A DNA stretch of 60,079 bases from assembly GCF_003236385.1 (NCBI RefSeq), contig NZ_POUA01000002.1, positions 1 through 60,079 of the forward strand, given 5' to 3'. Shown here piece by piece: positions 1 to 60,079 of this stretch (position 1 is its first letter; the number at the start of each line of letters is the position of its first letter). The DNA comes from Spongiactinospora gelatinilytica (GTDB taxonomy: Bacteria; Actinomycetota; Actinomycetes; Streptosporangiales; Streptosporangiaceae). The position numbers and the translations under genes are program-made. Below the pieces are notes generated by a model. The model did not search any database. It saw only the letters and a list, made by a program, of their open reading frames with translations, and had not been told where the DNA came from.

Positions 1-1
1 G

Positions 2-187
2 ATCGAGACGCGGGGGCGGGCGGGCTCGTTCGTGTCGGCCGCCGGCGAGGAGGGCCTGGAGCGGGCACGCAGGGCCGCCGCCGACTACGCGGCGGTGATC
101 GCCAGTCTGGGCATCGACGCGGACGAGGCGATCCGCATCGTGCGAGCGGCTCTGACGCGCGGCATGACAGCCCCGGCCCCCTCCTGA
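2..187 (+). CDS. GntR-family (YtrA-like) transcriptional regulator, C-terminal end only
   Basis: The window opens inside this gene; 61 codons remain before the TGA at 185-187. The tail reads through AAADYAAVIASLGIDADEAI and a final VRAALTRG, which matches the short C-terminal helical segment of YtrA-type GntR repressors (about 120 residues, no large ligand domain). These usually sit at the head of ABC-exporter operons, but the next gene here is a peptidase, so its targets probably lie upstream, outside the window. The DNA-binding domain is not visible, so the family call rests on the tail alone. Confidence 0.6.
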   Translation: METRGRAGSFVSAAGEEGLERARRAAADYAAVIASLGIDADEAIRIVRAALTRGMTAPAPS

Positions 188-336
188 CCACGACCCGGGC
201 GCGGCGAACCCGGGACCAGCCGGGGTTGTGAGGAATTTCCGCTCCGAGGGACAGCGGTGGCTGTTTCTTCGTGATCGCGAGACCGCGTCGGGTCGAGCCA
301 CCTGCTGTTCTTCCAGATCCAGTCAAAGGGGCATCA

Positions 337-1959
337 GTGCGATTAAATCTGCGATCAGTTCTGGCATTGCCCATCGCGGCGGCGACAATGGCCACCGTCG
401 CGACAGGCGTGCCCACCCCGGCCCAGGTCCGGCCCGGCACACCGCCGTCGGCGGTGGCCGAAGCCGTCGGCACCGCTCCGGCCTGGGGCGAGTGTCCGCC
501 GGGCGAATCCGACCTCCCGCGCGACCCGCGCCAGCAGTGCGCGACCCTGCGGGTGCCGCTGGACCACCGCGCCCCGCGCGGCCGGAGCATCGAGATCGTG
601 ATCTCCCGGATCGGCACGGCGCGACCCGGGTCGCGCCGCGGAATCCTGCTGTCCAACCCGGGCGGCCCCGGCGGTCGCGGCCTGGACCTGCCCAGCCGGC
701 TGGTGAAGGCACTCCCGCCCGAGGTCCTGGACCGGTACGACCTGATCGGCTTCGATCCGCGCGGGGTCGGCCACAGCACCCCGGTCACCTGCGGCCTCGA
801 TCCCATGAAGCAGCTCACGCTGCAGCTCCCCTACCCGGCGCCGGACGGTGACATCGAGCGCAACATCGCGTTCGCACGGGACACCGCCGCCGCGTGCGCC
901 GAGCATTCCGGCGATCTGCTCCCGTTCATCACCACGGCCAACACGGCCAGGGACATGGACCACATCCGGGCCGTACTCGGAGAGCCGAAACTGTCCTACT
1001 TCGGTGTCTCCTACGGCACTTACCTGGGAGCCGTCTACATCTCGATGTTCCCGAAGCGCGCCGACCGGATCGTGCTGGACAGCGCGGTCGATCCGAATCT
1101 GGTGTGGCGGGACATGCTGCGCAACTGGAACAAGGCGGTCGCGGAACGTCTGCCCGACCTCCTCGCCTTCGCAGCCGAGCGGGACGCCGTCTACCGCCTC
1201 GGTGCGACCCCGGACGAGGTCAGAAGCACGTTCGACCGGCTGATCGCGGCCCTCGACCGGCAGCCCGTGCCGGTCCCGGACGGCCCTGTGCTCGACGGCA
1301 ACTACCTGCGCGAGGTCACCCGGGCGGGGCTCTACTACGACGGCTTCTTCCCCGTCATCGCCCGGATATGGCAGGAGTTCGCGGAGACCACCCCGGGTGC
1401 CGCCGTGGACACCGCCGTCCTGGCGCGACTCGACCGGCTGGGCCTCGGCGGGAGCTCCGGGACGGCGGCGGTACCGAAGGACAACGAGATCGCCGCCCGC
1501 TACGCCGTGATCTGCGACGATGTCGCCTGGCCGCGCAGCGTGGCGTTGCACGCCCGGCAGGTCGCGGCCGACCGGCGGGCGTGGCCGGTGACGGCCGGCA
1601 TGCCCGCCAACCTCTGGCCGTGCGCGGCGTGGCCCACCCGGCCGGTGGAGCCGCTGGTGCAGGTCACCGGCCATGGGCCGCGCAACGTACTGATCGTGCA
1701 GAACACCCGCGATCCCTCGACGCCCCTGGCGGGCTCGCGCGGCCTGCGCGCCACGCTCGGACGGCGGGCCGCCATGATCACGGTCGACCAGGGCGGCCAC
1801 GGCGTCGTCGGACTGGGGAGCTGCGCCGACGAGGCGATGAACTCCTTCCTCGCCACCGGCGAACTGCCCGGCCAGGACCGCTTCTGCCCGCCCCCGTCAC
1901 CGGCGGACGCGGCCCGCTCCACCGCCTCGCCGTACATACCTCCCGCCGGACCTCTGTAG
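337..1959 (+). CDS. Secreted alpha/beta-hydrolase peptidase, tripeptidyl aminopeptidase (TAP-like) family
   Basis: A 540-residue exported serine peptidase of the kind actinomycetes use to strip short peptides from secreted proteins. I start it at GTG 337 because AAGGGG (326-331) lies 5 nt upstream and the protein then opens with a signal peptide: basic VRLNLR, then a hydrophobic stretch ending near an Ala/Gly-rich cleavage site. The nucleophile elbow is GVSYG (in YFGVSYGTYLG). The C-terminal TAP-like domain carries the acid residue in QNTRDPSTPL and the histidine in QGGHGVVGLGSCAD. The length is normal for the family. A longer in-frame ATG at 271 would put the signal peptide inside the protein, so I reject it. 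The downstream gene is convergent and separated by a perfect palindrome. Confidence 0.88.
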   Translation: MRLNLRSVLALPIAAATMATVATGVPTPAQVRPGTPPSAVAEAVGTAPAWGECPPGESDLPRDPRQQCATLRVPLDHRAPRGRSIEIVISRIGTARPGSRRGILLSNPGGPGGRGLDLPSRLVKALPPEVLDRYDLIGFDPRGVGHSTPVTCGLDPMKQLTLQLPYPAPDGDIERNIAFARDTAAACAEHSGDLLPFITTANTARDMDHIRAVLGEPKLSYFGVSYGTYLGAVYISMFPKRADRIVLDSAVDPNLVWRDMLRNWNKAVAERLPDLLAFAAERDAVYRLGATPDEVRSTFDRLIAALDRQPVPVPDGPVLDGNYLREVTRAGLYYDGFFPVIARIWQEFAETTPGAAVDTAVLARLDRLGLGGSSGTAAVPKDNEIAARYAVICDDVAWPRSVALHARQVAADRRAWPVTAGMPANLWPCAAWPTRPVEPLVQVTGHGPRNVLIVQNTRDPSTPLAGSRGLRATLGRRAAMITVDQGGHGVVGLGSCADEAMNSFLATGELPGQDRFCPPPSPADAARSTASPYIPPAGPL

Positions 1960-1982
1960 GGCCGCCTGGCGGATGTGGTCAA

Positions 1983-2016
1983 GGCTCCGGTCGCGGACCG
2001 GTCCGCGACCGGAGCC
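1983..2016. terminator. Perfect 34-bp palindrome, bidirectional terminator
   Basis: GGCTCCGGTCGCGGACC (1983-1999) is followed without spacer by its exact reverse complement (2000-2016). It lies between the stop codons of two convergent genes (1959 and 2019), where a hairpin read from either strand can end transcription. There is no clear T tract, as is common in high-GC actinomycetes. Confidence 0.8.
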
Positions 2017-2018
2017 CC

Positions 2019-4433
2019 CTATGTGCGGGAATCGGCGGCCGACGCGGCCGGCCGGCCGAGCTCCGGTACGGCGTGGGCCAGTACGGCGGGCGCCGGACCC
2101 GGGTGCAGAATGCCGAGCCGCTGCGTGGCCCGGGTCATCGCCACGTACAGGTCGCCCCGGCCCCGGGGCGAGGCGGCCAGGATCCCTGCGGGGTCGGCCA
2201 CCAGCACCGAGTCGAATTCGAGGCCCTTGGCCTGGGTGACCCCGAGGACCACGACCGGGGCCGTCAGGTCGGGGTGCGGACCGGCGGCGGCGCCGGGGAC
2301 CGCGGCGGCCAGCTCGGCGGCCCTGCCGTCGGACGTGATCACCGCGAGGCGGCCGCCCTCCAGGAGGGCCGCCTCGGCGGCTGCGTACCGAGCCAGCAGC
2401 GCGGGCAGCTCGCGGGCGGGGACGGACAGCCGCCACGGCCGCACCCCCGCCTCCCGCACCGGCCTCGGCGGCGCCTGCTCGGGCCGCAGCTCGGCCAGCA
2501 GACCGGCCGTGGCGTCCATGATCTCGGCCGGGGTTCGGTAGTTGACGGAGAGCCTGGCCAGGCGCCACCGGTCGCCGAGGCGTGGACGCAGGACGCGGTC
2601 CCAGGAGGCGGTGCCCGCCGGGTCCGATGTCTGGGCCACGTCGCCGACGAGAGTCATGGACCTGCCGGGACAGCGCCGCATCAGCAACCGCCAGGCCATC
2701 TCCGACAGCTCCTGCGCCTCGTCCACGATCACGTGCCCGAAGGCCCAGGTCCGGTCGGCGGCCGCCCGCTCGGCCACCGTCGCGCCGCCGGCCTCCTCAT
2801 GGCGGTCGGCGAGGCTCCCGGCGTCCAGCAGGTCGGCCGCCGTCAGTACCTCGGCCGTCTCGTCGCCGCCGGTCCTGGCCCCGGCGTCGATGTCCAGGAC
2901 CTCCTGGGCGTACGCGACGCGCCGGGCACGCTCGCGCGCCGCCCGTACCCCGGCCGCCCGGTCGTCCGCGCCGAGCAGTTCCGCGGCCTCGTCCAGCAGC
3001 GGCACGTCGGCCGCCGTCCAGCCGCCGGGTCGGCGGACGAGGGCCGCGCGCTCGGCCGCGCTCAGCCCGGGAGCCAGGCCGGCGAGCCGGTCCGGGTCGG
3101 CGAACAACTCGTCCAGCAGCCGCTGCGGTGTGAGCACGGGCCACAGCGCGTCGAGCGCCGCCCGCACACCGGGGTCTGCGGCCAGCGACCGCCGCAGCTC
3201 GCGGACGTCCTCCGCACCGACGATCTCTTCCGGCTCCCGCTGCCCCGCGCCGCCCAGTTCGGCCAGGTCCTCGCGTACCGCGCGGTCGATGTCGGCCTCG
3301 GCCAGGATGTCGGCCACCTCGGCTTCGAGACGGTCGGCGAGCCGATTCGTCTCCTCGGCGAGGCGGTGCGCGAGGTGGCCGATGATCGCGTCGGCGAAGA
3401 GCGCCCGCGCCCGGTTGTGCGGCAGGCTGGAGGCGCGTGCCAGGGCCGCGGCCCGCTCGCGGGCGTCGTCGTCAAGGCGCAGCACCTCGGTGCCGAACGC
3501 GATGGAGACGCCCTGCCCGGGCGGCGCCTGCCGCGCCCGTACGGCGGCGGCCAGCACCTCGGCCATCACCGCCCGGCCCTTGATCTCGGCCGCCGCGGCC
3601 GGCTCCACCCGGTCGGCGACGACACCGGGGAACAGGTCCGCGACGGTCGCCGACACCACGCCCGTCTCGCCCAGGCCGGGCAGCACCTGCCCGATGTAGG
3701 TGAGGAACGTGCTGTTCGGGCCGACGACCAGCACGCCCCGCGCCGCGAGCCGGGGGCGGGTGTAGAGCAGGTACGCGGCCCGGTGCAGCGCGACGACGGT
3801 CTTTCCGGTACCGGGCCCGCCCTGGACGACCAGCACCCCCTGGTGGTCCGACCTGATGATCGCGTCCTGCTCGGCTCGCAGAGTCGCCACGATGTCACGC
3901 ATCCGTCCGGTCCGCCCGGCGGTCAGCGCGGCCAGCAGGACGGCCTCCCCGGCCAGGCCGTCCCCGGACGGGGCGGCCGCCGAGTCGAGGATCTCGTCGT
4001 CCACGCGGACCACACGCCGTCCACGGGTCACGATGTGCCGCCGCCTGCGCACACCCTGCGGGGCGGCGGCCGTGGCCACATAGAACGGCCGGGCCGCGGG
4101 TGCCCGCCAGTCCACCAGCAGCGGGTCGCCCTCGCCGTCCGGGGCCGGCAGGCCGATCCTGCCGACGTACAGCCGGGAGCCGCCGGCGAGGTCCATGCGG
4201 CCGAAGCAGAGCCCGTTCTCGGCCGCCTCCAGCCGCGCGAGCCGCGCCGAGTACCGGGCGAACGCCGCATCCCTTTCTGCCCGGGCCTGCGCGGTACCGC
4301 CGCGATCCCGTGCCGCCTCGGCCCGCCTGTCCGCCGCCTCCGCGCGGAGCACGTCGAGCCGCTGGTAGAGCACCGCCACGTACGCCTGCTCCTGCTCGGC
4401 TGGGCTCCCGGCCCGTGGTTCCCGCACTGTCAC
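2019..4433 (-). CDS. helD: HelD/HelR-family RNA-polymerase-associated ATPase (UvrD-like superfamily 1)
   Basis: An 804-residue superfamily 1 ATPase. HelD proteins bind RNA polymerase rather than unwinding DNA: they push arms into the active-site and secondary channels and release stalled enzyme, and some actinobacterial members protect against rifampicin. Visible parts: an N-terminal coiled-coil arm (QAYVAVLYQRLDVLRAEAAD), the family-typical FGRMDL and GRIGL segments with LLVDWRAPAARPFY, Walker A GGPGTGKT, motif II IVDEAQELSEMAW, motif III TLVGDVAQ and motif VI YVAMTRATQRLGIL. The start at GTG 4433 has AGAGGG 6 nt upstream; a more distal ATG at 4517 has no such support. A 6-bp-arm palindrome lies 59-75 nt upstream. 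Whether it confers rifampicin tolerance cannot be read from the sequence. Confidence 0.88.
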   Translation of the reverse strand: MTVREPRAGSPAEQEQAYVAVLYQRLDVLRAEAADRRAEAARDRGGTAQARAERDAAFARYSARLARLEAAENGLCFGRMDLAGGSRLYVGRIGLPAPDGEGDPLLVDWRAPAARPFYVATAAAPQGVRRRRHIVTRGRRVVRVDDEILDSAAAPSGDGLAGEAVLLAALTAGRTGRMRDIVATLRAEQDAIIRSDHQGVLVVQGGPGTGKTVVALHRAAYLLYTRPRLAARGVLVVGPNSTFLTYIGQVLPGLGETGVVSATVADLFPGVVADRVEPAAAAEIKGRAVMAEVLAAAVRARQAPPGQGVSIAFGTEVLRLDDDARERAAALARASSLPHNRARALFADAIIGHLAHRLAEETNRLADRLEAEVADILAEADIDRAVREDLAELGGAGQREPEEIVGAEDVRELRRSLAADPGVRAALDALWPVLTPQRLLDELFADPDRLAGLAPGLSAAERAALVRRPGGWTAADVPLLDEAAELLGADDRAAGVRAARERARRVAYAQEVLDIDAGARTGGDETAEVLTAADLLDAGSLADRHEEAGGATVAERAAADRTWAFGHVIVDEAQELSEMAWRLLMRRCPGRSMTLVGDVAQTSDPAGTASWDRVLRPRLGDRWRLARLSVNYRTPAEIMDATAGLLAELRPEQAPPRPVREAGVRPWRLSVPARELPALLARYAAAEAALLEGGRLAVITSDGRAAELAAAVPGAAAGPHPDLTAPVVVLGVTQAKGLEFDSVLVADPAGILAASPRGRGDLYVAMTRATQRLGILHPGPAPAVLAHAVPELGRPAASAADSRT

Positions 4434-4491
4434 CCGCCACCCTCTCTTCCACCGACTGCGAGGCCAGTCAAGAGTGCGGCGAACATCATGG

Positions 4492-4508
4492 GAACAACAG
4501 TCTTGTTC
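4492..4508. promoter_or_regulatory. Inverted repeat upstream of helD, candidate operator
   Basis: GAACAA-CAGTC-TTGTTC is a perfect 6-bp inverted repeat with a 5-nt centre, 59 nt upstream of the helD GTG. It lies in the only non-coding gap between helD and the upstream TetR gene (both on the minus strand), so it could be the binding site of that TetR protein or of another regulator. Confidence 0.45.
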
Positions 4509-4608
4509 TTGCGGCACGCGTCAGCCGCCCGGTATCCGCGCAGGTCGAACGGGTGCGGAAAACCCGCCACGAAGCCCGCCTGTCCCGGGACGAGCGCTCA
4601 CGGTGGGG

Positions 4609-5235
4609 CTACCGGGGTGTGCCGGACATTCCGTGGAGGAGCAGGGTGGTGAGGGTGTCGATGGCCTGGTCGTCGGTCAGGCGGGTGCCGGGCGGGTCGC
4701 CGCCGGCCGCCTGCCAGATGTAGCAGAAGAACTCCACCGCGGACAGCGCCGCCGAGGCCATGACGCCCGGGTCGACATCGCCGGCGGAGTGGCGTTCGAG
4801 GATGGTGGTGAACTCGCGCAGCTCGTCGAACTCGACGTCGCGCAACTTCCGCCAGCGCGCGAAGAACGCCTGGTCGGCCATCGACGCCTGGAAGATCGCC
4901 ACCATCTCGGGCAGGTGCTCGCGATAGGAGTGCCAGTACTGGGCCACGTGCGCGCGCAGATGGTCATAGGACAGCTCGGCGGCGCGCCCGGCGTTGCATT
5001 GCTGCCGGGCCTCCAGGTCTTCCAGGAAGTCTGCGGCCAGCGCCTCCAGCAGGGCTTCCTTGTTCGGGAAGTACGTGTAGAACGAGCCCGCTGAGCGGCC
5101 CGCCTCGGTCGTGATGTCGGTGATCTTCGTGTTGAAGTAGCCCTTGGCGGCGAAGACGCGGCGGGCGGCGGACTTGAGCGCGGCCTCGGTGGCGAGGGAG
5201 CGGGACCGCCGGTGAGGTCGATTGATCATCTCCAT
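4609..5235 (-). CDS. TetR-family transcriptional regulator
   Basis: A 208-residue repressor. The N-terminal HTH is canonical: AARRVFAAKGYFNTKITDIT followed by AGRSAGSFYTYFPNKEAL, the recognition-helix signature. The C-terminal all-helical ligand domain is family-specific and gives no hint of the effector. ATG 5235 and a second ATG at 5229 are both possible; neither has a convincing ribosome site, because the start abuts the remnant of a different gene (5235-5430). The original promoter may therefore have been replaced. helD lies downstream on the same strand after a 175-bp gap, so it is a possible target. Confidence 0.88.
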   Translation of the reverse strand: MEMINRPHRRSRSLATEAALKSAARRVFAAKGYFNTKITDITTEAGRSAGSFYTYFPNKEALLEALAADFLEDLEARQQCNAGRAAELSYDHLRAHVAQYWHSYREHLPEMVAIFQASMADQAFFARWRKLRDVEFDELREFTTILERHSAGDVDPGVMASAALSAVEFFCYIWQAAGGDPPGTRLTDDQAIDTLTTLLLHGMSGTPR

Positions 5236-5430
5236 AGTAGGTGTTGACGAACACCAGGAACGGCAGGCACAGCAGGCAGACCAGCGCGAGCAGCGGATCC
5301 AGCCGCACGATGGCGGCGACCATCAGCACGAATCCGGCGACCCCGGTGACCAGGGACGGGAAACCCATCAGCCAGGTGCGCACCAGGTCCACGTCCCGGG
5401 TGCCGCGCATGCTGAGGTCGCCCTCCCCGA
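5235..5430 (-). pseudogene. Remnant of an ABC exporter transmembrane domain
   Basis: Read on the minus strand, this stretch encodes DLSMRGTRDVDLVRTWLM, then a hydrophobic run and RLDPLLALVCLLCLPFLVF. This is the pattern of the second to fourth membrane helices of a fused permease-ATPase exporter. It has no start and no ATPase; it ends exactly where the TetR start codon begins and abuts an oppositely oriented fragment at about 5430. This looks like the scar of a deletion that removed most of a transport locus. Confidence 0.72.
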
Positions 5431-5650
5431 ACCCGACGTCCTCAACGACTGCACGGTGGTGCGCTACGTCGGCCAGTTCGAGGGCACGGCCACGCCGCCC
5501 ACCCAAGAACTGCTGAAGAACGAACTGTGGAAGGACGTACCCGCGGTGAAGGCGGGTCGCGCCTTCCCGGTGAAGCACTACATCATCGCCTCCTACACCT
5601 TCGCGCTCGGCGCGGTGGACGAGATCGAGGCCGCACTCAAGAAACTGTGA
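5430..5650 (+). pseudogene. C-terminal remnant of an iron-siderophore-type substrate-binding protein
   Basis: The last ~60 codons read ELLKNELWKDVPAVKAGRAF, then PVKHYIIASYTFALGAVDEI and a terminal EAALKKL. This is the C-terminal lobe of FecB/FepB-type binding proteins, in which LWKxxPAVKAGRxxxV is the recurrent signature. No start codon or lipobox precedes it; the coding sequence begins at the junction with the ABC-exporter remnant. Exporter and binding-protein genes commonly lie side by side in siderophore loci, so both pieces may come from one lost cluster (inference). Confidence 0.72.
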
Positions 5651-5791
5651 ACGGCCCCCGCCATCCCCTCGGCGGCGAACCGCAGGCAGGCGTGGTCATG
5701 ACGGCGACGATCAGCGTTCAGGTGCTGACGGCCGGCGAACTCCTGACCGCGGTGGCCGGGGGCTCCGGGCCCCTTGGTTAGGCTTGCGGGC

Positions 5792-6589
5792 ATGCCGGAC
5801 ACGCAGTACGAAGATCTGCTCCGCCACGTGCTCGACACGGGCGCCCGTAAGGAGGACCGCACCGGTACGGGGACGCGGTCGATCTTCGGCCACCAGTTGC
5901 GCTACCGGCTGTCCGACGGCTTTCCGCTGATCACGACGAAGAGGGTCCACTTCCGCTCGATCGCCTATGAGCTGTTGTGGTTCCTACGCGGCGACGCGAA
6001 CGTCACGTGGCTCCGGGACAATGGCGTCACGATCTGGGACGAGTGGGCGGCGCCGGACGGTGATCTCGGTCCGATCTATGGCGTGCAGTGGCGGTCGTGG
6101 CCGACCCCGGACGGCGGGCATGTCGACCAGATCAGCGAGGTGCTGCGCACGCTGCGCGAGAATCCCGACTCTCGGCGGATCATCGTGTCCGCGTGGAACG
6201 TCGCCGACATCCCGCGGATGGCGCTGCCGCCCTGCCACGCGTTCTTCCAGTTCTACGTCGCCGAGGGCAAGCTGTCCTGCCAGCTCTACCAGCGAAGCGC
6301 GGACCTGTTCCTCGGCGTGCCGTTCAATATCGCGAGCTACGCCCTGCTGACGCACATGATCGCCGAGCAGGTAGGTCTTGACGTCGGTGACTTCGTCTGG
6401 ACCGGGGGCGACTGTCACATCTACGACAACCACGAGGAGCAGGTCCGCACGCAGCTCGCGCGCGAGGCGCGGCCGTTCCCCAGGCTGGGCCTGAAGCCGG
6501 CGGACAGCCTGTTCGACTACACCTACGAGCACATCGCCCTCGACGGCTATCACCCGCACCCTGCCATCAGGGCACAGGTGGCGGTGTGA
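5792..6589 (+). CDS. thyA: Thymidylate synthase
   Basis: A 265-residue ThyA that methylates dUMP to dTMP using methylene-tetrahydrofolate, producing dihydrofolate for the next gene to reduce. Visible signatures: [31 protein letters not shown], the WGxxW-type [11 protein letters not shown], the catalytic cysteine in [13 protein letters not shown], the dUMP-binding [20 protein letters not shown] and the C-terminal GYHPHPAI. I start at ATG 5792. There is no ribosome site, but a -10 hexamer TAGGCT (5779-5784) stands 7 nt before the ATG, the spacing expected for a leaderless transcript. It overlaps folA by 4 nt (GTGA). Confidence 0.97.
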
Positions 6590-7044
6590 TCGGGCTGGTC
6601 TGGGCGCAGTCGGCGAACGGCGTCATCGGCCGCGACGGCATGCTGCCGTGGCACCTGCCGGAGGACATGAAGCACTTCCGCTCGCTGACCACGGGCACGA
6701 CCGTGCTCATGGGCCGCCGCACGTGGGAGTCGCTGCCGCCGCGGTTCCGGCCGCTGCCGGGCAGGCGAAATCTTGTGCTGTCGCGCACGCCGCAGGAGGG
6801 CGTGGAGACGTTTTCCGACCTGAAGCAGGCGCTCGCCGCGGCGTCCGAGGACGTGTGGGTGATCGGTGGCGCGGCCGTGTATCGGGCGACACTGCCCATC
6901 GCGGACCGAATCGTCGTCACCGAGATCCGGGAGTCCTTCGAAGGTGACACGCACGCACCCGAGGTGAGACGCTCACCGGACTCCGTCGGGGCGTGGCAGG
7001 AATCTTCGACCGGGCTGCACTACCGGTTCCTGACCTGGGACTGA
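6586..7044 (+). CDS. folA: Dihydrofolate reductase
   Basis: A 152-residue DHFR that regenerates tetrahydrofolate from the dihydrofolate made by ThyA; the GTG start at 6586 overlaps the thyA stop, so the pair is translationally coupled. Seen in the protein: N-terminal [20 protein letters not shown], then [14 protein letters not shown] (substrate-binding acidic residue), [20 protein letters not shown] (NADPH 2'-phosphate contact region) and [15 protein letters not shown] with the GG cofactor motif. Length and motif order are normal. Remnants of unrelated genes follow directly, so this pair is an intact core island between two degraded stretches. Confidence 0.97.
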
Positions 7045-7063
7045 GGCCGGCCCGCCGCAGCGG

Positions 7064-7350
7064 TCGCGGCCGGCCCCGCCGAGCCGGGCCTGGCGGTGGA
7101 CCTCGCGCCCTACGGGATCCAGGTGAACGCGGTGTCGCCGGGGTCGATCAACGTGGCGCCCCCGGCGCGGTCAGCGCGGAGGAGCTCGCCGAGCGCGGCA
7201 AGACGGTGCCGCTGGGCCGCGTGGGGATACCGGACGACCTCGCCTCCACCTACGCCTTCCTCGCCTCCGACGAGGCCGCCTACATCACCGGCGTGGTCGT
7301 GCCCGTCGATGGAGAAATGATCATCCAGCAGAGGTCGCCACAGGTGGACA
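7064..7350 (+). pseudogene. Remnant of a short-chain dehydrogenase/reductase, frameshifted
   Basis: The C-terminal half of an SDR is present in two frames. First comes GLAVDLAPYGIQVNAVSPGSI (the conserved region after the catalytic Tyr-Lys). After a shift near 7160 come AEELAERGKTVPLGRVGIPD and FLASDEAAYITGVVVPVDG, ending in MIIQQRSPQVD. The Rossmann glycine motif and the YxxxK dyad are missing, so it cannot be active. The IQQRSPQVD ending resembles SDRs of mycofactocin-linked type (tentative). Confidence 0.75.
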
Positions 7351-7497
7351 TCTGCGGCCTGGACCGGTACCCGGCTGTCCGGATCGCGCTGAAAGCCGCT
7401 CGTTCGAGGACGGGCCGGCCGGCTCATTCCGGCCGACCCGCCTGCACCCGGCCGAGGTCGCGCCCGTCTGCGGGGCGAGACCGGCCTGATCACATCG

Positions 7498-7658
7498 CCC
7501 GCCACACCCTGGACTGCTTTGAGGTGCTGCTGGCCGAAAGCGCGCACCGGCCGCGCATGATGTCCATCGGCCTGCATCCGCGCATCATCGGCAGGCCCGC
7601 CCGGATCGCCGGTCGCGACCGTATCGCGGGCTTCTGGCTGCGCACGTTCCCCGCCTGA
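7498..7658 (+). pseudogene. C-terminal remnant of a polysaccharide-deacetylase (PuuE/allantoinase-like) protein
   Basis: About 50 codons ending at the stop at 7656-7658 contain RPRMMSIGLHPRIIGRPARI. This is the C-terminal motif of NodB-like deacetylases of the PuuE group, in which SIGLHxRxxGRPxR carries a metal-site histidine. Nothing upstream resembles the rest of the enzyme; the piece follows the SDR remnant within one run of sequence. Its own ending diverges from the family after GRPARI, so it may be damaged at both ends. Confidence 0.6.
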
Positions 7659-7668
7659 GCGCGCCCTG

Positions 7669-9261
7669 TCAGTTTCCGCGCAGGTCGCGCCGCTGGAAGG
7701 CGAGGAGCCCGGCCAAGGCGAGCGCCGTGGTGACCGCACCGAGCCCCAGCAGCGGGGCCGGATCCACCGGTCCTGTCAGGGCCGGTGGCACATGGGCGAA
7801 GGGCGACAGGCCCTGAATCCAGTCCTCCAACCGCAGTAGTTCGCCGAGCTGGCCGAGCAGGGCGAAGGTGATCAGCGCCGCCCAGGCGAGCCCGGTCAGC
7901 CGGGGGAGCAGCCCGAACAGCAGCATGGCGATCCCGGCCAAGGCCCAGGTGGCGGGCACCTGGACGAGTGCGGCGCCCAGCAGTCGCAGAACCTGCCCCG
8001 CCGGGTCGCCGATCACGATGCCGTGGCCGAGCCCGGCGGCCAGGCCGGCGACGGCCAGCACGGCGGCGCTGCCGGCCAGCGCGATGCCCAGGTGACCGGC
8101 GGCCCAGCGCCGGCGGGGGACGGCGGTGGCCAGCACCGGGTCGGCGCGGATCGCGGACTCCTCGCCGTGCAGCCGCAGCGTGGCCTGGACGGCGTAGCCG
8201 CCTGCGACCAGGCCGAGTACGCCCAGCTCGGCGGCCAGGAACGTATCGGTCATCGCATCCGCCCCGCCGCCCATCCGGGACAGCAGGTCGGCCAGTTGCG
8301 GGTTGTCGCGTACGACGTCGCCGACACTGTGGGCCAGCACGCCGAACAGCGTGCCCACGACGGCGAATGCCACCGTCCAGCCCAGCAGGGTCCCGCGTTG
8401 CAGCCGCCAGGCCAGCGCGACCGGGCTCCTCAGCCAGGCGGCGGCCTCGCGCGGGCCCGGACGGGGAGCGACGAACCCCGCCCCGAGGTCGCGCCGCCTG
8501 GCCAGCAGGGCCGCCACCGCGACCAGGACCAGGCCGCTCGCCGCGAACAGGGCCACCACCCACCAGCGCTCGCCGGCGAAGGCGCGTACCCGCTGGGCCC
8601 AGCCGAGCGGGGACAGCCAGGACAGCGTTTCGATCCGCGCCGCGTCGCCGAGGGCGCGCAGCAGGAAGGCCGCGCCCAGGGTCGCGACCGCGATGGCGTT
8701 GGCCGTACGGGCGTGCGCCGTCAGTTGGCCCGCGACGATGGCGACCCCGGTGAAGGTCCACCCGGCCCCGCTCACCGCCGCGCCGAAGGCGAGCGCGCCC
8801 GCGCCGGGCAGCCCCTGCCCGGCGAGTCCGAGCGCGATGAGCACGCCGGTCAGCAGGTTGGCGCCCGCGGCCATGAGCACCGCCGCGGCGGGCATCGCGT
8901 GCCGGCCGACCGGGCAGGCTCCGACCAGTTCGGCCCTGCCCGCCTCCTCCTCGGCCCGGGTGTGCCGGGTCACGATGAGGATGCTCATCAGCGCGGCCAG
9001 CACCGAGGCCATCGTGGTCACCCGCCAGGCGGTCAACCCGCCCACCGAGGTGGGATCGAAGACGGGCCCGGTCAGCGCCTGTAACGCGGGCGTGGAACCG
9101 ACGGTGACCCCGAGTGCGAGGCGCTGGGCCGCCTGCGGGTACAGCTCGGCGATCGCCGAGGCGCCGGCCACGACCAGCACGCTGATGACGGCGATCCAGG
9201 CGAGCACGGGTACGCGGTCCCGGCGCAGCGCCAGCCGCGTCAGCGTCATCGTGCCGGTCAT
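7669..9261 (-). CDS. ABC-2-type exporter, two-module permease subunit
   Basis: A 530-residue membrane protein with roughly twelve hydrophobic segments in two similar halves, as in actinobacterial antibiotic exporters of the tetronasin (TnrB3) type. The ATG at 9261 overlaps the stop of the upstream ATPase gene (ATGA), so the two are translated together. The first helix follows [21 protein letters not shown] central linker [20 protein letters not shown] separates the halves, and the protein ends in a short basic tail. It pairs with the ATPase at 9258-10142 to form an exporter whose substrate cannot be told from sequence; lipids, ionophores or antibiotics are all plausible. The divergently placed DNA upstream holds no regulator. 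Confidence 0.85.
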
Positions 9262-10142
9262 CGCCCGGCCTCGTAGTGCCGCAGGAACAGCTCCTCCAGC
9301 GTGGGCGGCCGGCACGTCAGCCCGCGCACACCGGACTCCGTCAGCAGCTTCAGCGCCTTGTCCAGGTGCTCGGTGTCGATGTGGAACCGGACCCGCGAGC
9401 CGTCGGCCGTGAGGTCGTGCACGCCCTCCAGCCGTGCCAGATCGCCGGGGACCCGGTCGAGTTCGGCGCTGATCGAGGTGCGGGTGAGGTGGCGCAGCTC
9501 GGCGAGCGTGCCGGCCTCGACCGCACGGCCGTCGCGGATGATGGTGACCCGGTCGCAGAGGGCCTCCACCTCCGACAGGATGTGGCTGGACAGCAGGACC
9601 GTACGGCCGGCCGCGCGCTCTTCGCGGACGGTCTCGCGGAAGACCGCTTCCATGAGCGGATCGAGCCCGGAGGTGGGCTCGTCGAGCATGAGCAGTTCGA
9701 CGTCGGAGGCCAGGGCGGCGATCAGGGCCACCTTCTGGCGGTTGCCCGTGGAGTAGGTGCGGCCCTTGCGGGTGGGGTCCAGGGCGAAGCGTTCCAGCAG
9801 GGCGGCCTTGCGACGCTGGTCGAGGCCGCCGCGCAGCCGTCCGAGCAGGTCGATGGCCTCGCCGCCGGACAGGGTGGGCCACAGCACGACATCGCCGGGC
9901 ACGTACGCCAGCCGCCGGTGCAATTCCACCGCGTTCCGGTAGGGGTCACCGTCGAGCAGCACGGCTCGTCCCGCGTCGGCGCGCAGCAGGCCGAGCAGAA
10001 CGCGTAAGGTGGTGGTCTTGCCCGAGCCGTTCGGGCCGAGGAATCCGTGTACCTCGCCGGTGCGCACGGTGAGGTCGAGCCCGTCCAGCGCGCGGACCTT
10101 GCCGTAGCGCTTGACCAGGCCACTGATGAGCACGGCAGGCAT
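9258..10142 (-). CDS. ABC exporter ATP-binding subunit
   Basis: A 294-residue nucleotide-binding subunit. Walker A is [12 protein letters not shown], the Q loop lies in [19 protein letters not shown], the signature is the degenerate [15 protein letters not shown] (normally LSGGQ; the GNRQK form is typical of this exporter group), Walker B is [14 protein letters not shown], and the switch histidine is in [17 protein letters not shown]-terminal DUF4162-like tail follows. The ATG at 10142 has AGGGGG 5 nt upstream. It precedes and overlaps the permease gene, forming a two-gene operon for one drug or lipid exporter. Confidence 0.9.
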
Positions 10143-10367
10143 GGGCGCCCCCTGAAGTCAAGATCGGTATGACGTTGCCGACCAGACTTCCCGGCGCTCC
10201 TGGATCGACGGTAACAGCGGCGGAGCCGCCATGCCATACGTTTCCCTGCGCCTTCTTGCCGAGCCGTTGACCAGATGGCCGGCCTGAGGCGAGCTGTGCT
10301 GATGCGCCCGCGCTCCTTGGGCGGCGACGAGCGGCGGTGGCGATGAAGGCGCTGCCCCTCACCCACG

Positions 10368-10487
10368 ATGCTGCCGGTGCCGCTGCCCAAGGCGCTCAAC
10401 CGGGCCTCCTACCTGCCGATCAAGCTGATGCTGCGCTCCTTCGGCGGGTCATGCGAGGTAGCGGAGCCACAGATAGGGCACAACTGA
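10368..10487 (+). other. Coding-like fragment of unknown origin (39 codons)
   Basis: The 360-bp gap between two minus-strand genes holds this short plus-strand reading frame. It begins MLPVPLPKALNRASYLPIKL, and almost every third codon position is G or C over its first 26 codons, as in real genes of this genome; the bias then fades before the stop. I do not recognise the family. It has no ribosome site. The bias and abrupt loss suggest a remnant rather than a functional small gene. The rest of the gap (10143-10367) shows only presumptive promoter DNA of the exporter operon. Confidence 0.35.
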
Positions 10488-10504
10488 CATGCCCGCCCGT
10501 GTGG

Positions 10505-11035
10505 CTAAGCCCGGTTGGCGTGCAGAAGGCGGAGGCTGCCGATCTCGGCCGCGTTCTTGGTGAGTTCGACGTTCACCCACGCGAGTACGTGCCCGAGCGA
10601 CAGGCCGCCGTCGCCGAACCAGGCGCTGCGCTCGGTCGAATCGAGGTCATCGCCGGTCAGCGACCGCAACGCGGCACTCCAGCGGTCATGGCAGCCGGTC
10701 AGCCAGGTCACCGCCGCCCCGGCGGTACCGGGCCAAGGCGTCGCCGCAGCCGCCGCCGACCAGTCGGACCCGCCGTCGCCGAAGCAGGCGGAGTGGGTCT
10801 CGGTCCACCAGAATCCGATGTGCCACATCACCCAGCCGATCGTCGGCACGGGGATCGGATCGGATTCTTCCAGGGCGAAGTCGGCGGCCCAGATCCCGTC
10901 AGGCCGGGGGCGTACGGTCCAGCAGTTGGCGGCCGGTTCCCACAGGGCTTCCTCATCGGTGACCTTGTCCAGGTGCAGGGTCAGCAACGACCAGGACACG
11001 TCGAACTGCCAGCGAATGCGATCGAGCTCGGTCAT
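10505..11035 (-). CDS. DinB-superfamily protein (putative metal/thiol-dependent enzyme)
   Basis: A 176-residue four-helix-bundle protein of the DinB/YfiT type. It opens MTELDRIRWQFDVSWSLLTL, has TIGWVMWHIGFWWTET with a likely metal histidine, and ends with LGHVLAWVNVELTKNAAEIG, the second histidine helix. Members act as bacillithiol- or mycothiol-dependent transferases or have unknown roles. ATG 11035 has no ribosome site, but TAGGGT (11043-11048) lies 7 nt upstream, consistent with leaderless transcription. A broken SARP regulator overlaps its 5' flank, so the gene now sits in degraded surroundings. It is probably a single-gene unit. Confidence 0.78.
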   Translation of the reverse strand: MTELDRIRWQFDVSWSLLTLHLDKVTDEEALWEPAANCWTVRPRPDGIWAADFALEESDPIPVPTIGWVMWHIGFWWTETHSACFGDGGSDWSAAAAATPWPGTAGAAVTWLTGCHDRWSAALRSLTGDDLDSTERSAWFGDGGLSLGHVLAWVNVELTKNAAEIGSLRLLHANRA

Positions 11036-11046
11036 GGGAGAAACCC

Positions 11047-11206
11047 TAGGCAAACCCGGGCGCGGGTCGGCTGCCCGGGAAACCGTTGCCGCAAGGGGTG
11101 CCGCGCCACCGACTCGGTGAGCTCCGCCACCACGCCCGCGGGCTGGCCGAGCTCCGGCTCTCAGTCCAGGCACCGTTCCAGCACGGTGAGCCGCAGGGCG
11201 CAGGCT
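11047..11206 (-). pseudogene. Remnant of a SARP/AfsR-type regulator (BTAD segment) with an in-frame stop
   Basis: The minus strand encodes ALRLTVLERCLD, then a TGA, then EPELGQPAGVVAELTESVAR and HPLRQRFPGQ in the same frame. In intact SARP/AfsR proteins the bacterial transcriptional activation domain reads LRLxxLExxxDAELxxGRxxxLVAELxxLVAxHPLRExL, so this is the middle of that domain. It has stops on both sides and no DNA-binding domain. It shows that a pathway-specific activator, of the kind that controls antibiotic clusters, was once here. Confidence 0.65.
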
Positions 11207-11241
11207 CGCTACAGATCACGGTTCTGATCCGGGACGCAGAT

Positions 11242-11292
11242 AGCCCCTGGTAGAAGGGTTGTCGACCAAGATCAACCGATACGACCAGGGGC
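11242..11292. terminator. Two-part hairpin downstream of the beta-propeller gene
   Basis: GCCCCTGGT (11243-11251) pairs with ACCAGGGGC (11284-11292); inside, GGTTG (11257-11261) pairs with CAACC (11273-11277). It lies 64 nt beyond the stop of the minus-strand gene at 11356 and could terminate it. The long stem with internal loops also resembles the end of a small mobile element, but no transposase or target duplication is visible. Confidence 0.45.
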
Positions 11293-11355
11293 CTGAGTGC
11301 TGTTCTACCGTGCCGTGGTGGCGTTGTCATCCCACAAGGGAACGCCCGGGTGCCC

Positions 11356-12354
11356 TCAGATGCGTACGAAAGCGATGCTGAACGGGAGTTGCGGGATGCC
11401 GTCGCCCACCGGGCCGCCTTTGTCGAACTGGGAACGCACCACGTAAAGACCGCCGTCCTTGCGGACCAGGGTGGTCGGGAGTTGCAGAGCCTGATCGGTG
11501 ATCCGCTGGGTCATCCGGGCCGTCCGGCCGTCCTTGCCGACGCTCCACCGGCTGATCGCGTTGGCGTCGAGGATGGGGTGGGCCACCCACAACGTGCCGT
11601 GACGTAGTTCCATGCCGTCGGACTGGGTGAGGTCTCCGCCGCTCAGCGCGACCCTGCTGACCCTGCCGGAGGGCAGCTCGACGCGGTAGAGGTCGCCGCC
11701 GGACATGTCCACGGTCAGCAGGTAGCGTCCCGTCGGCGCGGCGACGATCCCGTTGAGGGTGATGGCGTTGGGCTGATGCGGGTCCACGAACCCGCCCAGG
11801 TCGAACGCGGGCGTGAGCGGCGCCGGACCGTCGTGGTCGCGGGCCTTCTCCAACTGCTGGGGTGTGACGCGGTAGACCACGGCCCGGCGGCTCTCGGTGA
11901 TGTACGCGGTGCCGTCCGGGGCGATGGCCACGTCATTGACCAGACGATCAGCATCGCCGGAGACCACGAAACGGGCGATCAGCCGGTGGCGTGGAATGTC
12001 GTACACCGCGATCCCGGTGCCGCGGTCCACCACCCACAGCCGCCTGGCCCGGTCGACCTCCAGCCCGAGCGCATGCGTACGCCCGTCCGCGCCCGCGGGC
12101 AGGAACTCCTTCGCGACGCGCTGCCCGCGAGTGACTTTGAAGATCGCACCGCCCTCGAAGGCTCCGACGTAGACATCACCGGTGTGCGGGTCGGCGGCGA
12201 TGCCTTCGGGGTAGACCCGGTCACCGGGAATCTCGAACGCCGTGGAGACACGGCCATGCGTGGGGACTTCCGCCGCCTGGGCGGCGGAACTGATGAACAG
12301 CGATGCGGCGATGGCCGCGACAACCGCGGAACGTCGCCAGGGTGCTCGGTACAT
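11356..12354 (-). CDS. Secreted SMP-30/gluconolactonase-like beta-propeller protein
   Basis: A 332-residue exported protein. The ATG at 12354 is chosen because GAGAAGG ends 5 nt upstream. The signal peptide is RAPWRRSAVVAAIAASLFIS followed by SAAQAAE (cleavage after AQA). The mature part is built of repeated blades such as VYPEGIAADPHTGDVYVGAF, HALGLEVDRARRLWVVDRGT, LVNDVAIAPDGTAYITES and NGIVAAPTGRYLLTVDMSGG, the layout of six-bladed SMP-30-type lactonases. A second, shorter relative lies at 46563-47522. Substrate unknown; metal-dependent sugar-lactone or organophosphate hydrolysis is known in the family. A terminator-like hairpin lies downstream. Confidence 0.8.
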   Translation of the reverse strand: MYRAPWRRSAVVAAIAASLFISSAAQAAEVPTHGRVSTAFEIPGDRVYPEGIAADPHTGDVYVGAFEGGAIFKVTRGQRVAKEFLPAGADGRTHALGLEVDRARRLWVVDRGTGIAVYDIPRHRLIARFVVSGDADRLVNDVAIAPDGTAYITESRRAVVYRVTPQQLEKARDHDGPAPLTPAFDLGGFVDPHQPNAITLNGIVAAPTGRYLLTVDMSGGDLYRVELPSGRVSRVALSGGDLTQSDGMELRHGTLWVAHPILDANAISRWSVGKDGRTARMTQRITDQALQLPTTLVRKDGGLYVVRSQFDKGGPVGDGIPQLPFSIAFVRI

Positions 12355-12423
12355 GCACACCTTCTCTCTGACTTCTGGGCGCTGGTCTCATCCAGCAGGG
12401 CGGTGTGTGAGATCTCTTGTCAG

Positions 12424-12446
12424 GGCCTCGGATTCGGTCCGAGGCC
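12424..12446 (-). terminator. Hairpin terminator of the reductase-nitrilase operon
   Basis: GGCCTCGGA (12424-12432), loop TTCGG, TCCGAGGCC (12438-12446): a perfect 9-bp stem lying 47 nt past the stop of the aldo/keto reductase gene on the minus strand. Confidence 0.7.
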
Positions 12447-12492
12447 GACGGAGCGGCCCTTGACCTCGTCCGAGCGTCCGTTGAAAAGGGGT

Positions 12493-13479
12493 TCAGTCGT
12501 CCAGTAGCTCCATGCGGTCCGGTGCGTAGCGTGCGCCGTGGATGGCGTCGGCCGGGGCGGTGCCGGCGGCCGCTGTGATGTCCGCGGGGGTGAGGGTGAT
12601 CGTGGCCGCCGTGAGGTTCTCTTCGAGGTGGGGGCGGGTGGTCGCGCCCTGGATCGGTACCACGTCCTCGCCCTGGGCGAGTAGCCAGGCCAGGGCGAGC
12701 TGGGCCGGGGTGATGCCGAGGCGTGTCGCCTGCTCGGTGAGGGCATCGACGATCGCGAGATTGCGCCGCAGGTTTTCTTCGGCGAAGCGGGGCTGGGCCA
12801 CCCGGCGGAAGTCGTCGCCGTCGAAATCGCCGGCCGACCGGTATTTGCCGGTGAGGAAACCGCGGCCCAGGGGCGAGTAGGGCGTTATGCCGATGCCCAG
12901 CTCGCGGCACACCCCGAGTTGGTCGTCTTCGATGTCGCGCGACCACAGGGACCATTCGTTCTGCAGCGTGGTGATCGGGTGGACCGAGTGGGCGCGGCGG
13001 ATCGTCTCCGCGGAGGCCTCCGACAGGCCGATGTGGCGCACCTTGCCCTCGGCCACGAGGTCGGCGAGGGCGCCGACGGTGTCCTCGATCGGTACGGCCG
13101 GATCCACCCGATGCTGCTGGTACAGGTCGATGTGCTCGACGCCGAGGCGTCTGAGCGATGCCTCGCAGGCCGAGCGGACGTAGTCGGGCCGGCCGCAGAC
13201 GCCGGTCGTCCGGCCGCCCTGCCGTACCACGCCGAACTTGGTGGCGAGCACGACCTGGTCGCGGCGGCCTTTGATCGCCCGGCCGACCAGTTCCTCGTTC
13301 GCGCCCGACCCGTACGCGTCGGCGGTGTCGAGCAGGGTCACACCGAGGTCCAGCGCGCGGTGGACGGTGGCCAGGGATTCGGATTCGTCGTGGGCGCCGT
13401 AGTAGTCGCTCATCGCCATGCAGCCCAGTCCGAGGGCGCTGACTTCGAGCGGGCCGGCGCGTCGCAGCGGCATGGTCAT
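12493..13479 (-). CDS. Aldo/keto reductase (NADP-dependent oxidoreductase)
   Basis: A 328-residue (beta/alpha)8 oxidoreductase. The catalytic tetrad is visible: Asp and Tyr in [19 protein letters not shown], Lys in VLATKFGV and His in LYQQHRVDP. The C-terminal cofactor loop reads [19 protein letters not shown] 13479 stands one base after the stop of the upstream nitrilase-family gene, so the two form an operon divergent from the amidase. A second in-frame ATG at 13473 is also possible. In this locus it would reduce or oxidise an aldehyde or ketone intermediate; that is inference from context, since AKRs of this group (YakC/tas-like) have broad substrates. Confidence 0.9.
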
Positions 13480-13480
13480 G

Positions 13481-14365
13481 TCAGGTCGTCCCGGTCAGGG
13501 GCGTGGCCGGGTCCGACAGCGGCGCGGTGATCGGTGCGTACAGCTCCGGCCGGCGGTCGCGGAACAGGGTCAGGTACCGGCGCTGTGCCGAGAGCCGCTC
13601 GGCCACCAGGGTGGCGCGGATGCTCTCCTCGCGATCGCTGCCCGAAGCGGCGAGGGTGCCGCCGTCCGGGCCGGCGATGGCGCTGTGCCCGAAGAACACC
13701 TGGCCGTTGTCGGTGCCGGTCCGGTTGCAGCCGGCGAAGAACAGCGCGTTCTCCATCGCCCGGGTCTCGCACCGGGCGATGATGCTGCCCTCGGGTACCC
13801 GGCCCGGCTGTACGGCGGCCGCCCACAGCGACAGGATGATCTCGGCGCCGTCGAGCGCCTGTACGCGGGTCAGTTCGGGAAACCGCACGTCGTAGCAGAG
13901 TTGCAGCCCGATCCGGCCGAGCGAGGTGGGGTAGGTGGCGACGCGGTCGCCGGGCACGTAGTACTCCTTCTCGTCGCGGCAGGCGTGCACCTTGTGCTGC
14001 ACCCCGACGATCTCGCCGTCCGGATCGATGAGCACGGCCGCGTTGTACAACAGATCGGGGATCCGCGGGTGCCGCTGCGAGATCCCGGCCACCACGTGCG
14101 CTCCGGACCGCCGGGCCGCGGCGGCCAGCCGTTCCGTGGTCGGGCCGGGCACCGTCTCGGAGGCGGCGTAGAGGCGGCGGGCATAGTCGTCGTCGCGTGC
14201 CGACCGCACGTATCCGGTGTTGCTCAGTTCGGGGAAGACCACCAGTTCGGCGCGGTGCCCGCTCGCTTCGGCGAGCACCAGCTCCGCCATCCGCTCGGCG
14301 TTGCGCTCCGGGGCGAGCATTTCGCTGCTGAACTGCACGAGCGAGACCTGAACGTTCTCCTTCAC
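13481..14365 (-). CDS. Carbon-nitrogen hydrolase (nitrilase superfamily)
   Basis: A 294-residue member of the nitrilase superfamily, which hydrolyses nitriles, amides or N-carbamoyl compounds. The Glu-Lys-Cys triad is present: Glu in [11 protein letters not shown], Lys in [17 protein letters not shown] and Cys in [12 protein letters not shown]. The GTG at 14365 has AAGGGGG just upstream. It is read away from the amidase gene with only 73 bp between, and shares that control region. With an amidase on the other side, the pair suggests that the locus takes in a substrate carrying one or more C-N bonds (for example amide or carbamoyl groups). Nitrilase, amidase and carbamoylase cannot be told apart from motifs alone. 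Confidence 0.87.
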
Positions 14366-14389
14366 TGCACCCCCTTCTTCAAAAAACCA

Positions 14390-14410
14390 TATCGCGATAC
14401 CTTCATTTCA
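14390..14410. promoter_or_regulatory. Palindrome and half-site in the nitrilase/amidase divergent promoter
   Basis: TATCGCGATA (14390-14399) is a perfect 10-bp palindrome. TGAAATG on the minus strand (14404-14410) matches the heptamer that recurs as a 21-bp-spaced pair at the other promoters of this locus, but here the second copy is absent. One site in a 73-bp gap could govern both directions. Confidence 0.45.
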
Positions 14411-14438
14411 TCTAGTGGTCTACTGGGAGGAGGTGCCG

Positions 14439-15848
14439 ATGCAGCCCGAAGAGGTGGTGCGTGCCTCGGCCGGTACCTTGGCCGCGGCCTATCGCGGCGG
14501 CCGGGTGAGCCCCATCGACGTGACGCGGGCCGCGCTCGAACGCATCAGGCGGGACAACCCGGCGCTGCGCGCCTACTGCCTGGTGGACGAGGACGGCGCA
14601 CTCGCCCAGGCCGAAGCGTCCCACCGGCGATGGCGGCACGGCGCGGCACTCGGCCCATTGGACGGAGTGCCGTCATCGATCAAGGACCTGTTCCTCACCG
14701 CCGGCTGGCCGACCCGGCGCGGCTCCCGGCGCGTCGACCCCGACCAGCCGTGGACGGTGGACAGCCCGGTCGCGGCGCGGTTGCGCGAGGCGGGCGCCGT
14801 GCTGCTGGGGAAGACCACCACTCCGGAGTTCGGGTGGAAGGCGGTCACCGACAACCCCATCGACGGGGTGACCAGGAATCCGATCGATCCCGGCCTGACC
14901 GCGGGGGGATCCAGCGGCGGCAGCGGCGCCGCCCTCGCCGCCGGGATGGGAACGCTCTCGGTGGCGACCGACGCCGCGGGCTCGACCCGCATCCCGGCCG
15001 CGTTCTGCGGGGTCGTCGGCCTCAAGCCGACCTACGGACGCATCCCCCTCTACCCGGTCAGCGACCTCGACCGGCTCGGGTGCGCCGGGCCGATGGCGCG
15101 GACCGTCGGCGACGTCGCCGCCCTGCTCGACGTTCTGGCCGCCCCCGACGACCGCGACCCGAACGCGATGCCGCCGCCCACCGGCTCCTACCGTGCCGGG
15201 ATGCGGCGCCCGGTGCGCGGGCTGCGCGCCGCCTACTCCGCCACGCTGGGGTACGCCCAGGTCGAACCCGAGGTCGCGAAGGTGGTCGAGGCCGCGGTGA
15301 CCGCGCTGGGCGAGGCGGGCGTCGAGATCCGGGCGGTCGATCCGCCGTTCTCCGACCCGCTGGAAGTCTTCACCGTGCTGTGGTCCACCGGCATGACGCC
15401 GCTGCTGCATTCGCAACTGGGCGGTTCGCCGCACGGCATCGATCGAGGTCTGGCGGAGCTGATCGAACAGGGCTCCCGCTACTCGGTCGCCGACTATCTC
15501 GCCGCGCGCCGGGCCGCACTCGACATCGGTACCGCGATGGGCGCGTTCCACCGCGAGTACGACGTGCTGCTCACCCCGACGGTGCCGATCGAGCCGTTCG
15601 TGGCGGGCCATGACGTGCCGCCGGGCGGCTCCGCGCGTGGCTGGCCGGAGTGGACGCCCTTCACCTTGCCGTTCAGCCTGTCACAGCAACCGGCGCTCAG
15701 CGTCCCCGCCGGGCTGACCTCTCGTGGCCTGCCGGTGGGGTTGCAGATCGTCGGGGCCCGGCACGCGGAGGACCTGGTACTGGCCGTCGGCGCCGCGGTC
15801 GAGGAGGCGCTCGGCTCTACCGCGGGCGCGATCGGCGATTGTGCCTGA
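14439..15848 (+). CDS. Amidase signature-family amidase
   Basis: A 469-residue amide hydrolase. The Ser-cisSer-Lys triad of the family is seen: Lys in PSSIKDLFLTAG, the glycine/serine block TAGGSSGGSGAALAAGMG and the nucleophile in VATDAAGSTRIPAAFCGVVG. The family ending PLGLQIVG appears as GLPVGLQIVGARHAEDLVLA. ATG 14439 has a strong GGGAGGAGG 5 nt upstream; an earlier ATG at 14415 lacks one. It would release a free carboxylic acid from an amide, to be activated by the acyl-CoA ligase that follows 62 bp later. Length is normal. The natural amide is not known. Confidence 0.92.
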   Translation: MQPEEVVRASAGTLAAAYRGGRVSPIDVTRAALERIRRDNPALRAYCLVDEDGALAQAEASHRRWRHGAALGPLDGVPSSIKDLFLTAGWPTRRGSRRVDPDQPWTVDSPVAARLREAGAVLLGKTTTPEFGWKAVTDNPIDGVTRNPIDPGLTAGGSSGGSGAALAAGMGTLSVATDAAGSTRIPAAFCGVVGLKPTYGRIPLYPVSDLDRLGCAGPMARTVGDVAALLDVLAAPDDRDPNAMPPPTGSYRAGMRRPVRGLRAAYSATLGYAQVEPEVAKVVEAAVTALGEAGVEIRAVDPPFSDPLEVFTVLWSTGMTPLLHSQLGGSPHGIDRGLAELIEQGSRYSVADYLAARRAALDIGTAMGAFHREYDVLLTPTVPIEPFVAGHDVPPGGSARGWPEWTPFTLPFSLSQQPALSVPAGLTSRGLPVGLQIVGARHAEDLVLAVGAAVEEALGSTAGAIGDCA

Positions 15849-15871
15849 GCGGACTCGCCAGTATCGTTATG

Positions 15872-15899
15872 CGAAATGGCCAGACTGCACAATGAAACG
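15872..15899 (+). promoter_or_regulatory. Regulon motif site A, upstream of the acyl-CoA ligase operon
   Basis: CGAAATG at 15872-15878 and TGAAACG at 15893-15899 lie exactly 21 bp apart, start to start. The stretch around the second half (ACAATGAAAC) is nearly identical to sites C and D. It lies between amidase and ligase and overlaps the ligase ribosome site, so binding could block both initiation and translation. Confidence 0.6.
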
Positions 15900-15910
15900 A
15901 GGGGGCCGTC

Positions 15911-17461
15911 CTGGACATCGCGTATCTACTGCGCAGAGCCGCCCGGATGTACCCGGACGCGCTTGCGGTCGACGACGGCCGGACCGTCCGCACCCACGCG
16001 CAGCTCATCCGGCGAGGCGAATGCCTGGCGAACGGGCTGGACCGCTTGGGCGTCCCGCCTGGCGCAGCGGTCGGCATCCTGTCCGGGAACCGTACGGAAT
16101 ACGTAGAGGCGGACGTCGCCCTGGCACTCGGGCGGCGGGTGCGCGTCGCGCTCAACGCGCGGCTGCATCTGGAGGACTTCCGGTACATGGCCGCGGACGC
16201 CGGCCTGGCCGCGCTGTTCTACTCGGCCGAGTTCGCGGAGCACGCCGCGGCGCTGGCCGAGGAGTCGGGCGTGCTGCCCATCGCCTTCGATGCCGTCGCC
16301 GACGGGCCGGGCGGCGGGCATGGCATCGATTCACTCGTCGCGGACGCGCCCCCGGACGCCCGGGTCCGCGACACCGATCCTGAGGGCATCGCCTGGATCT
16401 CCTACACCTCCGGCACCACCGGCCGCCCCAAGGGGGTCATGCTCTCGCACCGGGCGATCCGGGAGGTCGCCCTCAACCTGCTCCTTGAGGTCGGCCCGGT
16501 CGCCCCCGAGGAGCAGATCCTGCTCACCCAGCCCATCTCCCACGGCGCAGGGTACTTCGTGCTGCCGTACCTGATGGCCGGCGCGGGCGTGTACGTCATG
16601 CGGCAATTCGATCCCGAACAGGTGTGGCACCTCTCGCAGAACCCGGCCATGCGCACCCTGAAAGCCGTGCCCACCATGCTTGAGGCCATTCTGGCCGCCG
16701 AGCCGGCCGCCGGGCTTGCCGCGGGCTGGGGGTTTCAGTCCATCGTGTACGGCGCGTCCGGCATCGCCCCCGCGCTGCTGAACCTCGCGATGGAGCGCTT
16801 CGGCCCCACGCTGGTGCAGGACTACGGCCAGTCCGAGGCGCCGGTCACCATCACCTGCCTGCAAAAACGCGATCACCTCGATCCCTCGGCGCGACTGTCG
16901 GCCGGCCGGCCCTGGCTCAGCGTCGCGGTGGAGATCCGCGACGGCGACGGAGCCCCCGTCGCCCCCGGTGACCTGGGCGAGGTCTACGTGCGGGGCAAGC
17001 ACCTGATGAGCGGCTACCACGGCAAGCCGGCCGAGACCGGCGAGGTGCTGCGCGACGGCTGGCTGCGCACCAAGGACCTCGCGATCGCCGACGAACGCGG
17101 CTTCGTGTACCTGCGCGGGCGCCGCGACGAAATGATCAACACGGGAGGGTTCAACGTGGCGCCTCGTGAGGTCGAGGACGTACTGGCGGCCTTCCGGGAC
17201 GTGGAGGAGGTCGTGGTGCTGGGCATGCCGGACGAGCGCTGGGGGGACGCGGTGACCGCGGTGGTACGCCCGTCCGCCGGCGCCCTGCTCGACGTCGATG
17301 AGCTGCTGGCCTTCGCCCGGCCGCGGCTGGGGATCCGCGTGCCGCGACGGGTGGCGGTCTGGCCGCGCATTCCGCGCAACGCCTATGGCAAGGTGGACCG
17401 CAACGCCATCCGCGCGGCCCTGGACGGGCCCGGCCAGCCGACGGAGTCGGCCCATGGCTGA
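15911..17461 (+). CDS. Acyl-CoA ligase / AMP-dependent synthetase
   Basis: A 516-residue adenylate-forming enzyme that activates a carboxylic acid to its CoA thioester. Seen: the phosphate loop WISYTSGTTGRPKGVMLSH, the adenine motif VQDYGQSEAP, DGWLRTKDLA with the ribose-binding Asp, the hinge GRRDEMINTGGFNVAPREVE and the catalytic Lys in NAYGKVDRNAI. I place the start at CTG 15911: GAGGGGG (15899-15905) is 5 nt upstream and the protein then opens LDIAYLLRRAARMYPDAL, as family members do. There is no ATG, GTG or TTG between the in-frame TGA at 15893 and ATG 15947, which lacks a ribosome site. It overlaps the thiolase start by 8 nt. Confidence 0.9.
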   Translation: MDIAYLLRRAARMYPDALAVDDGRTVRTHAQLIRRGECLANGLDRLGVPPGAAVGILSGNRTEYVEADVALALGRRVRVALNARLHLEDFRYMAADAGLAALFYSAEFAEHAAALAEESGVLPIAFDAVADGPGGGHGIDSLVADAPPDARVRDTDPEGIAWISYTSGTTGRPKGVMLSHRAIREVALNLLLEVGPVAPEEQILLTQPISHGAGYFVLPYLMAGAGVYVMRQFDPEQVWHLSQNPAMRTLKAVPTMLEAILAAEPAAGLAAGWGFQSIVYGASGIAPALLNLAMERFGPTLVQDYGQSEAPVTITCLQKRDHLDPSARLSAGRPWLSVAVEIRDGDGAPVAPGDLGEVYVRGKHLMSGYHGKPAETGEVLRDGWLRTKDLAIADERGFVYLRGRRDEMINTGGFNVAPREVEDVLAAFRDVEEVVVLGMPDERWGDAVTAVVRPSAGALLDVDELLAFARPRLGIRVPRRVAVWPRIPRNAYGKVDRNAIRAALDGPGQPTESAHG

Positions 17462-18632
17462 GGACGTGGTGGTCGCCGGTGTGGGCATGCACCCGTTCGG
17501 CCGGCATTCCGGCAGGTCCCTCAAGGACCTGGCCCGGGTGGCCGGGCTGCGCGCGCTGCTCGACGCCGGCATCGGGCCGCAGGGTGTGCAGATGGTGTAC
17601 TCGTCCAACGCGATGGCCGGCATGTTGCAGGGCCAGGAGATGGTCCGCGGGCAGACCGTGCTGCGCGAGATCGGCATCGAGGGCGTGCCGGTCGTCAACG
17701 TCGAGAACGCCTGCGCGGGCGGCTCGACCGCGTTCGCCCAGGCGGTCATGGCGATCCGGTCCGGCGCGGCCGACGTCGTGCTGGCCATCGGGTTCGAGAA
17801 GATGTTCGTCGCCGACCGTTCCCGCACGCTGGACGCGCTGGAGTCGGCCGCCGACCTCGACGTCGTCGCCGGTCTGGGCATCCAGTTCACGGCGGTGTAC
17901 GGGATGCGGCTGCGGGCACGGCTCGCCGACGGGTCGATCGCCCGGCAGGACCTGGCCGACGTCGCGGTGAAGAGTCACGCGAACGGCGTCCGCAACCCGT
18001 ACGCCCAGCATCGGGTCCAGGTCACCGCGGCCCAGGTCCTGGAGTCGCGCGCCATCGCCGACCCGCTCACCCTGCTGATGTGCAGTTCGATCTGCGACGG
18101 CGCGGCGGCCGTGGTGCTGGCCCGCGGCGGGGCGCTGCCGCAGCCCGGACGTCCGACGGTACGCGTCCTGGCCTCGGCATCCACGTCCGGTTTCACGCTG
18201 GACCCGGCCGGCGGCCCGTCGGGTGCGACCCTGTGCGCGCAGCGCGCCTACGAACAGGCGGGAGCCGGCCCCGGCGACGTCGATGTCGCCGAGGTACACG
18301 ATGCCATGGCGCCGGCCGAACTCCTCTACGCCGAGCAACTGGGCTTCTGCCCGCCCGGCGACGGGGCCCGCTTCTTCCGCAGCGGCGCGACCGCCCTGGA
18401 CGGCCGCCTGCCGATCAATCCCAGCGGCGGGCTGGCCTCGCGCGGGCATCCGGTCGGGGCCACCGGGCTCGCCCAGTTGGCCGAACTGACCTGGCAGTTG
18501 CGCGGCGAGGCCGGCGAGCGGCAGGTTCACCGGCCGCGCATCGCGCTGGCGCAGAACAGCGGTGGCTGGCTGGAGGGCGAATCGGCCGCGGTCAACGTAC
18601 ACCTCCTGGAACGGACGCAACGATGGACCTAG
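17454..18632 (+). CDS. Thiolase-family protein (SCPx/lipid-transfer-protein thiolase type)
   Basis: A 392-residue thiolase-fold enzyme that would cleave or condense acyl-CoA esters. The nucleophilic cysteine is present in NVENACAGGSTAFAQA, followed by VAEVHDAMAPAELLY, which carries the HDAF-like histidine, and GGLASRGHPVGATGLAQ with the second histidine. The usual C-terminal CxG cysteine is missing; the end reads NSGGWLEGE, as in SCPx-type and Ltp-type members. Such proteins often work with a DUF35 partner, and the next gene is one, overlapping by 10 nt. In steroid catabolism a related thiolase-DUF35 pair acts as a retro-aldolase, so thiolysis and retro-aldol cleavage are both open. Confidence 0.87.
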   Translation: MAEDVVVAGVGMHPFGRHSGRSLKDLARVAGLRALLDAGIGPQGVQMVYSSNAMAGMLQGQEMVRGQTVLREIGIEGVPVVNVENACAGGSTAFAQAVMAIRSGAADVVLAIGFEKMFVADRSRTLDALESAADLDVVAGLGIQFTAVYGMRLRARLADGSIARQDLADVAVKSHANGVRNPYAQHRVQVTAAQVLESRAIADPLTLLMCSSICDGAAAVVLARGGALPQPGRPTVRVLASASTSGFTLDPAGGPSGATLCAQRAYEQAGAGPGDVDVAEVHDAMAPAELLYAEQLGFCPPGDGARFFRSGATALDGRLPINPSGGLASRGHPVGATGLAQLAELTWQLRGEAGERQVHRPRIALAQNSGGWLEGESAAVNVHLLERTQRWT

Positions 18633-19063
18633 CAGATGCACTCGACCGCGCCCCGACCGGCGAGCGCCCGCGCTTCGATCTCGCGGCCGGCGCACTGGTC
18701 GGGGGGCGCTGCGCGGACTGCGGCGCCACGGCGTGGCCGGCCCGCGCGGTGTGTCATCGCTGCGGTGGCGCCGACGTGCGGCTCGGTACCTTCGCCCGCG
18801 CGGGCACCCTGGTGAGCTGCACCCTCGTGATGGTGCCCCGCCCTGGGCTGGAGGCCCCTTACATGCTGGGCCAGGTACGGCTTGACGACGGTCCGGTGGT
18901 GTTCGGCCAGATCATCGGCCTGGACGACGCGGAGGCGGTGCCCTGTCCGGTGACCGTGCAGGTGAGCGCGGACCGGTACTGGTTCACACCCGCGGGCTTG
19001 CAGGAGCCGACCGGCGAAAGGCAAGATGAAACGAGGGTATCGTCGGACGAAACGGGCGGCTGA
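18623..19063 (+). CDS. DUF35 / OB-fold zinc-ribbon protein, partner of the thiolase
   Basis: A 146-residue protein with an N-terminal rubredoxin-like zinc ribbon (GGRCADCGATAWPARAVCHR then CGG: two CxxC pairs) and a C-terminal OB-fold (GTLVSCTLVMVPRPGLEAPY, GPVVFGQIIGLDD). DUF35 proteins form complexes with thiolases and Ltp-type aldolases and are needed for their activity. ATG 18623 overlaps the thiolase stop by 10 nt, which supports equal co-expression. Its last dozen residues are hydrophilic and are encoded by DNA that also carries regulon motif site B. Confidence 0.9.
   Translation: MDLADALDRAPTGERPRFDLAAGALVGGRCADCGATAWPARAVCHRCGGADVRLGTFARAGTLVSCTLVMVPRPGLEAPYMLGQVRLDDGPVVFGQIIGLDDAEAVPCPVTVQVSADRYWFTPAGLQEPTGERQDETRVSSDETGG
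19027..19054 (+). promoter_or_regulatory. Regulon motif site B, upstream of the mutase genes
   Basis: TGAAACG (19027-19033) and CGAAACG (19048-19054) are 21 bp apart. The spacer contains GTATCGTCGG, echoing the TATCGT hexamer of the promoter at site C. It lies inside the 3' end of the DUF35 gene, 11 nt before the mutase start, so an internal promoter for the mutase genes is possible. Confidence 0.55.
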
Positions 19064-19064
19064 C

Positions 19065-20630
19065 ATGGACGACGGCAAGGCACGCCTCGACGAGGTGCTG
19101 ACCCGGGCCAACGACGGCGAGGTGCCGATCCGGCGCAGGTACGGCAGCGGCGGATCGGCCGCATTGGATCAGTGGGCCGACCGGCTCGCCGCCGACCCCG
19201 GACCGTACCGTCCCCGGTTCATGGTCTACTCCGGGCTGGGCACCCCGGACATGACTGCCCGGCGGCTGGCGATCCTGCAGGAGCTGGGAGCCGAATCGTT
19301 CCTGCTGGCCGCGGACCTGCCCGCCCAGCTGGGCTTCGATCCCGACCATGAGCTGGCGCACGCCCAGGTCGGCCGCGCCGGGGTCTCCTGCGCGACATTG
19401 GCGGACTTCGCCGAGATCTGCTCCCGGCTGGACTTCGGCCGGGTGGACAGCGTCGGGCTGCTGGCCAACTCGATCGGGCACATCGGGCTCGGCATGGTGC
19501 ACAGTGTGCTGACCGACGCCGGAGCGGGCCATGTGCGCCTGGTCATGCAGAACGACCCGCTCAAGGAGTTCACCGCGCGCGGTACGGAGATCTTCACGCC
19601 GGAACAGGCGGTGCGCATCGCCTGCGACTGCGTCGCCTTCGCCATCGACAACCGGTTGCCCGGCGCCGCGCTGACCGTGTGCTCCAACCACCTCGACGTC
19701 GCCGGCGCCGGGCCTGTCGTCGCGACCGCGATGGCCTTCGCCAACGCGCAGGTCTACCTGGACGAGCTGGTCGGGCGCGGGTACTCGGTACGTGACGCGC
19801 TCACGCACATGATGTTCTTCCTCAACGAGCGAAGCGACCTCTACGTCTCCGCGGCGTTGTTCCGCACCGCCCGGACGGTCTGGGCCGAGCTGGTCGAACG
19901 GCGCTACGGCCTGCCGGTCCGCGAGCAGCCGGCGATGACCTTGATGGGGTACGCGCACGGGCTGGAGTCGGCGGACGAACCGCTGGTCAACGTCCCCCGG
20001 ATCACCCTGAGCGTGCTCGGTTCGATGCTCGGCGGGGTCGACTACCTGTGCGCCAGCGGCTACGACGAGGCGCTGCGCATCCCGTCCGTCGACGCGGCGG
20101 CGCTGGCGCTGCGCACCATGCAGGTCGTGGCCTACGAGCACGGCGCGATGGCCAGCGTGGACCCGCTCGCGGGCGGCCACAAGCTCGCCCACCTGGACGA
20201 GTACGTCGCGGCGGGCATAACGGCCGAAATGCAGCGCATCGACGATCATGGCGGTGGCCTGGGGGCGTTGCACGACGGCTACATCAGCGCCCGCATCGAC
20301 GAGCTGCGCGGCACCCGGCAACGTCAACTGGCCCGGGGCGAACGGGCGATGGTGGGGGCCAACATGCTGCGCAGCGCGCACGGTCCGAAGCTGTTCGGCG
20401 GTAACAGCACCGGTGAGATCGACTTCGCGCAGGTCGAGAAGACCGCCCGAGACCGGCTGGTCGCGCACCGCCGCGATCGTGATCTACGATTCGTGCGCTC
20501 GGCGCTGGACCAGGTGCAGGCCACGGCCGCCACCACTGACAACCTGGTTCCGCCGACCGTCGCGGCGTTGCGAGCGGGGGCCACCGGGCAGGAGATCACC
20601 GAGGCCACCGGCCGGGGGTTCGCCCGGTGA
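19065..20630 (+). CDS. Cobalamin-dependent acyl-CoA mutase, large (catalytic) subunit, methylmalonyl-CoA mutase family
   Basis: A 521-residue TIM-barrel subunit without its own B12 domain, so a split mutase. It aligns almost gap-free with methylmalonyl-CoA mutase (MCM) at key sites. FMVYSGLGT carries the Tyr equivalent to MCM Tyr89, VMQNDPLKEFTARGTEIFTP has the Gln197 and Arg207 equivalents, and LTVCSNHLDVAGAG the His244 equivalent. Isobutyryl-CoA mutase has Phe and Gln at the first and third of these, and 2-hydroxyisobutyryl-CoA mutase has Ile at the first, so the pocket is of MCM type and the substrate probably bears a second carboxylate. ATG 19065 follows the DUF35 stop by one base; ATG 19026 is an alternative. 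The gene overlaps the small subunit by 4 nt. Confidence 0.9.
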   Translation: MDDGKARLDEVLTRANDGEVPIRRRYGSGGSAALDQWADRLAADPGPYRPRFMVYSGLGTPDMTARRLAILQELGAESFLLAADLPAQLGFDPDHELAHAQVGRAGVSCATLADFAEICSRLDFGRVDSVGLLANSIGHIGLGMVHSVLTDAGAGHVRLVMQNDPLKEFTARGTEIFTPEQAVRIACDCVAFAIDNRLPGAALTVCSNHLDVAGAGPVVATAMAFANAQVYLDELVGRGYSVRDALTHMMFFLNERSDLYVSAALFRTARTVWAELVERRYGLPVREQPAMTLMGYAHGLESADEPLVNVPRITLSVLGSMLGGVDYLCASGYDEALRIPSVDAAALALRTMQVVAYEHGAMASVDPLAGGHKLAHLDEYVAAGITAEMQRIDDHGGGLGALHDGYISARIDELRGTRQRQLARGERAMVGANMLRSAHGPKLFGGNSTGEIDFAQVEKTARDRLVAHRRDRDLRFVRSALDQVQATAATTDNLVPPTVAALRAGATGQEITEATGRGFAR

Positions 20631-21040
20631 CCGCCGTCCAGCCGCTCCGGGTGGTACTGGCCAAGGTGGGCCTGGACGGGCACGACGTGGGCGTCAACCT
20701 GATCGCCAGGGCGCTGCGGGACGGCGGCTTCGAGGTGGTGTACCTGGGCAAGCGGGTGCCCAACGATGTCATCGTCGCGACCGCCATCGCGGAGGACGCC
20801 GACGTCATCGGTGTGAGCTGCCTCAGCGGCGGTCTCGGATACTTCACCACGGGGCTGGTCGGCAAGCTGCGCGCGAGCGACGCCGGGGACATTCCGGTGA
20901 TCGCGGGCGGGATCGACGAACCGGACGAGATCAGTAGGATGCTCGACGCGGGTGTGTACCGCTACTTTGGTCCCGGCTCTGCCACCGAGGATGTGGTAGC
21001 CGCCTTCGTCGCGGCAGGACAGGATGGCAGGGGAGCGTGA
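20627..21040 (+). CDS. Cobalamin-binding small subunit of the acyl-CoA mutase
   Basis: A 137-residue Rossmann-like B12-binding domain. It opens with VVLAKVGLDGHDVGVNLIAR, containing the DxHxxG motif whose histidine replaces dimethylbenzimidazole as the lower cobalt ligand. SCLSGGLGYF (the SxL loop) and VIAGGIDEPDEI (the GG motif) complete the nucleotide-tail pocket. It is the normal partner of split mutases (as in isobutyryl- and 2-hydroxyisobutyryl-CoA mutases). Start GTG 20627 and the downstream GTG of the IclR gene both use GTGA overlaps, so large subunit, small subunit and regulator are tightly coupled. Confidence 0.93.
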   Translation: MTAVQPLRVVLAKVGLDGHDVGVNLIARALRDGGFEVVYLGKRVPNDVIVATAIAEDADVIGVSCLSGGLGYFTTGLVGKLRASDAGDIPVIAGGIDEPDEISRMLDAGVYRYFGPGSATEDVVAAFVAAGQDGRGA

Positions 21041-21852
21041 ACGGGGTGAACGTGGACGAAATCGACGAAGAGTCGTCCTCGACGGGGGCCGAGGGGCAGA
21101 GTGTCGCCCCTGTCCGATCGGTCGCGCGGGCCGTGGACATCCTGATGGCGCTCGGTGACGGGCCCGGGCAGTTGAGCGAGATCAGCTCGGCGGCCCTGCT
21201 GTCCAAGGCCACCACCTACCGCATCCTGACGACCCTGAAGAACAAGGGCATGGTGCTGCAGGCGTCCAACGGCGAGTACCGGCTCGGTCCTGGCTGCTTC
21301 CACATGATGTCCGGCCTCATCGATCTTCGGGCCGGATTCCCGTTCGACGCGGACACCGACCTGAAGGCGCTGCGCGCCGCCACCGGCGAGACGATCACGG
21401 TGCACGTGCGCGCGGGCCTGTCCCGGATGTGCATCGAGGAACTGCCGAGCCCGCAACCGATCCGCTACACCGCCGGGCTGGGCGTGGCCACGGGCATCCA
21501 CATCGGATCGGCCGGCAAGGTGCTGCTGGCGTTCCTGCCCCCCGACGAGCTGGAAGACGTGCTGCGCACCGTCGATCTGCGGCCGATGACGCCGAGCACG
21601 ATCACCGACCTTGAGGTGCTGCGCCAGGAGCTCGATTCCGTACGCCGGCGCGGGACGGCGTACAGCGCGGGGGAGCGGGTCGTCGGCGCGGTGGGCGTCA
21701 GCGCGCCGGTGTTCGACGATCGCGGCCATGTGGTCGCGGCCCTGAGCGTGCTCTGCCCCGCGTCGCGCGTCAACGACGACCGCCGCCGTGAGTTCGAGCG
21801 GCTGGTGGCCCGCACCGGCGAGGACATCTCCAAGCGCATTCGCACCCGCTGA
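21037..21852 (+). CDS. IclR-family transcriptional regulator, likely controller of this locus
   Basis: A 271-residue regulator. The winged HTH is VARAVDILMALGDGPGQLSE then SKATTYRILTTLKNKGMVLQ. The C-terminal effector domain has TAGLGVATGIHIGSAGKVLL and RGTAYSAGERVVGAVGVSAP, the loops that line the IclR ligand pocket. GTG 21037 overlaps the mutase small-subunit stop by 4 nt, so it is made with the pathway it probably controls. IclR proteins commonly sense small carboxylates or CoA-pathway intermediates. Inference: it binds the 21-bp-spaced heptamer pairs at 15872, 19027, 22103 and 27773. The binding itself is not shown by the sequence. Confidence 0.92.
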   Translation: MNGVNVDEIDEESSSTGAEGQSVAPVRSVARAVDILMALGDGPGQLSEISSAALLSKATTYRILTTLKNKGMVLQASNGEYRLGPGCFHMMSGLIDLRAGFPFDADTDLKALRAATGETITVHVRAGLSRMCIEELPSPQPIRYTAGLGVATGIHIGSAGKVLLAFLPPDELEDVLRTVDLRPMTPSTITDLEVLRQELDSVRRRGTAYSAGERVVGAVGVSAPVFDDRGHVVAALSVLCPASRVNDDRRREFERLVARTGEDISKRIRTR

Positions 21853-22088
21853 TCGCCTGTAGGAAGGGCTCCACCCCCCAGCGGTCGAGACTGCCGGTTC
21901 ACGGTATGGAACCGGGTGCGGCCGGTTCGCCGCCGCGCGTGGGTGAGCCTGCGCCCTTTTGCCGGAAACGGCGTTACCTTAGTGCGCGAGGGTCGGCCCC
22001 GCCTGCGTGAATACGCCTGTGAGCGGCGATCTGGCCGCGCTATAACGATCATGAAATATGGGCTAACGGCATGGGCTCTCCAAGCGGC

Positions 22089-22132
22089 TGAAACGTTGAC
22101 AATGAAACGGCGGGGCCATATCGTGAAACGAT
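22089..22132 (+). promoter_or_regulatory. Promoter of the ABC importer with regulon motif site C
   Basis: TTGACA (22096-22101) and TATCGT (22119-22124) are 17 bp apart, a good housekeeping promoter. TGAAACG occurs three times (22089, 22103, 22124); the last two are 21 bp apart. ATCGT-GAA-ACGAT (22120-22132) is a perfect inverted repeat over the -10 element. A protein bound here would occlude RNA polymerase, so repression is the simplest reading. The rest of the 354-bp gap before the binding-protein gene shows nothing else I can name. Confidence 0.68.
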
Positions 22133-22206
22133 CGGTTGCCGAGTCGGGCTCCCGTTTTCTTGAAGGATCGCCTTTGAGCCGCTGACTCACCAGGAAGGCC
22201 CCCCAT

Positions 22207-23391
22207 ATGAAGAAACGCGCGATCGGCTACGGTCTGGTCCTCAGCCTCCTCGGTTCGCTCACCGCCTGCGGCGGTAGTGGGAGCGCCGGGAACGACGAAC
22301 CGATCAAGATCGGGATCATCACTCCGCTGACCGGCAACGCGGCGGCTTACGGAAGCGGTTTCTGGCTCGGCGTGCAGGCCGCCGAGAACGAGATCAACAA
22401 GAGCGGCGGAATCCTCGTCAACGGAAAACGCCACAAGTTGCAGGCGACCGTCTGCGATGACCAGTTCGTGCCGTCCAAGTCCGTTTCCTGCGGGCAGAAG
22501 CTCAGCGAATCACTGATGATCTACACGCCGGCCACCCAGTCGTCGTTCCCGCTGATGGGCTTCAACCAGAAGGACGACTTCATCCTTATGTCCACCTCCC
22601 AGACGCCGGCGTTCACATCGCAGGGCAACAAGCTGGTGGTGCGTTCCACTTACAATCTCGAACGGCAGATCCCGGACCTGGCCCGGCTGGTCGGCGAATA
22701 CGCCAAGAAGGAAAAGCTCACGCTGAAGTCGGTCGCGATCATGGAGGTCGGCAGCGACTTCGGGCCGGCCTTCACCGAAGCGTTCTCCAAGGCGTGGAAG
22801 GCGGGCGGCGGCACAATTACCGGCACCGCCTCATATGACACCGTGACGACGGACCTCACCAGCCAGCTCACCAGCCTGCTGCGCGGCAATCCGGACGCGA
22901 TAGCCATCACCACGGTCTGCCAGTCGGCGGCCTTGGTGATGGATCAGGCCCGCCACCTGGGCTTCAAGGGGACGTTCATCAACGCGGTGTGCGCCGGTGG
23001 CACCGGAATGACCAAGTACATGGGCAACAGCGAAATCATCGGCAGCAATATCGCCACGGTGAAGACCAACGCCTTCGACAGCATCCCGGTGGTCGGGGCC
23101 TTCCACAAGAAGTACAGCGACGAGAAGTACAAGTCGGCGATCGAGCAGCAGATTTTCGAGTTCGGCTACTTCGGGGTCGAGTGGTTCGCCAAGGCGGTGA
23201 GCACGGCAGGCACCACAAGCGATTCCGCCAAGGTGCACGCGGCGCTGGAACCCGCCCTGCAGACTCTGCAACCCAACATCTTGGGAATCACCGAGTACTT
23301 CCCGGACACCGGCGACATAGAAATGACGACCTATCTGGCCCAGACCAAACCGGATGGTCAGTCGTTCGACCCGCTGGGCGGCCAGAAATAG
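22207..23391 (+). CDS. ABC importer substrate-binding lipoprotein, branched-chain amino acid (LivJ-like) family
   Basis: A 394-residue type I binding protein anchored as a lipoprotein: the signal ends in LGSLTAC, with Cys as the lipidated residue. The mature domain starts IKIGIITPLTGNAAAYGSGF and has FWLGVQAAENEINKSGGI, the family's first-lobe motif. AGGAAGG lies 8 nt before ATG 22207. LivJ-type proteins also bind amides, aromatic acids and dicarboxylates, not only amino acids. Here it heads a complete importer next to a CoA-dependent catabolic operon and shares the operator motif, so it probably delivers that pathway's substrate (inference). Confidence 0.9.
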   Translation: MKKRAIGYGLVLSLLGSLTACGGSGSAGNDEPIKIGIITPLTGNAAAYGSGFWLGVQAAENEINKSGGILVNGKRHKLQATVCDDQFVPSKSVSCGQKLSESLMIYTPATQSSFPLMGFNQKDDFILMSTSQTPAFTSQGNKLVVRSTYNLERQIPDLARLVGEYAKKEKLTLKSVAIMEVGSDFGPAFTEAFSKAWKAGGGTITGTASYDTVTTDLTSQLTSLLRGNPDAIAITTVCQSAALVMDQARHLGFKGTFINAVCAGGTGMTKYMGNSEIIGSNIATVKTNAFDSIPVVGAFHKKYSDEKYKSAIEQQIFEFGYFGVEWFAKAVSTAGTTSDSAKVHAALEPALQTLQPNILGITEYFPDTGDIEMTTYLAQTKPDGQSFDPLGGQK

Positions 23392-23511
23392 TGCCCCTCC
23401 CGCCGGCCTTCGCCCCGCGTACCGGCAGTGCCGCGACGATGTGGGGCACCCCGGCACGGCGCCCCTCACCGAGCACGCGTCTCACATCGCCGAGTGGATC
23501 GGGTAACACGT

Positions 23512-24378
23512 ATGCAAGTCCTAGCGAATGGGCTGGCGCTCGGAGCGATCTACGCTCTCGTCGCATCCTGCCTGTTGCTCATCTTCGGGATTCTTGAGAT
23601 TCCCGACTTCGCCTTGGGCGGCCGGATCATGGTCGGCGGATACGCGGGCTATTTCGTCGCCGAAAACCTGGGCCTGCACTATTGGATCGCGGTCGTCGCC
23701 GCCGCGCTGGCCGCCGGGTTGCTGGGCGTGGTGAGCGAACTCGCCGTTTATCGATGGCTGCGCAACACCCCCCGCCCCCTGCTGAGCGGATTCATCGGCG
23801 CACTGGTGCTTCTCACCGCGACCGAGATAACGGTGCAGCTCCTCTTCACCGCCGATTTCCGCAAGCTGCCGAGCCCGTACGAGTCGCAGATCTTGGACTT
23901 CGCCGGTATCCGGATGACCGAGCAACGGCTGCTGGCCGGGGTCGTGGCGCTCGTCCTGATCGCCGCATTGCACGCCTACCTCCGGGGAACGAGGGGCGGC
24001 CGGGCCATGCGGGCCACGCTGGAGGACCGGCGTGGGGCCGAGATCGTGGGCATCTCGCCCGCGAAGACGGCTCTGATCGCCATGCTGCTCGGCAGCTGCA
24101 TGGCCGGTGTGGCCGGTGCCCTCCTGGGGCCGATGTACCTGGTTTACCCGACCATGGGCGACGCCATCCTGATCAAGGGCTTGATCGTCATCGTGCTGGC
24201 CGGCATGCGCAGCAGCCTCGGCGCGATCAGTGCCGCGCTTTTGCTGGGCATCGCCGAGAGCTTCGGGGCGAGCTACCTGAGCGTGGGCTTCTCGGACGCG
24301 TACGCCTTCATCTTCTTGATCATTGCCCTGATGGTGCGGCCCAACGGGCTGTTTACGAAGAGCGTATTGGTGCGGTGA
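23512..24378 (+). CDS. ABC importer permease, LivH-type
   Basis: A 288-residue inner-membrane permease with about eight helices. The family pattern is clear: LANGLALGAIYALVASCLLL at the N-terminus, FALGGRIMVGGYAGYF (the glycine-rich second helix), RATLEDRRGAEIVGISPAKT (the cytoplasmic coupling loop towards the ATPases) and GLIVIVLAGMRSSLGAISAA near the C-terminus. ATG 23512 is my choice; GTG 23494 is possible, and neither has a strong ribosome site. It precedes the fused LivM-LivG gene with a TGATG stop-start overlap. With its partner it forms the membrane channel of the importer. Confidence 0.9.
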   Translation: MQVLANGLALGAIYALVASCLLLIFGILEIPDFALGGRIMVGGYAGYFVAENLGLHYWIAVVAAALAAGLLGVVSELAVYRWLRNTPRPLLSGFIGALVLLTATEITVQLLFTADFRKLPSPYESQILDFAGIRMTEQRLLAGVVALVLIAALHAYLRGTRGGRAMRATLEDRRGAEIVGISPAKTALIAMLLGSCMAGVAGALLGPMYLVYPTMGDAILIKGLIVIVLAGMRSSLGAISAALLLGIAESFGASYLSVGFSDAYAFIFLIIALMVRPNGLFTKSVLVR

Positions 24379-26219
24379 TGTCCGTAATGAGTAAAGCCGT
24401 CCTGACCCGCGCCGCCAGCGGCTTGAGCGCCGGATTGAGATCGCGCGAGCCCGGGCGCCGGGAATGGCTGATCATCGTCCCGATCGTGGCCGTCTGCGCG
24501 CTGCTGCCGCTGGTCATCCAGGGGCGGTACGAGGTCGGCGTCATGACCCTGATCCTCATCTATGCGATCGCGGCCTACGGCCTGGACCTCGTCCTCGGCC
24601 ACCTCGGCCTGGTGTCCGTCGCGCACGCCGCGCTGCTCACCGTCGGCGCCTACACCCTGGTCATCCTCACCACCAAGTACGGTGTGGGCTACTGGTGGGC
24701 GGCGCTCGCCGGCGTCGGGGTCACCACCCTCGCCGGGCTGCTGCTGGCCGGGATCACCATGCGCAGCAGGGGACACTACTTCTCCGTCAGCAGTCTGGCG
24801 TTCGCCGCGGTCACGGTAGTGGTGATCACCCAGTGGACGAGCCTGACCAACGGGGCGAGCGGAATTTACGCCATTCCCACGCCACCCGGGTTCGACTCGA
24901 CGATCTCGCTGTTCTACCTGAGCCTGATCGTGCTGACCGCGGTGCTGGTCGCGATGTTCCTGCTCACCCGCTCGACGCTCGGACGCAACCTCCGTGCCAT
25001 CCAGGCCGACGAGGTACTCGCGGCGTCACTCGGCATCAACGTCGTCGCCACGAAACTGAAGGCGTTCACGGTGAGCGCGGCGATCGTCGGGCTGGCCGGG
25101 CCGTTGTTCGCGAGCTGGATCTCCTACATCACCCCCAGCAGTGCCAGCATCATGGAGGGCTTCAACCTCCTGGTCTACGTGATCATCGGAGGGTCGGCGA
25201 CACTGGCCGGACCGCTGGTCGGGGTGGCCCTGGTCGTCGGGGTGACGGAGGCGTTCCGGTTCACCGAGCTCTACCAGACCCTGATCTTCAGCGGCATCGT
25301 CTTCCTGGTGCTGCTGTTCTTCCGGGGCGGCGTCGTCGGCAGTGTCGCCCGCGCCTGGTCCCGGGTGGCGGTCCGCCGGCGTGGACCCGAGCCCGCCGAG
25401 GTACCCGAGGTCGCGGTCGGTCCCGGTCCCGTGGCGTTGCCTCATCTGAGCCCGGCGGATCGCGGCGGGCCGGCCGAGCCCGGCAAGGTGTTGTTCGAGG
25501 CCCGCTCCCTCACCAAGAAGTACGGCGGAGTGACCGCGGTGAGCGATGTCTCGCTGGCCGCCCGCGAAGGCGAGATCATCGGCGTGATCGGCCCCAACGG
25601 CGCGGGCAAGAGCACCCTGTTCGGCCTGATCTCCGGCGTGGTCGGCGGGTGGTCGGGAAGCGCGAGTTTCGCCGGGCGGGATCTGCGCCGGCTGGCGGTA
25701 CACGAGCGGGCGCGGCTGGGCATCGGCCGTACGTTCCAGACCAACCGGCTGCTCAACGACGAGACGGTGCTGCAGAACCTGGTCACGGCCGCCTACCTGC
25801 ATCGCCCTGCACGGGGGTCTCGGTCCGCAGATCCGGACGACGGCTTCCTGAACACGATCCTCGACCTCACCGGCCTGCGCGCGAAGGCCAACGAGGTGGT
25901 GAGCGGCCTGTCCATCGAGGAGCAGAAACTGGTCGGCGTCGGCATGGCGCTGGCCGTACGCCCGCGGATGCTGCTCCTGGACGAACCGTTCGCCGGGCTT
26001 CGCGAGTCGGAGACGCCCCGGCTGATGCGGCTGCTCGAATGGCTTCGGGACCAGGGCATGGTGATCCTGCTGGTCGAACACAAGATGCGCGTCCTGATGT
26101 CGCTGTGCAGCCACGTGTACGTACTGGATTCAGGGCAGTTGATCGCCGAGGGCTCACCGGACCAGATCGTCAACGATCCACGGGTGATCTCGGCCTACCT
26201 GGGGACCAAGAATGCTTGA
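24378..26219 (+). CDS. Fused ABC importer permease and ATPase (LivM-LivG fusion)
   Basis: A 613-residue two-domain protein. Residues ~25-335 are a LivM permease (AAYGLDLVLGHLGLVSVAHA, AIQADEVLAASLGINVVATK). A Pro/Gly-rich linker, RRGPEPAEVPEVAVGPGP onward, leads to a LivG ATPase with Walker A GPNGAGKSTLFGLISG, Walker B LLLDEPFAGL and the switch histidine in LLVEHKMRVLM. The ABC signature is degenerate: LSIEEQK replaces LSGGQ. The fusion removes the usual LivM-LivG gene boundary and fixes their ratio. Such fusions are known in actinobacteria. It overlaps LivF by 8 nt; LivF keeps a normal signature, so one of the two composite ATP sites may be weakened. Confidence 0.9.
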   Translation: MSVMSKAVLTRAASGLSAGLRSREPGRREWLIIVPIVAVCALLPLVIQGRYEVGVMTLILIYAIAAYGLDLVLGHLGLVSVAHAALLTVGAYTLVILTTKYGVGYWWAALAGVGVTTLAGLLLAGITMRSRGHYFSVSSLAFAAVTVVVITQWTSLTNGASGIYAIPTPPGFDSTISLFYLSLIVLTAVLVAMFLLTRSTLGRNLRAIQADEVLAASLGINVVATKLKAFTVSAAIVGLAGPLFASWISYITPSSASIMEGFNLLVYVIIGGSATLAGPLVGVALVVGVTEAFRFTELYQTLIFSGIVFLVLLFFRGGVVGSVARAWSRVAVRRRGPEPAEVPEVAVGPGPVALPHLSPADRGGPAEPGKVLFEARSLTKKYGGVTAVSDVSLAAREGEIIGVIGPNGAGKSTLFGLISGVVGGWSGSASFAGRDLRRLAVHERARLGIGRTFQTNRLLNDETVLQNLVTAAYLHRPARGSRSADPDDGFLNTILDLTGLRAKANEVVSGLSIEEQKLVGVGMALAVRPRMLLLDEPFAGLRESETPRLMRLLEWLRDQGMVILLVEHKMRVLMSLCSHVYVLDSGQLIAEGSPDQIVNDPRVISAYLGTKNA

Positions 26220-26937
26220 GGTCAGCGATATCACCGCAGGTTACGGCAACAGCACCGTGCTCACGGGCGTGTCCTTGTCCATCGAGCGGGGCGAGGCGGT
26301 GACGGTCCTGGGCGCCAACGGGGCCGGCAAGTCCACACTGATCCAGGCCATCGCGGGCCTCACCCCGATACGAGGCGGGGAGATCCGGTTCGAGGGCGAG
26401 CGGATCCACGGGTTGTCGGCCGCCCGGATCGTACGCCGCGGCCTGGTGCTCTGCCCGGAGGGCCGGCACCTGTTCCCGCAGATGAGCGTGCGGGAGAACC
26501 TCATGCTCGGCGCGTACTCACACAAGATCCGCCGCTCGGCCATCGCCGCCCAGATCGACGAAGTCCTCGAAATCTTCCCGGCGCTCAAGGAGAAGCGGAC
26601 GGTGTACGCCGGGTCGCTCAGCGGCGGTGAACAGCAGATGGTGGCGATCGGGCGGGCCCTGATGGCCAAGCCCCGGCTGCTGTTGCTCGACGAGCCTTCG
26701 CTGGGCCTGGCTCCGCTGCTGGTGCAGACGGTGATGCGGGTGGTCGGGGAGATCAACCAGCGGGGCATCGCCATCGGGCTGGTCGAGCAGAACGCGGCGG
26801 CAGCGCTCGAACTGGTCTCCCGGGGCTATGTGCTGGAGGCGGGCTCAGTGGTCATCCAGGGGTCGGCGCAGGAGTTGTCCAGCGACGATCGGGTCCGGGC
26901 GGCCTACCTCGGCGTCGTCGAGCAGGCCGCGGACTGA
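26212..26937 (+). CDS. ABC importer ATP-binding subunit, LivF-type
   Basis: A 241-residue ATPase, the second nucleotide-binding subunit of the importer. Walker A GANGAGKSTLIQAIAG, the LivF-typical ARIVRRGLVLCPEGRHLFPQ around the Q loop, signature SLSGGEQQMVAIGRALM, Walker B LLLLDEPSLGLAP and LVEQNAAAALELVSRGYVLE (where LivF/LivG proteins have Q or H at the switch position). ATG 26212 overlaps the fused LivMG stop by 8 nt. It completes the importer: binding lipoprotein, LivH, LivM-LivG fusion, LivF. No terminator hairpin was found in the 47 bp before the convergent gene. Confidence 0.95.
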   Translation: MLEVSDITAGYGNSTVLTGVSLSIERGEAVTVLGANGAGKSTLIQAIAGLTPIRGGEIRFEGERIHGLSAARIVRRGLVLCPEGRHLFPQMSVRENLMLGAYSHKIRRSAIAAQIDEVLEIFPALKEKRTVYAGSLSGGEQQMVAIGRALMAKPRLLLLDEPSLGLAPLLVQTVMRVVGEINQRGIAIGLVEQNAAAALELVSRGYVLEAGSVVIQGSAQELSSDDRVRAAYLGVVEQAAD

Positions 26938-26984
26938 TCGACGGCGGGCAGGCCCCAGGCAGGCGCGGCGCAATGGAGAGATCG

Positions 26985-27767
26985 TCAATCGACCGCGCGG
27001 TCCGCGGCGTCCAGCAGCGGGACCCCGAGCAGGCACGATTCGACGCCCAGCAGGCTGACCAGCCGGAGCACCTGTACGACCTCACCGAAGGTCGCTCCGT
27101 GGGCGCGCGCGTTGCGCACGTGAATCCGGACACCGGGCGCGTACATGTGCGTGCTGGACGCGTCGATCGCGACCAGGACCAGCTCGCGGGTCTTGGCGTC
27201 CAGCACACCGTGCCGCGCGGATGCCGCGCTGAAGTCGGCGTACCGGTCGAGAAAGCCCGGCACATGCGCGAGCACGGGTTGCCACCCGGCGTCCCAGTAG
27301 CCGCGCAGCCGCTCGAATCGCTCCCGCACCCGGGACTGGAGGGCGGGCGGCGACTCGGGACGCTCCCCGTCGGCGTATTCCTCCAGCGCGATCGGCAGGC
27401 CGACGTTCAGGGCGTGCACGCCCAGCACGCTGACCAGTTCCAGTACTTCGAGCACGCCCTCCGGCGGGACGCCGGCGTCGAGCGCGCCCTGGATCCGGGC
27501 GGGCAGCGAATCGCGGTTGCGGTAGGTCATCGCGGCGTCGCAGGCCAGCAGCACCAGCGTTTTCGCCTGAGCGCCGAGCGGGCCGGTCGCCGCTTCCTCG
27601 GCCAGCGCGACGAAGGCGCCGGCGTAACCGGGGTCTCGCTCGATGACCGCGTCCAGGCGCGCGTCCCATGAGCCGAGCGCCGCACGGCAACGTGATCGAA
27701 GGGCGGCCGCCGCCTCGCCGGGGTCGTCGTCGTCGATCGCAGTCGTCCCGCTCACACCAAGATCCAC
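26985..27767 (-). CDS. Tandem carboxymuconolactone-decarboxylase-like (AhpD-fold) protein
   Basis: A 260-residue protein with two similar all-helical halves, each around a LVLLACDAA / LVLVAIDAS helix followed by ALDAGVPPEGVLEVLELVSV or ARAHGATFGEVVQVLRLVSL. These are CMD/AhpD repeats. Neither half has the redox ExxCxxxH motif, so peroxidase-type chemistry is unlikely; a decarboxylase, lactonase-like or binding role is open. GTG 27767 is the assumed start; GTG 27755 would shorten it by four codons. It is divergent from the SDR gene across an 86-bp gap holding regulon motif site D, which ties it to the catabolic locus. Confidence 0.75.
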   Translation of the reverse strand: MDLGVSGTTAIDDDDPGEAAAALRSRCRAALGSWDARLDAVIERDPGYAGAFVALAEEAATGPLGAQAKTLVLLACDAAMTYRNRDSLPARIQGALDAGVPPEGVLEVLELVSVLGVHALNVGLPIALEEYADGERPESPPALQSRVRERFERLRGYWDAGWQPVLAHVPGFLDRYADFSAASARHGVLDAKTRELVLVAIDASSTHMYAPGVRIHVRNARAHGATFGEVVQVLRLVSLLGVESCLLGVPLLDAADRAVD

Positions 27768-27772
27768 CAGTC

Positions 27773-27800
27773 TATTTCATTGTACAGTATGCATATTTCG
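27773..27800 (-). promoter_or_regulatory. Regulon motif site D, between the CMD-like and SDR genes
   Basis: On the minus strand CGAAATA (27800-27794) is followed 21 bp later by TGAAATA (27779-27773). Site A and this site share the pattern CGAAAT-N6-ACTG-N-ACAATGAAA, more than the heptamers alone. The gap is AT-rich compared with its surroundings and must hold both divergent promoters. Confidence 0.62.
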
Positions 27801-27853
27801 TAGCATGATATCTGTGCCGCCATAGTGCGACAAGACCAGGGAAGGGGCGTGCG

Positions 27854-28669
27854 ATGAGGTTCCTGGACCGGACCGCGATCGTGACCGGTGGCGGAGGCCA
27901 CGGCCTCGGCGGCGCCATAGCGCGCAGCCTGGCCAAGGAAGGCGCTCGGGTCGCGGTGGCCGATCGAGATCGTGACATGGCGGAGTCCGTCGCCGCCGCG
28001 ATCACCGCCACCGGCGGCGAAGCGCTGCCGATCACCGTTGACGTACGGCGGCCGGATCAGGTCCAGGCCATGGCCGAGACGGCCTCCAAGGCTTTCGGCG
28101 AGCCGGACATCCTCATCAACAACGCGTTCACATCGTGCCCGGACTCGATCCTGGAAGCCGACCTGGACGACTGGACGCGTGACGTGGACGTCATTCTCAA
28201 GGGCGCCTTTCTCTGCGCCCGCGCCGTGCTGCCGGCGATGCTGGAACGAGGGCGCGGCGTGATCGTCAGCCTTTCCACGGTCAACGCCCACACATATGTG
28301 GGCGCATCGGCGTACAGCGCGGCCAAGGCCGGCCTGGAGTCGCTGAGCCGCAGCATCGCCGTCGAGTACGCCAGGCACGGCATCCGATCGAATGTGGTGA
28401 TCCCGGGGACGTTCGCCACCGAGGCGTGGGAGCTACGGCGGCAACGCCACCCGGACATCCTGGAACGGCTCGCGCACTGGTACCCGACCGGCCGGATCGG
28501 CGAGGTCGAGGAAATAGCGGCCGCGGTCCTGTTCCTGGCCTCGGACGAGGCGAGCTGGATCACCGGCGCCACGCTGCCGGTCGACGGTGGTCTGCTGGCG
28601 GGCAATCCGTGGTTCGGGCGGGACGCCCATCCCGACGAGCAGCCCCCGCACGGCGGGGGAGCACAATGA
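27854..28669 (+). CDS. Short-chain dehydrogenase/reductase
   Basis: A 271-residue classical SDR. Seen: the NAD(P)-binding TGGGGHGLGGAIA, the NNAFTS segment (NNAG position), catalytic Ser in VSLSTVNAH and the YSAAKAGLE dyad, followed by NVVIPGTFATE and the C-terminal ITGATLPVDGG. AGGGAAGGGG lies just upstream of ATG 27854. It oxidises or reduces a hydroxyl/carbonyl group. In a pathway that makes CoA esters and ends in thiolysis, a 3-hydroxyacyl-CoA dehydrogenase role would fit, but the sequence does not decide the substrate. It overlaps the LLM gene by ATGA. Confidence 0.93.
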   Translation: MRFLDRTAIVTGGGGHGLGGAIARSLAKEGARVAVADRDRDMAESVAAAITATGGEALPITVDVRRPDQVQAMAETASKAFGEPDILINNAFTSCPDSILEADLDDWTRDVDVILKGAFLCARAVLPAMLERGRGVIVSLSTVNAHTYVGASAYSAAKAGLESLSRSIAVEYARHGIRSNVVIPGTFATEAWELRRQRHPDILERLAHWYPTGRIGEVEEIAAAVLFLASDEASWITGATLPVDGGLLAGNPWFGRDAHPDEQPPHGGGAQ

Positions 28670-29499
28670 GATTCGGCATCGACACCTTCATCACCGATCG
28701 GACCATGCACCCCGCGGCTCTGGCCCGGGCCGTCGAGGAGCGTGGCCTCGACACACTGCTCGTCACCGAGCATTCGCACATCCCGGTCCGCCGCGAGACG
28801 CCATGGGCGGGAGGGCCGGAGCTTCCGCCGCACTACTACCGGACCTACGACCCGTTCGTCGGCCTGGCCGCCGCGGCGACGGCGACATCGCGGCTGCTCC
28901 TGGGCACCGCGATCGCGCTCGCCGCCCAGCGAGACGTCATCCATCTCGCCAAGGAGGTGGCCACCCTCGACCGGGTCAGCGACGGCCGGGTGGTACTCGG
29001 CGTCGGCGTCGGGTGGAACAAGGAAGAGACGCGCAACCACGGGATCGCACCGGCGCGGCGCGGCGCGGCGCTCGACGAGAAGCTCGCGGCACTGAAGGAG
29101 ATCTGGACCCACGACCAGGCGGAGTTTCATGGCGACTTCGTGGACTTCGATCCGATCTTCTCGTGGCCGAAGCCGGTGCAGCGCCCGCACCCACCGATCC
29201 TCATCGGCGGCGAGAGCCGCCCGGCCGTACGGCGACTGCTCCGGTTCGGCGACGGGTGGCTGCCGCGGGTCAGGACCGCGCCTGAGGAGATCAGCCGCAC
29301 CCGGGCCCGGCTGGCCGATCAGGGCCGGGCGATCACCGTCACCGTCTGCGGCCTTCGCCCCGACGCGGCCGAGATCGAGCGCTTCGCCGCGATCGACGTC
29401 GAAGGTGTCACGTTCACGCTGGCCCCGTCCTCCGACGCCTCGTCAGACACCCTGCGTTTTCTGGACCAGGTCACGGACGCCATCGCGCGGTTCGGCTGA
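28666..29499 (+). CDS. LLM-class (luciferase-like) oxidoreductase, probably F420-dependent
   Basis: A 277-residue TIM-barrel oxidoreductase. It begins MRFGIDTFITDRTMHPAALA, continues with GLDTLLVTEHSHIPVRRETP and LGTAIALAAQRDVIHLAKEV, and carries DGRVVLGVGVGWNKEETRNH, a block typical of the actinobacterial F420-dependent LLM subfamily (TIGR03619-like). A glycine-rich segment RPHPPILIGGESRPAVRRLL follows. GGGGGAG lies 5 nt before ATG 28666, and the start overlaps the SDR stop (ATGA), so the two redox enzymes are made together under motif site D. FMN-dependent activity cannot be excluded by eye. Confidence 0.88.
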   Translation: MRFGIDTFITDRTMHPAALARAVEERGLDTLLVTEHSHIPVRRETPWAGGPELPPHYYRTYDPFVGLAAAATATSRLLLGTAIALAAQRDVIHLAKEVATLDRVSDGRVVLGVGVGWNKEETRNHGIAPARRGAALDEKLAALKEIWTHDQAEFHGDFVDFDPIFSWPKPVQRPHPPILIGGESRPAVRRLLRFGDGWLPRVRTAPEEISRTRARLADQGRAITVTVCGLRPDAAEIERFAAIDVEGVTFTLAPSSDASSDTLRFLDQVTDAIARFG

Positions 29500-29501
29500 C
29501 G

Positions 29502-29610
29502 GCTGGCTGTACATTTCACGCCCGAAACCCTGGCCGAGATCGAGCAGCTCAAGGCCGTGTACGGCTTGACGCTGACATCCGCCGACGCGCACCGGCTCAC
29601 CGAGCGATGA
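29502..29610 (+). pseudogene. Unidentified C-terminal coding remnant
   Basis: Directly after the LLM stop, one frame reads LAVHFTPETLAEIEQLKAVY, then GLTLTSADAHRLTER and a stop, with coding-like base composition. There is no start. Its TGA overlaps the ATG of the following SRPBCC remnant (ATGA), showing that the two were once consecutive genes of one operon. I cannot name the family. Confidence 0.4.
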
Positions 29611-29876
29611 GCGGCGCACAGTACACGCTCACCGGGCGATTGGCGGTCGCACTGCCGCCCGAGGCGGCGTTCACGCTGTTCACGCCGCGCGGCGAGGAGC
29701 TTTGGGTGGCCGGCTGGCGGCCCCGTTTCGCGGCGGAGACCGGCGACGACTCCGCACCCGGCACGGTCTTCGAGACCGGCGCGCACGACGAGCCGACCAT
29801 CTGGACGGTGATCGCCACTTCCTGCGGTCGTGGAGATGGACATCGCCCGCCACCTCGGGCCCGAGCCACTGCATTA
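29607..29876 (+). pseudogene. SRPBCC-like protein, broken by frameshift
   Basis: ATG 29607 opens MSGAQYTLTGRLAVALPPEA and AFTLFTPRGEELWVAGWRPR, the N-terminal strand-helix of an SRPBCC (START-like) fold, and continues to EPTIWTVI. Then the frame is lost near 29820. A coding-like end, VVEMDIARHLGPEPLH and a stop at 29874-29876, follows in another frame. The protein would be about half the normal length even if repaired, so an internal deletion is likely as well. Confidence 0.5.
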
Positions 29877-29969
29877 ATGCCCCGGCGGGCCTCTCACTCG
29901 CCGTGGTGCCTGCGAGGCCGCCCGGCGCCGGATTCGGAGAGCGGACTTCAGCTCAGGAGGTCAGCCGGC

Positions 29970-30210
29970 CACGGGCAAGGCCACCGGCCAGGCCCTGGAC
30001 CAGCTCACCATCGAGTTCCCGTCCATGAACGACGCCCGCACCGGCGCGGCCGACCGCTACAGCTACGCCATCGCCTTCCCCGGCGCCGGGCTCACCGGGT
30101 ACCACACGTTCAAGTTCGACGATCAGAGCGGCGACCGGACGTTGCCGGCCCACGGTGAGGGGCGGATGCCCTCGGGCATCCACGGCCACTGGATCGAGGA
30201 TCAGAAGTGA
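29970..30210 (+). pseudogene. Internal fragment of a carotenoid oxygenase (RPE65-like)
   Basis: The frame ending at 30210 reads QLTIEFPSMNDARTGAADRY, then SYAIAFPGAGLTGYHTFKFD and GEGRMPSGIHGHW. In RPE65-family dioxygenases the blade with EFPRIDxRxxGRxxRYxY is followed by a KYDLxTG strand, which this matches in outline. No iron-binding histidine blades remain on either side. It ends at a stop immediately before oppositely oriented remnants. Confidence 0.5.
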
Positions 30211-30239
30211 TCAACTTCTATCGACCAGGCGGCCCTCAC

Positions 30240-30500
30240 GAAGCGCAGCCCGTGGCGGCGTAGGCCAGGAACAGGCTCCGCTGCTCCTTGCGAAGTCGTT
30301 GTCCGCGCCGACGATCAGGGTGCACTCGCCGCTGTTCAGCTTGGGGCCGAAGGCGAGGGCTTCGAGGTTCTCGTTCAGGCCGAAGTCGTGCACCAGGCGT
30401 TTGGTGACCGGCTTGTAGGGGGCGGTGCTCAGGCTGTCGCGCTTCAGGATGTCTTCCGCGCCGGTGATGTCGAACTCGTACAGCCGGTTTCTGAAGTTGG
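30240..30500 (-). pseudogene. C-terminal remnant of an esterase-like phytase-domain protein, frameshifted
   Basis: The minus strand reads NRLYEFDITGAEDILKRDSL, then YKPVTKRLVHDFGLNENLEA and LAFGPKLNSGECTLIVGADN. This is the C-terminal blade series of the esterase-like phytase family. Near 30290 one C appears to be missing, after which RKEQRSLFLAYAATGCAS and a stop continue in the next frame. Its upstream end is fused in frame to a reductase fragment (next entry). Confidence 0.6.
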
Positions 30501-30785
30501 TCGCGATGACCCGGGCGCCGAGGAGCTTCGCGATCCGGATCGCGCCGAGACCCGTGCCGCCGGACGCCGCGGTGATCAGCACCCAGCCGCCTTCCGCGAC
30601 CGGGAAGATCTCCTTCATCGGGTAGTACGCCGTCAGGTACTGCATCCAAAAGCCCGCCGCCTCGGCCGCCGACCAGCCCTCCGGTCACGGCGTCGTGAAC
30701 TCCTCGCGGGCCAGCGCGTACTCGTTCGCGCACGAGTACGGGCCGTCGATGTTCGGGACCGTGCTCACCCGGTCGCCGACCTAAG
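30500..30785 (-). pseudogene. Internal fragment of a zinc-type quinone oxidoreductase (MDR family)
   Basis: In minus-strand order the frame gives VGDRVSTVPNIDGPYSCANE, an in-frame TGA, then SAAEAAGFWMQYLTAYYPMK and VLITAASGGTGLGAIRIAKL, the nucleotide-binding segment of MDR reductases, and ends at GARVIATN where phytase-domain sequence takes over. Both ends are fusion points, so it is neither a start- nor an end-truncated copy but a middle piece. Confidence 0.7.
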
Positions 30786-32090
30786 GCGGCGCCGACGGCG
30801 TTCGCGACGCCCGCGTGCTCCGGGATGATGACGTCCGCGAAACCGGGGAGGGCGGCGAGGAGCGGCCCGCCGCCTCCGACGACGATCACTGGGGTGTCCC
30901 CGGCCGTCAGCTTGGCCTTGTCGATGGCCCCTGTCAGCCGATCGGTCACGATGTCCAGTGCGCGGCGGACGGTGGCGGCGGGGAGGCCGCGGACCGCGGT
31001 GGCATCTCCGATCGGGGCCGCGCCGCTCGCGACCGCGACATCCGTGAACGTGAGCGTGTCGCCGCCGAACACCCGCGCCTCGGACATGATGCGGAAGCCG
31101 ACGCTCTCCGGTCCGACCACCGCCCCGTCGTCGGTGACCTTCGTGCCGCCGCCGAGGGGCATGGACAGGACGTCGGGCATCCGGAAGTTGCTCCGCACGC
31201 CTGCCAGGCTCATCGCCACGGTCGACTCCCGGGGGAAACCGTGCTGGAGCATTCCGATGTCCGAGGTGGTCCCGCCGACGTCGATGACCACCCCGTGGTC
31301 CAGGCCCGTCAGCAGCGCCGCTCCCCGCATCGAGTTGGTCGGCCCGGACGCGATCGTGAAGATGGGGAACCGGCGTGCCCGATCGAGGGTCATGACGGTG
31401 CCGTCGTTCTGCGACAGCAGGATCGGGGCCGTGATGCCGACGCCGGCGACGACCTCCTCCAGGCCGTCGATCACCCGGCCCGCCAGGTCGAGGAGCGCGG
31501 CGTTCAGGATCGTCGCGTTCTCGCGTTCGAGGAGACCGACCCTGCCGACGAGCGTGGAGCGGGTGATCGACGCGTCCGGCAGCTCCCCGCGCAGGATCTC
31601 CTTCGCGCGGGTCTCCGGGTCCGGGTTGACCGTGGAGAAGACCGAGCTCAGGGCGATGTGCCGGACGCCGGAGGCGGCGATCCGCCGTGCGATCTCGCGC
31701 AGGCCCGCCTCGTCGAGTTCGTTGAGCGGCGTGCCGTCGAACTGCGCTCCACCGGCGCACACGAAGGTGCCCCCGTCGACGACCTCGCGCAGCCGGTAGG
31801 GCCAGTCGATCATCGGCATCAGGGACTGGGGCGGCGTGGCGAGCCGTACCGCCGCGACGCGTTCCAGGTCACGACCCTGTGCGATCACGTTGATGAAGTG
31901 CCGTGGTGCCGATGAAGACCGAGGCGATGTCGTCAACGGCCACCGCCTTCCGCACCTCGCCGAGCGCGGTGAGGATGCCCGACGTCACATCCTCCGACGT
32001 CGGGGCCTTCGTGGCGGCGACGACCCGGCTCCCATCGAGGACGACTGCGTCGGTGTTGGTCCCACCGACATCGATCTTCTGAATCGTCAC
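30786..32090 (-). pseudogene. Hydantoinase/oxoprolinase-family protein, frameshifted and C-terminally truncated
   Basis: GTG 32090 gives VTIQKIDVGGTNTDAVVLDG, the N-terminal ASKHA phosphate loop. An extra G near 31901 breaks the frame after SVFIGTT, and the protein resumes as HFINVIAQGRDLERVAAVRL. It continues through NGDGT-like SQNDGTVMTLDRARRFPIFT, IDVGGTTSDIGML and VIVVGGGGPLLAALPGF to GVANAVGAAL. There, at about residue 430 of an expected 515 or so, it runs into the MDR fragment. Such proteins, which hydrolyse hydantoins or 5-oxoproline, are commonly neighbours of DUF917 and PucR genes, as here. Confidence 0.75.
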
Positions 32091-32561
32091 GGTACGGCGG
32101 TTCGGATCGCACAGGATGTACGCGTCGGGCTGCCCGTCATCGAGTTCGAGCGTCACCAGGTCGAGGCTCGGCACCCCACGGCCGGCGAAATCACCGTCGA
32201 CGCATGGCACTTCCAGCAGCGCCGCGGCGGCAAGCGGATACAGGGCGTTCATGCCCGCCATCTCGTAGGGCATCACCGCCGCCGGCGGTCGGCTTCTGAG
32301 CGCGTTGCCGGAGAAGAGGATCGGCAGCTCGGCGGTGCCGAGCAGCTTCTCGGAGAGGGCGTGCGGGGAGCCCATGAGGGCGAGGGGAGCGACATCGGCG
32401 TCGTCGTCGAGTTCGTCCGGGCCGATGACATCGATCGGCCCCTTGTCGCGGAGCACCTCGCCGAGCATCACCTCGGCGATGAACGGGTCACCGGCTCCGC
32501 CTCCGCCGAGGACGGCGGCGCCGCGCGCCATAGGGGCGATGTCATCAGCCGTGCATCTCAT
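32091..32561 (-). pseudogene. DUF917-family protein, N-terminal part joined to the hydantoinase start
   Basis: ATG 32561 with AAGGAG 8 nt upstream gives ARGAAVLGGGGAGDPFIAEV, then PYEMAGMNALYPLAAAALLE and VPCVDGDFAGRGVPSLDLVT. These are the N-terminal motifs of DUF917, a family linked to hydantoin-type degradation. After about 140 residues the sequence jumps, in the same frame, into the hydantoinase start, so roughly 200 residues of DUF917 are missing. The promoter region and start appear intact, divergent from the PucR-NarL fusion. Confidence 0.7.
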
Positions 32562-32672
32562 GGTCGGCTCTCCTTAGCTTGTGTGGAAGCATCGCTTACC
32601 AGATGAACGCCGTCATTGTGCAAGGTGCCTATAGTTTTCCGGGACACTGGGCACTATGCCGGGGGTAGCACC

Positions 32673-34205
32673 ATGGTGAACGTGCGCGCGATCGTCGAGA
32701 CGTTCGCCTCGCCGGACGTCCGCGACACCTTGAGCGGCGGTGATGCCGCGTTGCGGCGGCCCGTCGGCGCCGTCGCCATCGTCTTCCGGATCGAGGAGAT
32801 CGAGACACAGCGACCGGGTTCGCTCGTCATCGTGCCCAGGGAGGTCGCGGCGAGCGGTGATGTCGCACTTGACCTGCTGCTGCGCCGGGCGGCGGCCGCC
32901 CGCGTGAGCTGCGTGGTCGTGGACGCGGGCAGCGATGACCTACCCTCGCCCACGCGGCGGCTGGCGGACCGGTTCCAGATCGCGCTCTGGCGCGAGCCCG
33001 GGCTCGATCCCAGGCGGTTGCGTTCGGACATCGAGCAGCTCGTCCAGAATCCGGAGCTCGTGGGCGCCGGGGTGGTCCGCCGGGTGAGCGAGGTGATGCT
33101 GCGCCCGGCCCGCGATGTCGGCGAACTGGTGGACCGTCTCGCCCGGGTGATCGCGTTCCCCGTCGCCCAGATCGGCCTCGACGGCCACCCGATCGCCGGT
33201 CCCGTGCTGGCGCCCGCCGACGACCTGGCCCGCGCGCTGCACTCGTTCGGCGGGCAGGCCGGCTTCCGGGGCGCGGTCGTGGAGGGCGGGACGCGGGAGA
33301 GCATCGTGGCCGTCGCGGCGTTCCCGCTGGCGGCGGGCCCGCCTCGCCTGTGGCTCGGCGCGCGGGTGCCACACGGCCTGGACGTGCCGTCCGGGCACAT
33401 CCTCACGTCGCTGCGGATCGCGTCCCTGGCGTTCTCGGCGCATCTCGCGCAGACCTCGCTGGCCTATGAGCGGGAGAACCGGGAGGCCGGCGTCCTGCTG
33501 GACGAACTGCTCCCGAACGGCAGGCCGTACCGGGTGCTCATCGCCGCCGACCAGCACCTGCTGCGCGTCGGCTTCCGCATGCTCATCGACAGCGCCCCCG
33601 ACATGGAGACGGTCGGGGAGGCGGGCACCGGGCGCGAGACCGTCGAGCTGGCCAGGCGGCTTCGGCCCGACATCGTGCTGATGGACATCCGCATGTCCGA
33701 TGTCGACGGCCTTGAGGCCACCAGGCCGATCCGCGCCACCGCCGCCACCGCCGCCGTGAAGGTCCTCATCCTCACGACCTTCGACCTGGACGAGTACGTG
33801 TACGCCGCGCTCCGGGCCGGGGCCGGCGGCTTCCTGCTCAAGGACACCCGCCCCGACGCCCTGCTCGACGCGCTGCGCGTGGTGGCCGCGGGCGAGGCGC
33901 TGCTGGCCCCCACGGTGACCCGGCGGCTGATCGCCCACTTCGCCCGGCACGCGCCGCACGACCCCGGCGTGCCGAAGACCGACCTGACCGGCGTCACCGG
34001 GCGGGAGCACGACGTCCTAGTGCTCATCGCGCGCGGACTGGCCAACCCCGAGATCGCGATCCGGCTCGGGATCAACCTGGCCACCGTGAAGACCCACATC
34101 CGGCATCTGATGGCCAAGCTGGGCGTGCGCGACCGGGCCCAGCTCGTGATCGCCGCGTACGAGAACGGCGTCGTACGCGCCGGGGAGGTACGCCCCAGGG
34201 CGTAG
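32673..34205 (+). CDS. PucR-type sensory half fused in frame to a NarL/LuxR-type response regulator
   Basis: A 510-residue chimera. Residues 1-~280 follow the PucR family: N-terminal domain MVNVRAIVETFASPDVRDTL, then a GGDEF-like middle part ending AYERENREAGVLLDELL. There a PucR protein should continue into its HTH. Instead it runs into NGRPYRVLIAADQHLLRVGF, a full receiver domain (phospho-Asp in PDIVLMDIRMSDVDGLEA, Lys in GGFLLKDT), and a LuxR-type HTH (TGREHDVLVLIARGLANPEI, TVKTHIRHLMAKLG). GGGGG precedes ATG 32673 by 7 nt. No frameshift is visible. It probably arose by deletion between two regulator genes but may be functional. It is divergent from the DUF917-hydantoinase remnants. Confidence 0.85.
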   Translation: MVNVRAIVETFASPDVRDTLSGGDAALRRPVGAVAIVFRIEEIETQRPGSLVIVPREVAASGDVALDLLLRRAAAARVSCVVVDAGSDDLPSPTRRLADRFQIALWREPGLDPRRLRSDIEQLVQNPELVGAGVVRRVSEVMLRPARDVGELVDRLARVIAFPVAQIGLDGHPIAGPVLAPADDLARALHSFGGQAGFRGAVVEGGTRESIVAVAAFPLAAGPPRLWLGARVPHGLDVPSGHILTSLRIASLAFSAHLAQTSLAYERENREAGVLLDELLPNGRPYRVLIAADQHLLRVGFRMLIDSAPDMETVGEAGTGRETVELARRLRPDIVLMDIRMSDVDGLEATRPIRATAATAAVKVLILTTFDLDEYVYAALRAGAGGFLLKDTRPDALLDALRVVAAGEALLAPTVTRRLIAHFARHAPHDPGVPKTDLTGVTGREHDVLVLIARGLANPEIAIRLGINLATVKTHIRHLMAKLGVRDRAQLVIAAYENGVVRAGEVRPRA

Positions 34206-34386
34206 GGCGCGGCGTCGGCGATGGCATGGCAGGATGATCCGCGACCGCCTCTCGCCGGGACGGTGGCCGCCCCGACCTCGATGTCCGGGCATTCTCGCCG
34301 CTTTCCCGGAGGGCCCGCCTTCCGCGGACCGCATCGCATCCTGGGCTGAGGCCGGAAAATCGGATGGCCCTGGGAGAGGAGCGGGT

Positions 34387-34506
34387 GCCTCTCGCCTTCG
34401 CGGACTACGGTTCGGCTGGAGCCGCGTTGCGCTTTTCGCCGAGAGGCGACACGCACACCGGTACGCACACGTGGAAGGCCCCGGCGTCGCAAGACGCCGG
34501 GGCCTT
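34387..34506 (+). ncRNA. Candidate structured leader or small RNA ending in a 14-bp GNRA hairpin
   Basis: GCCTCTCG (34387-34394) pairs with CGAGAGGC (34440-34447), enclosing CGCGG (34399-34403) paired with CCGCG (34422-34426). Downstream, AAGGCCCCGGCGTC (34475-34488), a GCAA tetraloop and the exact complement (34493-34506) form a strong hairpin. It lies in a 500-bp gap between the fusion regulator and the stress-protein gene. I cannot match it to a known riboswitch class. Confidence 0.4.
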
Positions 34507-34536
34507 CGGCATTGCCCGGCAGCCGCCCCATCGGCG

Positions 34537-34566
34537 CGGCCCTGGGAGGTGATCAAGCCAGGGCCG
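34537..34566 (+). terminator. Second hairpin in the same gap
   Basis: CGGCCCTGG (34537-34545) pairs with CCAGGGCCG (34558-34566) around a 12-nt loop, GAGGTGATCAAG. The loop contains a GGTGATCA-like stretch but no start codon. It lies 141 nt upstream of the universal stress protein start. Confidence 0.5.
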
Positions 34567-34631
34567 GTTTATCTGGTCGTCGGAGTGGAACGGGATCGCA
34601 TGAGCCGGGGGCCGGGTACGACTCGGCAAGA

Positions 34632-34649
34632 GTCCCTCATGATCGGGAC
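34632..34649. promoter_or_regulatory. Palindrome upstream of the stress-protein operon
   Basis: GTCCC-TCATGATC-GGGAC is a 5-bp-arm inverted repeat whose centre includes the palindrome TCATGA. It lies 57 nt before the start codon. The half-sites GGGAC resemble those of DosR/DevR dormancy boxes, but their orientation is reversed relative to the classical box, so only a general operator is claimed. Confidence 0.4.
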
Positions 34650-34706
34650 CTTCGACTCTGACGCGTGCGTTCCCCCTCGCAGCAGCATGGTGGCGAGGTG
34701 ATGACG

Positions 34707-35591
34707 ATGACGAAACCGCACGGAGTGGTCGTCGGCTACGACGGGTCGGATTTCGCGATGCAGGCCCTGGACTGGGCGATGGACGAGGCGGAACCGAGGC
34801 GGCTGCCGCTGACCGTCGCGCACGCCTGGGAGTGGCCGTACGGCACGGCCGCGCCCGGCGCGAAGGAGCACCTGCGCAAGGCCGCCGAGCATGTGCTGGA
34901 GCACGGCGCACACCGTGCCCGCGCGTCCAGCTCGATCGGCGACGTGCGCGCCGAACTGCGCGAGGGCCCGGCGGCCGATCTGCTGATCGAGCTGTCCGGG
35001 CGCGCCGACCTGGTGGTCGTGGGATCGCGTGGGCTGGGCCGGGTGGCCACCACGCTGCTGGGCTCGGTGGCCGTCCAGGTGGCCCGGCACGCCGCGTGCC
35101 CGGTCGTCGTGGTACGCGGTCCCGGGCCGCTGCCGGTCAGCGGGCGGCGCGGGCCGGTGGTGCTGGCGCTGGGGGAGGAGCCGCACGATGCGGAACTGGC
35201 GTTCGCGTTCGGTGAGGCGGAGCTGCGCCAGGTGCCGCTGCTGGCCGTACATGCCAAGACACCACCGCTGATGGCGTGGGGTCCGGCGATGGCTCCGGTG
35301 CCGGATGTGGAGGCGACCGTCCAGGCCGGTGAGCAGGCCATGACCGAACGGCTCGCGCCATGGCGCTCGGCCCATCCCGGGGTTCGGGTCGAGACCCGCT
35401 TCGCGGCGTGCTCGCCGGTGGAGGCGGTGCAGGCCGCGGCCGGTACGGCGAGCCTGCTCGTCGTGGGGCACGGCGCCGCCCGGCTGGGCGGCGTGCCGAA
35501 GGCGGCGCTGCGGCACGCCCCCTGTCCGGTCGCGGTGGTCGGTGCGGCTTCGATCACGGCCGCGGGTGAGCGGCTGAACGCCAGAGCCTGA
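34707..35591 (+). CDS. Universal stress protein, two tandem USP domains
   Basis: A 294-residue cytoplasmic protein of two UspA folds. Domain 1 (VVVGYDGSDFAMQALDWAMD) keeps the ATP-binding pattern in VVGSRGLGRVATTLLGSVAV. Domain 2 (residues ~150-285) has only VVGHGAARLGGVPKAALRHA and lacks the final glycine-serine, so it probably does not bind ATP. ATG 34707 is chosen over ATG 34701 because GAGG lies 8 nt upstream of the former and 2 nt from the latter. It is 10 bp from the CBS-BON gene: one operon, of the type induced by hypoxia or nitric oxide in mycobacteria and streptomycetes. Confidence 0.9.
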   Translation: MTKPHGVVVGYDGSDFAMQALDWAMDEAEPRRLPLTVAHAWEWPYGTAAPGAKEHLRKAAEHVLEHGAHRARASSSIGDVRAELREGPAADLLIELSGRADLVVVGSRGLGRVATTLLGSVAVQVARHAACPVVVVRGPGPLPVSGRRGPVVLALGEEPHDAELAFAFGEAELRQVPLLAVHAKTPPLMAWGPAMAPVPDVEATVQAGEQAMTERLAPWRSAHPGVRVETRFAACSPVEAVQAAAGTASLLVVGHGAARLGGVPKAALRHAPCPVAVVGAASITAAGERLNARA

Positions 35592-35601
35592 GGAGGTCGT
35601 C

Positions 35602-36261
35602 ATGTGGATGAAGGTCGGCGAGGTGATGAGCGGGTGCGCGGTGGCGGTCTGCCCGGACACGTCGTTCGGCGAGCTGATCGCCACCATCCGGCGGTTCGAC
35701 GCTGGGGCGCTCACCGTCGTGGACGAGGCGCGCAGGCCCGTCGGCGTGGTGTCGGAACACGATCTGCTGTCCCACGAGACCGATCCGTATCGCGAGCGGG
35801 ACGATCTTTTCGAGGGGCACGCGTCGTGTCGGGACCATCTGAAGGCCCGGGGGTGTACGGCGCGGGAGCTGATGACCACCCCGCCGATCATGGTGACACG
35901 GAACACCACCGTCCGCGAGGCCGCCCGGCTGATGGCCGACCACCGCGTCAAGCAGCTCCCGGTGGTCGACACGGCGACCGGGGTGTTGGTCGGCGCGGTG
36001 AGTCAGCGGGACCTTCTGACGGTCTTCGTCCGCTCGGCCGAGGCGATCCGGCTGGACGCGGACGAGCTGCTGCGGCGGCTGTCGGTTCCCGAGGGTGATG
36101 TGGTCGTGGAGGTACTGGAGGGGGTCGCGACGGTCAAGGGGCGGCTCGCCCGCCGTTCGCAGATCGCCGCGGTCGTGGAGTCGATCCGCGGCGTGGAGGG
36201 CCTGATCGAGGTCATCGCCGACCTGGATTGCGCCACTGACGATCTCGACCCTCAGACCTGA
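35602..36261 (+). CDS. CBS-domain pair with C-terminal BON domain
   Basis: A 219-residue protein. CBS 1 is KVGEVMSGCAVAVCPDTSFG to LTVVDEARRPVGVVSEHDLL; CBS 2 is ARELMTTPPIMVTRNTTVRE to VKQLPVVDTATGVLVGAVSQ. A BON domain follows (VLEGVATVKGRLARRSQIAA). CBS pairs bind adenine nucleotides and BON domains bind phospholipid, so this is probably an energy-sensing protein at the membrane. GAGGAGG precedes ATG 35602 by 5 nt. Homologous proteins are co-regulated with universal stress proteins in actinobacterial dormancy responses. The gene ends 32 bp from a convergent lipoprotein gene. Confidence 0.9.
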   Translation: MWMKVGEVMSGCAVAVCPDTSFGELIATIRRFDAGALTVVDEARRPVGVVSEHDLLSHETDPYRERDDLFEGHASCRDHLKARGCTARELMTTPPIMVTRNTTVREAARLMADHRVKQLPVVDTATGVLVGAVSQRDLLTVFVRSAEAIRLDADELLRRLSVPEGDVVVEVLEGVATVKGRLARRSQIAAVVESIRGVEGLIEVIADLDCATDDLDPQT

Positions 36262-36293
36262 CCCGCCGCTCATGCGCCATGTGGTCGCCGCCG

Positions 36294-36785
36294 TCACTCC
36301 GGGCAGTCGCGGGGGCTGACGCTCCGCCCGGTACCGACGACGGAAACCTCGGCAGGGCTTTCCGGTCCTGCGCCGGCGGCCGTGCACGCGATCTGCTCGA
36401 CGGCACGTTCGGACAGGTCTTTCGCCGGAACGGACACGTTCACCACCACCTGGTCGACCGGCCTGACGATCGCCGAGAACGGACCGGCGTCGGGCGGGAC
36501 GTCGGTGGTGAAGCCCTGCGCCGTTTCCGTCGTGTTGGGTCCGGCCGCCAGCAGCGCGAGAGTGTCCCCTGGGAACAGGGGACGGCCATCGGGCCAGGGC
36601 CGCATCACGGCGCTTAGCCGGCCGTTCTTCAGAAAGTACAGCTTGATCGTCGTGGCGCGTGCGACAGGTCCGCTCGGCGGTTCGCCCGCCGGGATGGGGT
36701 CGCTGGGTTGCACGCCGCAGCCGGCCACGGCGGTGAGCGCCAGCAGGCTCGCGGCGAGGACGCGGCGGGCGAGCCCGGTCCTCAT
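36294..36785 (-). CDS. GerMN-domain lipoprotein of a two-component system
   Basis: A 163-residue exported lipoprotein: [17 protein letters not shown] gives a signal peptide with lipobox VAGC. The mature part has a single GerMN-like domain ([40 protein letters not shown]) and ends in [12 protein letters not shown] 36785 overlaps the sensor-kinase stop by 4 nt. Small lipoproteins encoded with a CseB/CseC- or AfsQ1/AfsQ2-type pair usually damp or tune the kinase from outside the membrane; LpqB of the MtrAB system also has a GerMN domain. Its place as third gene of the operon matches the AfsQ arrangement. Confidence 0.82.
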
Positions 36786-38272
36786 TCGGAGTCTCCGTCC
36801 GCGTCGGGCGTCTGGCGCGGCAGGCGCAGGGTGAAGACGGCGCCGCCGTCCGGGGCGTTGGTGACGGTGAGGTCGCCCTGGTGCAGGCGTGCGTTCTCCC
36901 GGGCGATGGCCAGGCCGAGGCCGCTGCCCTCGGATCTGGCCCTGGCCGCGCTGGCCTTGTAGAACCGGTCGAACACGTGCGGCAGTACCGCTTCGTCCAG
37001 CCCTGGCCCGTGGTCGCGGACCTCCACGGCGATCCAGTGCTCATCGGCGCGCAGCCGTACCGACACCGGTGGCTCGCCGTGCCGCAGGGCGTTGCCGACC
37101 AGGTTCGCGAGGATGACGTCCACTCGGCGCGGGTCCAGCCGTGCCGTGACCCCGGATGGAACCTCGGCGTTCACCTGCTCCGACCAGCCCCGGGCGCGCA
37201 GGGTCGCGCGCACCAGCTCGGCCATGTCCACGTCGTTCGGTGCGAGGGCCGCAACGCCGGAGTCGAACCTGCTGATCTCGATGAGGTCGTTCACCAGAGC
37301 GGTGAGGTTGAGCGTCTCCTGGCTGACCAGCCTGGCGGCCCTGCCCGCGGGCTCGGGCAGCCGGGCCGCCTGCTCGTCCAGGACGTCGGCGACCGCGGCC
37401 AGCGCGGCCAGCGGGGTACGCAGCTCGTGCGACACGTCGGCCACGAAGCGGCGGGCGTCGGCCTCCATCTCACGCAACTGCCCGACCAGCCGTTCCAGCT
37501 CCGCGGCGGTGTCGTTGAACGTGCGTGCCACCTCGGCCAGCTCGTCGGAGCCGCGTACCGTGATCCTGGTCCGTAGCTCGCCCTTGCCCAGCAGGCGCGC
37601 CGCCCGGCCCAGCTCGCGCACCGGGCCCAGCACGCCACGGATGGCCAGCAACGCCAGGACGACCGCGAACGCCAGGGCCGCCCCGGCGCAGAACCAGGCC
37701 CATGCGGTGAGCTCGTCAAGGCTGCGCTGTTCAGGGAGCAGGCTGCGCGCGACATAGACCTCGATGCCCGACAGCCGCGTCGTGTTGTCGGGCTCGACGA
37801 TCACCAAGGGCGTGCCGATGATCAGCCAGGGCGCGCCCTGCCACGCCACACGCTGCCACCCGACCCGGCCGCTGGCCACCAGGTGCCGTAGCCCCTTCGG
37901 AATCACCTGGGGCTCCAGCACCGGAGGGCCCGGCTCCGGCCGGCCGCGTCCCGGAAGTCCCGGCGTTCCCGGCACCGGCCTGGCCGGCGAGTGCACCCCG
38001 TTATAGACGGCGATCGCGGAGCTGTTCCGGTCGGTCACCGCGTGGGCGATCATGTCGAGGTCGTGCGTGTCCGGCGTCGCGGTCCGCAACGGGAACAGCG
38101 CCTCCAGACGGCCGGTCATCTCCCGCACCGCGGCGTCCTGGGCCCGCCCCAGGATGGCATTGCGGGCCGGGACGTACATCGCGCCGGCCACCGCCATCGC
38201 GGTGACCGCGCACAGCAGTGCGAAGGCGAGCAGCAGCCGGGCGTGCAGTCCCAGGCTCGGCCGAGGTGCCAC
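36782..38272 (-). CDS. Sensor histidine kinase (CseC/AfsQ2-like)
   Basis: A 496-residue membrane kinase: helix 1 in [20 protein letters not shown], a ~150-residue extracellular part, helix 2 in [20 protein letters not shown], then HAMP ([20 protein letters not shown]). The phospho-accepting His is in [20 protein letters not shown], the N box is [10 protein letters not shown] and the G boxes are [11 protein letters not shown] and [10 protein letters not shown] start at GTG 38272, 7 nt after the response-regulator stop; the longer frame upstream is only the shadow of that gene. It should phosphorylate the regulator at 38280-38969 in response to envelope conditions. Confidence 0.9.
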
Positions 38273-38279
38273 CGGCGGC

Positions 38280-38969
38280 TCACACCGGCCCGAACCGGTA
38301 CCCGAACCCACGTACCGTCTGCACGTAGACCGGCGCCGCCGAGTCGTCCTCGATCTTCGCGCGCAACCGCTGCACGCACGCGTCCACCAGACGCGAGTCG
38401 CCGAAATACCCGTGCTCCCACACCGATTCCAGCAGTTGCTGGCGGCTGTGCACCCGGCCCGGCGTGCCGGAGAGTTCGAGCAGCAGGCGCAGCTCGGTCG
38501 GGGCGAGACTGACCGGCTCACCGCGGTTGGCGACCACCAGCCCGGCCCGGTCGATGGTCAGGTCCCCATAACGTTCCAGCTCCGCCTGGTCCCGGCCGAT
38601 CCGCCGCAGTACCGCGCGAATGCGCGCCTCCAGCACCCGCGGCTGCACCGGCTTGACCACGTAGTCGTCGGCGCCCGCCTCCAGCCCGGCCACCACGTCC
38701 ATGTCGTCGCCGCGCGCGGTCAGCATGATGATCGGTACCTCCCCGGCGGCCCGGATGCGGCGGCAGACCTCGAACCCGTCGATGCCGGGCAACATCAGAT
38801 CGAGCACGACGACGTCGGGAACGTCCGCCCGCAGCCGCTCCAGCCCCTCCTCGCCGGACTCCACCGCCCGCACCCGGTGCCCATGCTGGGACAGGGCCAG
38901 CTCAAGGCCCTCCCGCACGGCCGGGTCATCCTCGATCAACAACACTCGCGACACGCCGCCGAGTTTCAC
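38280..38969 (-). CDS. OmpR-family response regulator (CseB/AfsQ1-like)
   Basis: A 229-residue regulator. Receiver: RVLLIEDDPAVREGLELALS, phospho-Asp in VVVLDLMLPGIDGFEVC, Lys in DDYVVKPVQP (VVKP in place of the usual TKPF). The winged HTH reads EPVSLAPTELRLLLELSGTP to VQTVRGFGYRFGP. GTG 38969 has GGAG 6 nt upstream; an ATG further out at 39011 lacks support. It is the first gene of a regulator-kinase-lipoprotein operon. Close relatives control the cell-envelope sigma factor or antibiotic genes in Streptomyces; no sigma-factor gene is visible next to it here. Confidence 0.9.
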   Translation of the reverse strand: MKLGGVSRVLLIEDDPAVREGLELALSQHGHRVRAVESGEEGLERLRADVPDVVVLDLMLPGIDGFEVCRRIRAAGEVPIIMLTARGDDMDVVAGLEAGADDYVVKPVQPRVLEARIRAVLRRIGRDQAELERYGDLTIDRAGLVVANRGEPVSLAPTELRLLLELSGTPGRVHSRQQLLESVWEHGYFGDSRLVDACVQRLRAKIEDDSAAPVYVQTVRGFGYRFGPV

Positions 38970-39071
38970 CGCACGCTCCGTAACTCGCCCTCCCCGGTCA
39001 ACCCTGTCCACCGTGGGCCGGCCGTGTCCCCGACTCGTCCGCGCGATGTCATGGTCGTGTCACGATCGCGC

Positions 39072-39089
39072 CGACGGCGGCCGCCGTCG
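39072..39089. promoter_or_regulatory. 18-bp perfect palindrome in the response-regulator/carboxypeptidase gap
   Basis: CGACGGCGGCCGCCGTCG lies in the 393-bp region between two divergent genes (starts 38969 and 39363). It could be an operator or a hairpin. Apart from it I see no clear promoter or coding remnant in this gap. Confidence 0.4.
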
Positions 39090-39362
39090 ACAAACGGTGA
39101 CATACGGCTGACGACGCACGCACATTAAGCGCCAATCGTAGTTCGTCATGAGCGAGCCACACACCATCCCACCTCGGCTTCGAGACCGGCGGTACGCCAT
39201 GCTCCCGCCGCCCGCGGCGTTCGCCCGCCATCCCGGCAGCGGCACCAGCGATGTCAGGCCGATGAGCCGGCCGTGACACCACGAGCCCTTGCACCCCCCT
39301 GCACATGATCCGTGCGGGCGCGAGAAGCGCGCCCCGATCTTCCAAGAGGTGAAGAGCTCTTG

Positions 39363-40292
39363 TTGTCGCGTCTTTCTCCCACCACATGCGCGCTCGGTGT
39401 CGCCATGTCCGCCGTACTCGCCGTGGCCGGTTGCCTGGCCTACGGCGACGGGCAGGCCGAGCCACTGACGCTGTCGAACTCCAAGCCGGTGCCGATCCCC
39501 CTGCCGTGGCCGTCGAAGGGGCAGGCGGCGGTCGAGGTCACCGGGCCGGTGCACAGCCTGAGTGTGTACGGTGAGCAGCGGCCCGTACCGATCGCGAGCG
39601 TCACCAAGGTGATGACCGCCCTGGTGATTCTTCGCGATCACCCGCTCGGCAGGAAGGCCGCGGGGCCGTCCATCCGGGTCGACCGGCAGGCGGCGATCGA
39701 GTCGGGAAACCGGGACGAGTCCACGGTGCCGATCAGGGCGGGCCAGGGCTTCACCGAGCGGGAGCTTCTCGAACTGATGCTGATCCCTTCGGGGAACAAC
39801 GCCGCACGCCTGCTGGCCCGCTGGGACGCGGGCTCGGAGCGGGCCTTCGTCCGCAAGATGAACGCGACCGCCGCCAAACTGGGCATGAAGAACACCACGT
39901 ACACCGGGGCGAGCGGATACGAATCCACCACGGTCAGCACGGCGGTGGATCAGCTCAAGCTGGCCAGGAAGGCCATGAAGAACCCGGTGCTGCGAGACAT
40001 CGTCGCCACCGCGAGGATCAACATTCCGGGCATCGAGAGCGAGATCGTCAACGGCAACAAGCTGCTCGAAATGCCCGGGGTCGTCGGTCTCAAGACCGGC
40101 ACCAGCTCGGCGGCGGGCGGAGCGCTGCTGTGGGCCGCCCGCCCCACTTCCGGCAACCGCGACCGGCTGATCCTCGGGGTGGTGCTGCGCCAGGGCGACT
40201 CCGGCGACTCGTTCCAAGAGAAGAAGGAGGCGGCGTTCGCCGCGAGCAGGAAGTTGATCCTGGCGGCCCAGCGATACCTGAACCTCGAATGA
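39363..40292 (+). CDS. D-alanyl-D-alanine carboxypeptidase (peptidase S11), lipoprotein type
   Basis: A 309-residue penicillin-binding carboxypeptidase that trims the terminal D-Ala of peptidoglycan stem peptides outside the membrane. The three active-site boxes are clear: SxxK in PIASVTKVMTALVILRD, SxN in LMLIPSGNNAARLLARWD and KTG in GVVGLKTGTSSAAGGALLW. The N-terminus has a signal ending in SAVLAVAGC, a lipobox, so it is probably membrane-anchored by lipid rather than by the C-terminal helix usual for DacA. The start is a TTG at 39363 (or 39360), with GAAGAG upstream; this is uncertain. It is divergent from the envelope two-component operon. Confidence 0.9.
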   Translation: MSRLSPTTCALGVAMSAVLAVAGCLAYGDGQAEPLTLSNSKPVPIPLPWPSKGQAAVEVTGPVHSLSVYGEQRPVPIASVTKVMTALVILRDHPLGRKAAGPSIRVDRQAAIESGNRDESTVPIRAGQGFTERELLELMLIPSGNNAARLLARWDAGSERAFVRKMNATAAKLGMKNTTYTGASGYESTTVSTAVDQLKLARKAMKNPVLRDIVATARINIPGIESEIVNGNKLLEMPGVVGLKTGTSSAAGGALLWAARPTSGNRDRLILGVVLRQGDSGDSFQEKKEAAFAASRKLILAAQRYLNLE

Positions 40293-40344
40293 ACGCCGCC
40301 TTCGTGAACGCCCCCGCCATCCTTCCTCGCCGCGTCCGTGAGGC

Positions 40345-40729
40345 CTAGCACACGGCGACGCTGCTCGCCTGGTACGAGAACAGTCCCGGCGACCCCTGCT
40401 TCTCCTTGTGCCAGAAGCGGTACTTCTGGTAGATCCCGAGGGCGTTCGGGCTGACGCGTTCCCCGACCAGCCGGTAGGCCATGATGCTGCTGCCTTCGGC
40501 CACGATGTAGTCACCCGAGCGTGATGGGCCCGCCGCCGCTCCCGTTGGTCCGTTCACCGATGCCCCAGTTGGTCAGTGCCGGCCCGATGGGCGGATTGGT
40601 GCTGTGACTGCCCATCGTGCAGCGCCAGTCCAACGCCATGGCAGACGCCGGCCCACCGCAGACCAGCGTCGTAGCGGCCGTTCCCAGCACCAGCGCGGCC
40701 GAGGCCGCCCGGGTGATCGCCTTGTTCAC
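40345..40729 (-). pseudogene. Small secreted protein with an apparent frameshift
   Basis: GTG 40729 with GGAGG 6 nt upstream opens a signal peptide, NKAITRAASAALVLGTAATT then CGGPASAMA. The frame continues as LDWRCTMGSHSTNPPIG to GERTNGSGGGPITLG and stops near 40512. The next frame carries a coding-like end: SGDYIVAEGSSIMAYRLVGE, ALGIYQKYRFWHKEKQGSPG and QASSVAVC. One extra base near 40520 would explain it, either decay or an assembly error. The family is not known to me; the signal and cysteines suggest a secreted, disulfide-bonded protein of about 125 residues. Confidence 0.55.
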
Positions 40730-40966
40730 TGTCGGCCTCCGAACGATTCGGGGTACGCCCCCAGGTCTCCGGACGCCCCTCATGGCCCGATCAACGCCGG
40801 ATCAGTGCGACAGCACGACGATCGGCACTTTCCCCCCGGCGGGTTTATCGCGAGCGACCGCGCCCCGCTGCCCGGCGGATTCGTGTTCGGCATCGGCCAC
40901 TGACGGAGTGAGAGCAGCATCGGGCGATCACGCCCGGGCCGGATACCCGCCGTACCTCGGCTGCGG

Positions 40967-40972
40967 TATCGT
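40967..40972 (+). promoter_or_regulatory. -10 hexamer of the leaderless leader ORF
   Basis: TATCGT is followed by 7 nt and then ATG 40980. This is the same TANNNT-N7-ATG layout found at thyA, the DinB gene, the ArsR gene, the LRR gene and the SMI1 gene. No clear -35 element was found upstream. Confidence 0.5.
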
Positions 40973-40979
40973 GCATGGC

Positions 40980-41033
40980 ATGTCCGGCGCTTCTGCTGCG
41001 GCTGCCGCCGCTGTGACCAGGACGCTCCGCTAG
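40980..41033 (+). CDS. 17-codon alanine-rich leader peptide upstream of the MFS exporter
   Basis: The peptide reads MSGASAAAAAAVTRTLR and its TAG stop falls in the loop of the terminator hairpin at 41022-41044. There is no ribosome site; the position of the TATCGT hexamer 7 nt before the ATG suggests a leaderless message. A ribosome that reaches the stop would cover the 5' arm of the stem and prevent the terminator; one that stalls or fails to start would leave it free. Such ribosome-dependent attenuators control antibiotic-resistance genes elsewhere. The mechanism here is inference. ATG 40975 in another frame encodes a 13-codon alternative. Confidence 0.5.
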   Translation: MSGASAAAAAAVTRTLR

Positions 41034-41050
41034 CGGCGGGGCGTTCTTCT
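41022..41050 (+). terminator. Attenuator-like terminator between leader ORF and MFS gene
   Basis: ACGCTCCGC (41022-41030) pairs with GCGGGGCGT (41036-41044), with one G-T wobble, around the loop TAGCG, which contains the leader stop codon. TTCTTCTTCC follows, giving a rare T-rich tract in this genome. About 95 nt of leader remain before the MFS start. Confidence 0.62.
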
Positions 41051-41143
41051 TCCACTTTCCACTGAACGTTCCGTCGCTTCGTGGTCAATCCGGAGCGGCC
41101 GTTTCGTGCTGCCCGGGATATCCCCGAGCAACGGAGCATTTCT

Positions 41144-42532
41144 GTGGGGTCACCCCTTCTCTTCTCTCGCCAGGGCGGTTCGTCGCCGGTGCGGGCATGG
41201 CTGGTTCTGAGCTGCCTGGCCATGTTGCAGTTCCTCATCGCGGTCGACGTGACCGTGGTCAACGTCGCGCTGCCGTCCATCGGCCACGATCTGGGCGCGG
41301 ACGCCCGCCGCCTGACATGGGTGGTCGTCGGGTACACGGTCACAGGCGGCGGCCTGCTGATGCTCGGCGGACGGCTCGGCGACCTGCTCGGCAGGCGGCG
41401 GGTACTGCTGGCGGGCACCGTCCTGTTCGGGGCGGCGTCGCTGCTGGCCGGCATCGCCCCGTCATTCACCCTCCTCGTGGCGGCGCGGCTGATGCAGGGC
41501 GCCGGTGAGGCGCTGGCGCTGCCCGCCGCCATGGCGGTGATCGTGCTCATGTTCCCCGAGGGGCCGCGCCGGTCGCGAGCGCTGGGTGTGTGGGCCGCGG
41601 TCGCGAGCAGCGGTCTGGTACTCGGCTTCGTGCTCTCCGGGGTGGTCACGCAGCTTCTGGGCTGGCGATGGATCTTCCTGGTGGCCGTTCCGTTCATCGT
41701 GTTCGTGCTGGCGGCCACGATCCTGCTGGTCCCCGCCGACCCGCTGGGCCGGCGCGTCCGGCTCGACCTGCGCGGGTCGGTGCTGCTGACCGCGGCGCCG
41801 CTGCTGTTCGCGCTGGGCGTCGTCGAGGCCGGGCAGGACGGCGGACTTGGCCGACTGTCGCCGGTGGCGCTGGCCGGGGCGGCGATCGCCGGGGTGCTGT
41901 TCGTCGTGACCGAACGCCGTGCGGCCGACCCGCTCATCCCTCCCGGATTCTTCCGCAACCGGGCCCGCGTCCTGGCCAACCTCGCGACCGCGCTGCTCAG
42001 CGCCGCCCTGTCCACCTCGTTTCTGCTGTTCACCTATCACCTGCAGAACCGGCTGGGGCTCAGCCCGCTGGCGGCCGGGCTCACCCTGCTGCCGTTGGCC
42101 GTCTCCCTCATCGCCGCCGCGACGTTCGTGCCACGGCTGCTCGGGCGGTGGGGGGCGCGCGTCTGCGCCGTCACCGGGATCGGGCTGACCGCACTGGGCA
42201 TGGCCGCCATCGCCGCCGCCCCTGCGGGGGCGCACGTTCTCGCGACGGTTTCGGCGATGGTGCTGATCGCGGCCGGGATGGGCTTCGGGCTCGTCGGCCT
42301 GCAGTACGCCGCCGTGACCGGCGTGACCGGAGACGACGCGGGGGCCGCCGCAGGCGTCCAGCGCGCGGCCGACCAACTCGGCGGTTCCACCGGGATCACG
42401 GTCTACATCGGCGTCGGTTTCGCTCCGGCCCTTGCCGGCATCGACCCGTTCCTCACGAGCAGCGCCCTTGCCATCGTGGGGCTCGCCGCCGCCGGGTTCA
42501 TCGCCTGGCGCATCGCCCTGCCCGCGCACTGA
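41144..42532 (+). CDS. MFS multidrug exporter, DHA2 (EmrB/QacA) family
   Basis: A 462-residue proton-driven drug exporter with 12-14 membrane helices. Family signatures: helix 1 motif LIAVDVTVVNVALPSIGHDL, motif A LGGRLGDLLGRRRVLLAGTV, motif B-type RLMQGAGEALALPAAMAVI and the antiporter motif C in ASSGLVLGFVLSGVVTQLLG. GTG 41144 is chosen: CGGAG lies about 8 nt upstream and the protein then matches the usual short N-terminus; GTG 41081 would add an atypical leader. It is preceded by the leader ORF and terminator, so expression is probably induced by translation stress. Substrates are unknown. Confidence 0.92.
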   Translation: MGSPLLFSRQGGSSPVRAWLVLSCLAMLQFLIAVDVTVVNVALPSIGHDLGADARRLTWVVVGYTVTGGGLLMLGGRLGDLLGRRRVLLAGTVLFGAASLLAGIAPSFTLLVAARLMQGAGEALALPAAMAVIVLMFPEGPRRSRALGVWAAVASSGLVLGFVLSGVVTQLLGWRWIFLVAVPFIVFVLAATILLVPADPLGRRVRLDLRGSVLLTAAPLLFALGVVEAGQDGGLGRLSPVALAGAAIAGVLFVVTERRAADPLIPPGFFRNRARVLANLATALLSAALSTSFLLFTYHLQNRLGLSPLAAGLTLLPLAVSLIAAATFVPRLLGRWGARVCAVTGIGLTALGMAAIAAAPAGAHVLATVSAMVLIAAGMGFGLVGLQYAAVTGVTGDDAGAAAGVQRAADQLGGSTGITVYIGVGFAPALAGIDPFLTSSALAIVGLAAAGFIAWRIALPAH

Positions 42533-42596
42533 GAGATCCGGCCCCGGCCTGGTGACCGGCGGGCATCGTGCCTTTGTTCAACGCGCTGACCTCCGG

Positions 42597-42995
42597 TCAC
42601 TGTGGCTTCCGGTGCAGGCCGGCCAGGCGGACGACGGCCGTGAACCCGTCGTCGGTGCCGGGCCAATGGGCGCGGACGGCGTCCAGGCCGGCCCGGCGTA
42701 CGACGCCGCGGAGCACGGCGGTGACGATGATGGCGTCGTCGGCGTAGCCCAGCTCGGGGATGAAGTCCGGGATCAGGTCGATCGGGAATGCCAGATAGGC
42801 CAGCAGCAGACCGAGCCGCACCCGCACCCCGCGCGGCAGGGTGCGGTCCGCGGCGAGCCGGCGGAGCAGACGCAGCACGTCCGGCAGCACGCGCAGCGCT
42901 TCGCGCAGCGGCCCGCCGCGCGGGCGGGCGATGAGCAGCGTGATGAGGAGCGCGAGCCAGGTGAACGCCAGGGCGGCGGCGATGCCGATGAGCAA
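42597..42995 (-). CDS. DUF1232 (YkvA-like) membrane protein
   Basis: A 132-residue protein. An N-terminal helix (IGIAAALAFTWLALLITLLI) is followed by a basic stretch and the DUF1232 core LLLAYLAFPIDLIPDFIPEL then GYADDAIIVTAVLRGVVRRA. The PIDLIPDFIP motif defines this widespread family, whose function is unknown. TTG 42995 with GGTGGGA upstream is the apparent start. The downstream tail ends HRKPQ. The gene is convergent with the MFS exporter, 64 bp away; no terminator hairpin stands out between them. Confidence 0.85.
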   Translation of the reverse strand: MLIGIAAALAFTWLALLITLLIARPRGGPLREALRVLPDVLRLLRRLAADRTLPRGVRVRLGLLLAYLAFPIDLIPDFIPELGYADDAIIVTAVLRGVVRRAGLDAVRAHWPGTDDGFTAVVRLAGLHRKPQ

Positions 42996-43016
42996 GGTCC
43001 CACCACAGCGAACCGG

Positions 43017-43409
43017 TCATGGCCGGTGCACCACGCGCGGCGGCGGTGTCTCGGTGATCGGGAGCAGTGCGGCCTCCTGGATCGCGGCGATCTTGGCAAG
43101 CCAGGTGCGGAAGCGTTCGAGGTCGGCCTCGGCGTAGGTGAGGCGGCTTGGTGCCCGTTCGCCGGCCGGTTCCTGCCGAAGCCCGGGCAGGCATTGTGGC
43201 ACCTCGGCGTCGCGGGCGGCGTTGAACTCGGCGATCACCGCCCGCTCCTCGGCCCGGGCGGCGAGCCGCCGGACCTGCTTGTGGACCTCCGGCCGGGCAG
43301 GGCAGGCAGATCGACTGCTGCAGGTACAACGCACCAAGTGAGCGCAGCTTGCGTCACACCTGGACCCGTAGCGTGCCCGCAACAGTCGCGGGTGCACGTC
43401 GTCTGTCAC
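43017..43409 (-). CDS. Hypothetical protein, possibly related to the ChrB N-terminal region
   Basis: A 130-residue frame. Its last 85 residues look genuine: HKQVRRLAARAEERAVIAEF, AARDAEVPQCLPGL and SRLTYAEADLERFRTWLAKI, a two-helix pattern resembling the C-terminal coiled part of chromate-resistance ChrB N-domains (YAE-x(5)-L-x-RLRRWL). The first 40 residues are rich in Cys, Arg and Ser and look non-coding, so the true start may be internal or the 5' part lost. It ends 21 bp before the DUF1232 start region on the same strand. The function is not established. Confidence 0.4.
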   Translation of the reverse strand: MTDDVHPRLLRARYGSRCDASCAHLVRCTCSSRSACPARPEVHKQVRRLAARAEERAVIAEFNAARDAEVPQCLPGLRQEPAGERAPSRLTYAEADLERFRTWLAKIAAIQEAALLPITETPPPRVVHRP

Positions 43410-43523
43410 ACGACCACGTTACGGGCGTTACAACGACTTGGGCCGGCCGAGTTCTCGTCAGCAGCGATGAGTTCTTCCCGTTTCGGGAGTCTTCACCTCA
43501 ACGACCATGACGAGAGGACTCCT

Positions 43524-44189
43524 GTGACCTACGACGAGACGAAAAGAGGGACCGGACGCGCGGCCGGCCTCTGGCCGTTGGTGCACGCCGAGCGGGCGGC
43601 CCTGGCGGCGGATCTGGCGGATCTGACCGATGAGCAGTGGGCGACGCGGTCGCTGTCCACCGCGTTGACTGTGCGCGAGGTACTGGCGCACCTCACCGCG
43701 GCGGCGAGCCTCAACGCCGTGCGGTGGATGGTGGGCGTGATCCGCTGCCGGTTCGATTTCGACAAGCAGGTCGCGATGCGGCTGGCCGAACAACTGGGCG
43801 CGAGCCCGGCCGAGACGCTTGAGCGGTTCCGCCGCGTCGTCACGAGCACCACCAAGCCGCCCCTCCCGATCATGGCGATGCTGGGTGAGACGATCGTGCA
43901 CGGCGAGGACATCCGGCGACCGCTGGGTATCCGGCACGAGTACCCGATCGGGACCGTCACCCGGCTGGCCGAGTACTACCAGGGCTCGGACCAGGTCGTC
44001 GCCGCCAGAAAACGGATCACCGGGCTGCGGCTCACCGCGACCGACGGTCCTTTCGCCACCGGTTCCGGCCCGTTGGTGTCCGGTACCACCCTGGTACTAG
44101 TGATGGCGATGACCGGGCGCTCGGTGTACTGCGACGAGCTTGACGGCGACGGCGTCGAGATCCTTCGCGGGCGGCGCGACCTGACGTGA
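43524..44189 (+). CDS. Mycothiol-dependent maleylpyruvate-isomerase-family protein
   Basis: A 221-residue DinB-fold protein of the actinobacterial MDMPI group, many of which use mycothiol and a divalent metal. The metal histidines are in REVLAHLTAAASLNAVRW and GETIVHGEDIRRPLGI; the C-terminal domain has FATGSGPLVSGTTLVLVMAM and GRSVYCDELDGDGVEILRGR. GTG 43524 has AGAGG 6 nt upstream. The substrate is unknown. A 103-bp gap with a complex palindrome separates it from the SPFH operon. Confidence 0.85.
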   Translation: MTYDETKRGTGRAAGLWPLVHAERAALAADLADLTDEQWATRSLSTALTVREVLAHLTAAASLNAVRWMVGVIRCRFDFDKQVAMRLAEQLGASPAETLERFRRVVTSTTKPPLPIMAMLGETIVHGEDIRRPLGIRHEYPIGTVTRLAEYYQGSDQVVAARKRITGLRLTATDGPFATGSGPLVSGTTLVLVMAMTGRSVYCDELDGDGVEILRGRRDLT

Positions 44190-44241
44190 CCCGGTGCTCC
44201 AAGCCCTTCCGCACGCCGGCCGGCCTTCCCCCGCCGCTCAA

Positions 44242-44270
44242 AAAGTGATATCACTTTGCTAGCAAAGTGA
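44242..44270. promoter_or_regulatory. Overlapping palindromic operator of the SPFH-RHH-GPP34 operon
   Basis: AAAGTGATATCACTTT (44242-44257) is a perfect 16-bp palindrome, and CACTTTGCTAGCAAAGTG (44252-44269) a perfect 18-bp palindrome sharing its right half. Together they give three AAGTGA half-sites (44243, reversed at 44251, 44265), 23 nt before the first gene's ATG. Arrays of short half-sites are typical targets of ribbon-helix-helix dimers, and such a protein is encoded in the operon. Confidence 0.75.
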
Positions 44271-44292
44271 AGTCACGTAGAAGGGACCGACG

Positions 44293-45243
44293 ATGGTGAA
44301 CACATCGGGCGAGGCCGCACTTGAGGCCGCCGTCGTGGAAATGCCCGCGCCGCGCACGAGCGAGCACCCCGTGCGGGCGGCCAACGGGTTCGTGATGCTG
44401 GGGGTGGCGACGGCGCTGACCCTTGCCGGGATCGCGCTGCTCGTCATGGGGATCGTCATGCTCGCCTCGGGGGCCGGGCAGGGCGGTATGTGGGTGGTCA
44501 TCGCGAGCGTCCTGGTGATCCTGCTCGGCTTCTCCACGTACTTCGGCCTCACCGCGGTGGCACCGGGCGAGGCCAGGGTGGTGCAGTTGCTCGGCCGGTA
44601 CGTCGGCACCATGCGCACCCCCGGCTTCCAGTGGGTCAACCCGATCACTGTGCGGCGGCGGGTGTCCACGAGGATCCGCAACCACGAGACGGGCGTGACG
44701 AAGGTCAACGACGCGGACGGCAACCCGATCCAGATCGCGACCGTGGTGGTCTGGCAGGTGCAGGACACCGCGCAGGCGGTCTTCGAGGTGGACGACTTCG
44801 TGGAGTTCGTGGCCATCCAGGCGGAGACGGCCGTGCGGCACATCGCGGGCAGCTACCCCTACGACGCGCACGGCGAGCCGAGGCTGTCACTGCGGGACAA
44901 CGCCGACGAGATCAACGAGCGGCTGTCCACGGAGATCGCGGCCCGGGTCGCCTCCGCCGGGGTGAAGGTCATCGAGTCGCGGATCATCCATCTGGCGTAC
45001 GCGCCCGAGATCGCCCACGCGATGCTGCGCCGCCAGCAGGCCGGGGCGGTGGTGGCGGCCCGGCAGCGGATCGTCGAGGGCGCGGTCGGCATGGTGGAGA
45101 TGGCGCTGGACCGGCTCGCCGAGCACGACGTGGTCGAGCTGGACGAGGAGCGCAAGGCGGCCATGGTGAGCAACCTGCTCGTGGTGCTGGTCGGTGACCG
45201 CGACACCCAGCCCGTGGTCAACACGGGCACCCTCTACCAGTAA
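44293..45243 (+). CDS. SPFH (stomatin/flotillin, band 7) domain membrane protein
   Basis: A 316-residue membrane scaffold protein. Two N-terminal helices ([20 protein letters not shown] and [20 protein letters not shown]) precede the SPFH domain: [60 protein letters not shown] and [21 protein letters not shown] coiled stretch follows ([20 protein letters not shown]). SPFH proteins form large membrane-associated rings or domains. AAGGGA lies 7 nt before ATG 44293. It is the first gene of a three-gene operon with an RHH protein (5-bp gap) and a GPP34 protein. Confidence 0.92.
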
Positions 45244-45248
45244 TCACC

Positions 45249-45521
45249 GTGGAGCGGAAGAAGATCCTGCTGCGCCTCGACCCGGTGGTCCACGACGCGC
45301 TGGCCAGGTGGGCGTCCGACGAGCTGCGCAGCACGAACTCCCAGATCGAGTTCCTGCTGCGCAGGGCCCTTTCCGAGGCCGGGCGCCTGCCCGACGGGGT
45401 GGGGCGGATGCGGCCACGCGGACGGCCGAAGAAGGCGCCGGGGGACGCCACAGAGGACGACGACACAGATCAGAAGGCAGAAGGGGAGCAGGCGGATGGA
45501 GACGGCGCGAGTGGAGCATAG
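45249..45521 (+). CDS. Ribbon-helix-helix (Arc/CopG-type) DNA-binding protein
   Basis: A 90-residue protein. The ribbon-helix-helix fold is in KKILLRLDPVVHDALARWAS and NSQIEFLLRRALSEAGRLP: strand with alternating residues, helix A, turn, helix B. The last 40 residues are Arg/Gly then acidic (GRPKKAPGDATEDDDTD) and probably disordered. GTG 45249 follows the SPFH stop by 5 bp. No toxin gene is adjacent, so it is more likely an autoregulator of the operon, binding the AAGTGA array, than an antitoxin (inference). It overlaps GPP34 by 26 nt in another frame. Confidence 0.85.
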   Translation: MERKKILLRLDPVVHDALARWASDELRSTNSQIEFLLRRALSEAGRLPDGVGRMRPRGRPKKAPGDATEDDDTDQKAEGEQADGDGASGA

Positions 45522-46149
45522 TGAGTCACTGACCCGATCGGCCTTCCTGCTGGCCTTCGACCTGCGGAAGGAGAAGCTGACCCAGCGGAGCGCGCTGGGC
45601 TACCTGCTGCGCGCGGCCACCCTCGCCGAACTACTGCTGGCGGGCAACCTGGCCGACGAGTCGGGCAAGGCGCGAGTGCTCACCGCCCCGGCCGCCGAGC
45701 CGGGCTCGCTGCGAGCCATCGTCTGGGAGCAGATCTCGAACGCGCCGCCCCGCTCGTGGCGGCGGTGGGTGCAGAAGGACAACGGCAAGGCGGTCCGCGT
45801 GGTACGCGACGAGCTGGCGGCGGCCAGGCTGATCAGCGTGGAGCGGCGCCGGATCCTGGTGTTCCCGGTCGAGCGGATCACGCTGCGCAAGGCGTACCTG
45901 TCGCGCAGGCTGGCCGAACGCGTCGGCCGGGCCATCCGCGGCGGCCGCCCGGTCGGGCACCTGGACGAGGACGTCCGCGTTCTGGCGGCGCTGGCCACGG
46001 CTGCCCGGCTCAAGACGGTGGCCCCCTCCTGGCGGGAGGCGCGCCCGCGCCGGGACCGGATCCGGCGGCTGTCCGCGCCCATCGAGCCGATCACGACCGC
46101 ATTGCGCAAGAGCGTCGAAGCGGCCGATTCGGCGAGCGCGGCCGGCTGA
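45496..46149 (+). CDS. GPP34-family (Golgi phosphoprotein 3-like) protein
   Basis: A 217-residue all-helical protein. The family core is present: LTRSAFLLAFDLRKEKLTQR, SALGYLLRAATLAELLLAGN, RVVRDELAAARLISVERRRI and LGxxx-type LAALATAARLKTVAP. Eukaryotic GPP34 (GOLPH3) binds phosphatidylinositol 4-phosphate; bacterial members, common in actinomycetes, are uncharacterised but probably bind anionic lipid. ATG 45496 lies inside the end of the RHH gene with GGAG upstream, so translation is coupled. Together with an SPFH scaffold it suggests a membrane-domain system. Confidence 0.85.
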   Translation: METARVEHSESLTRSAFLLAFDLRKEKLTQRSALGYLLRAATLAELLLAGNLADESGKARVLTAPAAEPGSLRAIVWEQISNAPPRSWRRWVQKDNGKAVRVVRDELAAARLISVERRRILVFPVERITLRKAYLSRRLAERVGRAIRGGRPVGHLDEDVRVLAALATAARLKTVAPSWREARPRRDRIRRLSAPIEPITTALRKSVEAADSASAAG

Positions 46150-46562
46150 CCGGCGTACCACGCGGCACCGAACGGCGACGCCGGTCGGCGGGCGGACCGG
46201 GCGTGCCCGATTGACCTTCGACGTCGTTTGTACTTTCGTTGTCATCAGGAGTGAACGCAGGCCCCGCGCACCGCACCTGACAACGGGAGCCACCGAACGC
46301 GATGTACGGCCTGTGCCGGACGATCCTGCGTTCGCCCTGATCGATGCAGAACCTGCGCAAGAGGCGGGCACCATCCCCGCCACCGGCACGACACCGTTCG
46401 GCCACGGCGATCGGCATGAATCGCCGGCATGCTCCAGGAATACGCACAGGCGTAACGTCGCCCGCTGGGAGGAGCGTGACCCGACCCCGGCCGCCCGCCG
46501 CGCGACCTCGCCGAACACGCCCGCGACCCCCATCGCGGCGTCCACCTCGTAGGAGGCATCAC

Positions 46563-47522
46563 GTGATCCGGACGATCAAGATCCTCGGCGCGGCACTCGC
46601 CGTGCTGCTGCCGGTCCTCGCCATCGGCGGCCCCGCGAAGGCCGCATCCGACCAAGGGGCCACACAGGTGGCGGCGTCCCCGACGCCCCCGAAGTACCCC
46701 ACGACGATCTCCTTACCGAACGGGTTCCGGCCCGAGGGCATCGCCACCGGCCCCGGCCCGTACGCCTACTTCGGCTCCCTGGGCGACGGTTCCATCTACC
46801 GCGCCGACCTGCGCGACGGAAGCGGCGCGATCATCAGCCCCGGGCCCGGGACGTCGTCGGTCGGGATGAAGACCGACCGGCGCGGGCGGCTGTTCGTGGC
46901 GGGTGGCGGGAGCGGTGGCGCGCGCGTCATCGACACCCGTACCGGCCGGATACTGGCCTCCTACCGACTGTCCAGCGTCCCGGCGCTGATCAACGACGTG
47001 GTCGTCACCCGGGACGCCGCCTACTTCACCGACTCCACCAACCCGGTCCTCTACAAGGTGCCGCTGAACGGCCGGCGGCTGCCCGACGCCGCGACACCGA
47101 TCCCGATCACCGGGGACCTGGTGTACCGGCCGGGCTTCAACGCCAACGGCATCACGCCGACCCCGGACGGCCGGGGCCTGATCGTCGTGCAGTCGAACAC
47201 CGGCGGCCTGTTCCGTGTGGACCCGTCCGGTGCGACCCGTCAGATCGACCTGCACGGTGAGACGCTGCCCGCGGGCGACGGGCTGCTGCTGCTCGGCCGT
47301 ACGCTGTACGCGGTGCAGAACCAGCTCAACTCCGTGGCCGTCATCCGGCTGAACGCGGAGGGCACCGAGGGCCACCTCGAGCGGCGGGTGACCGACCCCC
47401 GCTTCGACGTACCGACCACGGTGGCCGCCTTCGGAAACCGCCTGTACCTCCCCAACGCCCGCTTCTCCACCCCGCCGACCCCGGAGACGCCGTACACCGC
47501 CGTCGCGATCCCGCGCCCCTGA
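46563..47522 (+). CDS. Secreted SMP-30-like beta-propeller protein, second copy
   Basis: A 319-residue exported protein. GTG 46563 has a strong AGGAGG 6 nt upstream. Signal peptide: IRTIKILGAALAVLLPVLAI ending GGPAKAA. Blade repeats include FRPEGIATGPGPYAYFGSLG, GMKTDRRGRLFVAGGGSGGA, INDVVVTRDAAYFTDSTNPV and GNRLYLPNARFSTPPTPETP. It follows the same plan as the protein at 11356-12354 but the two differ too much for a recent duplication. The preceding 413-bp region (46150-46562) holds no gene I can support; TTGACC near 46211 may be part of a promoter. A hairpin follows the gene. Confidence 0.8.
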   Translation: MIRTIKILGAALAVLLPVLAIGGPAKAASDQGATQVAASPTPPKYPTTISLPNGFRPEGIATGPGPYAYFGSLGDGSIYRADLRDGSGAIISPGPGTSSVGMKTDRRGRLFVAGGGSGGARVIDTRTGRILASYRLSSVPALINDVVVTRDAAYFTDSTNPVLYKVPLNGRRLPDAATPIPITGDLVYRPGFNANGITPTPDGRGLIVVQSNTGGLFRVDPSGATRQIDLHGETLPAGDGLLLLGRTLYAVQNQLNSVAVIRLNAEGTEGHLERRVTDPRFDVPTTVAAFGNRLYLPNARFSTPPTPETPYTAVAIPRP

Positions 47523-47566
47523 GCCAGACCCTGCCCGGGGCCGTTCGTGATCGACGCTGACCAAGA

Positions 47567-47601
47567 GGTCGCGCTCGTGGCATCGGCTGGCGAGCGCGAC
47601 C
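47567..47601. terminator. Bidirectional hairpin between convergent genes
   Basis: GGTCGCGCTCG (47567-47577) pairs exactly with CGAGCGCGACC (47591-47601) around a 13-nt loop, between stops at 47522 (plus) and 47620 (minus). Confidence 0.75.
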
Positions 47602-47619
47602 CGGTCAGGTGCGGGAACC

Positions 47620-48275
47620 TCATGGCCTGATCAGCGAGGCATAGGCCGCGCGCACGTCCGCCGTGGACGACTTCACATACTTCTCCGAGGGCGGGCCGGG
47701 GTCGATGCCGTAGTAGGTGTAGTGGATGCGGGCGGGGCAACTGGAGCCGCCGATCTGGAGGCCGGTCCTGGACACGAGCTTCCCGGTCGGTACCTCATAG
47801 ACGCGCACGGAGACCTTTCTCTTCCGGAACGCCACCTTCTCCAGCGGGCCCACGGTGTGGATCGGCTCGTTGCGCACCGGCCCGCGCGGTGGGCCGTGGC
47901 GGCGTCCTGCTCGATGCGTGCGGCATCGATCCGCGGCGCACCGACGGCGACCAGGACCGGGACCACGACGCCGAGCGCGATCAGCCGCTGCCTTCCAGCC
48001 CCGTCGTGTGCTACGACCAGGTGCCCGGTGCGCCACGATCGCCCGCCCGCCAGGTACCAGCCGTGCACGGTGACGGCCGCCCACCACAGGAGCACCACCC
48101 CCTGGAACCACACGGCCCGCGCGACCAGGGCGTGGGTGATGACCAGCGCGATCGTGACCGATGCGATCCCGGCGGCGAGTCCGCGCCGCCCGAGCATCAG
48201 GTATCCGGCGCTGAGCAGGGAGGCGTTGGCGAGCGCCACGGCGTACGGGTCGCGGGCCGTGCGTCGCGTCCGTTT
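47620..48275 (-). pseudogene. Small membrane protein with a frameshift
   Basis: The minus strand first encodes RDPYAVALANASLLSAGYLM, LAAGIASVTIALVITHALVA and VVLLWWAAVTVHGWYLAGGR (three to four helices), then RQRLIALGVVVPVLVAVGAP in the same frame. Near 47885 the sense moves to another frame: EPIHTVGPLEKVAFRKRKVS, PTGKLVSRTGLQIGGSSCPA and IHYTYYGIDPGPPSEKYVKS, ending YASLIRP. No normal start precedes the first part; a TGA lies in frame just upstream, so the 5' end may be damaged too. If repaired it would be ~215 residues, with a membrane N-half and an exported C-half. Family unknown. Confidence 0.55.
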
Positions 48276-48425
48276 TGGCGCGATCCATCAGGATGGCCGC
48301 CGGAACCCCCCGGTATCGGATCCATGGTGGCACCCACCTCCCACGATCGTCGCGGACCGCATCCCGGCCAGGTCCCAAAAGTAGGCGCCGGCGCGGGGGA
48401 GGGGTCCCCGCGTTCGGGCGGGGGC

Positions 48426-49081
48426 TCAGAAGCGGCCGCTGACCAGGTCGGCGTCGTAGGCGAGCAGGGCCGCCTGGGTGCGGTTGGCGCAGCCGAGCTT
48501 GCCGAGCGGCCGGGACACGTACCCCTTGACCGTCGTCTCGCTGAGGAACAGCCGGGCGCCCGTCTGGGCGTTCGACAGGCCCTCGGCCAGGCAGGTCAGC
48601 ACGTCGATCTCACGCTCGGTCAGCTCGGCCACCAGGGCCTTGGCGGCCTGCTTGGCGGGCGCTTCCGGCGCGAACGTGGCGACCAGCCGCCGGGTAAGGG
48701 CCGGGGAGATGACGGCGTGCCCGTCGGCGGCCACCCGGACGACGTCGGTGAGGTCTTCAGGGTCGGTGTCCTTCACAGGAAGCCGACCGCGCCCGCGCGG
48801 AGCGCGCGGGCGACGTACTCGTCCAGGTCGAACGTGGTCAATATGATGATCTTGGGTGGTTCGGGGAGCGCGCAGGCGCGTTCGGTGGCGGTGAGGCCGT
48901 CCACGCCGGGCATGCGGATGTCCATCAGCACGACGTCCGGCCGCAGGCGCACCACCGCTTCGAGGGCCTCCGCGCCGTCGTACGCCTCGCCCACCACCTT
49001 CAGGTCGTCCGTGCGGGACAGGATCGCCCGCAGGTGGGCGCAGACCATGCGCTCGTCGTCCACGAGCAGGACCTCGATCAT
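48426..49081 (-). pseudogene. NarL-family response regulator, broken by a single missing base
   Basis: ATG 49081 gives a receiver domain: MIEVLLVDDERMVCAHLRAI, phospho-Asp in DVVLMDIRMPGVDGLTA, ending at RALRAGAVGFL and a TGA. One missing G at about 48778 (CTGTGAAG where CTGGTGAAG is expected) would restore VKDTDPEDLTDVVRVAADGH and the LuxR HTH ELTEREIDVLTCLAEGLSNA, then SETTVKGYVSRPLGKLG. Either the gene is recently inactivated or the base was lost in sequencing. The start overlaps the kinase stop (ATGA). The target genes are not evident; an MFS gene is divergent. Confidence 0.75.
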
Positions 49082-50078
49082 GCCCGGCCCCCGCCGGCCG
49101 GTACCGCGAGGCGCGGGCCGCCGCGGTCGGACGGCGGCGCGGTGTCCTTGCCCGGTAGTACGGCCAGCAGCTCGAAGCCGCCGTCGCCGGTGGGCTGCGC
49201 GCTGAACACGCCGCCGACCAGGTCCACCCGCTGCCGCAACCCCAGCAGGCCCGTGCCGGACGGCGGCAGGTCGCCGGGAACGCGCCCGGCGGCCGGCCAG
49301 TCGGGCGCCCGGTTGCGCACCGCACCCCGCCCTCGTGGCGGCCCAGCCGTACCTCGATCGGCGCGCCGGGCGCGTGCTTGCGCGCGTTGGTCAGCGCCTC
49401 CTGCACCACCCGGTACGCGGTACGGCTGAGCGGCGCCGACACCTCGATGGCCGCGTCCTGGTGCAGCGTTACCGGCAGCCCCGACTCGGCGACCAGGCGC
49501 GAGACGTCGAGCAGCGTCGGTGTGGGACTGAGCTCGGCCGATCCGCGGTCGTGCAGAACGCCGACCACCTCCCGCAGCTCGGCCAGGGCCCGCCTGCCGG
49601 TCGCCCGCAGGTCTTCGGCGGCCTCGCGCACCTCCTGTGTGGGCGCGGCCATGCGCAGCGAACCGGCCTGCAGCACCATCAGGCTGACGTGGTGGGTGAC
49701 CACGTCGTGCATCTCGCGCGCCAGGCGGGTGCGTTCCTCGGACCGGGCCTGCTCGACCCGGAGCCGCTGCTCGCGTTCGGCGCGTTCGGCCCGTTCGGCG
49801 AGCGCGGTGTTGAGGCGGCGCTGGGTGTCGGCGTACAGGCCGAGCACGGTGGCGGGCACCACGATGAGGCCGCAGATCGACAGCAGCGTCAGCACCTCGG
49901 CCGGCGTGCCGGCCTCCCAGGCGTGGCTGAGCACCAGCAGGGTCAGCGCGGCCGCCGCCACCAGCAGCCGCCGGTGGCCGCGGTGGGCACCGAGCGCGTA
50001 GAGCGCGAAGGGCGTGGCCAGCGGCACCTCGACGTAGCACAGCGGAATCAGCGCCAGCGCGACCGCGCGGCACCCCAT
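49078..50078 (-). pseudogene. NarX/DesK-type sensor histidine kinase, frameshifted and possibly N-terminally shortened
   Basis: From ATG 50078: membrane helices VALALIPLCYVEVPLATPFA and AAALTLLVLSHAWEAG, then the DHp helix with the phospho-His in LAREMHDVVTHHVSLMVLQA, and RTAYRVVQEALTNARKHAPG (N box). After HEGGVR near 49320 the frame breaks; the ATP-lid part GTGLLGLRQRVDLVGGVFSA continues in another frame to the stop at 49078. A missing G in CGGTG would explain it. The N-terminus has fewer helices than usual for this family. The kinase and the regulator downstream form one operon and carry the same kind of lesion. Confidence 0.7.
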
Positions 50079-50123
50079 CGGGGGCTCGTGCGGGCCCGGC
50101 GCGGCGCGTGAACATCGGTGCTC

Positions 50124-51371
50124 ATGAACGAATTTTCGGCGGAGCACGACCCGCTGAGCAGGCAGGAAGCCCGCGCCGTGCTCGGGGTGACGGGGGAGCG
50201 GGGCAACGCGCCGCCGCTGTTGCGCACGCTCAGGGAGCACGGGGCGGGGCTGTCCTTCATGGCCGCGCTGACGCTCCTGGCCGTCGTGGACACGTTCCAG
50301 ACCCAGGCGTTCAGCGTGCTGGCGCCCGAGGTCGCCGACTCCCTGGCGATGAGCCCCGGCCACCTGTCGGCGATCATCGCAGTCCAGGCGGCGGCGGTGG
50401 GCGTGGCGCCGTTCGCGGTGGCGGCGTTGCCGCGCCGCTACCCGCACCGGGTACGGCTGGCGGTCGGCACCGCGTTCGCGTGGAGCCTGACGACGCTGTG
50501 CACGGGGGCGGTCTCGGGGCCGGTCTCGCTGGCCGCGCTCATGGTGGTGAACGGCGCCACGACCGGCGCGGTCGCGTTGCTGCATCCGCCGCTGCTGATG
50601 GACGCCTACCCGCCGGGGGCCCGGATGCGGGTCATGTCGCTGTACTCGGCGTCCACGCCGCTGGCGGGCATCCTGTCGCCGCTGGTCATCGCGGCGCCGG
50701 TGTCGTGGGCGGGGATGGACTGGCGGGCGGTGTTCGCCACGCTCGGCGTACTGTCGCTGGCGGCCTGCCTGTACGCGCTGCGGCTGCGCGAGCCGGAGCT
50801 GGGCCGCTGGGACGTCGGCGCGCTGCGCGCCCGCGCCGGAGCATCCACCCTCCAGAGCACGGACGACCAGGCGGGCGAGCCGGTGGGGCCCGAGTCCGGG
50901 TTCTGGAGCACCGTGCGCCGCGTCCTGCGCATCCACTCCATGCGGCGGATGTGCGTGGGCTTCGCGGCGATCGGCGCGCTGGCCGTCCCGTACGGCGTGG
51001 CCGTCTCCATGTTCCTGGAGCAGGAGTACGGCCTGACCCCCGCCCAGCGGGGCGTCTTCTCCAGCGCCGCCGCGGCGGCGTCCATCGTGGCGCTGGCGGT
51101 CTTCGGCCGCCGCGCCGAGGCCGCCTACCGCGCCGGACCGGCTCGGTTCATGGCGCTGTCCGGCGGCGCGCTGGGGGCCGCGGCGCCGGCGTTCGGGCTG
51201 TCTGCGGTGATCAGGAACCTGTGGGTCCTGCTCGTCCTGCTGGCCGTGGGCCAGGCGCTGCCGGCGGTGATCGGGCCGAGCCTGTTCATCGGCGTGCTGT
51301 CCGTGGTGCGCCCGGCCGACCGGGCCCACGCGATGGCCGCCGTGGGCCTGGTCAGCGCGTCCGGGGGCTGA
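50124..51371 (+). pseudogene. MFS transporter, C-terminally truncated
   Basis: A 415-residue frame with ~11 helices: FMAALTLLAVVDTFQTQAFS, LMVVNGATTGAVALLHPPLL, LMDAYPPGARMRVMSLYSAS, GFAAIGALAVPYGVAVSMFL and SLFIGVLSVVRPADRAHAMA. It stops at SASGG. In the next frame GLIGAGLLALARS follows at once, as if one G of a G run (51364-51368) were missing. Immediately after that the sequence becomes the complement of the ArsR gene, so even a repaired protein would end early. It is divergent from the kinase (46 bp apart) and overlaps the ArsR 3' end. Probably a once-regulated exporter now damaged. Confidence 0.65.
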
Positions 51372-51690
51372 TCGGCGCGGGGCTGCTGGCGCTGGCCCGG
51401 TCGAAGCTCTCGTTCCAGAACCGCTCGAACCCGCCGGTCCACTCGTGGACCGGTCGCAGCCCGCGGGCGTCCAGGCCGTACAGGCGCTGTTTTCCTGCCT
51501 TGCGGTCCCGCACCAGTCCCACTTCCCGGAGCACCCGCAGGTGTTTGGACGTCCGCGGCTGGGTCATCCCCAGTTCCTGGGCCAACTCGGTGACCGGCCG
51601 CTCACCCGCCCGCAGCAGCGCCAGGATCTCCCGGCGCTGCGGCTCGGCGATCGCGTTGAAGACGTCCGACGTCGTCGCTGCTCGTGCCAT
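51352..51690 (-). CDS. ArsR-family winged-helix regulator (SdpR/ArsR-like)
   Basis: A 112-residue repressor: VFNAIAEPQRREILALLRAG, ERPVTELAQELGMTQPRTSK and HLRVLREVGLVRDRKAGKQR form the winged HTH. The C-terminal FERFWNESFDRA is the tail typical of ArsR proteins that precede SRPBCC (AHSA1) genes. No metal-binding Cys motif is seen in the recognition helix. ATG 51690 has no ribosome site but TATGAT lies 7 nt upstream (51698-51703), a leaderless promoter. The usual SRPBCC partner gene is absent; the 3' end now overlaps the truncated MFS gene, suggesting that a deletion removed the partner. Confidence 0.85.
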   Translation of the reverse strand: MARAATTSDVFNAIAEPQRREILALLRAGERPVTELAQELGMTQPRTSKHLRVLREVGLVRDRKAGKQRLYGLDARGLRPVHEWTGGFERFWNESFDRASASSPAPISPRTR

Positions 51691-51697
51691 GGCCGCC

Positions 51698-51718
51698 ATC
51701 ATATGCCGATATCGGCAT
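51698..51718 (-). promoter_or_regulatory. Leaderless promoter and 16-bp palindromic operator of the ArsR gene
   Basis: ATGCCGATATCGGCAT (51703-51718) is a perfect palindrome touching the -10 hexamer TATGAT (51698-51703, minus strand). ArsR dimers bind such 12-2-12-like sites over their own promoters, so negative autoregulation is likely. The following stretch up to 52123 is AT-richer than average and holds no gene I can support. Confidence 0.7.
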
Positions 51719-52136
51719 GCGTCAATCCAGGGAACGAGGCGGGTCTTGTCAGATGACGATCGTGACCCTTGCCGGCGGCTGACGGTCGCGGCGGCCAAGG
51801 CGATCAGCGGCGTCCACACCGCGATCGGCTCTTCCCGGATGGGGGCATGGCTGGTGGCGCCAGGTCAAAATTCTTGGGGATTGGATAGGGTATCCACTGA
51901 AGCCGGATTCTCTCCATTACTCAAGATCGATGTCACCGTCAATGGCGGTTATAGAATCACCACGGCTCGCCCTCCCCTGACGGGTGGGTGTTTTCGGTGA
52001 ACACGAGTCTTCGGCTGGTGGAATTCACTCCGCATTGCCGTGGACCACGCGTCTCCCGTGCGGTCGGCAGGGATGTTATGGCTGGCTTGGGGGTATGGCG
52101 GGAAGAATGTCCGCCGGTGGCTCTAACATCGCCTGC

Positions 52137-54398
52137 ATGACTGACATCGCCCCGCCCCCGGGGTATCGCGTTATCACCGCCGAAGAGGCGGAGGAGATTT
52201 TCTCCATCTCGGACCACGTGGCTTATCCGTACGAAGAATTCGCCGATGAGCAGGAGATCCGCCTTTACGAGGGCGGCCTGCGGGTGGCGCGGGATCTGGA
52301 GCCGGTGTCCGACGATGACCGGGTGCCGTACAACGTGATCGTGGACGGCGACCTGACCGTGGACGGCGACCTCACGTGGTGGGACGGGTCCTCCGGCAAC
52401 TTCCTCCTGGTCACCGGCGACCTGCGGGCGCGCAACGTGGGCCTGGCCGGATGTCCCGACGTCGTCGTGCGGGGCGACCTGGTGGTGAGCGGCGGAGTTC
52501 ACGGCAGTTCCGGTGACAACGGCGGGGCCCTCACGGTGAACGGCCGGACCCAGGGGCAGATCGTCATCAACACGAGCTACTTCAACATGTCCTTCGGTGA
52601 GCAACCGGACGCGCTGCTCGTCGGGGATCCCTCCAGCACGAGCCGCCCGGTCGACTTCACGGACGAGGAGTTCGAGGCCATGCTGCTGCCCGAGCTGCTC
52701 AAGGACGGCTTCATGGACACATGGAAGGTCGTGGCGGCGCTGTCCGCCGGGCGGCCGATCTCGGTCGCGGACATGCTGCCGAGTCACAAGGCCGCGGTCA
52801 AGGAACTGGAGGCGTTGTCGGAGCGTGCCGCCGAGGTCACCACGCTCGACCTTTCCAACCGCAAGCTGCGCCGGCTGCCCGAGCAATTGTTCGCGTTCAG
52901 CGACCTACGCGTGCTGTCCCTCGCCGGCAACGGCGACATCGACGAACTGGACGAGCGTATCGGGGACCTAGTGTCGCTGGAGAGGCTCGACCTGTCGGGT
53001 ATCGGCCTGCGCAGCCTGCCGGCGACGATCGGGAGGCTGCGCAACCTGCGTGACCTCGACATATCAGGCAATCAGCTTGACGCTCTCCCCGACGCGATCG
53101 GCCGCCTGACCCGGCTGGAGACTCTGCGCGCGGAGTGCCTGACGTGCGCGGTTCCCGATGTGCTGGACCGGTTGCAGCACCTGCGCGAAGTGAACCTGTC
53201 CGGTCTGCAGCCGGGGGAGTACCACGAACAGGTGGACTTCCCGCTGCCCGTCACCCGGCTGCACGGCCTGAAGTCGCTCGATCTGACGAACGTGTGGCTG
53301 TCGTCCATCCCCGAGGACCTGCTCCAACTGACGGATCTGGAGGAACTGGCGCTGAGCGGCTCACTGTCCAGCGGGATCGAGGGGCTGCCGGACTTGGCGA
53401 GACTGCCCCGGCTGCGGGTGTTGCGGCTCAGCGGAAACACCCCGTGGGTCTTCCAGCCGGAGCCGAGCCGGGACCTGCTCGCCGGGGTGTGGGCCATCGC
53501 CACGCTGGAGCACCTGGAGATCGACCGGTGGGGCGAGAAGGCCGATGAGGGCCGTGTGGGACGCACCGCGTTCACCTCGTTGCCGGATGACGCCTTCGCG
53601 CGCATGCCCGGGCTGCGGCGGCTGGGCCTGTCCTTCAACGAACTCACCAAGCTGCCGGAGTCGTTCTTCGCCCTGACCCGACTGGAGAACGTCGATCTGC
53701 AGCACACCAAACTGAGCAAGGCGACGCTCGGCCGCCTGCGCGCCGCGTTTCCGCAGGTGAAGATCGATCTGCGCGATGTGAAGACGGCGAAATCCGGTGG
53801 CGACGACCCCACATGGCGGACCGTGCACGCCCTGGTCAAGGCCGGTTCGGCGGCACTCGAACGCGATGACCACCCGGGCGCGGTGAGCTCCTTCGAGGAG
53901 GCGCTGACCCGCTGCGTTCCCGGCACCGGTTTCTCCGACCACGACCGTTTCTACGCCCTCTACGGGCTCATCGACGCGCTGGGGCACTTGGCCGGCTCCA
54001 CAGGTGACGACCGACCCGCCATCGTCGGCAAGCTCATCGGCTACTCCGAGCAGGCGCTTTCCCTGGTGCCCGACGTGATCTGGCACTACACCGACGAGGG
54101 GGCATTCCAGGAGGAGGTGGTGCGCCGGGCGGGGAACGCGCTCGCCTGGCATCTGTTGCAGGCGGGAGAGCTGGAGCCCGCGCTCGCCGCCGTCCAGCGG
54201 GCCCTGTCGGTGGCCGCGAAGCCCGAGTACGACCACGTCCGTGACACGCAGGTACGCATCCTGCTCAAGATGGGCCGCACCGACGAGGCGTACGCCGTCG
54301 TCGATCAGGTGCTGACTCGCGACCCGGCCTTCCGGGACTTCGCGGACCTCGCCGGGTCCTCGGGCTTCCAGCAGTGGCGCCGAGGCCGGCGTCCATAG
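52137..54398 (+). CDS. Large protein with N-terminal beta-helix-like region, leucine-rich repeats and C-terminal TPR-like helices
   Basis: A 753-residue cytoplasmic protein (no signal or membrane segment). Residues ~60-150 form short repeating strands (VDGDLTVDGDLTWW, NFLLVTGDLRARNVGLAG, DVVVRGDLVVSGGVHG), like a bactofilin-type beta-helix. Residues ~235-540 contain about ten leucine-rich repeats (TTLDLSNRKLRRLPEQLFAF, ERLDLSGIGLRSLPATIGRL, RDLDISGNQLDALPDAIGRL). The last 190 are helical and TPR-like (AGSAALERDDHPGAVSSFEE). LRR and TPR modules bind proteins, so a scaffold or recognition role is likely. TAACAT (52124-52129) stands 7 nt before ATG 52137, a leaderless promoter. There is no operon partner; the TetR gene follows after 63 bp. 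Confidence 0.8.
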   Translation: MTDIAPPPGYRVITAEEAEEIFSISDHVAYPYEEFADEQEIRLYEGGLRVARDLEPVSDDDRVPYNVIVDGDLTVDGDLTWWDGSSGNFLLVTGDLRARNVGLAGCPDVVVRGDLVVSGGVHGSSGDNGGALTVNGRTQGQIVINTSYFNMSFGEQPDALLVGDPSSTSRPVDFTDEEFEAMLLPELLKDGFMDTWKVVAALSAGRPISVADMLPSHKAAVKELEALSERAAEVTTLDLSNRKLRRLPEQLFAFSDLRVLSLAGNGDIDELDERIGDLVSLERLDLSGIGLRSLPATIGRLRNLRDLDISGNQLDALPDAIGRLTRLETLRAECLTCAVPDVLDRLQHLREVNLSGLQPGEYHEQVDFPLPVTRLHGLKSLDLTNVWLSSIPEDLLQLTDLEELALSGSLSSGIEGLPDLARLPRLRVLRLSGNTPWVFQPEPSRDLLAGVWAIATLEHLEIDRWGEKADEGRVGRTAFTSLPDDAFARMPGLRRLGLSFNELTKLPESFFALTRLENVDLQHTKLSKATLGRLRAAFPQVKIDLRDVKTAKSGGDDPTWRTVHALVKAGSAALERDDHPGAVSSFEEALTRCVPGTGFSDHDRFYALYGLIDALGHLAGSTGDDRPAIVGKLIGYSEQALSLVPDVIWHYTDEGAFQEEVVRRAGNALAWHLLQAGELEPALAAVQRALSVAAKPEYDHVRDTQVRILLKMGRTDEAYAVVDQVLTRDPAFRDFADLAGSSGFQQWRRGRRP

Positions 54399-54461
54399 CG
54401 CCGGTGTGACGTCGCAGACTTTCGCTTTACTGCCGACTCAATTGAATGTAGTCATGACTCT

Positions 54462-55064
54462 ATGGAAAGTGGGACCAGGCGTTCGTACCGCATGAGCGCC
54501 CGTTCGGCGGCCATGGAGGTCACGCGTACGCGTGTGATCGAGGCGGCGGCCGCGCTGTGGATGCGCCAGTGGTTCGACGACGTCACGTTGCAGCACATCG
54601 CCGATGAGGCGGGGGTGTCGGTACAGACGATCGTCAACCACTTCGGAGGCAAGGAGGGGCTGGCCGACGCCGTCGCCGAGTGGGTGGCCTCGCAGACGGC
54701 GGTCGCCCGCCAGGCGCCCACCGGCGACGTGGCGGCGATCGTGACCGTGCTCTTCGCCGACTACGAGCGGCACGGCGCCGCCAACGTCCTGTGGACCGCG
54801 CAGATGGACCGTGTCCCGGTGGCGGGCCGGGCGGCCGCCCACGCCCGCGCCCAGCATCGGGCCTGGCTGGAACAGGTCTTCGCCGACCGCCTCCCCGCCC
54901 CGGGCCCCGACCGCGAGCACGCGCTGAACCTGCACCACGCCGCCACCGACATCTACCTGTGGAAACTGTGGCGGCACGACCTCGGCCTGTCTCGCGCGGA
55001 CGCCGAACGCGCCATGTGCGACCTGCTGACTTCGATCGACCCCCGAAAGAGAAACAATGCGTAA
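54462..55064 (+). CDS. TetR-family regulator of the glycosyltransferase
   Basis: A 200-residue repressor. HTH: RVIEAAAALWMRQWFDDVTL, QHIADEAGVSVQTIVNHFGG and KEGLADAVAEWVA; the C-terminal domain is family-specific. ATG 54462 is taken as start; ATG 54492 is possible. AGTCATGACT (54450-54459), a perfect 10-bp palindrome, lies just before the start and may be its operator; TAGTCA at 54449 is one base off the TANNNT leaderless pattern. It overlaps the glycosyltransferase by 8 nt, so it is likely to sense the compound that enzyme modifies. Confidence 0.88.
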   Translation: MESGTRRSYRMSARSAAMEVTRTRVIEAAAALWMRQWFDDVTLQHIADEAGVSVQTIVNHFGGKEGLADAVAEWVASQTAVARQAPTGDVAAIVTVLFADYERHGAANVLWTAQMDRVPVAGRAAAHARAQHRAWLEQVFADRLPAPGPDREHALNLHHAATDIYLWKLWRHDLGLSRADAERAMCDLLTSIDPRKRNNA

Positions 55065-56343
55065 GAACTTCCTTTTCGCCACCTGGGCCGGCGGCGGAGC
55101 CGTGCCGCCCACCCTCTCGGTCGCCCGCGCGCTGCGCGAGCGCGGCCACGGCGTCCGGGTGCTGGGCGACAGGTCGCTGCACGACGAGGTGGCCGCCACC
55201 GGCGCGGAGCCGATCACCTGGACGACGGCGCCCCAGGGCGACACCACCGACCCGGCCGGTGACCTCCTCAAGGACTTCGAGGCCCGCACGCCGATGGGCG
55301 CCTTCGCGCGGCTTCGTGACCGTTTGGTCTGCGGCCCCGCGGCGGACTTCGCCCGCGACACCCTGGCCGAGCTGCGCGCGCGTCCGGCTGACGTGCTGGT
55401 CACCGACTTCTCGCTGCTCGGTGCGATCACGGCGGGCGAGGCGGCCGGAATCCCGGTGGCGGCGCTGGGGACGACCCTTTATCCGTTCCCCGCCCCGGGC
55501 GCGCCGCCGTTCGGTCCCGGGGTCAGGCCCGCCACCGGTGTCCTGGGGCGGCTGCGCGATCGGCTCCTGGAGGAGATGATCATCAAGCCGTGGGCCAAGG
55601 GACTGCCCGCGCTCAACGCCGCCCGCACCGCCAACGGTCTGCCGCCCGTGGATTCGGTCATCGACGCGTTCGGCCGCGTCGATCGGTTCCTCGTGCTGTC
55701 CCCGCGGGCGCTGGACCACCCCGGCCGGCGGTTCCCGTCCTACGTCCGCCACGTCGGGGCGCGGCTCGACGATCCCGCGTGGGTCGGGGAACTGCGGCTG
55801 CCCGAGGGGGAGGCCCCACTGGTGCTGGTCAGCCTGAGTTCGACGTTCATGAACCAGCGCGAACTGCTCCGGCGCATCGCCGATGCCCTCGGCCGGCTGC
55901 CGGTACGCGGGCTGCTGACCACCGGCCCGGCCGTGGACCCGGCCACGGTCCACGCGCCCGGCAACGTCCTGGTCACCTCGGTCGCCCCGCACAGCGCCGT
56001 GCTCCGCCATGCCGCTGTGACGATCACGCACGCCGGCCACGGGACGGCCGTCAAGTCCCTGGCGGCGGGTGTGCCCATGGTGTGCGTACCGCTCGGGCGC
56101 GACCAGGGCGAGGTGGCCCTGCGCGTCGCCCTCGCCGGGGCAGGGATCACCGTATGCAAGAGCGCCTCACCCGGCACCATCGCCCGCGCGGTCGGCCGGG
56201 TCCTGCACGACCCGTCCTACCAGCGCCAGGCGCGGCGCCTGGCCGCCGAGATCGCCGCCGAAACGGCGACCGACCGGGCCGTCACCGAACTCGAAGACCT
56301 CGCCGAACGAGCGCCCGGCCCATCACCCACCCTGTCCGGCTGA
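55057..56343 (+). CDS. GT1-family glycosyltransferase (macrolide/MGT-like)
   Basis: A 428-residue GT-B glycosyltransferase. The N-terminal acceptor domain starts LFATWAGGGAVPPTLSVARA with LRERGHGVRVLGDRSLHDEV. The C-terminal donor domain has LVLVSLSSTFMNQRELLRRI, SVAPHSAVLRHAAVTITHAG (catalytic-loop histidine region) and HGTAVKSLAAGVPMVCVPLG then RDQ, the NDP-sugar motif. Enzymes of this group glycosylate macrolides, polyketides or small phenolics, either in biosynthesis or to inactivate drugs. With a TetR gene overlapping it and no biosynthetic genes nearby, inducible detoxification is the simpler reading (inference). Confidence 0.88.
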   Translation: MRKNFLFATWAGGGAVPPTLSVARALRERGHGVRVLGDRSLHDEVAATGAEPITWTTAPQGDTTDPAGDLLKDFEARTPMGAFARLRDRLVCGPAADFARDTLAELRARPADVLVTDFSLLGAITAGEAAGIPVAALGTTLYPFPAPGAPPFGPGVRPATGVLGRLRDRLLEEMIIKPWAKGLPALNAARTANGLPPVDSVIDAFGRVDRFLVLSPRALDHPGRRFPSYVRHVGARLDDPAWVGELRLPEGEAPLVLVSLSSTFMNQRELLRRIADALGRLPVRGLLTTGPAVDPATVHAPGNVLVTSVAPHSAVLRHAAVTITHAGHGTAVKSLAAGVPMVCVPLGRDQGEVALRVALAGAGITVCKSASPGTIARAVGRVLHDPSYQRQARRLAAEIAAETATDRAVTELEDLAERAPGPSPTLSG

Positions 56344-56385
56344 TCCCGGGGAGCCGGGATCTCGCGCACCGATAACCTCTCGGCC

Positions 56386-57111
56386 ATGACGGCCTTCGAC
56401 GTGATCGAGCGGTTTCCGGCGGCAATGGCCGACCGGGCCGGAGCATGGGACTTCATCCGTGGGTTCGCGGCGACATGGCGATCTCCGCTGACCGAAGACG
56501 ACGGCTGGCCCGAAGCGGATCTGGATGCCGCCGAGGCGCGACTCGGCCTGCGCCTGCCCGCCGCGCTGCGGGAGGCGTACCTGCTGTTCGGCCGCCGCAC
56601 CGACCTGACCAGCCTGCAAGACGTGCTGTTCGGCCCCGCCCATCTCGCAGTCGAAGATCAAGCGCTGATGTTTCGCGCGGAGAACCAGTCCGCGGCCTTC
56701 TGGGGCATCCCGATCACTGAGCTGGACCGGCCCGACCCTCCGGTGGTCATCCGGACCGGCATGGCCGACAAGGCCGCCGAGAGCTGGGAGGGGTGGCTGG
56801 ACCGCTTCTCACACGCCTGCGTGGAGATCGTGTTGTCGGAATCGCTTTTCTCCTCCGAAGACCTCGGGGACAACCGGGAATTCGACGAGGACGAAGCCGC
56901 CACGCTGGAGCGGCGCTTCACCCGGCTGCCGCTGCCTGAGTACCCGATGTTCCAGACCTCGGTTTCAGGCATCCGCTGGTTCGCCGGTCCGGACCTCATC
57001 ATCCGCGACGACGCCCGCACCTGGATCTGGGTCCGCGCCCGAACCGCTGACGCACTCGCCCGGATCCGTGCGGAACCGCCCGGTGAGTGGATGATGGACG
57101 ACTCCTACTGA
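56386..57111 (+). CDS. SMI1/KNR4 (SUKH)-family protein
   Basis: A 241-residue protein. The SUKH core is GWPEADLDAAEARLGLRLPA then ALREAYLLFGRRTDLTSLQD, with ALMFRAENQSAAFWGIPITE and IRWFAGPDLIIRDDARTWIW further on. Many SUKH proteins are immunity proteins against polymorphic toxins, but actinomycetes also carry solitary copies like this one, without a toxin gene in sight. TAACCT (56373-56378) lies 7 nt before ATG 56386, a leaderless promoter. Its 3' end overlaps the convergent bluB gene by 7 bp. Confidence 0.85.
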   Translation: MTAFDVIERFPAAMADRAGAWDFIRGFAATWRSPLTEDDGWPEADLDAAEARLGLRLPAALREAYLLFGRRTDLTSLQDVLFGPAHLAVEDQALMFRAENQSAAFWGIPITELDRPDPPVVIRTGMADKAAESWEGWLDRFSHACVEIVLSESLFSSEDLGDNREFDEDEAATLERRFTRLPLPEYPMFQTSVSGIRWFAGPDLIIRDDARTWIWVRARTADALARIRAEPPGEWMMDDSY

Positions 57112-57734
57112 GCTCCCCATCGGTCGTGATGGACGGCGGCCTGGATTGGGCGGCGGCGGCGCCAGCCGTGTCGTTCCAGGTCGGGGTCGCCTTCGAGGTG
57201 GGTGACGGGGCCGAGGCACAGCCAGGCGACCGGGCGGACCTCGGCGGGGATGCCGAGCAGGTCCCGCACGAAGGGCTCGCGGTAGAACGACACCCACCCC
57301 ACGCCGAGCCCTTCGGCGGTGGCGGCCAGCCAGAGGTTCTGGATGGCCAGGCACACCGAGTACAGGCCGGCGTCGGCGATGGCGTGGCGGCCCAGCACGG
57401 CGGGGCCGCCTCTGCCCTGGTCATAGGTGACCACGATGGACAGCGTCGACTCGCGCACCCCGTCGATCTTGATGTGAGCGAACCGCCGGGCGGCCTCGCC
57501 GTCGAGGGTGGCGGTGTAGGCGGCCCGTTCGTGCCGGACGTGCTCGTGGAAGGCGGCGCGGATCGCGGTGTCGTGTACCACGATGAAGTCCCACGGCTGG
57601 GACAGTCCGACGCTGGGGGCGGCGTGCGCCGCCGTCAGCACGCGGTGCAACACCTCCTGCGGCACGGGCGCGCCGGTGAACTGGCCGCGCACGTCGCGGC
57701 GGCGGTGGATGACGTCGTACAGATGGCTGTTCAT
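57105..57734 (-). CDS. bluB: 5,6-Dimethylbenzimidazole synthase (BluB)
   Basis: A 209-residue flavin enzyme of the nitroreductase fold that fragments FMNH2 to 5,6-dimethylbenzimidazole, the lower ligand of vitamin B12. The BluB signatures are clear: YDVIHRRRDVRGQFTGAPVP, LTAAHAAPSVGLSQPWDFIV, VLGRHAIADAGLYSVCLAIQ and AATAEGLGVGWVSFYREPFV. GGGAG lies 7 nt before ATG 57734. A cobalamin riboswitch lies upstream, so it is made when B12 is scarce. The cofactor connects it to the B12-dependent mutase at 19-21 kb, although the genes are 36 kb apart. Confidence 0.93.
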   Translation of the reverse strand: MNSHLYDVIHRRRDVRGQFTGAPVPQEVLHRVLTAAHAAPSVGLSQPWDFIVVHDTAIRAAFHEHVRHERAAYTATLDGEAARRFAHIKIDGVRESTLSIVVTYDQGRGGPAVLGRHAIADAGLYSVCLAIQNLWLAATAEGLGVGWVSFYREPFVRDLLGIPAEVRPVAWLCLGPVTHLEGDPDLERHGWRRRRPIQAAVHHDRWGAQ

Positions 57735-57754
57735 GGGCAGGCTCCCGCTGCATG

Positions 57755-57955
57755 GCCCCCATCAGAGGGGGCGGTGGGCGCGAGGCCGGTCTTCGGACTC
57801 CCGGATCAACGCCTGACCGCCCGCCTTCCCGGCCCTTGCGGGCCAGTGGCCGTGCTTCGCACCTGGGCGGCGACTTCCCGGTCACCGCGGCGGGCCCGTG
57901 CCGGAATCACACCGGCTTCCCGATTCTCCTCGCGATCGCGAGGCACCTCGCAACA
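57755..57955 (-). ncRNA. Cobalamin riboswitch controlling bluB
   Basis: Read on the minus strand: GGTGCC (57947-57942), then the hairpin CCTCGCGATCGCGAGG (57943-57928), then GGAAGCCGGTGTGATTCCGG (57920-57901), and finally the B12 box AGTCCGAAGACCGGCC (57799-57784). This order and these sequences are the conserved core of adenosylcobalamin riboswitches. A last hairpin, GCCCCC-TCTGAT-GGGGGC (57772-57755), lies just before the bluB ribosome site and may act as the expression platform by hiding it or by terminating transcription. Confidence 0.9.
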
Positions 57956-58035
57956 GTTCGCCGAGCAGTACCGTACCGTGGCGACCCGCACCGCTGCCCA
58001 GGGGCCCCGAGTTCGGCCCCGGAGCCCGCCTTCGG

Positions 58036-58512
58036 TCATGCCCTTCCGGCGACGGGCAGTACCGGTTCCAGCCGGAACATGCCCGTGACCATCTCCGCCG
58101 CGTCCTCCGCCGGTCGTGTCCGTCCGGCCACGGCGTCCAGGACATCAACGGTCGTGATCATGCCGACGAAGGCTCCGCCCGCCGCCATGACCGGTACGGC
58201 GTCGCAGCCCGCGTCCCGCATCACCGTCGCAACGTGCGGCAGGGATGCGTCCTGGCGGACGTGGGGGATGCGCCGCCCGCTCAGCAACCGGCGCAGCGGC
58301 GTACGGGACTGCGCCTCCGGCCCGCCCGTCCAGGACGCCGCCAGGTCCTCCTTGGTGAGGATGCCCAGCAGCAGGCCGTGCTCGTTCACCACCGGCAGGT
58401 GGTGGATGCCCGCCCGGCGCATCAGCTCCCAGGCCATCAGTGGGGATTCCTCCGGCCGGACGATCACCAGGGCCCGGCTCATCACCTGCCCGGCGGTCAA
58501 CGTCTCATCCAT
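58036..58512 (-). CDS. CBS-domain pair protein
   Basis: A 158-residue protein made of two CBS domains: LTAGQVMSRALVIVRPEESP to HHLPVVNEHGLLLGILTKED, and HVRQDASLPHVATVMRDAGC to DAVPVMAAGGAFVGMITTVD. It would bind adenine nucleotides. ATG 58512 has AGGGGG 6 nt upstream and is preferred to ATG 58518. Short two-CBS proteins of this kind (Rv2626c-like) belong to dormancy/hypoxia regulons in actinobacteria, and a fragment of a DosR-like regulator lies 350 bp away. The bluB riboswitch follows on the same strand. Confidence 0.87.
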   Translation of the reverse strand: MDETLTAGQVMSRALVIVRPEESPLMAWELMRRAGIHHLPVVNEHGLLLGILTKEDLAASWTGGPEAQSRTPLRRLLSGRRIPHVRQDASLPHVATVMRDAGCDAVPVMAAGGAFVGMITTVDVLDAVAGRTRPAEDAAEMVTGMFRLEPVLPVAGRA

Positions 58513-58525
58513 GGCCATCCCCCTT

Positions 58526-58633
58526 TCAATGCGGCCAGGCCCAGTCCGGGCCCAGTCCGGGCCCAGGCCGAGTCCTCGCCGTGGTCGCCGGTGTGGGCGC
58601 GGGCCCGCAGTCGATATCGTTGAGCTTCGCCAT
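58526..58633 (-). CDS. Possible 35-residue small protein upstream of the CBS gene
   Basis: ATG 58633 opens MAKLNDIDCGPAPTPATTAR, then TRPGPGLGPDWAWPH and a stop 13 nt before the CBS start. The Pro/Gly-rich second half arises from an 11-bp tandem repeat (GGGCCCGGACT) at 58540-58570. A good purine-rich box, GGAGGAGGGG, is present but about 20 nt from the ATG, too far for normal initiation. It could be a small co-transcribed peptide or only leader sequence. Confidence 0.3.
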   Translation of the reverse strand: MAKLNDIDCGPAPTPATTARTRPGPGLGPDWAWPH

Positions 58634-58866
58634 GTCGAACGGCGTGGTGGTGGTCCCCTCCTCCTAATACCCGCGTACGTGCGGATTGTCGTGCCCGCGG
58701 CGGCGGCAGGTCAGCCGGTGGTGAACAGGGCGGCGGCATCCGATCCGGCAGCATGGCCCGGTGCGCCGCGTGCGCAGTACGATCATCGGCGGGCGGCCCG
58801 TGGGATCGCTCGTCGCGACGGCACCCATGCTTCGACCCTCTCCTCGCCGGCCGGAGGGCCGGTTAC

Positions 58867-59030
58867 CGTCGAAAACAGGATTCGTGTTCTCCTCGTGGAC
58901 GACCATGAGGTGGTATGGCGGGGCGTGGCCACGCTGCTGGACGGCGAGGACGACATCGAGGTGATCGGCGAGGCGGGCACCGCCGTCGCCGGTCGCAACC
59001 GCTTCGATCCGATCGTCGATGATCTGGACG
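58867..59030 (+). pseudogene. Fragment of a DosR/NarL-type receiver domain
   Basis: NRIRVLLVDDHEVVWRGVAT followed by DGEDDIEVIGEAGTAVAGRN is the first ~45 residues of a receiver domain with the two acidic residues (DD) of the phosphorylation site. No start codon fits, and before the phospho-acceptor Asp the sequence loses similarity. The wording HEVVRRGVxxLLExExDIEVVGEAG is typical of DosR/DevR-like regulators. At its end the sequence abuts a minus-strand remnant. Confidence 0.6.
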
Positions 59031-59092
59031 CCGAGACCACCCGGCCGGTGATGCCTCGGGGACGTGGCCGCCCGCGCGGGCTGTGGGCCGGG

Positions 59093-59340
59093 TCAGTGGG
59101 CCAGGGTGAGCACCGAGACGCTGTGGGAGCCGGTGTTGGTGAGGTACAGGAACCTGCCGCCGGGGCCGGAGGCGGTGTAGCGCGGGTCGTCTCCGACGGC
59201 GACCTCGCCCAGGACGGCGTTGGTGCGGGTGTCGAAGATGTTCACGGTCTCGGAGCCGGAGTTGGCGACGTACGCCGCTCGTCCGCTGGGGGTGAAGGCC
59301 GTTGTCCGTGTCGCCCCGGGCGCCGGGAGTGCGGCGCGCG
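59093..59340 (-). pseudogene. C-terminal fragment of a YVTN beta-propeller protein
   Basis: The minus strand reads TAFTPSGRAAYVANSGSETV, NIFDTRTNAVLGEVAVGDDP and GGRFLYLTNTGSHSVSVLTL then AH and a stop. This is the last two blades of a YncE-like 40-residue-repeat propeller. It has no start or earlier blades, and a different gene begins at its 5' side, so it is a truncated remnant. Confidence 0.7.
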
Positions 59341-59389
59341 GGTCGCGGTGATGGCGTGCGGCGTTGACTCATGAAAACACCTCAACGAG

Positions 59390-59402
59390 CATTGACTCAA
59401 TG
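59390..59402. promoter_or_regulatory. Palindrome over the start codon of the ArsR-phosphatase fusion gene
   Basis: CATTGA-C-TCAATG, a perfect 13-bp palindrome, ends on the ATG itself; a second TTGACTCA lies at 59364-59371. Two TTGACTCA copies 28 bp apart suggest autoregulation by the encoded ArsR domain. Confidence 0.5.
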
Positions 59403-60079
59403 GAGATTGATAGAAATGCCTCGCCGGAACGGGTCGCCCTGCATCAGGCCCTGGCCGATCCCGCGAGGCTGGCGATCGTCGATGCCCTGGCCGTCGGTGA
59501 TCTGGCACCGGGAGAGCTGGGACGCCACCTGGATCTGCCGTCCAACCTGCTGGCCCACCACCTGCGTGTACTGGCACAGGTGGGTCTCATCGCCCGCGGC
59601 CGCTCCCATGCCGACCGCCGCCGTGTCTACATCCGGCTGATCCCCTCGGCGCTGGAGGCCGTGCACCGGCGCCGGGTTCTCACGGCGTCGCGGGTGGTGT
59701 TCGCGTCCACCGGCAACGCCGCCCGCTCGCCCCTCGCCGCCGATCTGTGGACATCGCGCAGCGCCGTCCCGGTCACCTCCGCCGGCACCCGGCCGGGTCC
59801 CGGCCTCAACCCCCGCGCGATCAGCGCCGCCCGCCGTCACGGGTTGAGCCTGGAGCGGCAGGGCACCGCGGACGTCCGCGACGTGATCACCCCCCACGAC
59901 CTGGTCGTCGCCGTCTGCGACAACGCCTACGAAAAGCTCGACCCCGGCCTGCGGCGCGTCCACTGGTCGGTCCCCGACCCCGGTCCGGTCGACACTGACG
60001 AGATCTTCGAGGACGTCCTGGCCCTGCTCACCGAGCGCGTCGACCGGCTGGCCGCCCTGACCGCCATGGCGCCCGGCCC
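59400..60079 (+). CDS. ArsR-type regulator fused to a low-molecular-weight phosphatase / arsenate-reductase-like domain, 3' end outside the window
   Basis: At least 226 residues; the frame is open to the window edge. Residues ~10-85 are a winged HTH (ALADPARLAIVDALAVGDLA, LGRHLDLPSNLLAHHLRVLA, QVGLIARGRSHADRRRVYIR). From ~100 a LMW-phosphatase fold follows: VVFASTGNAARSPLAADLW, SAGTRPGPGLNPRAISAARR, then HDLVVAVCDNAYEKLDP. The P-loop should be CxxxxxRS; here the cysteine is replaced by Ser (STGNAARS), so catalysis is unlikely and the domain may be a sensor. Fusions of this pair are known from arsenic-resistance loci in actinomycetes, but the missing nucleophile is unusual. Confidence 0.82.
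   Translation, partial: MEIDRNASPERVALHQALADPARLAIVDALAVGDLAPGELGRHLDLPSNLLAHHLRVLAQVGLIARGRSHADRRRVYIRLIPSALEAVHRRRVLTASRVVFASTGNAARSPLAADLWTSRSAVPVTSAGTRPGPGLNPRAISAARRHGLSLERQGTADVRDVITPHDLVVAVCDNAYEKLDPGLRRVHWSVPDPGPVDTDEIFEDVLALLTERVDRLAALTAMAPG

Follow-up and report, generated by a model that had tools for sequence, protein, structure and literature searches.

What does the short open reading frame in front of a drug exporter gene do in Spongiactinospora gelatinilytica, and how might a ribosome reading it govern the gene behind it? The window analysed here is a stretch of 60,079 nucleotides from this actinobacterium (contig NZ_POUA01000002.1, positions 1 to 60,079). The original prediction, made from its letters, held that an alanine-rich leader ORF ends in the loop of a terminator and that antibiotics acting on the ribosome switch this terminator and induce the exporter. 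A comparison with related leaders points to a different device, and we consider it quite likely that the leader is a ribosome-operated translation attenuator of the erm/cat type, with a leaderless arrest peptide and a relay of three hairpins.

The exporter and the layout of its leader

The best named family for the exporter is NF000031 (LmrA, a lincomycin exporter; 473 bits, E 8e-142), and its match to the Pfam profile MFS_1 gives family membership. With 473 bits against the 850 required, it falls below the LmrA equivalog cut-off of NF000031; 'LmrA-like' is a description here and no identification as LmrA. Transcription of lmrA in Streptomyces lincolnensis is induced by clindamycin (PMC8546547).

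The features of the locus are collected in Table 1. The predicted arrangement TATCGT-N7-ATG is present (TATCGT at 40967-40972, seven nucleotides, ATG at 40980), as is the 17-codon ORF, whose TAG stop at 41031-41033 lies inside the hairpin loop. The predicted 9-bp stem is found as well and extends to 11 bp (41020-41030 with 41036-41046), followed by TTCTTCC. The gap from stop codon to exporter, put at about 95 nt, has to be corrected, as the GTG at 41144 stands 110 nt past the uORF stop codon. The window leader is more stable than its dinucleotide shuffles (z -3.1), with 2 of 200 shuffles equally good. Elsewhere in the window, a cobalamin riboswitch was located at 57767-57965 on the reverse strand (103.6 bits).

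Table 1. Features of the exporter locus, with window coordinates
Feature	Coordinates	Strand	Basis
-10 element TATCGT, extended -10 type	40967..40972	+	TAnnnT position across leaders; promoter activity presumed
Leaderless uORF MSGASAAAAAAVTRTLR then stop, predicted arrest peptide	40980..41033	+	Conserved in 79 nonredundant leaders
S2, 5' arm of hairpin 1, uORF codons -4 to -1	41020..41030	+	H1 pairing 98.3%
S3, 3' arm of hairpin 1 (41036-41046); partner of S4 in the alternative fold (41033-41046)	41033..41046	+	
S4, pairs with S3 (41064-41077, ON) or S5 (41073-41081, hairpin 2, OFF)	41064..41081	+	
S5, pairs with S4 (OFF) or S6 (ON)	41090..41101	+	S5:S6 conservation, partner-swap
S6, pairs with S7 (hairpin 3, OFF) or S5 (ON)	41106..41117	+	
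S7, 3' arm of hairpin 3 with exporter Shine-Dalgarno GGAG (41133-41136)	41123..41138	+	RNAalifold, paired cells
LmrA-like 14-TMS-type MFS drug exporter, GTG start	41144..42532	+	NF000031 best match; Pfam MFS_1

The putative promoter and the leader peptide

In 77 of 79 nonredundant leaders, the motif TAnnnT stands exactly at -13 from the uORF start, and none of the 79 has it at any other offset between -9 and -21. A G occupies position -15 in 95% of these leaders, and no -35 element is conserved among them. Transcription beginning at the A of the start codon would give just this -13 spacing. As judged from the alignment, this A is therefore most likely the transcription start and the uORF leaderless. 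The fixed spacing and the conservation in relatives speak for the predicted leaderless regulatory leader ORF.

The uORF itself and the position of its putative promoter are evident in the aligned sequences. Start, stop and length of the ORF are conserved in front of the exporter (79 leaders: ATG in 77 and GTG in two; TAG in 78 and TAA in one; 16-20 codons), and we infer that it is translated. Two parts of the ORF differ in how they vary among the 79 leaders. At codons 2, 5 and -8 to -4 (negative numbers being counted back from the stop), 7963 synonymous codon-pair differences face 2527 nonsynonymous ones, whereas at codons -3 to -1, inside the hairpin, 118 face 3614, and the changes there preserve RNA pairing. 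By these counts, selection is on the peptide outside the hairpin and on RNA pairing inside it. Ala, Ser, Cys, Gly and Thr together make up 98.8% of residues 2 to -7; Ala -8 is invariant and Ala -11 nearly so, with varying synonymous codons. The consensus peptide reads MS(G/A)AS..AA-V-T-R, and Cys is absent from many leader peptides, that of the window included.

Distribution of the leader

The original prediction had named conservation of the ORF and hairpin upstream of orthologous exporters as its own test, and such conservation was found, well beyond what chance would give. Among the LmrA-like exporters of named public genomes that are alignable, reach at least 55% identity, keep an intact N-terminus and have upstream DNA available, 63 of 65 are preceded by the leaderless uORF; this number comprises 62 leaders counted by script and that of locus L109. 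In the two exceptions, L101 and L119, the leader has decayed and lacks a stop, and the leader was found before none of ten exporter homologues below 55% identity. Its presence before nearly every close homologue makes the exporter the likely controlled gene, as predicted. At least 20 named actinobacterial genera carry it before exporters, namely Streptomyces, Nonomuraea, Actinomadura, Nocardiopsis, Saccharopolyspora, Prauserella, Brevibacterium, Yaniella, Leucobacter, Isoptericola, Cellulosimicrobium, Brachybacterium, Nocardia, Pseudonocardia, Actinokineospora, Streptoalloteichus, Sphaerimonospora, Marinitenerispora, Tamaricihabitans and Jiangella.

Pattern and model searches gave a similar distribution. 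Of 299 genomes of the order, 22 match a 29-base pattern of the uORF end and none the reversed control. Of 16 matches in 296 Streptomyces genomes, 14 are genuine leaders, of which 13 are followed by an LmrA-like exporter and one by a shortened remnant (L144); the other two, L147 and L152, were judged non-leaders. At L144, the leader and ribosome-binding site (1470-1720) stand before a mere stub of the exporter gene, and this leader is a relic left after deletion of the exporter. The CM R1 search of 396 genomes of the phylum scored strongly at LmrA-like loci only, with five further matches at 21-27 bits. A second match in the window's own genome lies in a long, repetitive, coding-like stretch and was taken as chance. 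No close homologue was found on plasmids, Rfam release 15 gave no match at gathering score in the leader or in five homologous loci, and no description of the leader was found in the literature searched, which came mostly from outside subscription journals.

Variants occur within the family. At L079, L055, L080, L081, L083, L085 and L092, the stop is changed to TAA or shifted one codon later (CGC-CAC-TAG, CGC-TCC-TAG, CGC-TTC-TAG) and still lies in the hairpin loop. The predicted placement of the stop codon in this loop is kept across leaders even with different codons. S3 and S4 lie about 40 or more bases further apart in a Streptomyces subtype with the peptide MSGASGAGCAGVTR(T)(S/P)R (L073, L113, L141, L144, L146), which keeps hairpin 1 and the downstream part; at L146 the extra bases form a long additional hairpin.

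Other exporters have leaders of their own. Streptomyces exporters of the Cmx/CmrA chloramphenicol type are preceded, about 155-290 nt upstream of the exporter match, by a different conserved leaderless uORF (MSSPESDKAGAFGHAVSPLNH, or beginning MSSPESDRLRPPVRRW or MSSPEASRLRPP; L156-L159, L162, L163, L165, L166, L168, L169, L172-L174), which is probably another attenuator. In front of more distant LmrA-like exporters stands a leaderless uORF of far fewer codons, which ends in Lys and stop and is followed by (C/T)TCCAGG (MGIAVTK, (GTG)SVTK and (GTG)AVFIK; L188 on the reverse strand, 1305; L189, 1351; L004, 1279). These are possibly a second leader class sharing V-T-(R/K), and a pattern search for this short class returned mostly noise.

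Two conserved RNA folds

Conservation of folding was scored on an alignment of 44 leaders, in which both sets of helices described here are evident. The OFF fold consists of three consecutive hairpins, H1 (S2:S3), H2 (S4:S5) and H3 (S6:S7), with the uORF stop codon in the loop of H1 and the exporter Shine-Dalgarno sequence in H3; unguided, RNAalifold finds the same three. Paired cells make up 96.8% in the OFF fold and 39-47% once partners are slid, and six pairs show double changes. Three of these belong to H1 (98.3% of cells paired), in which one pair changes from C-G to U-A in ten sequences. H2 is paired in 98.0% of cells and shows no coupled changes in the 44-leader alignment. H3, with 92-98%, contains the exporter ribosome-binding site, of which only half of the GGAG lies inside the stem.

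The ON fold, S3:S4 (92.7% of cells paired) with S5:S6 (91.9%), is mutually exclusive with the OFF helices, and 92.4% of its cells are paired against 37-55% when slid. Its covariation is barely above that of column shuffles, and simple shuffle tests are inflated by relatedness among the sequences. When partners are swapped between species, native partners have an advantage for S2:S3, S3:S4, S5:S6 and S6:S7; S4:S5 is unchanged by the swap, and the control S4:S7 shows no native advantage.

A computed switch

The helix switch and the best ribosome position come from folding energies, which ignore kinetics, Rho and a coupled polymerase. In the free leader, the computed helix probabilities are.80 for H1,.59 for H2 and.42 for H3, with.11 for S3:S4 and.25 for S5:S6. 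Masking S2 raises S3:S4 to.79 and S5:S6 to.65 and lowers H2 to.10 and H3 to.14, and masking both S2 and S3 restores the OFF pattern of the free leader. The mean energy needed to open the exporter ribosome-binding site is 9.8 kcal/mol without a ribosome. It falls to about 6.2-6.8 kcal/mol with the ribosome front anywhere from stop-36 to stop-9, and to 4.8, 4.1 and 4.4 kcal/mol with the front at stop-6, stop-3 and stop+0, the minimum being at stop-3. For a ribosome at the stop codon it is about 7 kcal/mol, and the one further drop comes at stop+45, the end of the tested range, where S4 is reached. The window leader is sharper (6.6 kcal/mol free, 1.9 at stop+0 and 10.9 at stop+12). Opening is eased at the optimum front in 69-70 of 72 leaders, and when S4-S6 are shuffled (40 leaders), the dip, on average 2.2 kcal/mol, shrinks to 0.3 kcal/mol. 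Fronts from stop-6 to stop+0 place codons -7, -6 and -5 (Ala, Val, Thr), the conserved part of the peptide, in the P site. This dependence of the computed opening on the ribosome front agrees with the prediction that ribosome position is the likely signal.

On average, the four Shine-Dalgarno bases are no less paired in the ON state, because CGGAGC of the Shine-Dalgarno region can find a partner in the S4 tail (GCTTCG); the change is seen only in the opening energy of the whole ribosome-binding site. Since this base pairing does not fall, release of the ribosome-binding site is the weakest link of the model.

Proposed mechanism and alternative explanations

In the mechanism that we propose, transcription would start at the A of the uORF ATG, and by default H1, H2 and H3 would form, with H3 sequestering the exporter ribosome-binding site. 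A ribosome that stalls while codons -7 to -5 (Ala-Val-Thr) occupy its P site would cover S2 and leave S3 uncovered; S3 could then capture S4, which would free S5 to capture S6. The S5:S6 helix would weaken the structure over the ribosome-binding site and allow the exporter to be translated. A ribosome that goes on to the stop codon would cover S3 too, and the switch would remain off. Arrest is probably drug-dependent and would be sensed through the nascent peptide MS(G/A)AS..AA-V-T-R.

The main competitor is transcription attenuation as in whiB7 or lmrC, in which hairpin 1 would be the terminator that a stalled ribosome blocks, possibly with Rho in place of a U-tract. The hairpin that overlaps the uORF end is strong and G+C-rich, the terminator that controls lmrC in S. 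lincolnensis is partly overlapped by the uORF of that gene (PMC8546547), and the attenuators described so far for actinobacterial resistance genes are mostly transcriptional. The window leader is among the most T-rich of the 79 after the stem; across them, however, the eight nucleotides after the stem never contain more than four T and contain at most two in 48 of 79. A terminator scan does not flag the stem, and pairing is conserved up to the Shine-Dalgarno sequence, which a terminator would not need. The predicted intrinsic terminator is not supported by this comparison, as no U-tract is conserved and conserved pairing runs on through two further hairpins. With the U-tract not conserved and the scan negative, the terminator was dropped as the primary reading; translation attenuation probably fits better than an intrinsic terminator, and we regard the transcriptional alternative as a whole as unlikely. 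A terminator has a still smaller place in the reverse arrangement, in which S5:S6 and a pyrimidine-rich stretch would terminate transcription and stalling would lower exporter expression. S5:S6 does form a strong hairpin in many sequences (e.g. CCGGAGCGGCACGTTCGTGCTGCTCGG then AACTTCTTCT). In most, the stretch after it is no U-tract, hairpin 3 with its Shine-Dalgarno sequence is left unexplained, and turning down a resistance gene upon ribosome stalling makes little sense, so that we give this arrangement hardly any credence.

It had also been suggested that the alanine run senses Ala-tRNA charging, to which Cys could be added in Cys-rich relatives, as in biosynthetic attenuators. The conserved Ala -8 and Ala -11 with their varying codons would suit such a sensor, and leaderless poly-Cys attenuators are known in mycobacteria, as cited in PMC13236596. 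Three considerations render the suggestion very improbable: Ala swaps with Ser, Cys and Gly at several positions, and Cys is often absent; a ribosome starved for Ala would halt as early as codon 3 or 4, the first for Ala, which by the computed profile lies too far upstream for the ribosome-binding site to open; and the controlled gene is a drug exporter, which does not belong to the pathway of the repeated amino acid. Finally, the leader always stands before this exporter family or its remnant, and it is thus inherited with the exporter; it could be conserved only by recent common descent, without a regulatory function. Exporter identities down to about 57-65%, compensatory changes, peptide variation dominated by synonymous changes, an unvarying distance to the -10 element and a stop that remains in the loop although codons differ leave next to no room for this.

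Candidate inducers and significance

As to the inducer, our first guess is an amphenicol-type drug, as suggested by a peptide made up of Ala, Ser and Cys only. Arrest by chloramphenicol and linezolid is best with a penultimate Ala, followed by Ser or Thr (PMC8987054), a preference that fits the near-exclusive Ala/Ser/Cys peptide with Ala -7 behind Val -6. Against this guess, earlier Ala contexts (codon 5) should already cause arrest, the Streptomyces subtype MSGASGAGCAGVTR has Gly at -7, and Cmx-type chloramphenicol exporters have a different leader. A macrolide may act instead, through the conserved N-terminus (Ser2, Ser5), and lincosamides or streptogramins may be alternatives. Lincosamides, streptogramins A and pleuromutilins arrest ribosomes at the start codons of other actinobacterial uORFs (PMC12421871), and by our model start-codon arrest would open the exporter ribosome-binding site only partly.

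More tentatively, these leaders could form an undescribed, widespread class of leaderless arrest peptides, MS(G/A)AS(A/S/C)n-A-A-V-T-R, whose Ala/Ser/Cys repeats directly read the -1 preference of an amphenicol-type inhibitor and whose relay controls exporter translation across actinobacteria. If the attenuator model is right, at least 20 genera of actinobacteria would contain a ready-made antibiotic sensor, and the codon at which the ribosome must stop is sharply predicted. Structural biology would gain a leaderless arrest peptide, the rules by which drugs depend on the penultimate residue could be tested on a natural example, and actinomycete hosts could be given a portable translational switch. 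The model would also explain how an exporter family that moves between genera carries its own control.

Comparison with known systems

The leaders of cat, cmlA and fexA are led by a Shine-Dalgarno sequence and usually have one hairpin. The uORF described here differs in being leaderless by prediction, in having its stop in the first of three hairpins, in the relay and in an unrelated peptide. In common with these chloramphenicol-inducible attenuators, it would combine a short leader ORF, arrest and exposure of a ribosome-binding site, and in fexA too the gene under control is a 14-TMS-type MFS exporter (PMC5418344). The multi-hairpin attenuators of the ermC type share the arrest peptide, the exclusive hairpins and a ribosome-binding site released by stalling (PMC5418344, PMC4191407). 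They belong to another gene family and host phylum and have another peptide, whereas the start here is predicted to be leaderless and the classic R/K-x-R/K macrolide motif is lacking, the window peptide ending in R-T-L-R.

Closer in phylogeny are the attenuators of lmrC, ARE5 ABCF genes and whiB7/wblC, which likewise place actinobacterial antibiotic resistance under uORF control (PMC8546547, PMC12421871, PMC13236596). In lmrC, uORF2 overlaps a hairpin as well (PMC8546547), and the ARE5 leader peptides are much shorter (MLV, MRS, MVGDDDISG; PMC12421871). The lmrC, ABCF and whiB7 systems are, however, transcriptional and work through a terminator, a device that is unsupported here. The leaderless poly-Cys uORFs of mycobacteria, as far as they are cited in PMC13236596, are likewise short and rich in one or two residues; they sense cysteine and control cysteine genes, whereas Cys is dispensable in the leaders of the LmrA-like exporters.
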